Below the pieces are notes generated by a model, which was not told where the DNA came from, searched no databases, and saw only the letters and a program-made list of their open reading frames with translations. This document shows, piece by piece, positions 1-36,634 of a stretch of DNA of 36,634 nt. A program made the position numbers and the translations under genes. Source of the DNA: an uncultured Clostridia bacterium (GTDB lineage Bacteria > Bacillota > Clostridia > Oscillospirales > Acutalibacteraceae). The stretch spans positions 1-36,634 of the forward strand of contig CAMHMN010000024.1 of NCBI GenBank assembly GCA_946186245.1, read 5' to 3'. Each line of letters starts with the position of its first letter. The stretch's first letter is position 1.

Positions 1-46
1 TCAATTTTAAGTCTTCAGTTTTCAGTTAGCGAACGAACGTGAGCGC

Positions 47-1486
47 CTACTCGCACTTCTCCAATCCGACGCGTAACCTGCGCATGCTTTCCTCACGTCC
101 GAGAATGCCGAGAACTTCCACCGCTCCACCGGGTGTGACCGTTCTGCCGGAAGCGGCAATTCTGACCGGCCACATGAGCAGGCCGTTCTTGACCTCCATA
201 CTCTGCGCCAACCCGATCAGGCAGTCATGAATGGCTTCCTGCGACCATTCAGGCAAGGCTTCCAGCGCGGGAATGACTGCTTCGAGCATGGTCTTGCTGC
301 TCTCGAGCGTGGACTTGGATTTTTTGTTGATGAACAGTTCCGGAGAATAATCGTCCAGTGTGTCGATAAAGTCGATCTGTGCGCCGATTTCTCCCAGAAC
401 CTCGGTGCGCTGGTGCAGGCACTTGGCAATGAGTTCGGTGTCGGCGGTCTCGGATTTGACGGTCTGCTGAATGAAGGGCAGCACCGCTTGGTGGAATTCC
501 TCGTCGCTCATGGCGCGGATGTATTCGGCGTTGAGCCAGCGCAGCTTTTCAGGGTCGAAGATAGCGGGGGACTTGGAAATACCGCCGATGTCGAACACCT
601 GCGTCATCTCGCTGAGGGTGAATTTTTCTTCCTCCCCCTTGGGGCTCCAGCCGAGCAGGGCAATGTAATTGAGAACCGCCTCGGAGACATATCCCTTGGC
701 AATCAGATCCTGATAGCTGGCGTCGCCGTTTCGCTTGGAGAGCTTTGCGTGCGCGTCCTTCATGACGGGAGCACAGTGCACATAGACCGGGCGTTCCCAG
801 CCGAACGCGTCGTAGAGCAGGTTGTACTTCGGTGTGGAAGAAAGATATTCGTTGCCTCGCACGACGTGGGTGATCTTCATCAGGTGATCGTCGATGACAT
901 TGGCGAAATTGTAGGTGGGATAGCCGTCGGATTTGATGAGAATCTGATCTTCCAGCTCGGCGTTGTCGATTTCCACCTGTCCGAACACCGCGTCTTCAAA
1001 GGAAGATGTGCCTTCGCGAGGCATCTTCTGACGTATGACAAACGGCTCTCCCGCAGCAATGCGCCTGTCAGCTTCCTCCAGCGGAATATTGCGGCAGTGT
1101 CCGTCGTATTTGGCGATTCCGCCGGCTTCGGTGTGAAGCGACTCCAGCCTCTCCTTGGTGCAGAAGCAGTAGTAGGCATGTCCCATTTCCACCAGTTTGC
1201 GGGCGTATTCCATATAGATCGGCTTTCGCTCCGACTGAATATAGGGACCGTATTCACCGCCCACGTCGGGACCTTCGTCCCAGAGAAGGCCGGTTTCCCG
1301 CAGGGTGTCATAGATGATGTCCATAGCGCCGTCCTTGAGACGTTCACGGTCGGTGTCCTCAATGCGCAGAATGAAGTCGCCGTCCTCCTTCTTGGCAATA
1401 AGATAGGCGTAAAGCGCGGTGCGCAGGTTGCCGACGTGCATATAGCCGGTCGGAGACGGCGCGAAGCGCGTTCTGATTTTAGTCAT
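47..1486 (-). CDS. gltX: Glutamyl-tRNA synthetase (GluRS)
   Basis: Charges tRNA-Glu with glutamate in the cytoplasm. The protein is 479 residues, the normal bacterial GluRS length. It opens with the class I signature [13 protein letters not shown] (HIGH-like) and carries the KMSKS-like loop as KLSKRNGD after '[11 protein letters not shown]'. The GluRS-type catalytic core is continuous, followed by the helical anticodon-binding region. An upstream in-frame ATG at 1513 would add nine residues, but the ATG at 1486 is preceded by AAAGGA at good distance and gives the family's usual N-terminus ([12 protein letters not shown]). It is transcribed alone, divergently from the GH3 gene. The stop is 46 bp from the window edge, so its terminator lies outside. 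Whether it is discriminating or non-discriminating cannot be told by eye. Confidence 0.97.
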
Positions 1487-1545
1487 ATGAATGATTCCTT
1501 TCCAGCAATGCAATTCCGGTTTATTCGGGGCTGCATATTATGATG

Positions 1546-1560
1546 AATGTATAATACATT
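1546..1560. promoter_or_regulatory. 15-bp dyad upstream of gltX
   Basis: A perfect inverted repeat (AATGTAT, one base, ATACATT) lies about 60 bp upstream of the gltX start. A minus-strand TATAAT (1558-1563) abuts and partly overlaps it. It may be an operator near the gltX transcription start, or just AT-rich promoter sequence. No well-spaced -35 hexamer was found. Confidence 0.3.
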
Positions 1561-1675
1561 ATATTTTAACTCTTTGACACATGAATGTCAACTAATTTTA
1601 TTTCAGACAATTCGACGTAAATACGAAGAATTCGACAAAAAATAAGTGCATATTGCAAATATTAACAAAAATTAC

Positions 1676-1705
1676 TTGTAATTTATAGTGCAAATGTGGT
1701 ATTAT
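1676..1705 (+). promoter_or_regulatory. Promoter of the GH3 gene
   Basis: TTGTAA (1676-1681), an 18-bp spacer, then TATTAT (1700-1705) preceded by TGG, which is an extended -10. It lies about 35 bp upstream of the GH3 start codon and is the best sigma-A match in this gap. Confidence 0.5.
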
Positions 1706-1741
1706 TAATTTGTTACATAACAGAAGTAAAGGGTGAGAAGA

Positions 1742-4054
1742 TTGGATGATTCCGAGCTTAACCTTCATAAAAGAATAAATGACGATTTGGATATATGTGT
1801 CGGACAATCCGTTGAATACGGCAAGATCAATATGACCGACGGCGCTCACGGCGCGGCTTATTCTTTCGCAGAGGAGGACAACAATGAAATCCGCGGAGTC
1901 TGTATGCCGTCGCCCTGCGCGCTGGGCTGTTCCTTTGACAGGGAGCTTGTGCGTGAGGTAGGCAGGGCCGTAGGAAGCATTGCCGCAGAAGGCGGCTATA
2001 ACGCGCTGCTTTCTCCCGACGCGGGGGTGGTGCGCAGTCCGCTCTACGGATCGATGGCTGACCGATTCGGCGAGGATCCTTATCTGTGCGGCGTTCTTGC
2101 GGCGGAATGGGTGAGCGGCGTACAGTCGGAAGGAGTCGCCGCGGTGCTGGATTCCTTCGCCGGGAGCAATCAGGCGACCGGCAAATTCACCTGCGACAGT
2201 ATGATTGATAAAAAGGCACTGCACGAGATTTACCTCAAACCGTTTGAAACCGCCGTGAAGCTTTCGCAGCCCAAGGCCGTGCGGTGCGGCATCAATAAGA
2301 TCAACGGTCTGGCAAGCTGCGAAAACCATGTGCTGCTGACCGATATTCTCAAAAGACAGTGGAATTTTGAGGGCGCCGTGCTTACCGATATGCGCATCAC
2401 CGATCCGGCGGAAGCTATGGCGTGCGGAGTGGATCAGTGCTGTCCGGCAGGAGGCTTCAGACAAAAGCGAAGGCTGAAAAAAGCGCTGCGCGACGAGAAA
2501 ATTCCACGACACTATCCGAGAACGGCAGCAGGACGCGTCAAATCGGTTACTTCCTTTGAAGCAAGCGAAATATCCGAGCCGGTCAGTGAGGAAGATTATC
2601 GCGAACTGGCAGTCAGAGCGGCGGAAGCTTCCGCCGTACTGCTCAAAAATCACAAAGGAACCCTTCCGCTGCCGTTGGGAGGCTCCATAGCGCTGATAGG
2701 CCGTCAGGCCAAACAAATGCGGATTCAGCGCGGGGGACTGGGATTCATTGATGGCATTACGGCGCGGAATATGCTGCATGTGTTTGACGACAATCAGATC
2801 CGATACAGATACTGCGAGGGATACGGCGAAGACTCGGCGCAGGACGGTGAGCTGCTTGCCGAAGCGGTGAAATGCGCTTCGGAGTCGGAATTCGCGGTAA
2901 TTTTCGTCGGCTTTGACGACGTTTACGACAACGCGGCTGCCGACCGTTTCACCAATCAGCTTCCCAAGTCGCAAACCAAGCTGATCAGCGCGGTGGCCAA
3001 GGTAAATCCCAACACGGTGGCGGTCATCGGAGGCAGCGCTCTGCCTAAAATGAACTGGATCGGCAAGGTCAAGGCGGCACTGTATCTGCCGCTGGGCGGT
3101 GAGGGAACCGCAGACGCGCTCTACCATCTTCTCTTCGGCTTGACAGATCCCTGCGGCAGACTGTCTGTCAGCTATTCGCTGAATGAGACCGACCTTCCCT
3201 GCGGAGATACCTTCGGCCAGGATGCCGCCGTTTCACAGCACCGCGAGAGCATTTACGTCGGATACCGATATTTCAACAAGGCGGGAATATTCGCCGCCTT
3301 TCCGTTCGGCTACGGTCTGAGCTACACAAAATTCGAATATTCGCGCATGAGAGTGAACGCCTGCTCCGAGGGCTGGGAAGTCACGGTGGACATTAAAAAC
3401 ATCGGCATGAGGGACGGCAGTGAAATCGTGCAATTCTATCTCGAACCGCCGAAGGGAGATAAATTCCGACCTGTGAGGGAGCTGAAGCAGTTCCGCAAGA
3501 TATATTTGGCCAAAGGCGAAAAGCGTACCGTTTCGGTGGTGATACCTCACAGCGCATTTGAATATTACAGCGTTGAATTCGGACGTTGGCGTACAGCGGG
3601 AGGAAGATACCGGATATACGCCGCTGCTTCTTCGGTGGACGTAAGAGCGGAGGCCTGGGTCACAGTGAAAGGGGAACCAATTGAAAAATACAACGTTCCC
3701 CAATGGTATCTCAGGCCGTCCGGAAGACCCGTGGAGAGTGATTTTCTGGGATTGTTCGGTGAACCGACCACCAAAAAGCCGCTTCCCACCGAGCGGAAGT
3801 ATTCTGTGGATGACACCTTGCTTCAGCTTTGTACGATTGGAATCTTCCGGAGCGCGGTAAAAGTAATCAGGTTCATCGCCGATAAGGTCATCGGTGCCAA
3901 AAACCGCAGAGATCCGGAATACGCTGAGCGCATGGACATTGTGCTGAATATGCCGGTCAGGAGGCTGGCAGGGCTTTGCAAGGGATTCTATCCCATGAAG
4001 CTGACGCGGCTGATCATTGCCATTGCCAACCGGCGAGGGAGGAAATCATCATGA
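1742..4054 (+). CDS. Divergent glycoside hydrolase family 3 protein
   Basis: 770 residues with GH3 architecture: an N-terminal barrel (from 'NMTDGAHG'), the middle alpha/beta domain ('ASAVLLKNHKGTLPLP') and a C-terminal fibronectin-III-like domain after 'PFGYGLSYTKF'. GH3 enzymes normally release beta-linked sugars. The presumed nucleophile is Asp216 in 'GAVLTDM', and a Glu sits at 'PLGGEGT', where the acid/base is often found. However, the conserved Lys-His of 'KHFxxN' reads Asp137-Ser138 ('LDSFAGSN'), and the Arg of 'DGPxGLR' is absent ('DGAHGAAYS'), so substrate binding is altered or lost. No signal peptide, so probably cytoplasmic. The TTG at 1742 is chosen because GGGTGAG lies 7-8 nt upstream; the in-frame GTG at 1733 sits inside that site. 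It overlaps the next gene by 4 bp (ATGA), so the two are translationally coupled. Confidence 0.88.
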   Translation: MDDSELNLHKRINDDLDICVGQSVEYGKINMTDGAHGAAYSFAEEDNNEIRGVCMPSPCALGCSFDRELVREVGRAVGSIAAEGGYNALLSPDAGVVRSPLYGSMADRFGEDPYLCGVLAAEWVSGVQSEGVAAVLDSFAGSNQATGKFTCDSMIDKKALHEIYLKPFETAVKLSQPKAVRCGINKINGLASCENHVLLTDILKRQWNFEGAVLTDMRITDPAEAMACGVDQCCPAGGFRQKRRLKKALRDEKIPRHYPRTAAGRVKSVTSFEASEISEPVSEEDYRELAVRAAEASAVLLKNHKGTLPLPLGGSIALIGRQAKQMRIQRGGLGFIDGITARNMLHVFDDNQIRYRYCEGYGEDSAQDGELLAEAVKCASESEFAVIFVGFDDVYDNAAADRFTNQLPKSQTKLISAVAKVNPNTVAVIGGSALPKMNWIGKVKAALYLPLGGEGTADALYHLLFGLTDPCGRLSVSYSLNETDLPCGDTFGQDAAVSQHRESIYVGYRYFNKAGIFAAFPFGYGLSYTKFEYSRMRVNACSEGWEVTVDIKNIGMRDGSEIVQFYLEPPKGDKFRPVRELKQFRKIYLAKGEKRTVSVVIPHSAFEYYSVEFGRWRTAGGRYRIYAAASSVDVRAEAWVTVKGEPIEKYNVPQWYLRPSGRPVESDFLGLFGEPTTKKPLPTERKYSVDDTLLQLCTIGIFRSAVKVIRFIADKVIGAKNRRDPEYAERMDIVLNMPVRRLAGLCKGFYPMKLTRLIIAIANRRGRKSS

Positions 4055-4560
4055 TCATCAGCGATGTTTACAGGTACAAAAACAGCCGTCTTTACGTGGG
4101 AAAAATGTATTCCGAGCTTTCCGGCCAATACATCGACGCCGTGCTTCACGGCAACAGCGAGGAATTCCTGCAATACGCCGACAAATGCGCGGAATATTTC
4201 AACCACCTGCCTGGGGAATTGCTTTCCTTTCTCAGGGAGTGTTCCCTCAGGTACTGTGAGGATATGAGAATCAGCTTCAGCACCGCCTCGCCGGAGGTCC
4301 CGGAGAACGTCACCCAGAACACGATCCTGCATTACGCCCGTGTGAATTCCATCATTATCGAGCCGCCGAAAGACTTCAATGCAATAGGCTTCTCGGTGGA
4401 ATTCAGCTGCGACTGGGAACCGGAGCACGGCATGGAATGGACAATTCGGGACGGCCGGGCGCTGTATGTGGGAGATTTCATGGGTATCAGCCCGTGGTAC
4501 GCCGACAGCGTCTATGAAACGCAGTGCCGCAGCTATGTGTACGATGATTTTTCGTTGTAG
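4051..4560 (+). CDS. Hypothetical protein coupled to the GH3 gene
   Basis: 169 residues, function not recognised. The start codon overlaps the GH3 stop (ATGA), with AGGGAGGAA about 9 nt upstream, so it is clearly the second gene of a two-gene operon. No signal peptide or membrane segment. The last third ('SVEFSCDWEPEHGMEWTIRDGRALYVG') resembles small soluble domains that carry a Trp-Asp/Glu-Glu-His-Gly segment and occur in proteins of unknown function; DUF6985 is one candidate, from memory only. The operon link suggests some tie to the GH3 protein, but nothing in the sequence shows a catalytic role. Confidence 0.8.
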   Translation: MIISDVYRYKNSRLYVGKMYSELSGQYIDAVLHGNSEEFLQYADKCAEYFNHLPGELLSFLRECSLRYCEDMRISFSTASPEVPENVTQNTILHYARVNSIIIEPPKDFNAIGFSVEFSCDWEPEHGMEWTIRDGRALYVGDFMGISPWYADSVYETQCRSYVYDDFSL

Positions 4561-4578
4561 TCTGTTTCATGTATAAAT

Positions 4579-4621
4579 AAAGACACAGACCGTGCCGGAA
4601 AAGCCGTGTCTGTGTCTTTTT
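4579..4621 (+). terminator. Rho-independent terminator after the GH3 operon
   Basis: A 12-bp perfect stem (4579-4590 with 4608-4619) with a 17-nt loop, running into a T tract. The opposite strand is moderately T-rich, so it may also stop the converging AIM24 gene. Confidence 0.85.
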
Positions 4622-4654
4622 GTATGTCGGAAATCAGTTGACTGACGCCGATTA

Positions 4655-5335
4655 TCAGCCCTTGGAAGGAATGTAAGGGATGATGGACTGTGCGAGGCTG
4701 CTGACAGGCATGGACTGGAGATAGACCTTACCGGGACCTGTAACGACCGTGTTGAAAAGACCTTCGCCGCCGAAGAGCACATTCTTGACGCCCTGTATAC
4801 GCTGAATGGAAATCTGGCAGGTTTCGGTCATGGCGGCGAGGTAGCCGGTGTCGACGATGATCTGCTGACCGGGCTGGAGAGTGTACTCGACGACAGAGCC
4901 GTCGATCTCGGCAAATGCCATACCCTGTCCGCTGAGCTTCTGCATGATGAAGCCTTCACCGCCGAAGAAGCCTGCGCCTATCCTCTGCTGGAAGAATACG
5001 GAGAGCTGCACGCCCGCCTCGGCAGCGAGGAAGCCCTTCTTCTGGACAACGATGCTGTTTCCGGGACTAATATTGAAAGGAATGATAGAACCGGGGAAAC
5101 TGGAAGCAAACGCGATAATACCCTGACCGCCCTGTGCGGTGTAGATGTTCTGGAACATGGACTCGCCGCTGAACATTCTGCCGAAGGCCTTGCCGATGCC
5201 GCCGTTGGTGCTGGTTTCCATAAGCATATTGGGGCTCATCCAGCACATCGCGCCGCTTTCGGTGATCATCTTTTCGCCTGCCTGAAGAGTACAGGTGACG
5301 ACCGGTAACGGAGTTCCTACAATTTCATAGGTCAT
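4655..5335 (-). CDS. AIM24/TIGR00266 family protein
   Basis: 226 residues, the usual length of the AIM24 (TIGR00266) family of unknown biochemical role. Characteristic features are the 'AGEKMITESGAMCWMSPN' opening, many glycine-rich beta turns ('GGQGIIAFASSFPGSIIPF', 'GEGFIMQKLSGQG') and 'LQPGQQIIVDTGYLAAM' near the middle, consistent with a double-stranded beta-helix-like fold. No signal peptide or transmembrane segment, so cytoplasmic. The ATG at 5335 has GAGGT about 7 nt upstream. It is a single gene, convergent with the GH3 operon. Family assignment is firm; no function is claimed. Confidence 0.93.
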   Translation of the reverse strand: MTYEIVGTPLPVVTCTLQAGEKMITESGAMCWMSPNMLMETSTNGGIGKAFGRMFSGESMFQNIYTAQGGQGIIAFASSFPGSIIPFNISPGNSIVVQKKGFLAAEAGVQLSVFFQQRIGAGFFGGEGFIMQKLSGQGMAFAEIDGSVVEYTLQPGQQIIVDTGYLAAMTETCQISIQRIQGVKNVLFGGEGLFNTVVTGPGKVYLQSMPVSSLAQSIIPYIPSKG

Positions 5336-5461
5336 AAAATTACCTCACTTTATAGTATTTTTGAATGTATCCGCTCTTTCCGGGGCGAATACTTCCGAAA
5401 ATATTATACCTCACTTCATTTAAAAAATCAATATTTTATTCAAAATCACCTGATTATTTTA

Positions 5462-5489
5462 TTGACATCAGGCAATCATGGGTTATAAT
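5462..5489 (+). promoter_or_regulatory. Consensus promoter ahead of the hairpin repeat
   Basis: Perfect TTGACA (5462-5467) and perfect TATAAT (5484-5489) with a 16-bp spacer. Transcription would start near 5496 and run through the GC-rich repeat for about 345 nt before the next start codon at 5841. Confidence 0.75.
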
Positions 5490-5524
5490 AGGTATATACT
5501 AGCAGGCGATTGTAAAAAGAAAAG

Positions 5525-5670
5525 AAAAAAGCATAGCGCAGCGCCCTAACCAGCGAGCGGATGCGAGCGTGGGGTCCAGGTGGCAAGGCTCCCTGGCGGG
5601 TCAAGGGCAGCGCCCTTGCGGGGGCGGTGGGGCAGAGCCACCACGAGCGAAGCGAAGCTGAGCGAGTAAA
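5525..5670. repeat. GC-rich hairpin-array intergenic element
   Basis: About 145 bp, much richer in G+C than its flanks and made of consecutive short inverted repeats: ccagg...cctgg (5576-5596 area), aagggc-agc-gccctt (5602-5620 area) and ggtgg...ccacc (5625-5645 area). A run rich in 'gcgaagcga'-like units follows. Two short ORFs cross it, but they have no ribosome binding sites and compositions dictated by the repeats. It looks like a copy of the palindromic intergenic elements common in Clostridia genomes, though no second copy exists in this window to prove it. Confidence 0.6.
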
Positions 5671-5840
5671 ATGCACTAAGATTAAAACGGGGTCGGGCGA
5701 ATACCGAAAAGGCAAAAATTTAAAAAAATTCTTCCCCGGACTGGAGAAAAATCACTTTCATCAAAAAAGCCTAAGCCCCATATTACTGGCTTTTTCTACT
5801 TTTGCAATCGGCTAATCCCATAAAGACAGGAGACAAGTAC

Positions 5841-6881
5841 ATGAGTCATCTTCACCAGAATGATTCCGGATATGCCGTATGCGACATCTGCGGCGAAACA
5901 CTTCCCGCAACCGCCACTTTCTGCACTAACTGCGGAGGCAGGAAAATTTCAAGGCACGATCAGCCGGAAAGGGAACTTCCCCTGCAGGAATACACGGAAT
6001 ATCACACCCATGCGCAGAACAGACGTGTCGTGTCGGCACATCATTATACCTCTTACTCGGCGAATGACCAGGGCTTTCTGGTCAATATCCCGCCCGAAGA
6101 ATACGAAGAAGATTATTCGGAAGAATACAGCGAACCATACGAGAATGAATACGAAGAAGACGGGTACGACGAGGACGAATACATTCCCGCTCCCGCGCCA
6201 ACCCCTTCATCTGTCAGAATCATGGCTGTGACAGGCTTTCTGACGGCAGTCTTTGCAGTGGCGCTTGTAGGACTTGTCATTTCGTTGTTTCCCGCCTCAG
6301 ACGAGGTTTCATCCGAAACGCAGACGCCGGTTTCTTCTGTCGCAGACGTTTCTTCGGCGGTTTCTTCCGAAAAGACTGTCGTTCACAAACTGCCGGAAGA
6401 GATTCAGGACGGAAGCTATGAGGTCTTCACCGTCGAAGGCAACACATTCGGCGCTGTAGCGGCTTCATCGTACATTGACGAAAATCTGACCCACGGCTCG
6501 ACGGAACAGGCGTTTGACGGCGAAGTGATAACCTGCTGGCAGGACGGCGTCAAAGGCTACGGAGAGGGAGAATGGCTGATTGCTTTCAATCCTGACAAAT
6601 CCGCCGTTACGGTCAGCAGTATAACGGTTTATAACGGCTATCAGAATACCAAGTACAACAGCAAGTCCAAGGATATGTTCAAAATCAACTCCAGAGTGAG
6701 TGACTTTACGCTGGAATTCGACGACGGTACCACCGAGAGCTTCACGCTTGCCGATAATAAAGATGCGCAGACATTCCAATTCAGCCAGCGTGAAACCTGC
6801 TATGTCCGTTTCATCATAGACGGCGCATACAAAGGAAAAAAATACAAGGACACCTGTATTAGCGAGATCATTTACAAATAA
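5841..6881 (+). CDS. Zinc-ribbon membrane protein with C-terminal discoidin-like domain
   Basis: 346 residues. Residues 14-31 form a CxxC...CxxC zinc ribbon ('CDICGE', 'CTNCGG'). Residues 85-115 are strongly acidic and rich in Tyr/Glu. One membrane helix lies at about 127-150, then a Ser/Val-rich linker. The C-terminal ~130 residues ('AFDGEVITCWQDGV...EWLIAF', 'ITVYNGYQ', 'CISEIIYK') match the discoidin-like 'NADase-type glycan-binding' domain. Topology should place the zinc ribbon inside and the carbohydrate-binding-like domain outside. The ATG at 5841 has AGGAG 8 nt upstream; an earlier TTG at 5802 has none. No enzymatic residues are evident, so a sensing or binding role is inferred. Confidence 0.88.
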   Translation: MSHLHQNDSGYAVCDICGETLPATATFCTNCGGRKISRHDQPERELPLQEYTEYHTHAQNRRVVSAHHYTSYSANDQGFLVNIPPEEYEEDYSEEYSEPYENEYEEDGYDEDEYIPAPAPTPSSVRIMAVTGFLTAVFAVALVGLVISLFPASDEVSSETQTPVSSVADVSSAVSSEKTVVHKLPEEIQDGSYEVFTVEGNTFGAVAASSYIDENLTHGSTEQAFDGEVITCWQDGVKGYGEGEWLIAFNPDKSAVTVSSITVYNGYQNTKYNSKSKDMFKINSRVSDFTLEFDDGTTESFTLADNKDAQTFQFSQRETCYVRFIIDGAYKGKKYKDTCISEIIYK

Positions 6882-6890
6882 TCTTTATTG

Positions 6891-6946
6891 AAAGCGCCGG
6901 TACTTTGGGCCGCAAAAGCTGAAAGTGCCTGCGCTTTTCTTCTTTT
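6891..6946 (+). terminator. Probable terminator of the zinc-ribbon gene
   Basis: Outer stem AAAGCGC (6891-6897) with GCGCTTT (6931-6937), inner ACTTT/AAAGT pairing, then a T-rich run. A second short stem (6943-6950 with 6955-6962) follows. The stem is imperfect. Confidence 0.5.
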
Positions 6947-6978
6947 TGGCTTCTGCCAAAAAACTTTTCTGCAGGTGC

Positions 6979-7007
6979 TTTACTTTTTTACGTCAATCAT
7001 GTATAAT
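6979..7007 (+). promoter_or_regulatory. prfB promoter
   Basis: TTTACT (6979-6984), 17-bp spacer, perfect TATAAT (7002-7007), about 44 bp upstream of the prfB start. The same hexamer pair and spacing occur upstream of the TIR gene at 8724-8752. Confidence 0.6.
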
Positions 7008-7050
7008 ATTTTTTATATGAATCATGTAACGAAAGGCTGAACGAAGTATT

Positions 7051-8175
7051 ATGCTGCAATTTGAAGAACTGATGCTGACGCTGAGAAATCTGAAACCCGA
7101 TATGGATGACCTCAAGGAGGCACTGGGCTATGACAAGCTCTCCTCCGAGGTTGCCGAACTGGAACAGAAGGCTGCCGCTCCCGATTTCTGGGATGATATG
7201 GAAAATTCACAGAAAATACTCAAACGCACGGCAAGCCTCAAAGGTAAACTGGCTGCTTTTGACGCTATCGCCAACAAATACGACGACACCATGACCCTCA
7301 TTGAACTCGGCGATGAGGAAGAAGAGCTGGAACTTCTGGAAGAAGCGCAGACAGAGGTGGACGCCATCAAAAAATCCATTGAAGAACTTCGCCTGACTAC
7401 GCTGCTCACCGGCGAATACGACGCCAACAACGCCATTCTCACCTTCCACGCGGGCGCAGGCGGCACGGAGGCACAGGACTGGGCGGAGATGCTGTTTCGT
7501 ATGTACAACCGCTGGGGTGAACGCCACGGATTCAAGGTCAAGACCATCGATTATCTTGACGGCGACGAGGCAGGTCTGAAAAGTGCTTCCATCCTCATCG
7601 AAGGCAACAACGCATACGGCTACCTCAAGTGCGAAATGGGCGTTCACCGTCTGGTGCGCATTTCCCCCTTTGATTCGTCCGGACGAAGACACACTTCCTT
7701 CGCTTCACTGGAGGTAATGCCCGAAATCGACGATGATGTGGATGTGGAAATCCGTCCGGAAGATCTGCACATAGACACCTACCGTTCCAGCGGCGCCGGC
7801 GGTCAGCACATCAATAAGACCGATTCCGCCGTCAGAATCACTCACATTCCCACCGGCATCGTCTGCGCCTGCCAGAATGAACGCAGTCAGGTGCAGAACA
7901 AGGCGATGGCGATGAAGATGCTCAAATCCAAGCTCATGGAAATCAAGGAGCGCGAAAATCTCGAGAAGATCGAGGACATCAAGGGCGTTCAGAAGGAGAT
8001 TGCATGGGGCAGCCAGATACGCTCCTATGTTTTCATGCCTTATACCCTGGCCAAGGATCACCGCACAGGATATGAGATGGGCAACATCAACGCGGTTATG
8101 GACGGCGACATTGACGGCTTTATCAACGCCTATCTCAAGGCACAGAGTCTCAACGCACTCGGAAACTTCGAATAA
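7051..8175 (+). CDS. prfB: Peptide chain release factor 2 (RF2)
   Basis: 374 residues. Recognises UAA/UGA stop codons and triggers peptide release on the ribosome. The stop-codon recognition tripeptide Ser-Pro-Phe is at 205-207 and the catalytic Gly-Gly-Gln at 250-252 ('SSGAGGQHINKTDSAV'), the RF2 pattern rather than RF1. The reading frame is continuous: the region where many prfB genes have an in-frame UGA and a +1 frameshift (around codons 24-28, 'EALGYDKL') has no stop. An AAGGAGG stretch remains there at 7114-7120, but UGA-dependent autoregulation cannot work. The ATG at 7051 fits the family N-terminus, although its best SD-like AAAGG is distant (about 14 nt). A small membrane protein gene follows closely. 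Confidence 0.97.
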   Translation: MLQFEELMLTLRNLKPDMDDLKEALGYDKLSSEVAELEQKAAAPDFWDDMENSQKILKRTASLKGKLAAFDAIANKYDDTMTLIELGDEEEELELLEEAQTEVDAIKKSIEELRLTTLLTGEYDANNAILTFHAGAGGTEAQDWAEMLFRMYNRWGERHGFKVKTIDYLDGDEAGLKSASILIEGNNAYGYLKCEMGVHRLVRISPFDSSGRRHTSFASLEVMPEIDDDVDVEIRPEDLHIDTYRSSGAGGQHINKTDSAVRITHIPTGIVCACQNERSQVQNKAMAMKMLKSKLMEIKERENLEKIEDIKGVQKEIAWGSQIRSYVFMPYTLAKDHRTGYEMGNINAVMDGDIDGFINAYLKAQSLNALGNFE

Positions 8176-8199
8176 TCACCACAAGGAAGTGGCTAATCT

Positions 8200-8676
8200 A
8201 TGTTTTACATCGGAGAGCTGGCCGCGCTGCTTATCTGCTGGCTGTTCTACTGCGAATTCTATTGGACAATCGAGCAAAAAGTGCTGAAAGCATGCAGCAG
8301 ACAATTGATCGACAAGCGGTGCAAGTCGCTGACCGACCGTTTGTTTTTCTCACCTGTCAGCGGAAAGGCAAGGCTGGGATTTCTTTATTATTTTAACCGG
8401 CTGCTTGTGTATTATCTGACCATTCTGACGCTGGTCCACATCGTTTTCGGCTGGGCGGAGCATCTGCAGGGCACCGTCAGGATTCTCACCACATTCACTC
8501 TGCTCGGTCTGGGAATAACGGCCGCCGTCAAATCACCGTCCAGCACGGATTATATCTGTTCCAATATCGGTGTGTCCTCCAAACGGAACATATTTTTATT
8601 CAAAATACTCTCTTTTGTTTCGATCATCCTGCTCATCATTGTATATCTGTATTTTACATGGGTGTACATGGGTTGA
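8200..8676 (+). CDS. Small multi-pass membrane protein, unknown
   Basis: 158 residues, function not recognised. Hydrophobic segments at roughly residues 5-22, 63-88, 90-112 and 135-156 suggest three or four membrane helices, with a basic cytoplasmic loop ('KACSRQLIDKRCKSLTDR'). The ATG at 8200 is preceded by AAGGAAGTGG. It starts 24 bp after prfB and has no promoter of its own that I can see, so it is probably cotranscribed with prfB. No catalytic or ligand-binding motif is apparent. Confidence 0.75.
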   Translation: MFYIGELAALLICWLFYCEFYWTIEQKVLKACSRQLIDKRCKSLTDRLFFSPVSGKARLGFLYYFNRLLVYYLTILTLVHIVFGWAEHLQGTVRILTTFTLLGLGITAAVKSPSSTDYICSNIGVSSKRNIFLFKILSFVSIILLIIVYLYFTWVYMG

Positions 8677-8723
8677 TGAATGAATAAATATGACCTATTT
8701 TTGCTTAAATTTCCATAAAAGTC

Positions 8724-8752
8724 TTTACTTTCTTCATCGGAATGTGTATAAT
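8724..8752 (+). promoter_or_regulatory. Promoter of the TIR-domain gene
   Basis: TTTACT (8724-8729), 17-bp spacer, perfect TATAAT (8747-8752), giving a short leader before the TTG start at 8784. Confidence 0.6.
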
Positions 8753-8783
8753 ATAATAAAATCATGCTGTGGAGGTTTTTGAA

Positions 8784-9584
8784 TTGAGTATAATAAAAAA
8801 GCCAATCAAGTCCTTTAAGGGCGACGGCAAGTTTGTTTATGTCTGCTACTCACTCGAGGACAGCGAAACCGTATTTCCCATTCTGACCAAGTTTGATAAA
8901 CGCAGATTCCGCGTCAGATATGATGAATGCAATCAGGAAGAAATCAAGGTTGATGCCCTTCGCAAGCACAACATCAAAAACTGCGAGGTATTTCTGGCCT
9001 TTCTTTCCCAAAAGGCGTTGGAATCACCTTATGTGGTAAATCAGCTTGAAATGGCCCAGACTTTTGAAGCAAATATCTTTCTGGTTTACATCGACGGTCA
9101 GGAAACCGCTGACAACGCTTCCCGTATTTTCGGCCCGGATGTCAAGGGCATTCTGCTTCCGGAAACCGATGACGACACCATGACGCAAGTGCTCGATCAG
9201 CTGCTCAAGGATTGCCAGGAGCCTGAAAAAATCGAGGAGCGCGTTCTCACATACGAGGAATTGCTCGACGAAGTATATCCCGATCAGGAAAACGCCAATA
9301 AAGAGGTGTTTGTCAATAACACAGACCAGGAAAATGATAAGATCAAGAAATCCGCAGCTTCCGCCACAAAGGCAGCCGGTATCGCCAAGACACAGAAGCG
9401 TCAGAAGAACGGCCGATCCCTCTTCAATGCCATTCTTGTGGTGGGCGTAATGGCTCTTATCGCTTTTCTGATTTACCTTCTGTTCGGTGACCAGATCAGT
9501 CAGATGCTGAGTGAGGAAAACAGAGTGGTCAATTTCATTTCCGCTCCCAATGTGTTTTCATTCATTCCGGGACTGAAACTCTGA
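8784..9584 (+). CDS. TIR-domain protein with C-terminal membrane anchor
   Basis: 266 residues. Residues 16-140 resemble bacterial TIR domains: 'KFVYVCYSLED' (strand A and box 1), 'NCEVFLAFLSQKALESPYVVNQLEMA' and 'IFLVYIDG'. TIR domains act as NAD-consuming enzymes or as interaction modules. The Glu usually found in 'SxxxxxE(L/I)' appears as Gln87, with Glu89 two residues later, so NADase activity is doubtful. A charged linker (about 145-210) leads to one membrane helix (213-234) and a short outer tail, placing the TIR domain in the cytoplasm. The TTG at 8784 is preferred because GGAGG lies 8 nt upstream; the GTG at 8769 lies upstream of it. It has its own promoter and terminator, and no obvious phage-defence partner is adjacent. 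Confidence 0.8.
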   Translation: MSIIKKPIKSFKGDGKFVYVCYSLEDSETVFPILTKFDKRRFRVRYDECNQEEIKVDALRKHNIKNCEVFLAFLSQKALESPYVVNQLEMAQTFEANIFLVYIDGQETADNASRIFGPDVKGILLPETDDDTMTQVLDQLLKDCQEPEKIEERVLTYEELLDEVYPDQENANKEVFVNNTDQENDKIKKSAASATKAAGIAKTQKRQKNGRSLFNAILVVGVMALIAFLIYLLFGDQISQMLSEENRVVNFISAPNVFSFIPGLKL

Positions 9585-9605
9585 AGATAACTTTTCACTG
9601 AATTA

Positions 9606-9643
9606 AACATGCGCACCGGTTTATTCCCGCTGCGCATGTTTTT
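9606..9643 (+). terminator. Terminator of the TIR gene
   Basis: A 10-bp perfect stem (9606-9615 with 9631-9640), 15-nt loop, followed by T residues. Confidence 0.85.
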
Positions 9644-9651
9644 GTATTTAT

Positions 9652-9697
9652 AAAACACCCCTCTTCATGTAATTTTCAGCATGAAGAGGGGTGTTTT
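9652..9697 (-). terminator. Strong terminator of the lipoprotein gene
   Basis: An 18-bp perfect stem (9652-9669 with 9680-9697), 10-nt loop, and T-rich on the minus strand past 9652. T residues end the other arm as well, so it may work in both directions. Confidence 0.85.
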
Positions 9698-9728
9698 ACG
9701 ATATCAGACTGTTTGCTTTTCCAGGGAA

Positions 9729-12065
9729 TTATTCATCGTCGTCCACTTCGACGGTAACCTTGCGCACCTTGACCTTGACCTTCTGTACGCGGCGTGTGTA
9801 TTCACCGAGCATGCCGAGTGCATCAAAATCCTTGATCATGTCGTCATCCGTGTATTCAACCGGCGTGGTGCGTTCCACAGGCTCGACAACCGGAAGTTTT
9901 TCCAAAACAGGCGGATGATATTCCGGTTCAGGATCCTTTTCGGCAAATTCGTCGGTCGGATAATACTTTTCAGGATAGCTGATAACAGGATCCATATCCG
10001 GCACAGCAGGCATCGGAATCGGAATGGGCTCCGGCTCCGGTTCGGGTTCCGGTTCCGGTTCAGGTTCCGGCTCCGGTTCCGGCTCGGGTTCGGGTTCCGG
10101 CTCGGAAAGAAGACTGAAATCAAACGGAACAAATTCTTCCTCCGGCTCAAATTCCGCCGTAAGATCACGCGGCTCGGGTTCCGGCTCGGGTTCTTCGTAG
10201 TACGGCTCCGGTTCGGGAAGCGGCATCGGCTGGGTGGGTACAGGTATCGGAATGTAAATCGGCTGCTGCGGAGGCACAGGTTCGGGCTGCTTTCTCTTGA
10301 AGCGGTCGGGGATATCTATTCTGCCGGTCTTGTAGAGATACAGCAGAACCGCCATGACCACCAGCAGTATGAGCAGAAGGATCAGAAGGACAATGAAGAA
10401 TATCGCCCAGCCGTTGAAATAGCTTCCGTCAATGGTGATGGTCTGAATGCCGTTGCTGAGACCGAAGCCCACCACTTCCTCCTGATTTTCCATTTCTTTG
10501 GAAGTCTGCTCGCCCTGCACGGTACAGGTAACGCGGGAAATGCTGTTGCCCTCACAACTGTAAGTATAGATGTAGCTCTTGACATTCATCAGCGTAATCA
10601 GTGATGTGATGTCATAGCTGTCAATCAGCTTGGTAGCAGGACGAATCTTGAATATGCCCCAGTTGCTGTCATAGCCCAGTGCCCGCGCGCCGACTCCGCC
10701 AAACAGATCCGATTCCGCAGCAACGACCTTACGGGCACTGCCTTCGATATAGATCTTTACCGTGGGAACAGACTCATTCTCCACCTTGACTTCAGTACTG
10801 GGAACGCCCTTTGCTTTGTAGTATTCGGAAATATTGTCGAGAATGATCGGATCGGTATCTTTTTCAAGATAAATCACGACTTCGCGGATAAAGCTGTTGC
10901 TGCCCTTTTGGATAAGATTGTAATCTATCTCGTCAACCCGTGCCATCCTGCGCAGCACGGTTTTGAATCGGATGTCCGAAAAACTGCCGCTTGCCGTGAG
11001 CTTGCCGCCATCGGCAACGGTTTCGGCGGTTTTCTCCTGCTCGCCGTCGTCAATGTTGATCTGATAGGGCGCCCCTACCTCCGAACTCACAGTATAGGTG
11101 ACGCTGACATTGCTCTCGCCCCCGAAGTAGGAAAAATCCAGCGCTTCGGCCAATTCCGTGCTGAGTGCAAGGGGCTGTGAAGCTTCATTCACACTTCCGA
11201 ACGTAATGGTGCTGCCTCTGTTGGTGAGATCCGCCATATAGGACTGAAGCTGCGATACATTGGAGGCCTTGAATTCCACTGTATATGTCAGCACACCGCC
11301 GCGCTTTCTCTTGGACCATCTGCCTGTGTCGGGCACATTATCATTGAAGAAGCTGTCTATCAGACCGACCTGCTTTTCCTCTGTGGATGAAGGCATGGTC
11401 ACCTGCATCACACGCTCCATCTCACCCGATCCCCTGATCGCTGTGATCAGATTGACGCCTGTCACCACTGACTGACCGCCCGATTCAATATCGACCTTGC
11501 CGCCTTCGGATTTGAATTCCTCGCCGTCAAGGATGACCTTGACGCCGGTCTGACTCCAGAATTTTTCCGAAGAATATGCCTGAGAAGCCGTGGTCAGACC
11601 GTTCTCGGTAATCACCCTGTCAAGCCAGCCGAACAGCTCACGGCTCTCGAAGTTTTCCTTATAGACGATGCCTCTGGTAAATACGCCGGTGGAATAGGAA
11701 AAAGTCACCTCAGGCGCCTTGCTCAGAAGATTCTTGAGCTTGTCAATATAATCCTGTTTCGACTCGAAATCCAGCGTGAAGTCATAAGCCGCTTCATTGT
11801 CGTTGACATTGTACTTGTAGGTCAACTCTCTCGGAATGGCGTCATTGATAAGCGTATTCAGATCATCCACTCCGCCGGGAAGCTTGGTGTTAAGTTCGTC
11901 CACATCAAATGTGACCGACATAACGCGGCTGCCGCTGAAATTACTGCCATCCAGCTTGATCTCGGTTCCCATTTTGGCGCAGCCGCTCAGCAAAAGCAGC
12001 ATGAAAACACCGGATAAGAGAACAAACAGCTTGACCCTGCAGGTTCCATGCGTTTTATTTTTCAT
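9729..12065 (-). CDS. Large lipoprotein with C-terminal membrane helix and Glu-Pro-rich tail
   Basis: 778 residues, family not recognised. A lipoprotein signal peptide ends in the lipobox LLSGC with Cys29 as the lipidation site. An outer region of about 520 residues follows, mostly beta-type sequence with repeated short modules, and no catalytic motif was seen. A second hydrophobic segment at about 552-577 crosses the membrane, and a 200-residue tail rich in Glu and Pro would then lie in the cytoplasm, including 13 uninterrupted Glu-Pro pairs at 655-680 and a basic/acidic end ('[15 protein letters not shown]'). The ATG at 12065 has GGGGAG about 11 nt upstream and gives a normal signal peptide; upstream ATGs at 12086 and 12143 do not. 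It may be an envelope-spanning sensor or scaffold (inference). Confidence 0.85.
10026..10103 (-). repeat. In-frame hexanucleotide repeat coding (Glu-Pro)13
   Basis: 78 bp of 13 tandem six-base units (GAR CCN) inside the lipoprotein gene. Synonymous codons vary, so the DNA repeat is imperfect. Unit gain or loss would change tail length without shifting the frame. Confidence 0.9.
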
Positions 12066-12180
12066 AAAGCAAAGAACTCCCCTCATAAAGATCATTTTTT
12101 GCCTCCGCCCAAAGGCTTCGGATCGTGTCAAAAACCGCCGCATACGACGCTCAACACAGATTTATACAATTACAACTTAA

Positions 12181-12209
12181 ATTATAATTCAATTTCTCAA
12201 AAAAATCAA
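12181..12209 (-). promoter_or_regulatory. Promoter of the lipoprotein gene
   Basis: On the minus strand, TTGATT (12204-12209), 17-bp spacer, perfect TATAAT (12181-12186), giving a leader of about 110 nt. Confidence 0.6.
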
Positions 12210-12266
12210 CAATTTTTAACTATTTCCGTAACAATTAATATTTTTTTTGTGTTTTTTATTACGGGA

Positions 12267-12713
12267 TCAGGTGTCCGCGCTGTAATTGTATCTGATGGCA
12301 TAATAGATGGCTTTCTGCACCATAATGTCAGTGAACTGTTCCCCGATATCTCCGTCATCGGGAATGAGCGTCTGATGACGGATGATGGATTCAATGACCT
12401 TTTCGGCTCTTGCCGGATTGATTCCCGAATAACCGGTCAGATTGATCTCGGTGTACTGCCCGTTGACCACCGTCACCTCGACGCCGGCGTACATATGCCC
12501 CGATGAATAAGAACCGGTGAAGGTTTTCTCGCTGAATGCGCTCACATCAACATCTTCCACCGTCGCGTCCTGCTCCACCAGTCCTTCGTTGATGCGATAG
12601 ATCATCTTGGGAATGATCAGCGCCGCGGCAGCAATCGAAATGAGCAGAATAATCAGGATATTTCGTATTCTCTTCTTGTCGGGAGCCTTTTTCCCCTGTT
12701 GCTTTTTCTTCAA
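12267..12713 (-). CDS. FMN_bind-like single-pass membrane protein
   Basis: 148 residues. A basic N-terminus and one membrane helix (about 18-38) lead to an exported domain. 'FTGSYSSGHMYAGVEVTVVNGQYTEINL' resembles the opening of FMN_bind domains, where FMN is attached to a Thr in 'SGAT.TS'. At the matching place this protein has 'GDIGEQFTDIMVQKAIYYAI', so the Thr-containing signature is missing and covalent FMN is unlikely. The start is a TTG at 12713, with AAGGAG 8 nt upstream. It ends about 200 bp upstream of the lipoprotein gene on the same strand; no terminator is seen between them, so partial cotranscription is possible. The fold assignment is moderate and the function unknown. Confidence 0.7.
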   Translation of the reverse strand: MKKKQQGKKAPDKKRIRNILIILLISIAAAALIIPKMIYRINEGLVEQDATVEDVDVSAFSEKTFTGSYSSGHMYAGVEVTVVNGQYTEINLTGYSGINPARAEKVIESIIRHQTLIPDDGDIGEQFTDIMVQKAIYYAIRYNYSADT

Positions 12714-12792
12714 ATAGATTTCTCCTTCCGTTATGACCCTTCAATTAATTTCATATTATACCACACATTCTGAGAAAATAAATGAAAATAAA

Positions 12793-12851
12793 TAAAAAAA
12801 CAAAAATTTCAGCTCCCGACGCAATAATTGCGGATCGGGAGCTGAAATTTT
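12793..12851 (-). terminator. Long hairpin terminator, minus strand
   Basis: A 17-bp perfect outer stem (12803-12819 with 12835-12851) and an inner 6-bp stem (12820-12825 with 12827-12832), followed on the minus strand by a T-rich tract (12793-12802). It lies about 280 nt after the stop of the 84-residue protein gene. Confidence 0.85.
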
Positions 12852-13127
12852 AAGAGGGATTATAATGAAAAAAAGAAAAAAGGGGATGTCGTGTTGAATC
12901 GCCCAAGGCACAGCTCGAGCATGTATTGAATATATCTATGCCTCAAAACCGGATGGCATTGACGGCAGGAACAATCATGCGGTAAGTGGTGATTATGCCC
13001 GACTGACGGGCAAGACATTGCCTGTCTGCCCCGGGCGGCAGCGATACAGCTTGAAGCCGCCCGGCACAAATTATTTACTGCGAATTACTACCGCACAGAA
13101 GTGCAATCTGAACTAACGGTATTGCAA
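12852..13127 (-). other. 276-nt noncoding segment with several hairpins
   Basis: No credible ORF (a 69-codon frame has no ribosome binding site). It lies between the stop of the HPr-like gene and the terminator, so it is probably transcribed. Read on the minus strand it contains a GC-rich hairpin (ccgggcggc ... gccgcccgg, about 13040-13072), TGCCCG/CGGGCA (about 13000-13017), AATCA/TGATT and ATGCC/GGCAT. It matches no RNA family I could recognise (checked by eye against 6S, SRP, tmRNA and GEMM signatures). It may be a structured 3' UTR or a small RNA. Confidence 0.4.
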
Positions 13128-13382
13128 TTAGTCCTCGATGACTTTGTAGAGTTTATACTTGACAAGAATCTCCTCGTCCTTGATGTTGTCGCAAACCAGA
13201 GTGGCGTTGGAGATGATGCCGCCTTCGATGAGCTTCTGGAGACCGACCAGCTGGCAAAGCTTGCTCTTGAGGTTGAGCTTGTCGCCCTCATCTGTTACCA
13301 GGTAAATGTTGCCCTGGCATTTGTCAATGATCGCAAGGAATTCGTTGACGTCTACATTGCTAAGTGACCATACTGTACTCAT
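13128..13382 (-). CDS. HPr-fold protein lacking the active-site histidine loop
   Basis: 84 residues. From 'VNEFLAIIDKCQGNIYL' through 'KLNLKSKLCQLVGL' to 'GGIISNATLVCDNIKDEEILVKYKLYKVIED' it lines up with the phosphocarrier HPr (around 'VNLKSIMGVMSL', then a G-x-I-x-I-x-A-x-G-x-D-E-x-x-A-L region). The N-terminal segment that carries His15 in HPr ('GIHARPA') is missing, so it cannot act as a PTS phosphocarrier in the classical way. The Ser46 position of HPr lines up with Ser in 'NLKSK'. The ATG at 13382 has AAAGGA about 9 nt upstream. It is monocistronic, with a very strong promoter and a long 3' region. The fold match is by eye; the function is unknown and may be regulatory. Confidence 0.75.
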   Translation of the reverse strand: MSTVWSLSNVDVNEFLAIIDKCQGNIYLVTDEGDKLNLKSKLCQLVGLQKLIEGGIISNATLVCDNIKDEEILVKYKLYKVIED

Positions 13383-13503
13383 GATAAATCATCCTTTCAA
13401 ATAAATGACCTTTGAATAATGCTGATTACAGGTTAAGTCTGCGGGTCGCAGGGCCAGTGTTTAATTCTTCACTGTGCTTGCTCCCTTCGCAATCACCGTA
13501 GTC

Positions 13504-13531
13504 ATTATACCACACTCTCCGTCAATGTCAA
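13504..13531 (-). promoter_or_regulatory. Very strong promoter of the HPr-like gene
   Basis: On the minus strand, perfect TTGACA (13526-13531), a 16-bp spacer ending in TGG (extended -10) and perfect TATAAT (13504-13509). It gives a leader of about 115 nt that contains a small CTGCG/CGCAG hairpin. Confidence 0.8.
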
Positions 13532-14062
13532 TAGTTTTGAAGTATTTTTTTCGTCAGTTAGAACAAAAAAAGTGACTGCCGTAAAAGAAAAACGAGTTTT
13601 TTTGTGCATTTTGCACTTCGTTTTATCATTTTCCCTCTTACATCAAGCCCCAAAGCCCCGCCTTGCTTGTGACTAATCTCCCAAAACCAAAATCAATCTT
13701 ATTCGATTTTGTGCAACCGGACTTTTTGGCAGATTTTATTTTTTACATGCCAGACGAACGAAAAAATACAATTAAATCCAAGAAATCATCAATAACTCTT
13801 GAACAGACGGCAATTTTGTGCTATCATACTAATAACGGAGGAACGTATTCCGCAGCCTGCAATACAACACAACATCCCGCTTCCGTATATATTATAATCC
13901 AAAATATCCCAATAGTACATCCCCTTATTTAAATTCGGCATTACCGCCAAACCAATCCGTTCCGAAGTGTGCGTATTGCCGTATTCGGCGTATTGTCGAC
14001 AGTGTTTTTACCTGTTATCACTCCATTCACCCACAAATAGCATCTGAAAGGAACGACCGACA
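13532..14062. other. Gene-free AT-rich gap
   Basis: About 530 bp with no convincing gene. One 89-codon plus-strand frame (13663-13932) lacks a ribosome binding site and has low-complexity composition. The gap holds one good orphan promoter (13799-13827) and a weak candidate for the next gene (TTGTCG at 13993, TATCAC at 14016, 17-bp spacer). Confidence 0.6.
13799..13827 (+). promoter_or_regulatory. Orphan promoter-like sequence
   Basis: TTGAAC (13799-13804), 17-bp spacer, TATCAT (13822-13827). A GGAGG follows at 13838-13842, but no ATG, GTG or TTG start with an ORF is placed after it. It may make a small RNA or a long leader of the DUF2975 operon. Confidence 0.35.
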
Positions 14063-14536
14063 TTGAACAAACTCAGAAAACTCCTGAAATTTAACCTCAG
14101 CCACATGGCTTGCTTCTTTATCAGCGTGATCATGCTGGTAGTCGCCGTCATTTATGTCGCACTGCCATGGCTCATTGATTTTTACATTGAAAATACAGCC
14201 GTTGAGATTTCGCCTAATTCCCAGAAGGTGATGATTTCCATGCTTTACAGCATAGGCGTTCCCACATTCATCACGCTGGCCATGGCTTGGCTGCTCACCA
14301 TGAACATCAGTCGCGGGAAGTCATTTATTATGAAAAATGTGACATATCTCAGAGTCGTCAGCATTTGCAGTGTGGTCATCGCTGTAATGGTGCTGTTCTT
14401 TTCCACATTTCTCACATCGTTCTTTCCGGTTATCATAACCGTCATATTCCTGCTGCTGGCTCTGCTTTCGGCGGTTTTTGCCAATCTGTTCCAGACAGCA
14501 GTCAAGTATAAAGAAGAAAATGACCTTACGGTCTGA
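14063..14536 (+). CDS. DUF2975 family membrane protein
   Basis: 157 residues with four membrane helices (about 13-35, 55-78, 96-115 and 120-143), the layout of DUF2975 proteins. The biochemical role is unknown. The start is a TTG at 14063 with AAAGGAA upstream. It is followed 16 bp later by a small XRE-type regulator, a pairing that is typical of the DUF2975 family in Firmicutes and supports the call. A third membrane protein gene follows. Confidence 0.85.
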   Translation: MNKLRKLLKFNLSHMACFFISVIMLVVAVIYVALPWLIDFYIENTAVEISPNSQKVMISMLYSIGVPTFITLAMAWLLTMNISRGKSFIMKNVTYLRVVSICSVVIAVMVLFFSTFLTSFFPVIITVIFLLLALLSAVFANLFQTAVKYKEENDLTV

Positions 14537-14552
14537 GTAAGGAGGAAACACC

Positions 14553-14786
14553 TTGCCTATCATTGTGAATCTCGACGTGATGATGGCAAAGAGGAAGGTC
14601 GGAGCTTCCGAGCTTGCCTCGCGAGTCGGCATCACGCTGTCAAACCTTTCCATATTAAAAAACAACAGGGCAAAAGCGATTCGGTTTTCCACCCTGCTCG
14701 CCATCTGTAAGGAGCTCAACTGTCAGCCCGGCGATATTCTGGAGTACGTCCCCGGCGATGAGGACGACGAGCCGGCCGATGAATGA
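14553..14786 (+). CDS. XRE-family transcriptional regulator (YozG-like)
   Basis: 77 residues, essentially one Cro/C1-type helix-turn-helix domain. 'VGASELASRVGITLSNLSILKNNRAKAIRFSTLLAICKELNCQPGDILEY' shows the helix-turn-helix with recognition helix around 'TLSNLSILKN'. These short regulators are usually encoded next to DUF2975 membrane proteins. The start is a TTG at 14553, 8 nt after AAGGAGG. The acidic C-terminal tail ('GDEDDEPADE') is short. It probably regulates its own operon, but no matching operator was identified. Confidence 0.92.
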   Translation: MPIIVNLDVMMAKRKVGASELASRVGITLSNLSILKNNRAKAIRFSTLLAICKELNCQPGDILEYVPGDEDDEPADE

Positions 14787-14807
14787 TTCTGTGGGAGGCG
14801 TGAATTT

Positions 14808-15149
14808 ATGATGCAGTTTTCACCCTATTTCATTATAATTGCCATCGGATGCTTTGGAGGCGCGCTGCTGATGTTCACACGGTTCCGCGATCAGGCTGCC
14901 GTAACCTACCCGACAGGCGTTCTGCTGATTCTGGGCGGCGTCTACCTGCTCTGCCGCGAATTCATCAGGGGCTTTGCCGAAAGTCCCGTCAGTTCCTGGG
15001 CAGCCAGAGGGGTGCTGGTGGTGTTTCTCATTTATCTGCTGCTGAGCTGGAACAACCTCAAGGCGGAACGCAACGCGGAATTCGATGCACCGCAGGACAG
15101 TGAAGAAAAAATCCATTCACCGCAGGAAGAAATCGACAACAGGGAGTAA
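14808..15149 (+). CDS. Small membrane protein, unknown
   Basis: 113 residues, not recognised. Three hydrophobic stretches (about 6-23, 34-50 and 66-82) are followed by a charged cytoplasmic-type tail rich in Glu, Gln and Asp. The ATG at 14808 (or the next codon, also ATG) is preceded by GGGAGG. It starts 21 bp after the XRE gene and is probably the third gene of the DUF2975/XRE operon, which ends at the hairpin at 15252-15290. No functional motif is seen. Confidence 0.75.
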   Translation: MMQFSPYFIIIAIGCFGGALLMFTRFRDQAAVTYPTGVLLILGGVYLLCREFIRGFAESPVSSWAARGVLVVFLIYLLLSWNNLKAERNAEFDAPQDSEEKIHSPQEEIDNRE

Positions 15150-15251
15150 CCGGACGATTGCCATGATGAATTGGTCGGAAAACCCATTCCGACGCGCAGA
15201 CAATCAAGAAAGCAGTACAACAAAATGTACATCAGAAAATCAACTATTAAC

Positions 15252-15293
15252 ATCGGAAGTTCCTGCGACACAAACAGGCACTTCCGATTATTT
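15252..15293 (+). terminator. Terminator-like hairpin after the DUF2975 operon
   Basis: Stem 15252-15265 with 15275-15288 (one mismatch), 9-nt loop, followed by a short T-containing run. A smaller hairpin lies upstream (15174-15180 with 15187-15193). The 178-bp gap holds no gene. Confidence 0.6.
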
Positions 15294-15327
15294 GACTCAA
15301 CACCGTGAACCGGAGGTATGTAATATA

Positions 15328-16254
15328 ATGCTTCACAGTTTTTTGATCGTATTCGGGCAGACGCTTTCGCTCTTTATTATGATCGGCGTCGGATTCGGTA
15401 TGTACAAGGCCAAGAGGATCACCGACACGGGAGCGGCTCAGATGACCGACCTGCTGCTTTACGCGGTCACTCCCTGCGTGGTCATCAATGCCTTCAACCG
15501 CCCGTTTGACCCCCAGACGGCGCGTTCCATCGGCATCTTTGCTGCCGTCGGTGGGATATTCATGGCGATCAGCATCCTCATCGGCAGGCTGGTCTACCGC
15601 AAGGGAGAAGAAAATTCCCGCACCGTGCAGCGGTTCGCGGCGACATTCTCCAACTGCGGATTCATGGGAATTCCGCTTGCCGGAGCGGTCTGCGGAGAAA
15701 TGGGAACGCTCTACGCTTCCATATTCGTAGTACTGTTCAACCTGTTCCAGTGGACATACGGATTCGCCATGATGTCCGGCGAGAAGCTCTCGCTCCGGAA
15801 AGCAATCATCAATCCTTGCGTGCTGGGCCTTATCGTTGGACTGCCTGTCTTCCTGCTGTCGGTAAACATTCCTTCCCCGGTCGAAAACGCAGTTTCCATG
15901 CTTGCCGCTCTCAATTCACCGCTGGCAATGATTGTAATCGGCGTACATCTGGCCAAGGCTGATTTGGTCAGCACACTGAAGGATACAAGATGCTATTTCA
16001 ATTCGGCGCTCAGACTGATTCTGATGCCCGCCGTCATTATGCCGATGATCATCGCCATTCCGTGGCTGGACAGCACCCAGACCGTCACCCTTGCCGTCAT
16101 GTTCGGCGCCCCTGTCGCGGCCTCCTGCGCACTCTTTGCCACCAAATTCAGGCGGGATTCCACCCTTGCCAGCCGCATGGTTGCCATGTCTACATTATTT
16201 TCAATCGCAACGCTGCCCATTCTCGTGTCCATTGTCAAGACTGTCATTGAATGA
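15328..16254 (+). CDS. AEC family transporter
   Basis: 308 residues, almost entirely hydrophobic, with about ten membrane helices in two halves, as in auxin-efflux-carrier (AEC) family permeases. Family-like features are 'ITDTGAAQMTDLLLYAVTPCVVINAF', 'ATFSNCGFMGIPL' (the conserved N-x-G-F-M-G-x-P segment) and 'NSPLAMIVIGVHLA'. Substrates in bacteria are often small organic or amino acids, but specificity cannot be read here. The ATG at 15328 has CGGAGG upstream; the frame stays open to 15085, but that part overlaps the previous gene and has no start signal. A bidirectional terminator follows immediately. Confidence 0.92.
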   Translation: MLHSFLIVFGQTLSLFIMIGVGFGMYKAKRITDTGAAQMTDLLLYAVTPCVVINAFNRPFDPQTARSIGIFAAVGGIFMAISILIGRLVYRKGEENSRTVQRFAATFSNCGFMGIPLAGAVCGEMGTLYASIFVVLFNLFQWTYGFAMMSGEKLSLRKAIINPCVLGLIVGLPVFLLSVNIPSPVENAVSMLAALNSPLAMIVIGVHLAKADLVSTLKDTRCYFNSALRLILMPAVIMPMIIAIPWLDSTQTVTLAVMFGAPVAASCALFATKFRRDSTLASRMVAMSTLFSIATLPILVSIVKTVIE

Positions 16255-16298
16255 AAAAAGGCTCTCCGTACATCACGCATTGTACAGAGAGCCTTTTT
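16255..16298 (+). terminator. Bidirectional terminator between AEC gene and aroK
   Basis: Stem AAAAAGGCTCTC (16255-16266) with GAGAGCCTTTTT (16287-16298), with extra GTACA/TGTAC pairing inside. T runs on both strands allow termination of the AEC gene (+) and aroK (-). Confidence 0.9.
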
Positions 16299-16364
16299 GA
16301 ATTTTCAAGCCCGAAGGACTTTCTCAATTATTCAATCATCATTCAGCGCAGCTGCGATACGCAC

Positions 16365-16877
16365 TCACAGTATTCCCACGGCCTTCATGATATCAAGGGC
16401 AACGAAGCCGCGAGGCTGATCGCCGTTGACCGTGTGATCGGCGGCTTCACGGTAGATGGAATCACGGCGTGCGTAAAGGTCGCGGATGGCTGCCATCTTG
16501 TCTTCGCACTGGAGAAGAGGACGGGTGGTATCGTATTGAAGGCGCTGATAGATCACTTCGGGAGAAACGTCGATCAGCACTAGTTCGCAGCCCTTCCGGA
16601 GCGCGTCGATATTTCGACGGAAGGTGAGTGCTCCGCCGCCGGCTGAAATGATCAGCCGCTCACGTCCGGCCAGTTCGCAGCAAATTCTGTGTTCCACGTC
16701 GCGAAAATACGGTTCCCCCCGTTCGGCAAAAATCTCGCTGACTGTCATTCCTTCGGTCTGCTCGATCAGCTTGTCGGTATCCACCAGTTCACGTCCGGTG
16801 TTGAGTGAAAGCTCTGCGCCGACCGTGCTCTTACCGCAACCCATAAAGCCGAAGAGGACAATATTCCTGTTCATCAT
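16365..16877 (-). CDS. aroK: Shikimate kinase
   Basis: 170 residues, the usual length. Phosphorylates shikimate at the 3-hydroxyl in the pathway to chorismate. The Walker A loop is GFMGCGKSTVG (residues 10-20). The shikimate-binding 'VDTDKLIE' follows at 32-39, then 'RGEPYFRDVEHR' and 'ISAGGGA' (the GGG substrate loop). The lid Arg lies in 'DTTRPLL'. It starts 20 bp after aroE on the same strand, so the two form an operon. Start is ATG at 16877 or the adjacent ATG at 16874, with GGGGAT about 10 nt upstream. All key residues are present. Confidence 0.96.
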   Translation of the reverse strand: MMNRNIVLFGFMGCGKSTVGAELSLNTGRELVDTDKLIEQTEGMTVSEIFAERGEPYFRDVEHRICCELAGRERLIISAGGGALTFRRNIDALRKGCELVLIDVSPEVIYQRLQYDTTRPLLQCEDKMAAIRDLYARRDSIYREAADHTVNGDQPRGFVALDIMKAVGIL

Positions 16878-16897
16878 ATGTCATCAATCCCCGCTGT

Positions 16898-17749
16898 TTA
16901 TTGTTTGTCGGTGAAATGCTCATTCATATACCCGGTTGCGGCGGTGATGACGCGTTCCACATCCGACTGATTGAAACTGACGCCCAGCCAGATTTCCTGC
17001 GCGGCGGCAGCCTGCCAGACAAGCATCGGCATTCCGCCCTGCGCCTTGCAGCCGCATTCGCGTGCGGTTGTGATCAGCGCCGTGTGTTCCGGATTGTAAA
17101 CTGCGTCGAATACGGCCTTGCAGCCCTTCAGCAGATCCTTCTGCACGGGCATATTCCCCACCTTCGGGTACATGCCGACGGGCGTCGCGTTGACAAGCAG
17201 ATCGAATTCGCCCGAAAGCTCGCTGATTTTCACAATATCGGCGCGGAAATCGGGGTGGAATTCTTTGATATCCGAAATAATCGCCTGTGCGGACGGAATA
17301 TCGCTCTCCAGCACGCCGAAGGTCACTTCGCAGCCCGCTCTGGCAGCTTCTCCGGCGAAAACGCGGCAGACACCTCCCGCCCCGAGAACGGCGACCTTGC
17401 CTTCCAATGCGATATCCGCCGCGGCGAGGGCACGGACAAAGCCGATCGGGTCGGTTGTCCTTCCCGATTTGTCGGAACACCTGACGGTGTTGACCGACCC
17501 GTATTCCTCCGCCAAGCCTTCCACGCTTGTCAGGAAGGGAATGACCGCCGACTTGAAGGGAATGGTGACATTGAAGCCGTCCAGCTCATTCATCAGGCGC
17601 GGAATTTCCGTATCGAGCGAATCCGGCGAAATATCCGCCACGGAATATTCTCCGTCAATACCGTTCAGCCTGAAAAGTTCCGTGTGAATAAAGGGCGACA
17701 TGGTGTGACCAATCGGATGTCCGATGACTGCGAAATGCTTTGTGCTCAT
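16898..17749 (-). CDS. aroE: Shikimate dehydrogenase (NADP+)
   Basis: 283 residues. Reduces 3-dehydroshikimate to shikimate, supplying the AroK substrate encoded downstream. The shikimate-binding 'GHTMSPFIH' is near the N-terminus, the catalytic Lys66 is in 'NVTIPFKS', and Asp100 is in 'TTDPIGF' (the 'NTDGxGF' position). The nucleotide-binding 'GAGGVCR' and 'NATPVGMYP' are also present. The ATG at 17749 is preceded by GGGAG at 8 nt, better than the in-frame ATG at 17764. It is the first gene of the aroE-aroK operon and is divergent from acpP. Confidence 0.96.
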   Translation of the reverse strand: MSTKHFAVIGHPIGHTMSPFIHTELFRLNGIDGEYSVADISPDSLDTEIPRLMNELDGFNVTIPFKSAVIPFLTSVEGLAEEYGSVNTVRCSDKSGRTTDPIGFVRALAAADIALEGKVAVLGAGGVCRVFAGEAARAGCEVTFGVLESDIPSAQAIISDIKEFHPDFRADIVKISELSGEFDLLVNATPVGMYPKVGNMPVQKDLLKGCKAVFDAVYNPEHTALITTARECGCKAQGGMPMLVWQAAAAQEIWLGVSFNQSDVERVITAATGYMNEHFTDKQ

Positions 17750-17850
17750 TATTTTTTCTCCCATCTTGATTGAATCATTCTATTTTTGTGAAGCTTCAGA
17801 ATTATTTTAGAATAAATCCTGAAAAAATAAAAAAAATTACAATAAAAATA

Positions 17851-17879
17851 TTGACAAATGCGCATTATGCTAATAATAT
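17851..17879 (+). promoter_or_regulatory. acpP promoter
   Basis: Perfect TTGACA (17851-17856), 17-bp spacer, TAATAT (17874-17879), giving a leader of about 140 nt before the GTG start. The 17750-18023 gap holds this promoter and AT-rich sequence. Confidence 0.55.
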
Positions 17880-18023
17880 CTTAATAGTGGCTTTTATCTG
17901 TGATCAGGATTTCCTCTGCGCTTTTATATGATAACACATCGCAGCGCAAAATTCAACAGATTTTATTTGCTGCCGGGCTAATTCTATTATTCGCCCGAAT
18001 TATCCTCAAAGGAGGTGCTTTTT

Positions 18024-18251
18024 GTGGTTTTTGAAAAGGTTAAGAACATCCTTGCCGCACAGTTCGACGTCGATGAGGATTCCATCACTATGGAAACTGA
18101 CATTCTGGAGGATCTCGAAGCGGATTCACTCGACGTAATGGATCTGATGATGACGCTGGGTGACGAATTCGACATGCAGGTCGACGAGTCCGAGATCGAA
18201 AACATCACCACTGTCGGCGCGCTGGTCAATTTCATTGAAGCCAATTCATAA
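18024..18251 (+). CDS. acpP: Acyl carrier protein
   Basis: 75 residues, acidic and helical, the carrier of growing acyl chains in fatty-acid synthesis. The phosphopantetheine attachment Ser35 lies in 'LEADSLDVMDLMM', the classic D-S-L-D motif. The start is the GTG at 18024, 8 nt after GGAGG. Another in-frame GTG at 18015 lies on that ribosome binding site and is rejected. It is monocistronic, with its own promoter and terminator and no fab genes in this window, so it may be either the main or an accessory ACP. Confidence 0.95.
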   Translation: MVFEKVKNILAAQFDVDEDSITMETDILEDLEADSLDVMDLMMTLGDEFDMQVDESEIENITTVGALVNFIEANS

Positions 18252-18281
18252 TGAGTTGACTGCTGCCTGAAAATAATAAAC

Positions 18282-18338
18282 AACGGATACTGCCGGCTGC
18301 TGTTTGGAGAGCTTTTCGGAAGTATCCGTTATTTATTT
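18282..18338 (+). terminator. Terminator of acpP
   Basis: Stem AACGGATACT (18282-18291) with AGTATCCGTT (18321-18330), large loop, then ATTTATTT. The other flank is also AT-rich, so it may serve the converging DUF2185 gene too. Confidence 0.75.
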
Positions 18339-18372
18339 GGAAGAGGGTTTATTCCAGAGACAAATTTTTTCA

Positions 18373-18732
18373 TTAAGACAAGAACTGCCAATCCACATCA
18401 AATGAAATGTTGACCCACTGGCCGTTCTCATCGCGTCTGAAAGCACTGTACGGAGGAGCATCCAGCAGCGAAAGTGCGTCGGGGCAGTAATTGACAACTG
18501 TATTGAGATCATACACACCGTTGTAGCGGGAATTGGCGAGATATTCGTCACTTTCCGTGCCGGTAAAGAAGCGCCAGCCGCTGTCATACAGAGAGGATGG
18601 CATCACGCGGTATACCAATGAAACAGGCATTCCGTCCACCAGAACCGTGTCAGGTGCAATGCACAGGCCTTTGTTGCGCACATAGGTTTTAAGCTCTTCC
18701 CGCGGAATCTTGAAGTTTTTGAACATCACCAT
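18373..18732 (-). CDS. DUF2185 (Imm33-like) protein
   Basis: 119 residues of the DUF2185 family, related to the Imm33 immunity proteins of polymorphic toxin systems but often found alone. Hallmarks are 'VLVDGMPVSLVYRVMPSSLYDSGWRFFTGTESDEYLANSRYNGVYDLNTVVNYCPD' (quoted in part) and 'LDAPPYSAFRRDENGQW', matching the SGWRFF-G-E-S-E-Y and P-D-hydrophobic-LDAP pattern. No toxin gene is adjacent, so an immunity role here is not supported. Start is ATG at 18732 with AAAGGGG about 10 nt upstream; the ATG at 18726 is also possible. It is soluble and monocistronic as far as can be seen. Confidence 0.85.
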   Translation of the reverse strand: MVMFKNFKIPREELKTYVRNKGLCIAPDTVLVDGMPVSLVYRVMPSSLYDSGWRFFTGTESDEYLANSRYNGVYDLNTVVNYCPDALSLLDAPPYSAFRRDENGQWVNISFDVDWQFLS

Positions 18733-18879
18733 GCTGACACGACCCCTTTCACCGATTTTATTTTAAGGATACTTCAAATAGTTATCTATTTCTGCGTGTT
18801 TTTGTAAACTTAATATAAACAATGAAACAACTGCTCAGGCGGCGCCGTACCGTTGGCAATGATGGCATGGTCTGAAAAA

Positions 18880-19737
18880 CTATCTCTGAAGAATGCCGAT
18901 TCCTATCAGCCCGGGACCAGTGTGTATTCCCATGGCAACGCCGATCTGACCGGTGACGGTTACCCTGCTGTTGGGAATCACGGCTTCCGCCTTCTTACGG
19001 GTTTTCATACCTTCCTCCGGTGCACAGCCGTTCATGACAGCCAGCTCGCTTTTTTCCGCCTGCATGGCGAATTCCTTTGCCAGATCTATGACCTTCTGAA
19101 TGGAACGGGCTCTGCCGATGGCCTTTGCCGCGGTATAATATATTCCGTCCTCATTACATGAAATAATGGGCTTGATGCTCAGCGACATTCCCAGCATGGC
19201 AGAAACCAATCCTATTCTGCCGCCCTTTTGCAGATACTTGAGCGTATCCAGACAGAAGAACACCTTTGCTTTGGGCACTTCCAGCATTATTTTTTCAGTC
19301 AGCTCGTCCCATGGCATGTTTTCATCATTGATCATCTGTGCGGCGCGAATCGCAATCAGCCCCGCGCCGATGGAAATATTCCTGGTATCTACCACAAAGA
19401 TATCCAGCCCTTCGTATTCCTCCGCCGTCACACGGATCATGTTGTTCGTACCGCTGAGTCCGGAGGATATGGTCACCGCCAGCACCTTCTCATAACCGTC
19501 GGCTTTGATCCTGTCAAACATTTCACTTACCATGCTGTGGTTGGGCAGTGAAGTCTTTGGGATCTCTGTCGGAAGCCTGTCGTACATTTCAGATGGCTCA
19601 AGATCCACTCCGTCCAGATACTGTCTGTCCGAATAATTGATAAGAAGCGGAAGCCAGTAAATGTTGTACTTTGTCCTGTATTCCATCGGCACATCTGTCC
19701 CGGAATCCACCATCAGCGCTATTTTATTCTTATTCAT
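18880..19737 (-). CDS. DegV family fatty-acid-binding protein
   Basis: 285 residues, the normal DegV (FakB-like) length. These proteins bind a fatty acid and, with a FakA kinase, present it for phosphorylation. Family motifs are 'IALMVDSGTDVP', 'KTSLPNHSMV', 'VLAVTISSGLSGTNNM', 'VDTRNISIGAGLI', 'LDTLKYLQKGGRIG' and the terminal 'HTGPGLIGIGI'. The Ser/Thr-rich ligand loops are intact. It starts at ATG 19737, with GAGG about 10 nt upstream, and lies 68 bp after the DUF1836 gene on the same strand, so the two are likely cotranscribed. No fakA is in the window. Confidence 0.95.
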   Translation of the reverse strand: MNKNKIALMVDSGTDVPMEYRTKYNIYWLPLLINYSDRQYLDGVDLEPSEMYDRLPTEIPKTSLPNHSMVSEMFDRIKADGYEKVLAVTISSGLSGTNNMIRVTAEEYEGLDIFVVDTRNISIGAGLIAIRAAQMINDENMPWDELTEKIMLEVPKAKVFFCLDTLKYLQKGGRIGLVSAMLGMSLSIKPIISCNEDGIYYTAAKAIGRARSIQKVIDLAKEFAMQAEKSELAVMNGCAPEEGMKTRKKAEAVIPNSRVTVTGQIGVAMGIHTGPGLIGIGILQR

Positions 19738-19805
19738 AAATCATAACCTCACTCTTCATAACTCACAAATAACCTATCGTCAATAACCTGTCTTCCCGTA
19801 TTCTA

Positions 19806-20390
19806 TTACGTGTCTGCCTTGTCTTTTGTCGATTCTTCCCGAATGATCGACAGCATCTTTGATGTGAATATTTTGGTGGCAAACGAACACACTGCCATCG
19901 TTATCATGGTGTGATTCGCATTGTAGCTGAAATGGATTTGGGTGTCTTCACCGTCCTGGCCGGAAGAAAGCACGCTCTGTGCGACAATTTTGACGGAACG
20001 TTCCACATAATCGCAAAAGCTGTCATAGCATACGTCTTTTTCGTTGGTTGTCAACACCGTGTCAATTCCCAGTCGGATGTCCCCGATGGAAGCTGCCTGC
20101 TTTAAAATGGTAAATACAATCAGGCTGGCAATGTGTTCGCGGCTATACTTTTTCTTGTCCGGCTTTTTCACCATGCCCAGCTTGACATAATTGTTGATCA
20201 TTGACGGCGTGATGATCGCCTCACCGTTGATCCCGATGAGAGGCATCAGCATATCCTCAATGACCGTCACCACCTGATCCATATACAGTCCCAGCGTCGG
20301 GATCTGTTCCCATCGCGGCAGTCTGAAATTGGAGACGCTCTCCGCGTATTCAATCATGCTGCTGTTTTTGACAAAATTCATGTTATCCAA
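19806..20390 (-). CDS. DUF1836 family protein, MerR-like helix-turn-helix
   Basis: 194 residues. The conserved start of DUF1836 is clear: 'FRLPRWEQIPTLGLYMDQVVTVIEDML', then 'ITPSMINNYVKLGMVKKPDKKKYSREHIASLIVFTILKQ', which reads like a winged MerR-type DNA-binding domain (helix-turn-helix, then 'K..Y...hI..L'). The family is thought to act as DNA-binding regulators. The start is a TTG at 20390, 7 nt after AGGAGG; an ATG three codons on is too far from it. The promoter overlaps a long inverted repeat (20414-20454), a natural site for autoregulation. It lies upstream of degV in the same direction. Confidence 0.9.
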   Translation of the reverse strand: MDNMNFVKNSSMIEYAESVSNFRLPRWEQIPTLGLYMDQVVTVIEDMLMPLIGINGEAIITPSMINNYVKLGMVKKPDKKKYSREHIASLIVFTILKQAASIGDIRLGIDTVLTTNEKDVCYDSFCDYVERSVKIVAQSVLSSGQDGEDTQIHFSYNANHTMITMAVCSFATKIFTSKMLSIIREESTKDKADT

Positions 20391-20413
20391 ATAATCACCT
20401 CCTTCAAATGAAA

Positions 20414-20454
20414 AAACGATATAATCTGGTTCTTACAATTAGATTATATCGTTT
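20414..20454. promoter_or_regulatory. 14-bp inverted repeat spanning the DUF1836 promoter
   Basis: Perfect arms at 20414-20427 and 20441-20454 (AAACGATATAATCT and its complement) separated by 13 bp. The right arm contains the minus-strand -10. The left arm would be about 10-23 nt into the transcript. For read-through from the upstream gene it forms an AT-rich hairpin followed by six T residues, so it could also terminate that transcript. Confidence 0.8.
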
Positions 20455-20471
20455 ATCGACTTTGTTGTCAA
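20443..20471 (-). promoter_or_regulatory. Perfect sigma-A promoter of the DUF1836-degV genes
   Basis: On the minus strand, TTGACA (20466-20471), a 17-bp spacer and TATAAT (20443-20448), 12 of 12 consensus positions, inside the inverted repeat described separately. Confidence 0.9.
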
Positions 20472-20567
20472 CCGTATTGAATTAATTTAGAAAAAATCAC
20501 ATACTCATCAAATATTGTATAGTCCTGTGTGTCATGAGAAAAGCACGCTTTGTGTGATCACACACAA

Positions 20568-21131
20568 TTAATACAGGGTCGCATAAATACGTTTGGTGCG
20601 TTCGACTTTCTTGACATAATGATCGGTATCTGAAAAAGGAATGGTGTGAAGCGATTTGCCGTCGCTGGAAAAAGCCACATCGTTCAGCCATGAGCTGACT
20701 CTCCCCATTCCGGCGTGATATGCGGCAATCACCAGTCTTTCTTCTCCGAACCGCTCCTTGATGAGTGATAAGAAAAACACGCCGTATCGGATATTGGTTT
20801 CAGGATCAAATACATCGTCATACTTGTCTGCACCCTCGGCGTCCTTCGAACGAAGCCAGTCAAAGGTTTCCGGCATGAGCTGCATGAGTCCGCAGGCTCC
20901 CAAATGAGAGACAGCGTCACTGTCAAACCTGCTTTCGGTGTGGATCACTGCATAGGCAAGATTCTCGTCCACACCGTACATGCGGCAATATTTTTCAACA
21001 AATGAAGCGTAACTTCTCGGATAAAACCGTGTTTTCAGCGTCAGTATTCCCGCATATGCACTTCCCAGCAGCATGGCCGCCACCAGCAGCATGGCTATCG
21101 GTCTTTTCGTTTTGCGCATACTTATCACCAT
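20568..21131 (-). CDS. Lytic transglycosylase (SLT domain)
   Basis: 187 residues. An N-terminal membrane helix or uncleaved signal (about 12-31) is followed by a soluble-lytic-transglycosylase domain that cuts peptidoglycan glycan strands outside the cell. The catalytic Glu66 is in 'VIHTESRFD', followed by 'GACGLMQLMPETFDWL' and 'AAYHAGMGRVSSWL', the three standard SLT motifs. The start may be ATG 21131 (AGGTG about 10 nt upstream) or ATG 21119 (GGTGAT 5 nt upstream). It begins 23 bp after coaE, and the two form an operon, an arrangement often seen in Clostridia. Confidence 0.94.
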   Translation of the reverse strand: MVISMRKTKRPIAMLLVAAMLLGSAYAGILTLKTRFYPRSYASFVEKYCRMYGVDENLAYAVIHTESRFDSDAVSHLGACGLMQLMPETFDWLRSKDAEGADKYDDVFDPETNIRYGVFFLSLIKERFGEERLVIAAYHAGMGRVSSWLNDVAFSSDGKSLHTIPFSDTDHYVKKVERTKRIYATLY

Positions 21132-21154
21132 AGAGACGTATCACCTCAAAGCAA

Positions 21155-21763
21155 TTATTCAGAAGCAAACCGTTTCAGTATCTTTTCGGCAACGGCGGCG
21201 GAATCACGCTCCAACACAGCAAGATTCCCGTCGTTTACTATCACAAATTCGCAGTGTGAAATATAATAATCATCATCATGCTGGCGGCTGAGCCTGCTGC
21301 GTATTTCCTGTTCTGTCAGGTTGTCGCGCAGCATCAGCCTTTTTACGCGGATTTCCGGAGGAGCAACCACGGCGACACACACATCACACAGGAAATCAAG
21401 CTCCGCCTCAATCAGCAGAGGGGCGTCAAACAGACAGTTTTTCCCTTCGGAAGCACATTGCCTTGCCTGCTGGAGCATACGGCGTTTTATCTCGGTATGC
21501 ATGATGCCGTTAAGAATCGCTGTATTCTTTTCCGATGAAAAAGCGCGCGCGCCCAGCAGTCTTCGATCCAGACTGCCGTCGGGCAGAATGATATCTCCCC
21601 CGAAGGTGTCAGCCAGTACAGACAGAAGGGGTTCACCGGGCATCACCACCTGACGCGCAATCAGATCGGCATCTATCACCACAAAGCCACGCTCCGCAAA
21701 GACTCTCGTGACGCACCCTTTGCCCGCGCCGCTCGGACCCGTAATCCCGACCAACAATGCCAT
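21155..21763 (-). CDS. coaE: Dephospho-CoA kinase
   Basis: 202 residues, the usual CoaE length. Catalyses the last step of coenzyme A synthesis, phosphorylating the 3'-OH of dephospho-CoA. Motifs are the N-terminal P-loop GITGPSGAGKG, 'VIDADLIARQVV', 'LLIEAELDFLCDVCVAVVAPPEIRVKRLMLRD' (quoted in part) and 'RLSRQ'. The residue after the P-loop Lys is Gly rather than the usual Ser/Thr, resembling adenylate kinase loops. The ATG at 21763 has only 2 nt after GGAGG; a TTG two codons later has 8 nt, so the true start is uncertain. It is the first gene of the coaE-SLT operon. Confidence 0.94.
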   Translation of the reverse strand: MALLVGITGPSGAGKGCVTRVFAERGFVVIDADLIARQVVMPGEPLLSVLADTFGGDIILPDGSLDRRLLGARAFSSEKNTAILNGIMHTEIKRRMLQQARQCASEGKNCLFDAPLLIEAELDFLCDVCVAVVAPPEIRVKRLMLRDNLTEQEIRSRLSRQHDDDYYISHCEFVIVNDGNLAVLERDSAAVAEKILKRFASE

Positions 21764-21782
21764 AACCTCCCCTTTTTAATAA

Positions 21783-21811
21783 ATAATATTATTCAAACGC
21801 AGTGAAGTCAA
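21783..21811 (-). promoter_or_regulatory. coaE promoter
   Basis: On the minus strand, TTGACT (21806-21811), 17-bp spacer, TATTAT (21783-21788), 10 of 12 consensus positions and about 20 bp from the start codon. Confidence 0.65.
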
Positions 21812-21896
21812 CCTGCTATTTGTAAACAATTCTGAAGAAATATTATGATTGTAATAAATCGGCAAAAAAAAACAAACGATTTTGTACATATCATCG

Positions 21897-21925
21897 TTGA
21901 CAATTTGAAGAAAATATGGTTAAAT
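21897..21925 (+). promoter_or_regulatory. Promoter of the Ntn-hydrolase-like gene
   Basis: Perfect TTGACA (21897-21902), 17-bp spacer, TTAAAT (21920-21925). It is divergent from the coaE promoter. Confidence 0.55.
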
Positions 21926-21965
21926 AATATATGAATTATTCAACAGATCAAATGGAGGAATCATA

Positions 21966-23156
21966 ATGAATGTTCAGTTAAACGATAGCGGCGTTCCTAT
22001 ACTCAAGCAGAAAACCTTTGTTCAGAAAGTAAAGACTTTTCTTCTTTGGGCAATTCTTGTCGTTTTGACACTCGCCGCAGCACTTCTGGTATATCTGTGC
22101 TTTGCCGGAGCAAGTGAAATGGCGGCTCTGACCACCCTTAAGCAGGTCAGCGATCATCCCTATTATACCATGACATACGAAAATTTCGATTATTCCGACA
22201 TGGTGACGCAGGAACTGGGCAACAATGACGCTGTCATCAAGTATTACAAAACCAAATTTTTCAAAGGACTTTCCGGTCTGATCCCCGGTGAAAACAAAAA
22301 CGATTATGCCACCAAAGGTTCAATGGCCTTTTACGGAAGAACCTTTACAAACACCTATATGAAGGGACGTATCTATAATTCATACGATGTGCCGATTATG
22401 ATGGTTACCGCCAAGCCGGAAAACGGCTATAAGTCATGGAACATCATCGATATGACCGATCTGGGACTGAAATCCCAGCAGGAAATCGACCCGTGGTTCA
22501 ATAATTCCTTCCAAACGGTTGCCGCTACTTATTGCGTATCAGAGGGAATCAATTCCGAACTGTTTTCCGTTTCGCTCATTTCTTGTCCCGTCGCAGAATG
22601 TGACGATACGCCGCTTGTCAACATCACCCCCTTCATGGCGGTCAGACTTATGCTGGATCGCGCTGCCACAGTGGACAGCGCCATAGAGCTTCTCACCGGG
22701 TATGATATTGATTTCAGCAGCGGCGCCTATCATTTCTTGATTTCGGAAAAATACGGCAACAGCGCAATCATCGAGTATGTTGACGGAAAGATGTCCGTCA
22801 CTTTCTGTGACCCGACCATTCATCACCAGATCTGCACCAATAAGATGGAGGACAAGAACGTCAGAGCTGCCGACAAGGATTACAGCGACCGTTACCAGGA
22901 GCTTTCTCTTTACAAGGATTTCAACAACGTTCTCACCAGTTCTTACGATTCCGGCCTCGGTCAGGCTCCTGCCTATATGGATCTGATGATGGCTGACAAA
23001 TCCAAGCCCCTGAAGGAAACCGGCGAGGAGCATTTCAACACCACCATGTACGGCACGCAGTACACCGTCTTATATGACTATTTCAAGATGAAAATGCATA
23101 TAGTGATCGGAGGAGACACCAAAGCACAGTCCTACACATACGATCTGGATGCGTAA
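21966..23156 (+). CDS. Membrane-anchored linear-amide hydrolase-like protein without nucleophile Cys
   Basis: 396 residues. A membrane helix (24-46) anchors an exported domain related to the linear amide C-N hydrolase/choloylglycine hydrolase (Ntn) family. Supporting segments are 'AFYGRTFTN' (where enzymes have 'xFGRNxDW'), 'SEGINSELFSVSL', 'MLDRAATVDSAIELLTGYDI', 'YHFLISEKYGNSAIIEYVDGKMSV' and 'QICTN'. Active members need an N-terminal Cys just before the 'GRN' region. Here no Cys occurs between residue 46 and residue 189, and 'GR' is followed by Thr-Phe-Thr-Asn. Catalysis is therefore unlikely, and a binding role is inferred. The ATG at 21966 has GGAGG 7 nt upstream. It is monocistronic, with its own promoter and terminator. 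Confidence 0.82.
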   Translation: MNVQLNDSGVPILKQKTFVQKVKTFLLWAILVVLTLAAALLVYLCFAGASEMAALTTLKQVSDHPYYTMTYENFDYSDMVTQELGNNDAVIKYYKTKFFKGLSGLIPGENKNDYATKGSMAFYGRTFTNTYMKGRIYNSYDVPIMMVTAKPENGYKSWNIIDMTDLGLKSQQEIDPWFNNSFQTVAATYCVSEGINSELFSVSLISCPVAECDDTPLVNITPFMAVRLMLDRAATVDSAIELLTGYDIDFSSGAYHFLISEKYGNSAIIEYVDGKMSVTFCDPTIHHQICTNKMEDKNVRAADKDYSDRYQELSLYKDFNNVLTSSYDSGLGQAPAYMDLMMADKSKPLKETGEEHFNTTMYGTQYTVLYDYFKMKMHIVIGGDTKAQSYTYDLDA

Positions 23157-23191
23157 CACGCTTTGCGTCATTCCATACAAACACAATAGCC

Positions 23192-23231
23192 AAGAGCCGA
23201 TGCGACATTCCAGCCGCATCGGCTCTTATTG
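23192..23231 (+). terminator. Terminator overlapping a convergent stop codon
   Basis: A 13-bp perfect stem (23192-23204 with 23215-23227), 10-nt loop. The stop codon of the minus-strand FAD oxidoreductase gene (23226-23228) lies in the right arm. Confidence 0.8.
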
Positions 23232-24818
23232 TTCAAGTATCATTTCAGCGCATTTCATTCCGTCTACCGCAGCCGACATAATTCCGCCGGCATATCCCGC
23301 GCCTTCACCGCAGGGATAAAGTCCTGACGCCGCCGGAGACTGCATATTTTCTCCCCGAAGAATGCGTACAGGCGAACTGCTACGCGTTTCCGGTGCGGTC
23401 AGAATCGCGTCGTGACAGGCAAAGCCCTTCAGCTTTCTGTCCATCAGCAAAATGCCGCTTTTCATGGAATCGGTGATGAACCCCGGCAGACAGCAGCTGA
23501 TTTCTCCCAGTGCAACGGAGGGTCGGTAGGTCGGCAGTGTTTCGCCAAAGCTCGCCGAAGGCTTCCCTGCCAGAAAATCCCCCACCAGCTGCGCCGGCGC
23601 ACGGCTGCTGCCAGTATAAGCATACGCGGCACGCTCGATCCGACGCTGGAATTCCACGCCCGCCAAAGGATGCTCGCTCCCGAAATCGGAGGTATTCACT
23701 CCCACAAGAAGTGCGCTGTTGGCGTTGGCACCGTCGCGGGCAAAAAGGCTCATGCCGTTGGTGACCACGCTCTCCGGTTCGCTTGCCGCCGCCACCACAT
23801 AGCCTCCCGGACACATGCAGAAGGTATAGACGCCTCTGCCGTCGGGAAGGTGGACCGCCAGCTTGTAATCCGCCGCTCCCAGTTCGGTGCGGTTTGCTGA
23901 TTCGCCATACTGTGAGGCGTTGATCAGATTCTGGGAGTGTTCTATTCTTGCGCCAACCGCAAAGGGCTTCTGGATCATAGGGATGCCCCTGCGGTAAAGC
24001 ATTTCGAAGGTATCGCGAGCGGAATGTCCCGTAGCGAGAATCACATTGTCTGCCGCAAGGATTTCTTCGCCTTCCGATGAGGAAACGACGATCGACTTGA
24101 GTCTGCCGTCGCTGACCGCAATATCATGGAGCTTGGTAAAGAATCTGTATTCCCCGCCCAGCGATGTAATGCGTGAACGCATATTGACCAGCACATTCAT
24201 CAGCACGTCGGTGCCGACATGCGGCTTTGCGCTGTAGAGTATCTCTTCGCTCGCACCTGCGCGGACAAACTGCTCCAGCACAAAACGGATTCTTTTGTCC
24301 TTGGTGCCGGTGGTGAGCTTCCCGTCCGAAAAGGTGCCGGCGCCGCCTTCTCCGAACTGAATATTGCTCACAGGATCAAGCTCTCCGCCGCCGAAATATC
24401 GCTCTACCGAAGCGCGGCGGCTTTTTACGTCTCCCCCGCGTTCCAGAATGATCGGATTCTGTCCTCCCATCGCCAGAATCAGCGCCGCAAAGAGTCCCGC
24501 AGGACCGCTCCCCACTACAACAGGGCGCTGCTCCCGCATTGGCCTTTTTTCCACGCTGTAGACATAGGGGACAGCTCGGGAAATGTTTTTTATTTTCCGC
24601 GACAGAATGAGTTTTTCGGTCGCGGGATTTTTTATTTCGCACTCAACCGAACAGACAAAATGAATATCGTTCTTCTTCCTCGCATCAATGGATTTTTTGG
24701 TCAGTCTTAACGCTCTGATTTCCGAGGGAGCAATCTTCATCAGTCCTGCGGCGGCTGATGTGACATAGGAAATATCCATGTGCTCTGCGGGAACTTTGAT
24801 GTCAGTTATCTGGATCAT
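23226..24818 (-). CDS. FAD-dependent oxidoreductase (COG2509 type)
   Basis: 530 residues. After an N-terminal ~90-residue domain ('TDIKVPAEH', 'LRLTKKSIDARKKNDIHFVCSVE') comes the dinucleotide-binding 'PVVVGSGPAGLFAALILA', then 'GGEGGAGTFSDGKLTTG'-like sequence (seen as 'FGEGGAGTFSDGKLTTGT'), 'VILATGHSARDTFEML' and a C-terminal FAD contact 'GLYPCGEGAGYAGGIMSAAVDG'. This matches the uncharacterised FAD-dependent dehydrogenases of COG2509; the substrate is not known. It is cytoplasmic. The ATG at 24818 follows the upstream gene's stop by 2 bp and has AAAGGA about 11 nt upstream. A longer frame to 24899 overlaps that gene and is rejected. Likely cotranscribed with the HI0933-family gene. Confidence 0.9.
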   Translation of the reverse strand: MIQITDIKVPAEHMDISYVTSAAAGLMKIAPSEIRALRLTKKSIDARKKNDIHFVCSVECEIKNPATEKLILSRKIKNISRAVPYVYSVEKRPMREQRPVVVGSGPAGLFAALILAMGGQNPIILERGGDVKSRRASVERYFGGGELDPVSNIQFGEGGAGTFSDGKLTTGTKDKRIRFVLEQFVRAGASEEILYSAKPHVGTDVLMNVLVNMRSRITSLGGEYRFFTKLHDIAVSDGRLKSIVVSSSEGEEILAADNVILATGHSARDTFEMLYRRGIPMIQKPFAVGARIEHSQNLINASQYGESANRTELGAADYKLAVHLPDGRGVYTFCMCPGGYVVAAASEPESVVTNGMSLFARDGANANSALLVGVNTSDFGSEHPLAGVEFQRRIERAAYAYTGSSRAPAQLVGDFLAGKPSASFGETLPTYRPSVALGEISCCLPGFITDSMKSGILLMDRKLKGFACHDAILTAPETRSSSPVRILRGENMQSPAASGLYPCGEGAGYAGGIMSAAVDGMKCAEMILEQ

Positions 24819-24820
24819 GA

Positions 24821-26107
24821 TCAGCTGCGTCCTTTTTCGTTGTTTTTCAGACGGGCGGCAGCGCTTCTGCCTGCCAGAATGCCGCTGCTCCACGCCCATT
24901 GCAAATTATAGCCTCCACAGATGCCGTCGACATTCAGCACTTCACCCGCCGCGAACAAACCCTTGCACAGCCGCGACTGCATGGTAAGCCCGTCGAATTC
25001 CGACAGTCTCACCCCTCCGGAGGTGACCTGCGCGCTGTTCCACTGCGCCTTGCCATTCACCGGGAACCGCCAGCACTTGATCACCGAGGAAATCCGGCGA
25101 ATGTCGCTGTCGCTCAACTCCGAAACAGATCGTGAAAGCGGCGTCATTCCCGCCTGCTTCAACAGGCACATGCCAATCCTCTTGTTGAATACGCCTGTAA
25201 GGTAGTTTTCCAGCGTCAGATGGGGCAGAATGGCACGCCTGTGGGTCAGCAGGGCAACAAGCTCCTGCTCGCTGCGCTCCGGCAGCATGTCAAGCTCCAC
25301 ACACAATTCATCGCTTCTGGCGTTGGCTGCCGCCGACGACAGCTGGAATATCACGATGCCGGAAAGCGCCTTATCTCCGAACTGCACCTCGCCGGAATCG
25401 GAATGAATCACGCCGCGTCCGTCGCAGATCGAAGCCTTCGCGTGGGCGCGTATTCCTTTCAGCGAGCTGAGATGAGGGGATTCCACAGGTATCGGACAGA
25501 GCGACGGATTGAGCCGCGTCGCACTGTGTCCCATCGAGCAGAGCAGATTGTAGCCCCAGTCCACTCCGCCGAGATTGGGAGCGGCTTTTCCGCCGCAGGC
25601 AATAATCACATTTTTGGATCTGATGATTCCGAGAGGGCTGCTCATGACAAAGAGATCGCCTTCACGGCGTATTTTCTCCACACGGCAGCCACAAATCTCC
25701 GAGATGTGCAGCCTTGCAAGCTCCAGCCTTAGCAGATCCAGCACAGCCGAAGCCTGACCGCAGGAGGGATAGATTCTTCCTTCCTCCTCTTCGCGGCAGA
25801 CCAGTCCCAGATTATCAAAAAAGCCGAGGGTGTCCTCCACATTCACTCCGCTGAAAACCCTCCGGAGCGCCTGTATGTCGTCGGTGTGATAACAGGAGGA
25901 CTTAGCGGCAGCGTAACGGTTGGTAAGATTGCAGCGTCCGTTGCCTGTGGCAAGCAGCTTTTTGCCGCATCTCGGCTGCGCGTCAAAGACAGCCGCGCTG
26001 AAGTCTTCCCCCAGTTCCCGTCCGGCCGCGACAGCGGCGGCAAGTCCCGACGCTCCACCGCCTATGACCGCCAGATCAAGCCCGTATGCCGTATTGATTG
26101 CAGTCAT
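24821..26107 (-). CDS. HI0933-family FAD-dependent oxidoreductase (YhiN-like)
   Basis: 428 residues. Motifs are the N-terminal FAD-binding 'LAVIGGGASGLAAAVAAGR', the family signature 'GKKLLATGNGRCNLTN', 'VIIACGGKAAPNLGG' and the C-terminal 'GLFAAGEVLNVDGICGGYNLQWAWSSG'. These define the HI0933/YhiN (BaiN-like) family of flavoproteins, whose physiological reaction is mostly unknown; reports of activity on bile-acid intermediates exist for the related BaiN but should not be assumed here. Start is ATG 26107 with GAGGAA about 10 nt upstream, 6 bp after the debranching enzyme's stop. It lies in a three-gene run (debranching enzyme, this gene, COG2509 protein) with almost no spacing. Confidence 0.94.
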   Translation of the reverse strand: MTAINTAYGLDLAVIGGGASGLAAAVAAGRELGEDFSAAVFDAQPRCGKKLLATGNGRCNLTNRYAAAKSSCYHTDDIQALRRVFSGVNVEDTLGFFDNLGLVCREEEEGRIYPSCGQASAVLDLLRLELARLHISEICGCRVEKIRREGDLFVMSSPLGIIRSKNVIIACGGKAAPNLGGVDWGYNLLCSMGHSATRLNPSLCPIPVESPHLSSLKGIRAHAKASICDGRGVIHSDSGEVQFGDKALSGIVIFQLSSAAANARSDELCVELDMLPERSEQELVALLTHRRAILPHLTLENYLTGVFNKRIGMCLLKQAGMTPLSRSVSELSDSDIRRISSVIKCWRFPVNGKAQWNSAQVTSGGVRLSEFDGLTMQSRLCKGLFAAGEVLNVDGICGGYNLQWAWSSGILAGRSAAARLKNNEKGRS

Positions 26108-26113
26108 CCCGGT

Positions 26114-28174
26114 TTATTCCTCGCTCTCCGCACGCGTCAAAGGCGTACGTCTGAGATAGGGCAGCACATCCTCGGTATAGGCACGGAGCATCTCTCCGAC
26201 GCTCCATGCCTGTGTGAAGCATCCGCGTGACGTGCAGGTGAAGTCTCCGTCGAAGATTTCCGCAACGCCGTTGATACAGCCGTCGTTCATATGATCGAGG
26301 AAACGCGAGCATATTTCCTTGCAGCGTCTCACGGCGTAGGGTGAATGATCGTGCACTTTGCAGAAGGCCGAAATGTAACCGCCCATCAGGAAGCCCCAAC
26401 TGGTGCCCATATGATAGGCCGCATCGCGGTTGATAAGTCTGCCTATATACTGCGGCTTGTATTCGGCATCGGTATAGGAAAGGGAACGCAGACCGTAGAC
26501 CGTCAGCAGATGCCGGCTCACGCAATCCACAATGGCCAGTTCCTTATGACGGTCGAGCATGGTGTAAGGCAGCGACACGGCATAAATCTGATTGGGACGG
26601 ATTCTGTCCTCACACGGGTCGGCAACATCGTAGAGATAGCCGCCCCTTTCATTCCAGAACTTGCGGACAAAGGAGTCCTTGACCCGTTCGGAAAGCTCGG
26701 TGTAATGCGAGCCGTCGCGGTCGAATTTTTCGCAGAGCATTTCCATGACTTTGAGCGCGTTGTACCATAGGGCGTTGATTTCCACCGGCTTGCCGTGTCT
26801 GGGAGTTACCACCCAATCGCCCACGCGGACGTCCATCCATGTGATCTGATCCTTCTCGCTGCCGCCGTAGACAAGCCCGTCGGAATCCATGCCTATGGAA
26901 AAATCCGTGCCGTTTTCATAGGCGTAGATGATCTTTTTGAGTACAGGGAATATTTCGTCCCTGATGAAGTTGAAGTTTTCCTCTTTGCCGGTGTAATGCA
27001 GGTAGCGTTCCACGGCGTAGAAGTACCACAGCGATCCGTCCATTGTGTTGTACATCGGCTGGTCGGCTGCGGAATTGTGGAAAACGTTGGGGATCAGCCC
27101 GTTCTTTTCGTACATGGCGAAGGATTTGAGAATCTTTTCGCAGTCGTCGAAGCGATGGGTGCAAAGCGTCAGTCCGGTGAGGGCGATCATGGTATCCCTT
27201 CCCCAGTCGGCAAACCAAGGATATCCCGCCATGATGGTTTTAAGCCCCGTGGAGGCGCGGTCAACGATAAACGCGTCGGCAGCCCATGTGAAGTGCGCGG
27301 AGAAAATATCTTTTGCGGGATTGCGCCGGATGAGATCGTACATCCGGTCGGTGTAGTCCTTGACGATAGCAAATCCGTTTTTCGCGGTAATGTCCTCATC
27401 CTCCGTCGAGCAAATCACAAAGAATTTCTTTGTCTCGCCGGGATACACTTTGATCACAGCGTCGTAGGGCGTGAATTGTGAATCAAGCCCCCTGAATCCC
27501 GTCCTCGCGTCGATAGCAAGCAGCTGGTTTTCCTCCGCCGTGAATGTCGGCGCCGCCATGCTGGTGGGCAGCTGCGAACGGTCGAAGTATTCGCCTTCGC
27601 TGATGTAGAATTTGGCGTTGAAGCGGCTGTCGTCGTTCCGGCCGACAAGCATGGTCCTTCCGAACGCCGACGCTTTGAAATTGGAAATATCCGAGGGGGA
27701 ATTGACCCTGTCAATGGGTCGCATGGCAAAAAGGGGCGTAAGATTGACCGTGACAGGCTCGGTCGCTCCGCTCACTGTATAGCACACCGCAACGGTGTTT
27801 TTGCCGTGCTCCATGGCGACGGTCTTCTCAATGGAAATCTCGTCGGTCTGGTAGCAATAAGTCGGCACGATGTCCATGCGGAACTGTTCCAGATATTTGT
27901 ATCCCTCTGTGCAATCGCCGCTGTACTGCTGACATGCCAGATCAAATGTGCGTCTGCCGCAGGTGATCTTCTCCTGTATCTTGGAAAGGACATTCACCCT
28001 GTCAACCGGAGGATTCAGCGACGCGACAAGATAACCCGTGTGAATGCGGGCAGTATCGCCCGTGACCGTACAGCCGGAAAAGCCGCCCAGACCGTTGGTC
28101 AACAGCCATTCCTTCTCGTAGCCCTGCTCGAATGTACGCCAGTTGCTTCTGCCGAATGTGTATTTTGTATGCAT
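26114..28174 (-). CDS. Glycogen debranching enzyme, amylo-alpha-1,6-glucosidase type
   Basis: 686 residues. An N-terminal beta-sandwich-type domain (residues 1-280, 'WLLTNGLGGFSGCTVTGDTARIHTGYLV') precedes the helical (alpha/alpha)6 domain with 'PWFADWGRDTMIALTGL' (about 319-335), 'MDGSLWYFYAVERYL' and 'ITWMDVRVGDWVVTPRHGKPVEINALWYNAL'. This is the TIGR01561/GH133-type debranching enzyme that removes alpha-1,6 glucose stubs from glycogen or related glucans. There is no signal peptide, so it is cytoplasmic. Start is ATG 28174 with a weak AAGGGCGG ribosome binding site. It lies 47 bp downstream of the last LTA-synthase-like gene with no clear terminator between, so it may share that transcript. 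No other glycogen genes are nearby. Confidence 0.95.
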   Translation of the reverse strand: MHTKYTFGRSNWRTFEQGYEKEWLLTNGLGGFSGCTVTGDTARIHTGYLVASLNPPVDRVNVLSKIQEKITCGRRTFDLACQQYSGDCTEGYKYLEQFRMDIVPTYCYQTDEISIEKTVAMEHGKNTVAVCYTVSGATEPVTVNLTPLFAMRPIDRVNSPSDISNFKASAFGRTMLVGRNDDSRFNAKFYISEGEYFDRSQLPTSMAAPTFTAEENQLLAIDARTGFRGLDSQFTPYDAVIKVYPGETKKFFVICSTEDEDITAKNGFAIVKDYTDRMYDLIRRNPAKDIFSAHFTWAADAFIVDRASTGLKTIMAGYPWFADWGRDTMIALTGLTLCTHRFDDCEKILKSFAMYEKNGLIPNVFHNSAADQPMYNTMDGSLWYFYAVERYLHYTGKEENFNFIRDEIFPVLKKIIYAYENGTDFSIGMDSDGLVYGGSEKDQITWMDVRVGDWVVTPRHGKPVEINALWYNALKVMEMLCEKFDRDGSHYTELSERVKDSFVRKFWNERGGYLYDVADPCEDRIRPNQIYAVSLPYTMLDRHKELAIVDCVSRHLLTVYGLRSLSYTDAEYKPQYIGRLINRDAAYHMGTSWGFLMGGYISAFCKVHDHSPYAVRRCKEICSRFLDHMNDGCINGVAEIFDGDFTCTSRGCFTQAWSVGEMLRAYTEDVLPYLRRTPLTRAESEE

Positions 28175-28221
28175 TTTGTCTATACCGCCCTTGCTGCTCT
28201 TTATTTCATTCTCCTGAATAC

Positions 28222-30354
28222 TCAGGATTTCTTCGTTGTTTTGGTGCTTTCAGTCTGCTTATTGTCGCTTTCAGCTGTGCTGCTTGTTTTCTCTTTACTC
28301 TCGGACTTCTCTTTGGTTATAAAGCGATAGATATGCTTGTAATAGTCTTTATCGAGTATCTGCTTGGAGTAGGTGGTCTTGCCTCTGACGATTGTGTTCA
28401 TGCGCTTGATATAAGCGGATTTTTCCGATTCAGAAAGGGTGCAATCCTCGCTTGGCGTGAATTTCTTGGCCGCCGAATTGTACTCGCCCTGTGTGCTGAT
28501 CCATGACCAGCCGTTGACTTTGAGAAGTGCGAAGTGATCGCCCTCCGCCAGAATATCGCTTCCCATGAGCAGTCTGGAGTCGTATTCCAGGCCGAACAGG
28601 TTGGAGAGCGTGGGCAGGATGTCAATGGTCGAGCAGGGCTTGTCTACCACTACAGGCTGCTCCATTGACGAGCACCACAGGATAAACCGGTTGCGGTAAA
28701 GATCGAAATTGTTGCGGATATCGGATTTCGGAATGCCATACAGATCGGCCAGATCGCCGTCGCTCAGTGCGTAGGGATAATGGTCGGCTGCCATCGCAAA
28801 CACCGTGTCATCCAGTTTGCCTGCCGCCTCCAGTTCGTCCACCAATGCCTTGAGCATAAGCTCGACTTCATACTGACAGGCGTAGAATGCCTGCACTCCC
28901 TCGGACTTGTTCTGCAGACGCTCCGGCAGATCCTTTCTGTGGCGGCTTGACATCATATTGCCGGAGAAGGTGTAATTGGCGTGTCCGCTCACACTCATAT
29001 AATATGCGTGGAACGGAACATCAAGACCTATGTAATCTTTCAGCGTTTCTTCCGCCAGTTCCTTGTCGGAACGCGGCCAGCAGTTGCTTTTGAGCTTGAG
29101 CCCGTTTCCTATCGCCTTCCACTTGTAGCCGAAATTGGGATGGGACTTGTTTCTGCCGTAATAGGTATATGTATTATTGTGATAGGCAAATGTCTTGTAG
29201 CCGATCTTCTTGAACTGGTTGCCCAGAACCAACGGTTCGTACTTGGAGCCGCTGGCCTTCAGGCAGTTGGCAGTGGTGTAGAAATTGCCCGTCATGTTGG
29301 AATATTCACCGCTGGCGGTACTTCCTCCCCAGACCGAGTTGTAGGAATTACTGAACACAAATCCTTCGGTGTACATCTTGTAGAGAGTCGGCGTAAATTC
29401 GGGGTCAATGATCTTGTCCGAAAAACCTTCCAGCGTCAGGAAGATCAGATTTTTGCCCTTGAACATGCCGGTGTATTCATTCTGGCGGGTAGGCTGAACG
29501 GATTTGAAGTATTTGTCCATGCTCTTGAGCTGGCTGTTCTTGGTGGATTTGGCGGCTTTGTCAAAATCAATATTCATCGTGTTCCAGCCGTACTCCACCT
29601 TCTTCTCTTCCTCCGGAATAATGGGGTCTTCTTCCGCCGGCGGGTCAATATTCATCTCCTCCACCGGAGCACCGAACATCAGCTGCTTGATATCCAGACG
29701 TGTGGTGTTGAAGATGCCGTAATACTGAAAGCTGGTGTCGAGATCGCTTTGCAGGTAGGTGTAGTAGTAATAGGGCGTGTATTCACCGGTATTGGATTTA
29801 GATTTGCCGATAGAAACGAGAATCGGGAAATAACAGACGGCAAATGCCACCACCGCCACGCCGGCAAAAGGAAGATTTCTTTTCATATCGTCATAAATCA
29901 GATATTTTCCGGCAAAGCACATCAGTGCAAAGGGAACAAAGTAGGCGATGATCATATACCATACGCCGACAGTGGCAACGATCGCTTCTTTCCAGAATTG
30001 CGTGACGTCAGCCGCCTGTCCCAATGTCTGCCACGAAAAAAACGTGTGGAAGTTACTCTGATAAATAGTGTGGAACGAGAACCACACGGCCAGCACACAC
30101 AGCAGCACCTTGCAGAAAATCCTGCGCACCTTGCCGTTAAGCAGCATTGTCACCGTGCTCAGCAGCAAGCCCATTCCCAGCGACAGAAACACCAGGTATC
30201 TGAACTTCTCGTCAAATACGCCTCCGAATATCTTCTGCTTTGCCAACATTTCCATATACACCAGTGAAATCGGCAGATACAGCACACAGATAATATCCCT
30301 GATATAGTCGTTACTGTCCAATGAATCCAATAAACCGTAAATCCTGTCTCTCAT
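28222..30354 (-). CDS. LTA synthase-like membrane sulfatase, copy 3
   Basis: 710 residues. Five membrane helices fill roughly the first 180 residues, then a linker ('GAPVEEMNIDPPAEEDP'), then an extracellular alkaline-phosphatase/sulfatase domain. Catalytic-type residues match LtaS: Glu in 'LTLEGFSDK' (metal), Thr in 'WGGSTASGEYSNMTG' (nucleophile), His in 'MSVSGHANYTF' and Asp-His in 'MAADHYPYALS'. LtaS-type enzymes transfer glycerophosphate to a glycolipid or to other acceptors; the acceptor here is unknown. Unlike its two paralogs, this copy has a C-terminal 25-residue Lys/Ser/Thr/Glu tail. ATG 30354 has AAAGGG 7 nt upstream; ATG 30357 is alternative. It is the last of three tandem paralogs. 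Confidence 0.9.
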   Translation of the reverse strand: MRDRIYGLLDSLDSNDYIRDIICVLYLPISLVYMEMLAKQKIFGGVFDEKFRYLVFLSLGMGLLLSTVTMLLNGKVRRIFCKVLLCVLAVWFSFHTIYQSNFHTFFSWQTLGQAADVTQFWKEAIVATVGVWYMIIAYFVPFALMCFAGKYLIYDDMKRNLPFAGVAVVAFAVCYFPILVSIGKSKSNTGEYTPYYYYTYLQSDLDTSFQYYGIFNTTRLDIKQLMFGAPVEEMNIDPPAEEDPIIPEEEKKVEYGWNTMNIDFDKAAKSTKNSQLKSMDKYFKSVQPTRQNEYTGMFKGKNLIFLTLEGFSDKIIDPEFTPTLYKMYTEGFVFSNSYNSVWGGSTASGEYSNMTGNFYTTANCLKASGSKYEPLVLGNQFKKIGYKTFAYHNNTYTYYGRNKSHPNFGYKWKAIGNGLKLKSNCWPRSDKELAEETLKDYIGLDVPFHAYYMSVSGHANYTFSGNMMSSRHRKDLPERLQNKSEGVQAFYACQYEVELMLKALVDELEAAGKLDDTVFAMAADHYPYALSDGDLADLYGIPKSDIRNNFDLYRNRFILWCSSMEQPVVVDKPCSTIDILPTLSNLFGLEYDSRLLMGSDILAEGDHFALLKVNGWSWISTQGEYNSAAKKFTPSEDCTLSESEKSAYIKRMNTIVRGKTTYSKQILDKDYYKHIYRFITKEKSESKEKTSSTAESDNKQTESTKTTKKS

Positions 30355-30397
30355 CATGTCACCCTTTGCTTTTATAAAAAATAGTTGTTATAATTGG

Positions 30398-32446
30398 TTA
30401 CTTTTTCCCGAATATATGACCGTAGTAATCTTTGTCGAGCATCAGCTTGGAATAAGTCGTCTTGGCTCTGACAATGGCGTTCATGCGTTTCACATATTTT
30501 TTCTGCTCGTCAGCCGAGAGCTTGCAGTCCGCATTTGGTACAAATAACTTCTTGCTGGCGTAGTATTCTCCCTGGGTGCTGATCCACGACCAGCCGTTGA
30601 TCTTCAGCAGCGCGAAATGATCGCCTTCCGCCAGAATATCGCTTCCCATCATCAGCCTGGAATCATATTCCAGATTGAACAGGTTGGATAGCGTCGGCAA
30701 AATATCTATTGTGGAACATGGCTTGTCCACCACAATGGGCTGCGTCATGGAGGGACTCCAGAGAATAAAGCTGTTGCGATAGAGATCGCTGTTATTCCTT
30801 ATCCCCGAAGCAGGCAGATCATATAGCTCCGAAAGAAGGTCGTTGCCGAGCGGATAGGGGTAATGGTCCGCCGTCAGAGCAAACACCGTGTCGTTGAGCT
30901 TGCCGGCTTTATCGAGCTTATCGACTATTTCCTGCAGCATCAGCTCAACCTCGTACTGACAAGCCAGATAAGCCTGATTGGTGCTGGATAACGATTTGTG
31001 CTTGGGCAGAAGATCCTTCTTGTGTCGCTTTGACATGATATTTCCCGAAAATGTGTACCCGGCGTGCCCGCTGAAACTCATGTAGTAGGCATGAAAGGGC
31101 TGATCCAGACTGGCATAATCTCCGACGCTCGCCTCCGCCATTTCCAGGTCGGAATTCGGCCAGCACAGCTTTTTCAGGGTAAGCCCATGGCCTACGGCCT
31201 TCCACTTGTATCCGAAATTGGGGTGCGATTTGTGCCTGTTGTAATAGGTATAGTCGTTGTTGTGATAGGCAATGGTCTTGTATCCCTTGGATTTTAACTG
31301 ATTGCCGAGAACAAACGGCTGATAGGTTTTGGCACTGAGTTCCAGACAATTGGCCGTCGTGTAGAAGTTGCCCGTCATATTGGAATATTCGCCCGAAGCC
31401 GTACTTCCGCCCCACATTGTCACATAAAAATTATTGAAGACAAAGCCCTCGGTAGACATCTTGTAGAGCAAAGGGGTAAATTCCGGATCAATCACTCTGT
31501 AAGAAAAGCCTTCCAGCGTGAACATGACCAGGTTTTTGCCCTCGAACAGACCGGTATACTGGTTTTTCCTCGTAGGAGAAAGCGACTTGAAATATTGATC
31601 CATGGTTTTCAGCTGTTCTGAATTTGTCGAGGCGGCAGCCTTGTCAAAATCAATGTCCATCATGTTCCAGTCGTATTCCTGCGTTTTCTGGGAGTCGTCG
31701 GAGTGGGATTCCTCAACCACCGACGGCTCAATACTGTCAAGATCCAGCTTTTCAACCGGCGCCCCGAAGATAAGCTGCTTGATGTCAAGGCGGGATGTGT
31801 TGAATATTCCATAATACCGATAGCTCTGATCCAGATCATTCTGTATGTAGGTGTAATAATAAAACGGCGTATATTCATCGGTGCGTACCTTGGAACTTCC
31901 TATGTCAGAAAGCGTCAGGAAAAACAAAAGCATAAAGACAAATAATGACACGCCCACTAAAGGGAAGCTCTTTTTCACGCCGTCAGGAACAATGAATATT
32001 TCCAAAGAGCAGAAAACGATCAACGGTACGAAAAAAGCCAGAATGATGTACCATACGCCCGCAGCCGCAGCTAATGCCTCTCTCCAGAATTCCGTCACGT
32101 CCTTCGCCTGACCCAATGTCTGCCACGAAAAAAACGTGTTGAAATTGCTGAAATAGGTGATATGAAAGGAGTACCACACCGCCAGTAGGGCCAATGTAAT
32201 GATGTAAAACAATCTCCGCGGCTTCCCTGAGAGAAGCATTGACACCCCGCTGAGCAAAAAGCCCATTGCCAACGACAAAAAGAAAAGGTAATGGAAGCTG
32301 CCGTCAAACAATTCCCCGAAAGCTCTGAGCTTTGCCAATATCTCCATGTAAACGAGCGCTGTCGGGAAAAACAAAACGTCGACGGCGTTCCTGACAGCGG
32401 TGTGTCTGTCAAGCGAATCTATCGGCTTACTTAATTTTGGTATCAT
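30398..32446 (-). CDS. LTA synthase-like membrane sulfatase, copy 2
   Basis: 682 residues, with the same layout as its neighbours: five N-terminal membrane helices and an outer sulfatase domain. Glu312 (in 'FTLEGFSYR'), Thr349 (in 'WGGSTASGEYSNMTG'), His in 'MSFSGHAGYTF' and Asp-His in 'LTADHYPYPLG' are all present, so it should be active. The linker between domains (about 230-262, acidic and Ser-rich) differs from the other copies. The ATG at 32446 has GGGAGTG about 8 nt upstream. Spacers of about 40-50 bp on both sides with no terminators indicate a single operon of three paralogs. DNA stretches such as the one encoding 'FFSWQTLGQA' are nearly identical to copy 3, supporting tandem duplication. 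Confidence 0.9.
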   Translation of the reverse strand: MIPKLSKPIDSLDRHTAVRNAVDVLFFPTALVYMEILAKLRAFGELFDGSFHYLFFLSLAMGFLLSGVSMLLSGKPRRLFYIITLALLAVWYSFHITYFSNFNTFFSWQTLGQAKDVTEFWREALAAAAGVWYIILAFFVPLIVFCSLEIFIVPDGVKKSFPLVGVSLFVFMLLFFLTLSDIGSSKVRTDEYTPFYYYTYIQNDLDQSYRYYGIFNTSRLDIKQLIFGAPVEKLDLDSIEPSVVEESHSDDSQKTQEYDWNMMDIDFDKAAASTNSEQLKTMDQYFKSLSPTRKNQYTGLFEGKNLVMFTLEGFSYRVIDPEFTPLLYKMSTEGFVFNNFYVTMWGGSTASGEYSNMTGNFYTTANCLELSAKTYQPFVLGNQLKSKGYKTIAYHNNDYTYYNRHKSHPNFGYKWKAVGHGLTLKKLCWPNSDLEMAEASVGDYASLDQPFHAYYMSFSGHAGYTFSGNIMSKRHKKDLLPKHKSLSSTNQAYLACQYEVELMLQEIVDKLDKAGKLNDTVFALTADHYPYPLGNDLLSELYDLPASGIRNNSDLYRNSFILWSPSMTQPIVVDKPCSTIDILPTLSNLFNLEYDSRLMMGSDILAEGDHFALLKINGWSWISTQGEYYASKKLFVPNADCKLSADEQKKYVKRMNAIVRAKTTYSKLMLDKDYYGHIFGKK

Positions 32447-32497
32447 AGAATCACTCCCGTGTTATCTGAGAGAAATGCCCTGTTGCGGTCTTAGATG

Positions 32498-34549
32498 TCA
32501 TTGATTAAAAATATGCCTGTAATAATCATTGGTAAGCATCCGTTTGGAAAACGACACCTTTAACTTGACGATACTGTTCATTTTGTCTACGTAGCTCTTC
32601 CGCTCGTCTTCCGATAATGTGCAGCTCTCGCTCGGGGTAAAGGACTGGTAAATGCCTTTATAGGTTCCTTGCGAACTGATCCACGACCAGCCAGCTACCT
32701 TCAGCAGAGCAAAATGCTCGCAGTCGGACATGATATCGCTGCCTAAAATAATCCTGGAATCATACGTGAGACCAAACATATTGGACAGAGTCGGCATGAT
32801 ATCAATTGCGGAGCAGGGAGCGTCCACTGTAACCGGTTTCGTCATGGAGGGAGTCCACACAATGAAGGAATTGCGGTAAAGCTCAAATTCATAGCGATTG
32901 CGCGTTACGTTAATTCCGTACAGCTCGGCCAACGCTTCGTCGCTGAGTGCATAGGGATAATGATCCGCCGTCATGGCAAACACCGTATCCTGCAACTTGC
33001 CTGTTTTATCCAGCTCTTCCACCAATGTCTGCAGCATCAGCTCCACTTCATACTGGCACGCCAGATACGCCCGGACTTCCGATGAATAGCTGTTGAATTT
33101 TTCCGGCAGATCGTTGCGATGACGTTCGGCCATTCTGTTGCTCGCAAAGGAATAGCCGCAGTGTCCGCTTACCGTGATATAATACACATGAAACGGCACA
33201 TCGAGATTGGAAAAATCGCCCACTGTAGCCGTTGCCATTTCTCTGTCGGAATTCGGCCAGTTTTTGCTTTCCAGAACCAGCCCGTTTCCTATGGCAACCC
33301 ATTTATATCCGAAATTGGGATGGGAAAGATGCCGGTCATAATAGGTGTATGTGTTGTTGTGATAGCCGAATGTCTTGTACCCCAACGCCGAAAACTGATT
33401 GCCCAGTGCAAACGGCTGATAGGTTTCGGCGCTGGTTGGCAGACAGCTTGAATTCTGATAGATATTGCCTGTCAGGTTGGCATATTCCCCCGAAGCCGTG
33501 CTTCCGCCCCAGACAGTGTTGTAATAATTCTTGAAAACAAAGCCTTCCGTTGACATCTTATACAGAAGCGGCGTAAATTCAGGGTCAATCACCTTATGGG
33601 AAAAACCTTCAAGGGTGAGGAAAATCAGATTTTTGCCTTTAAAGATTCCCGTGTATTCGTTTTTGCGTGTGGGAGGAACATTTTTGAAGTATTCGTCCAG
33701 TGTTTTAAGCGTCTGCGAATCGGTGGACGCAGAAGCCTTGTCAAAGTCCAGATCCATGATATTATAGCCGTATTCTTTTTCTTTGTCCGAACCGGAAACG
33801 GTTTCCGAAGAATAACTTTCCTTGGAATGATCCAAAAACGAAAAATCCAGTTTTTCATCCGGTGCGCCGAAAATCAGCTGCTTCACATCGAGCCGGGTGG
33901 CACTCAGGACGCCGTAATACTTGTAACTCATATCCAGATCATTCTGGAGATAGGTGTAGTAATAATACGGAGAATAGTATTCGCCGCTGTCCTTGGTTGA
34001 ATGGATAAAGTACAGCGTCGGCAAATAACACGCCGCGAACAGGGCCAATGACACTGCGGCTGTCGGAACGCTTCTGCGGTGGCTGTCAGGAATGATCCGT
34101 CTGGAAAAAACGCACATCAGGATAAAGGGAACAAAAAGTATCAGTATAACATACCACACGCCGATCACCGCGTTGATGGCTTCTCTCCAGAATTCCGTCA
34201 CATCTTTCGCCTGTCCCAGAGACTGCCACGAAAAGAAGGTGTGGAAGATACTGTAGTAGGTAACGTGGAACGAAAACCAGAATCCCAGTACCCCCAGTAA
34301 GATTTTTGAACAAATCCTCCGCGGCTTGCCGGGAAGGAGCATGACGATAAAATTCATCAGGAAAGCCAGCGATGACGACAGCAGCAATACATAATACACT
34401 GTGCCCTCAAAAATACTGCCAAAAAGCACCAGCTTTGACATAAGTTCCATGAACAGAACCGAAACAGGAAGATAAAGAAATCCGATGATCGGATTCAGAC
34501 CCTTCCTGTCTGCCGATATGCCTTTTTTTGAAATATCTCTTTTTTTCAA
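32498..34549 (-). CDS. LTA synthase-like membrane sulfatase, copy 1
   Basis: 683 residues, first gene of the triplicate cluster. A basic N-terminus ('KKRDISKKGISADRKG') is followed by five membrane helices and the sulfatase domain with Glu314 ('LTLEGFSHK'), Thr351 ('WGGSTASGEYANLTG'), His in 'ITVSGHCGYSF' and Asp-His in 'MTADHYPYALS'. It is more divergent than copies 2 and 3 are from each other (for example 'IYQNSSCL' where they have 'FYTTANCL'). The start is taken as TTG 34549, 9 nt after GGGAGG. The GTG at 34606 has no ribosome binding site and would sit almost at the predicted transcription start. No LtaA- or YpfP-like partner is in the window. Confidence 0.9.
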   Translation of the reverse strand: MKKRDISKKGISADRKGLNPIIGFLYLPVSVLFMELMSKLVLFGSIFEGTVYYVLLLSSSLAFLMNFIVMLLPGKPRRICSKILLGVLGFWFSFHVTYYSIFHTFFSWQSLGQAKDVTEFWREAINAVIGVWYVILILFVPFILMCVFSRRIIPDSHRRSVPTAAVSLALFAACYLPTLYFIHSTKDSGEYYSPYYYYTYLQNDLDMSYKYYGVLSATRLDVKQLIFGAPDEKLDFSFLDHSKESYSSETVSGSDKEKEYGYNIMDLDFDKASASTDSQTLKTLDEYFKNVPPTRKNEYTGIFKGKNLIFLTLEGFSHKVIDPEFTPLLYKMSTEGFVFKNYYNTVWGGSTASGEYANLTGNIYQNSSCLPTSAETYQPFALGNQFSALGYKTFGYHNNTYTYYDRHLSHPNFGYKWVAIGNGLVLESKNWPNSDREMATATVGDFSNLDVPFHVYYITVSGHCGYSFASNRMAERHRNDLPEKFNSYSSEVRAYLACQYEVELMLQTLVEELDKTGKLQDTVFAMTADHYPYALSDEALAELYGINVTRNRYEFELYRNSFIVWTPSMTKPVTVDAPCSAIDIMPTLSNMFGLTYDSRIILGSDIMSDCEHFALLKVAGWSWISSQGTYKGIYQSFTPSESCTLSEDERKSYVDKMNSIVKLKVSFSKRMLTNDYYRHIFNQ

Positions 34550-34614
34550 CTTGCGTACCCTCCCGCTTTGGTCGATGATTTTCTGTGATAATACCACCAC
34601 CTGCACATTTTTTT

Positions 34615-34643
34615 ATTATAGCAGATTTATAATAAAAATGCAA
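34615..34643 (-). promoter_or_regulatory. Promoter of the LTA-synthase-like cluster
   Basis: On the minus strand, TATAAT at 34615-34620 with a weak -35 (TTGCAT, 34638-34643) at 17 bp. It lies directly after the terminator of the radical SAM transcript. Confidence 0.45.
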
Positions 34644-34646
34644 CGA

Positions 34647-34717
34647 AAAATTCAAGGCTCCTGGCGCTTTTATACCCTTTCCGTGCTGATTTTAAGCGCC
34701 TGCAAGCCTTGAATTTT
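34647..34717 (-). terminator. Terminator of the peptide/radical SAM operon
   Basis: Outer stem 34647-34659 with 34705-34717 (13 bp, perfect) and inner stem GGCGCTT (34663-34669) with AAGCGCC (34694-34700). The minus-strand side runs into T residues. Confidence 0.8.
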
Positions 34718-34740
34718 GTTATTTTTGTTATTCATCCTGT

Positions 34741-35799
34741 TCACGAAATATACCGTTTCACAAAATGTGCTTCGTCCGTCTCCAGCATCTTTCTCGCCAT
34801 CTCGTCGGCGCGCGTGATAAGGATGCGCTGGTAGGCACACTGTTCTCCGCTCACCTGTGCCATGTCGCCGCACTGCTGGAAATTCAGGCAGGCGCAGTCG
34901 TTGACACATCTTTTTTTCATGGCGCAGTCTTCGCAAAAGGACGGGCTTTTCAGACTGCTGCGGTAGACGGCTTCTCTCCGCGACACATCAACGCCCTCCG
35001 CAACACTTCCCATTTGATATTCCGGAATTCCTCCGAACTGAATGCAGGGGTATATCTTTCCGTCCCAGTCGACGTAGGGCTTTCTCATTCCCAGCTTACA
35101 GACGTGACACGGCCTGTCCTTCGTCACGGACAGTATTTTTTCCTCAAAGGGATTGAAATAAACGTCCTCTCCCCTGCAAAATTTTTCCAGTATCAGATCG
35201 CCCAGCATTCCGAGCTGCCGTGATAATTCTTCCATGCTGTCTTCGTCCCAGCCGGCACAGGGACGGGAATCGACGGCTAAATTGAAGCGCTTTACCCCTA
35301 CGTCAATCAGGTGTTTCAGAGAATCGTACACCGTTCCCGCCGTTTCGGGCGTGGTGGTCGCCATGATGAAGGCGCCGGGAAGGTATTGCAGCAGCAGCCG
35401 GAGCTTTTCGTCCAGCGCGGAAAGGCATTCCTTCCCTCCCGCGTCAAGCCGGTTGACCCGGCTCATCAGTCCGTCGTGGGACATGGCGATTTCGATTTTT
35501 TCATTGACGGCAAACCGGAGGAATTCGTCGTCCAGCAGCAAGCCGTTGGTGGTCATGTTCCAGCTGAACTGTATTTCCGAAAACCGCTTGGAATACTCCA
35601 CACATTTGTAAATGAGCGGCTTGCAGAGCAGCGGTTCCCCTCCGAAGAAGGAAACGCCCACTTGCTTCCCGCCGTCGCTCACCGCCATGTCAAGGGCTTT
35701 CAGCGCCGTTGCCTCAGTCATATAAACATTCTCGTGCATTTCAAAGCAGTAACGGCAGCGCAGGTTGCACTGTTTGGTGAGAATTAAAGAGATATTCAT
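34741..35799 (-). CDS. Radical SAM/SPASM peptide-modifying enzyme
   Basis: 352 residues. The radical SAM cluster motif CxxxCxxC is at Cys11, Cys15 and Cys18 ('CNLRCRYC'), with 'FFGGEPLLC' (SAM-binding GGEP) at 51-59. The C-terminal third has ten cysteines (231, 234, 252, 289, 292, 298, 302, 304, 310, 321), the SPASM pattern for auxiliary iron-sulfur clusters found in maturases of ribosomally made peptides. The start ATG at 35799 is 3 nt after the upstream peptide gene's stop with AGGGATGA at the right distance, so the two are translationally coupled. The likely substrate is that 100-residue peptide. The reaction (for example a thioether, C-C or other crosslink) cannot be read from sequence. 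I could not place it in a named subfamily with confidence. Confidence 0.93.
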   Translation of the reverse strand: MNISLILTKQCNLRCRYCFEMHENVYMTEATALKALDMAVSDGGKQVGVSFFGGEPLLCKPLIYKCVEYSKRFSEIQFSWNMTTNGLLLDDEFLRFAVNEKIEIAMSHDGLMSRVNRLDAGGKECLSALDEKLRLLLQYLPGAFIMATTTPETAGTVYDSLKHLIDVGVKRFNLAVDSRPCAGWDEDSMEELSRQLGMLGDLILEKFCRGEDVYFNPFEEKILSVTKDRPCHVCKLGMRKPYVDWDGKIYPCIQFGGIPEYQMGSVAEGVDVSRREAVYRSSLKSPSFCEDCAMKKRCVNDCACLNFQQCGDMAQVSGEQCAYQRILITRADEMARKMLETDEAHFVKRYIS

Positions 35800-35802
35800 G
35801 AT

Positions 35803-36105
35803 TCATCCCTGCACCGACGACACATACGCCACATCGCCGTCGAGCGTGAGCGTTCCGTCTTCCGATGAACAGGCGGAAGGATCGCTTGCCAAATCCGAAT
35901 CGGATACGCCTTCCACCACCATATAACCGTCGTACTCAGGCGGCCGGTATTCCATATTGCCGGAAATCGAATTCTGGAAGCAGCCGGTCAGACCCCCGAC
36001 CACCGCAGCCGCGGCAGCGGCTGCGACAACCGCCTTTCTGACGGTGCCGGACTCGGATATTTCGCCGTAACCCGCGTCGTACTTTTCAACCTTGTGTAGT
36101 TTCAT
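35803..36105 (-). CDS. Lipoprotein-like precursor peptide, putative radical SAM substrate
   Basis: 100 residues. A 24-residue polar N-terminus ('MKLHKVEKYDAGYGE', then 'SGTVRK') precedes an Ala/Val-rich hydrophobic stretch (25-38) and a lipobox 'GLTGC', making Cys42 a probable lipidation site. The remaining 58 residues contain repeated Asp-Gly turns: 'EYDGYMVVEG', 'SEDGTLTL', 'LDGDVAY'. There is one further Cys (79). The ATG at 36105 has GAGGTGA about 6-8 nt upstream; the in-frame start at 36132 lies upstream of that site. Size, the overlap-like 3-nt spacing to a SPASM enzyme and the leader-like N-terminus suggest a modified, surface-anchored peptide. Similar systems have been noted in Ruminococcus and Fibrobacter ('FibroRumin') and Bacteroidetes (rSAM/lipoprotein), but membership is not shown here. 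Confidence 0.8.
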   Translation of the reverse strand: MKLHKVEKYDAGYGEISESGTVRKAVVAAAAAAAVVGGLTGCFQNSISGNMEYRPPEYDGYMVVEGVSDSDLASDPSACSSEDGTLTLDGDVAYVSSVQG

Positions 36106-36215
36106 GTTATTCACCTCTTTTTTGTATTTCAATTATATAACCTGGAAATTGCGAAAATGGTTGGCGGCCAATCTCCTTTATTCATACTAATTCTCAATCA
36201 AAAGCAGACAATTAG

Positions 36216-36261
36216 TATAAAAAATTCCCCGATATTCTTCTTGCGAAAAAACATCGGGGAA
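36216..36261 (-). terminator. Terminator of the oxaloacetate decarboxylase gene
   Basis: Stem TTCCCCGAT (36225-36233) with ATCGGGGAA (36253-36261), 19-nt loop, followed on the minus strand by a run of T residues. Confidence 0.9.
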
Positions 36262-36289
36262 CGGTTTCTTAACCAGCGGATGGAAAAAA

Positions 36290-36634
36290 TTATACGGGAT
36301 GGACCTTCTCCACCGTGTCGAAGTGTGCGCTGTCGATGCCGTACTTGGCGTCTCTGCGGTTCTGGAAGAACTTGGTGGCAACCTGTCCGAAGCAGGCATA
36401 GGAGAGCACGTCCTCTTCCTGCTCAAGATATTCGGTCATCTCGTCGCGCAGGGTGTCAAGCTCGGGCTTGATGAGGTCTGCGGGACGGCAGTCGATGGGT
36501 TCGAGATCGCCTATGATCTTCTTGCGGAATTCGGGATCGATGGGCATCGGCGTTCTGCCGTAGGTTCCCTGGACAAGTCCCTTGAATTCCTTGGTGGTCA
36601 TCTTGTAGCGTTCGCCCATGATCACATTCAGCAC
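36290..36634 (-). CDS. Oxaloacetate decarboxylase alpha subunit / pyruvate carboxylase subunit B (3' end)
   Basis: The last 114 residues of a gene whose 5' part is beyond the window edge. 'VLNVIMGERYKMTTKEFKGLVQGTYGRTPMPIDPEFRKKIIGDLEPIDCRPADLIKPEL' (quoted in part) is the conserved C-terminal part of the carboxyltransferase (PYC_OADA) domain. The protein ends soon after ('YGIDSAHFDTVEKVHPV') without a biotinyl domain, so biotin would be on a separate subunit, as in sodium-pumping decarboxylase complexes with separate GcdC- or OadC-like parts. The first codon in the window is an in-frame GTG that codes Val inside the gene, not a start. No partner subunits are visible here. Confidence 0.93.
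   Translation of the reverse strand: MLNVIMGERYKMTTKEFKGLVQGTYGRTPMPIDPEFRKKIIGDLEPIDCRPADLIKPELDTLRDEMTEYLEQEEDVLSYACFGQVATKFFQNRRDAKYGIDSAHFDTVEKVHPV

Follow-up and report, generated by a model that had tools for sequence, protein, structure and literature searches.

Organization of the locus

The window, i.e., the whole stretch of 36,634 nucleotides that was analysed, contains a two-gene unit of a Clostridia genome, in which a peptide gene is followed, after a gap of 3 nt, by a gene for a radical SAM/SPASM enzyme. The features of the unit, all on the minus strand, are listed below with the evidence for each.

35803..36105, minus strand: gene for the precursor lipoprotein of 100 aa, with its stop codon (ORF list; homologues in 18/18 genus genomes; dN/dS 0.10-0.23)
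36112..36118, minus strand: ribosome-binding site AGAGGTG, 6 nt upstream of the ATG at 36105 (by reading)
36034..36105, minus strand: leader, residues 1-24, MKLHKVEKYDAGYGEISESGTVRK (genus alignment; leader profile searches)
35980..36033, minus strand: hydrophobic stretch, then lipobox LTGC with the Cys42 codon at 35980-35982 (sequence; lipobox comparison with other precursors)
35947..35967, minus strand: heptad 1, ISGNMEY, residues 47-53 (motif count; genus peptide alignment)
35914..35934, minus strand: heptad 2, YDGYMVV, residues 58-64 (motif count; genus peptide alignment)
35824..35844, minus strand: heptad 3, LDGDVAY, residues 88-94 (best conserved peptide segment, mean column identity 0.94)
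34741..35799, minus strand: radical SAM/SPASM enzyme, 352 aa (ORF list; NCBIfam, Pfam and PDB profile comparisons)
35746..35769, minus strand: SAM-cluster motif C11xxxC15xxC18 (40/40 family enzymes aligned)
34837..35100, minus strand: SPASM region from C234 to C321, including the additional C304 (CxC) (enzyme alignment)
36224..36262, minus strand: intrinsic terminator that follows the oadA-like gene and precedes the pair (terminator scan)
within 34640..34735, minus strand: terminator-like structure beyond the downstream end of the pair, a long stem-loop with a T run (-29.7 kcal/mol, z -4.5)

These coordinates (36105-35803 and 35799-34741) agree with the original prediction of a lipobox peptide of 100 residues encoded 3 nt ahead of a SPASM enzyme, and the three SAM-cluster and ten C-terminal cysteines announced there are found as C11, C15 and C18 and as ten cysteines from residue 231 onward. 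An alternative upstream TTG start would give a peptide of 109 instead of 100 residues. The pair indeed lies between two terminator structures, the upstream one detected by the terminator scan and the downstream stem, absent from that simple scan, by a separate folding-energy test. The flanking genes, oadA-like on one side and sulfatase-fold on the other, encode neither a protease nor an exporter, as had also been stated.

Conservation of the pair

The enzyme family was located in 43 genomes, 18 from the genus of the window (g1) and 25 others. Matches to the peptide occur in all 18 genus genomes examined (E 3e-62 to 0.0033, with the two weakest in G001 and G006), and the peptide adjoins the enzyme in 17 of them, G004 possessing both on different contigs. 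Among the other genomes, 22/25 encode a lipoprotein with the leader next to the enzyme and in the same orientation. In two more the contig ends within the partner, and the C-terminus of such a lipoprotein is seen just upstream of the enzyme. In the last one, G733, no leader lipoprotein was found in the available enzyme flank, and the assembled enzyme frame is devoid of the SAM-cluster motif. Enzyme and partner are thus conserved together in 42 of the 43 genomes, in two of them as a truncated partner only. A peptide gene not conserved beside homologous enzymes had been named beforehand as the outcome that would speak against the pairing; the adjacency counts, within the genus and beyond it, are the reverse of this. 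Since the peptide of the window shows dN/dS values of about 0.10-0.23 against five orthologues (ratios of separately computed dN and dS, with dS 0.92-1.50) and is matched throughout the genus, the observation goes beyond chance. On the enzyme tree, the family enzymes form one clade (99/98), in which a branch (83/81) keeps the domain-type precursors described below to one side, and the short-repeat precursors do not group together.

The leader and the lipoprotein signal

The precursors share a leader located ahead of the signal sequence. In the genus it reads K-x-E-x-Y-x-x-G-Y, with Y9, G12 and Y13 invariant among ten aligned leaders; elsewhere it is mostly Y-x-x-P-x-Y. The leader-like N-terminus noticed at first is therefore present, but that first reading needs correcting in that the leader is a conserved element distinct from, and preceding, the signal sequence. 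A loose regular expression combining leader and lipobox matched 36/43 family loci but also 21/45 controls, among which inspection by eye recognised many membrane proteins, and a leader profile was used in its place for this reason. The full leader model matches 37/43 family loci, partly by construction, versus 0/45 control rSAM loci (E<0.01). Searched against 60 genomes, the g1 leader model gives 26 full-length matches (E<=4e-13), every one within the 18 genus genomes, and the next matches, from 5e-4, are partial only. Leave-one-genus-out models recover the large domain-type precursors at 1e-4 to 9e-16 and those of g31 at 0.025, the best control over all runs being 0.043. They are weak or silent for the genus of the window (0.06-8 or none; best control of that run 2.7), for g2 (3.4) and for g333 (0.0059-2.2 or none), so that between genera the homology of the leader is in part a judgement by eye and from its position. 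Judged from sequence, the pair with its conserved leader corresponds to the precursor-beside-maturase arrangement of the RiPP class, the leader lying partly below profile significance between genera; the earlier reading of a RiPP-like unit is supported to this extent by the conserved pair and the conserved leader.

Cys42 of the window peptide comes directly after AVVAAAAAAAVVGGLTG, residues 39-42 forming the lipobox. A strict [LVI][ASTVI][GAS]C lipobox occurs in 42/58 precursor leaders compared, a set chosen for having such a cysteine and completed by hand with the leaders of G030, G966, G984, G1293, the true G461 precursors and one of the two of G898. The genome encodes one LspA and seven Lgt homologues, LspA and Lgt both scoring above the model cut-off. 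With its hydrophobic stretch, its lipobox cysteine and these two activities predicted in the genome, the peptide has the sequence attributes of a bacterial lipoprotein, and the proposal that it takes the normal lipoprotein export route fits both this enzyme set and the nature of the neighbouring genes.

The Gly-centred heptads

Beyond the lipobox, a heptad Phi-x-G-[D/E/N]-Phi-x-Phi recurs in the small precursors; the window peptide has three copies, the middle one with Y after the Gly. With a residue class defined after viewing the sequences, 67 heptads were counted in 25 genus bodies as against 15.9 +- 3.7 in shuffles, and 27 in ten bodies of genus g333 as against 6.6 +- 2.3. The genus bodies come from 17 genomes (none from G004) and the g333 bodies from five (none from G984); the regex-derived set was supplemented by hand with G015, G047 and the second body of G008. 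The alignment proposed earlier as a search for invariant residues after the lipobox points to the same element: among 14 hand-picked genus peptides of the window's type, each of the three heptad glycines is conserved in at least 13, and conservation is concentrated in heptads 2 and 3.

Cysteines are much scarcer. In 35 short bodies, 111 heptads stand against 27 cysteines, and 13 bodies contain heptads without any cysteine (110, 27 and 12/34 after removal of one spurious G461 frame, L089 387-572). The second peptides of G007 and G013 are examples of Cys-free precursors with heptads. Only 4/111 heptads include a cysteine, and the window peptide has a single outer one, at residue 79. The targets of the enzyme are probably the Gly-centred heptads rather than cysteines. 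A cyclophane at an aromatic residue was rejected as general chemistry, 38/111 heptads being devoid of F, Y, W or H. Against the reading of the heptad as a modification site, it might correspond to a β-strand pattern, and a weak Bactofilin match (0.053) points the same way.

Other partners of the enzyme

The partners are of three kinds, lipoproteins, lipobox-free proteins, and domain proteins of 215-320 aa. Many of the domain-type precursors carry HGxGxGSxGC in place of the heptad, and many keep GSxGC; their profile had zero relatives in the PDB at E<=1. Neither nine partner lipoproteins nor four lipobox-free ORFs gave anything above cut-off in NCBIfam and Pfam. Five small genus proteins, of which two are not linked to the enzyme, combine a leader-like start with a motif-like site and possess no lipobox, so that the leader is not merely a part of the signal peptide. 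The motif-like site itself appears in 13-42% of shuffled bodies of these lipobox-free proteins, one of which is encoded in G013; those of G003 and G017 are near-copies and that of G005 has YEGAF, spotted by eye, where YxAGY was expected.

The enzyme and its known relatives

The enzyme belongs to the radical SAM superfamily by its Pfam PF04055 score (49.2 bits versus a cut-off of 29.5) and its CxxxCxxC motif, whose cysteines are invariant in 40/40 aligned family enzymes. C289, C292, C298 and C321 are likewise found in 40/40, and C234, C252, C302 and C304 in 38/40. The arrangement C234..G247xxxxC252, C289xxC292x5C298x3C302, C321 reproduces the seven-Cys SPASM pattern, Cx9-15Gx4C - Cx2Cx5Cx3C - C, while the Pfam SPASM model itself gives 18.0, under its cut-off of 21.5. 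The best NCBIfam matches are PapB (171.8 bits), the nif11 maturase, the SCIFF maturase and the quinohemoprotein maturase, zero of the best 25 of 73 matches reaching its model cut-off; the peptide has zero matches in NCBIfam (E<=1) and Pfam. The PapB model (NF047865) ranks top among named maturases for each of three family enzymes scanned (171.8, 189.8 and 230.7 bits), all under its 340-bit cut-off, which the window enzyme misses by a wide margin. Five SCIFF maturases taken as an outgroup, all above their own cut-off (535-610 versus 425 bits), score 251.6-274.8 on this PapB model, and because they outscore the window enzyme, its proximity to PapB says little on chemistry.

The closest solved structure by sequence is 5wgg (98 bits), presumably the SCIFF maturase CteB, with which the enzyme shares the radical SAM and SPASM architecture. 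The window enzyme falls outside the SCIFF maturases proper (TIGR03974, 114.5 of 425 bits), no six-Cys peptide is encoded in the pair, and C304 is replaced by Ala in 5/5 SCIFF maturases compared. The alignment pairs residue 101 of 5wgg with residue 5 of the window enzyme, which begins at the radical SAM core and leaves no room for an N-terminal RRE; the missing part is the one in which the RRE of CteB is located, according to a section of PMC8326336. Nor was a separate RRE found near the pair: both PqqD-like ORFs detected in the genome lie on C9, away from the window. PapA/PapB resembles the pair in its repeated target motif and as the top-ranked maturase model. According to parts of PMC9413430, PapB cross-links the Cys to the Asp of CX3D motifs, whereas the heptads, judged by their few cysteines and by the 13/35 Cys-free bodies, do not follow a Cys-X3-Asp rule and the window precursor is a predicted lipoprotein.

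By their model names, TIGR04133 and TIGR04134 (rSAM_w_lipo, lipo_with_rSAM) also associate a radical SAM/SPASM enzyme with a lipoprotein. In the subfamily HMM search suggested earlier, TIGR04133 was not among the best 25 of 73 enzyme matches, and TIGR04134 found only 18.6 bits in the genome, at C9 (cut-off 39.8). At a separate locus, the same genome pairs a YGPPPAY lipoprotein with an enzyme resembling TIGR04133 (274.6 of 425 bits); the two systems are convergent kinds from different enzyme lineages. The label "undescribed" holds for the present enzyme and precursor family, which has no model in the libraries searched (best 25 of 73 NCBIfam matches for the enzyme, NCBIfam and Pfam for the peptide), but not for the association of a radical SAM enzyme with a lipoprotein, a kind already modelled. 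Bufferins, the MNIO-modified RiPPs, are comparable in that their precursors have Sec signal peptides, and a passage of PMC12452194 puts the share of Buf2 with predicted lipoprotein signals at about 16%. They differ by their MNIO enzyme, Cys-containing core and partner protein from the window pair, with its radical SAM enzyme, separate leader ahead of the signal sequence and Gly-centred heptads. No description of an rSAM-modified lipoprotein was recognised among titles and abstract starts of the open-licence PMC literature, and the words "lipoprotein" and "signal peptide" are both absent from the main text of the 2021 review PMC8326336.

Proposed maturation and competing explanations

On the evidence of the sequences, the pair is rather likely to produce a lipid-anchored, radically modified surface peptide, the heptads being altered by a leader-docked enzyme before export. 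The enzyme would dock on the leader without a fused RRE and modify, in the cytosol, a carbon in or beside each heptad. Sec would then export the unfolded product, Lgt would attach a lipid to its Cys42, and signal peptidase II would cleave it. A single cut would remove both leader and signal, and residues 42-100 would stay on the outer face of the membrane, the product remaining on the cell instead of being released. A Cys thioether of the PapB/SCIFF type in every heptad is excluded because heptads outnumber cysteines four to one; candidate Cys-independent changes include a C-C or other cross-link, C-alpha epimerisation, and a change at the Gly or the next residue. The wider proposal of a RiPP class with signal peptidase II as leader protease, in which one radical SAM/SPASM clade, directed by the leader ahead of the signal sequence, would introduce a Cys-independent change in each heptad of cell-surface lipoproteins and the same leader would send lipobox-free and unlinked proteins to the enzyme, is advanced more tentatively, at somewhat less than even chances.

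Several other explanations have to be considered. A lipid-anchored ranthipeptide, in which PapB/SCIFF-type thioethers would link the few outer cysteines to the side chains of Asp or Glu in the heptads, is unlikely: the PapB, SCIFF and 5wgg matches point in this direction, as do Cys79 and the GSxGC of many domain-type precursors, and PapB accepts Asp or Glu with 0-6 intervening residues (parts of PMC9413430), but the model cut-offs are far off, C304 has no counterpart in the SCIFF maturases compared, and the heptads exceed the cysteines and occur in Cys-free bodies. Slightly less probable still is a protein-modifying system, altering any leader-bearing protein, lipoprotein, lipobox-free or of the domain type, with the heptad as a β-strand stabilised by the change. 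The three partner kinds, the two members unlinked to the enzyme and the strand-like alternation of the heptad agree with it, while the conserved adjacency, the tandem small precursors and the conservation of heptads 2 and 3 resemble a precursor with a maturase of its own; there is overlap between this reading and the favoured one.

Very improbable, by comparison, is an anSME-like role, in which the enzyme would mature the neighbouring LtaS-like sulfatase-fold protein and the lipoprotein would be a bystander. An LtaS-like match follows the enzyme in 10/18 genus loci (in L013, just 38 residues before the contig end) and the anSME model (TIGR03942) gives 70.9 bits. Against this, the cut-off of that model is 349, which places the enzyme outside the anaerobic sulfatase maturases, and the other eight loci have no LtaS-like match, several of them with little downstream sequence, while the peptide is present in 18/18. 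The window protein at 32498-34606 has VWGGSTASGEY, presumably the LtaS-like Thr site, without a CxPxR sulfatase motif, and sulfatase maturation was rejected. An ordinary lipoprotein beside an unrelated radical SAM gene is the least credible of all, given the co-conservation in 42/43 genomes (two truncated), the replicated precursors, the leader-like starts without a signal peptide and the clustering of precursor kinds on the enzyme tree. An anti-phage viperin was also discarded: the PADLOC pVip match (60.5 bits, E 4e-17) spans residues 3-117, i.e., the radical SAM core only, and SPASM peptide maturases score far higher.

The favoured reading, a lipid-anchored peptide modified at its heptads, is of interest insofar as a passage of PMC12452194 describes Sec signals as rare in RiPP precursors, and as probable Cys-free radical chemistry would occur in a group of enzymes for which the named relatives with the highest scores are thioether-forming. 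The conserved Clostridia enzyme clade offers several precursor kinds, with a leader and a target motif accessible to tests on short peptides, and its domain-type partners suggest the radical modification of full-size surface proteins.

The gene pair and its surroundings

The precursor peptide gene and the radical SAM/SPASM enzyme gene lie on the minus strand of the window, with 3 nt between the peptide stop and the enzyme gene, and the ORF coordinates bear out the close coupling proposed in the original prediction. The terminators claimed around the pair were also recovered, namely the one ending the oadA-like gene upstream and a strong stem-loop (z -4.5) 3' of the pair.

Features in and around the gene pair (window coordinates)
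36105-35803, minus: precursor peptide gene, 100 aa, ATG start, AGAGGTG upstream
35799-34741, minus: radical SAM/SPASM enzyme gene, 352 aa
28222-34606, minus: three tandem sulfatase-fold proteins of 682-711 aa, each over the Pfam Sulfatase cut-off

The peptide, which finds nothing at E<=1 in Pfam and NCBIfam, is under purifying selection (dN/dS 0.10-0.23). The sulfatase-fold protein adjoining the pair is weakly LtaS-like (99.2 bits, cut-off 970), and a match to it occurs 3' of the enzyme in 10/18 genus loci.

Distribution and conservation of the pair

The enzyme was searched in overlapping samples of 60 relatives and of 300, 394, 391 and 398 genomes at family, order, class and phylum level. A clear score gap separates the lowest member (339.5 bits) from the next matches (<=205.6 bits) in the family and order samples, and the five matches tested below it qualify as SCIFF maturases, all above that model's cut-off. 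The threshold at class and phylum level was E<=1e-75, at which the gap is therefore not visible. With G733 as the weakest accepted member (276.8 bits), the family occupies 43 genomes, 18 from the window's genus (own genome included) and 25 others. It is uncommon (16/391 in the class sample and 4/398 in the phylum sample, own genome counted in both). Since four relatives' loci come from Clostridia/Bacillota MAGs, one of goat omasum, the window organism is an uncultured Clostridia species, probably from gut.

Conservation of the peptide/enzyme pair in relatives, the check originally proposed, was confirmed. A peptide match occurs in all 18 genus genomes and adjoins the enzyme in 17. Several genus genomes carry two tandem precursors of different type; in G004 the peptide lies beside oadA on another contig and the enzyme beside an argJ-like gene. 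Among the other genomes, 22/25 (counting G764, whose partner extends beyond the examined stretch) possess a same-strand leader-bearing lipoprotein in the examined flank, with up to three in tandem, as assigned by eye with the aid of a sequence pattern and the leader profile. Two contig-end loci (G135, G683) retain the C-terminus of such a lipoprotein directly upstream of the enzyme. No leader-bearing lipoprotein was found within the examined flank of G733 (locus L124).

Features of the G733 locus
L124 1501-2415: enzyme, assembled frame without the N-terminal SAM-cluster motif
L124, at 2520: membrane-protein ORF with VMLSGAVEVV, 3' of the enzyme

The enzyme family and its relatives

The enzyme exceeds the Pfam Radical_SAM cut-off (49.2 vs 29.5 bits) and falls slightly short of that for SPASM (18.0 vs 21.5). 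None of the best 25 of 73 matched NCBIfam models reaches its cut-off; PapB ranks first (171.8 bits, cut-off 340), followed by nif11, SCIFF and quinohemoprotein maturases. This rank is no sign of close kinship, because true SCIFF maturases score 251.6-274.8 bits on the PapB model. The best solved-structure match is 5wgg (98 bits), which we take to be CteB; enzyme residue 5 aligns with 5wgg residue 101, and the enzyme therefore lacks a CteB-like N-terminal RRE-bearing domain. According to an excerpt of PMC8326336, the leader-binding RRE of CteB sits in the N-terminal domain, and PqqE works with a separate PqqD. Two ORFs of the window's genome, about 3 kb from each other, resemble PqqD and may mark another locus of peptide modification.

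PqqD-like ORFs of the window's genome
G000:C9:25075-25281, plus
G000:C9:28088-28273, minus

The family forms a single group in the enzyme tree (99/98). Its hallmark, C304, which makes a CxC with C302, is present in 38/40 aligned enzymes, whereas SCIFF maturases show Ala at this position in 5/5 compared. The two exceptions, G461 (L089) and G839 (L122), have also lost C234, C252 and C302 and keep the SAM cluster, as if one auxiliary cluster were absent. These joint losses favour C304 as a cluster ligand rather than a free catalytic thiol.

The leader

The precursors consist of a leader, a hydrophobic run and the Cys, in that order. The leader reads K-x-E-x-Y-x-x-G-Y in the window's genus and mostly Y-x-x-P-x-Y in other genera; the leader alignment includes MKLHKVEKYDAGY (window's genus), MKITPAKNYKKPLY (genus g333) and MNLRPVKKYKAPTYP (large, domain-type partners). 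At E<0.01 the leader profile recovers 37/43 family loci, a figure partly due to construction, vs 0/45 control radical SAM loci; it fails at six, namely G004, whose peptide is elsewhere, two loci at contig ends, G733, and the g333 members G752 and G901. Leave-one-genus-out models recovered the domain-type genera at 1e-4 to 9e-16 and genus g31 at 0.025, but the window's genus, g2 and g333 were found weakly if at all; across all runs, the best control reached 0.043.

Across 60 genomes, the leader model of the window's genus gave 26 whole-model matches (E<=4e-13), all in the 18 genus genomes and all adjoining the enzyme, or oadA in G004. Many weaker partial matches occur at 5e-4 and above (45/60 genomes have some match at E<=0.5), most covering the lipobox half alone. 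Two, in G003 and G017, cover the leader half alone and belong to small ORFs, near-copies of each other, on other contigs, far from the enzyme. In G012 and G013 (weak model matches) and in G005 (found by eye), three further lipobox-free ORFs are located between the lipoprotein gene and the enzyme gene.

Small proteins with a leader-like start and no lipobox
L162 1848-2153, plus
L163 1977-2255, plus
L164 1164-1364, plus
L165 1387-1635, minus
L166 1389-1625, minus

No hydrophobic run of 12 was found in these five proteins, which when aligned share the leader Tyr and the Gly of a late FYGDII / FQGDII / YYGYDM / ICGNMS site. The late motif is weak evidence, because shuffled bodies contain it with a chance of 0.13-0.42 each; the leader is the stronger, except in G005 (YEGAF). 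These proteins set the leader apart from the signal sequence.

Heptads and domain-type precursors

A heptad (L/Y/I/V, x, G, D/E/N/G, V/M/E/T/A, x, Y/V/I) recurs in the outer segments of the small precursors. The core [LIMVYF]xG[DENAGQ], a residue class picked post hoc from sequences already seen, occurs 67 times vs 15.9 +- 3.7 after shuffling in 25 bodies from 17 genomes of the window's genus, 27 vs 6.6 +- 2.3 in 10 g333 bodies (5 genomes), and 6 vs 2.0 in G018 and G047 (36/5000 shuffles as high). In an alignment of 14 window-type peptides of the genus, columns have a mean identity of 0.94 (heptad 3), 0.81 (heptad 2) and 0.63 (heptad 1, partly gapped), compared with 0.67 for the linker and 0.52 for the tail; all three heptad glycines are conserved in at least 13/14.

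Many other genera possess domain-type lipoproteins of ~215-320 aa, among them those at L126, L125, L113, L063 and L087. They have a leader of similar kind, a stretch rich in Gly that follows the lipobox (e.g., IFEHGDGRGSFGC; HGxGxGSxGC-like in most) and a domain with a C-terminal LREQVRDFIEWLKAQGII-like end. At this same location, G341 carries LDGDVIM, LEGEPAL and LAGAPPI, which links both precursor types. The domain-type lipoproteins tested gave no Pfam or NCBIfam match over cut-off, and their profile found no match in the PDB. In the enzyme tree, domain-type precursors fall on one side of a branch (83/81), and the short-repeat ones need two changes.

Relation to known systems

The pair had been put forward as an undescribed system. 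It represents a conserved enzyme/precursor family that is nameless in the libraries searched, but NCBIfam already models a radical SAM plus lipoprotein kind, TIGR04133/TIGR04134 by their names, and the window family belongs with the known radical SAM-peptide kind as a variant. No mention of these two names was found in the open-licence PMC papers searched. The pair related to them is a second one in the window's genome, at locus L003, whereas the window family is another lineage.

Second radical SAM/small-lipoprotein pair, L003 (G000:C35)
1387-2646, minus: enzyme, 274.6 bits on TIGR04133 (cut-off 425)
2474-2704, minus: lipoprotein with VCVYGPPPAY

The YG step of this lipoprotein may resemble splicease sites. 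RiPPs that carry signal peptides have been described for MNIO enzymes, with lipoprotein signals predicted in ~16% of Buf2 (excerpt of PMC12452194); no radical SAM counterpart was recognised among the open-licence PMC titles and abstract starts searched.

Proposed modification and export

PapB thioethers join Cys-X3-Asp (excerpt of PMC9413430). Such a thioether is impossible at most heptads, since 35 short bodies contain 111 heptads and 27 Cys, with 13 heptad-bearing bodies devoid of Cys (110, 27 and 12/34 after removal of one spurious frame). Similarly, aromatics are missing from 38/111 heptads, so that a cyclophane is not the general chemistry. The candidate reactions are a Cys-free cross-link, epimerisation, or an alteration at Gly or the residue beside it.

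From gene anatomy and conservation, we infer all enzymatic steps as follows: the leader would dock, every heptad would be modified in the cytosol, and Sec export would be followed by Lgt action at Cys42 and cleavage by LspA. The pair most likely makes modified surface lipopeptides. The 2.6 Mb genome encodes one LspA and, on contigs C61, C58 (two), C7, C66, C1 and C12, seven homologues of Lgt that exceed the Pfam cut-off.
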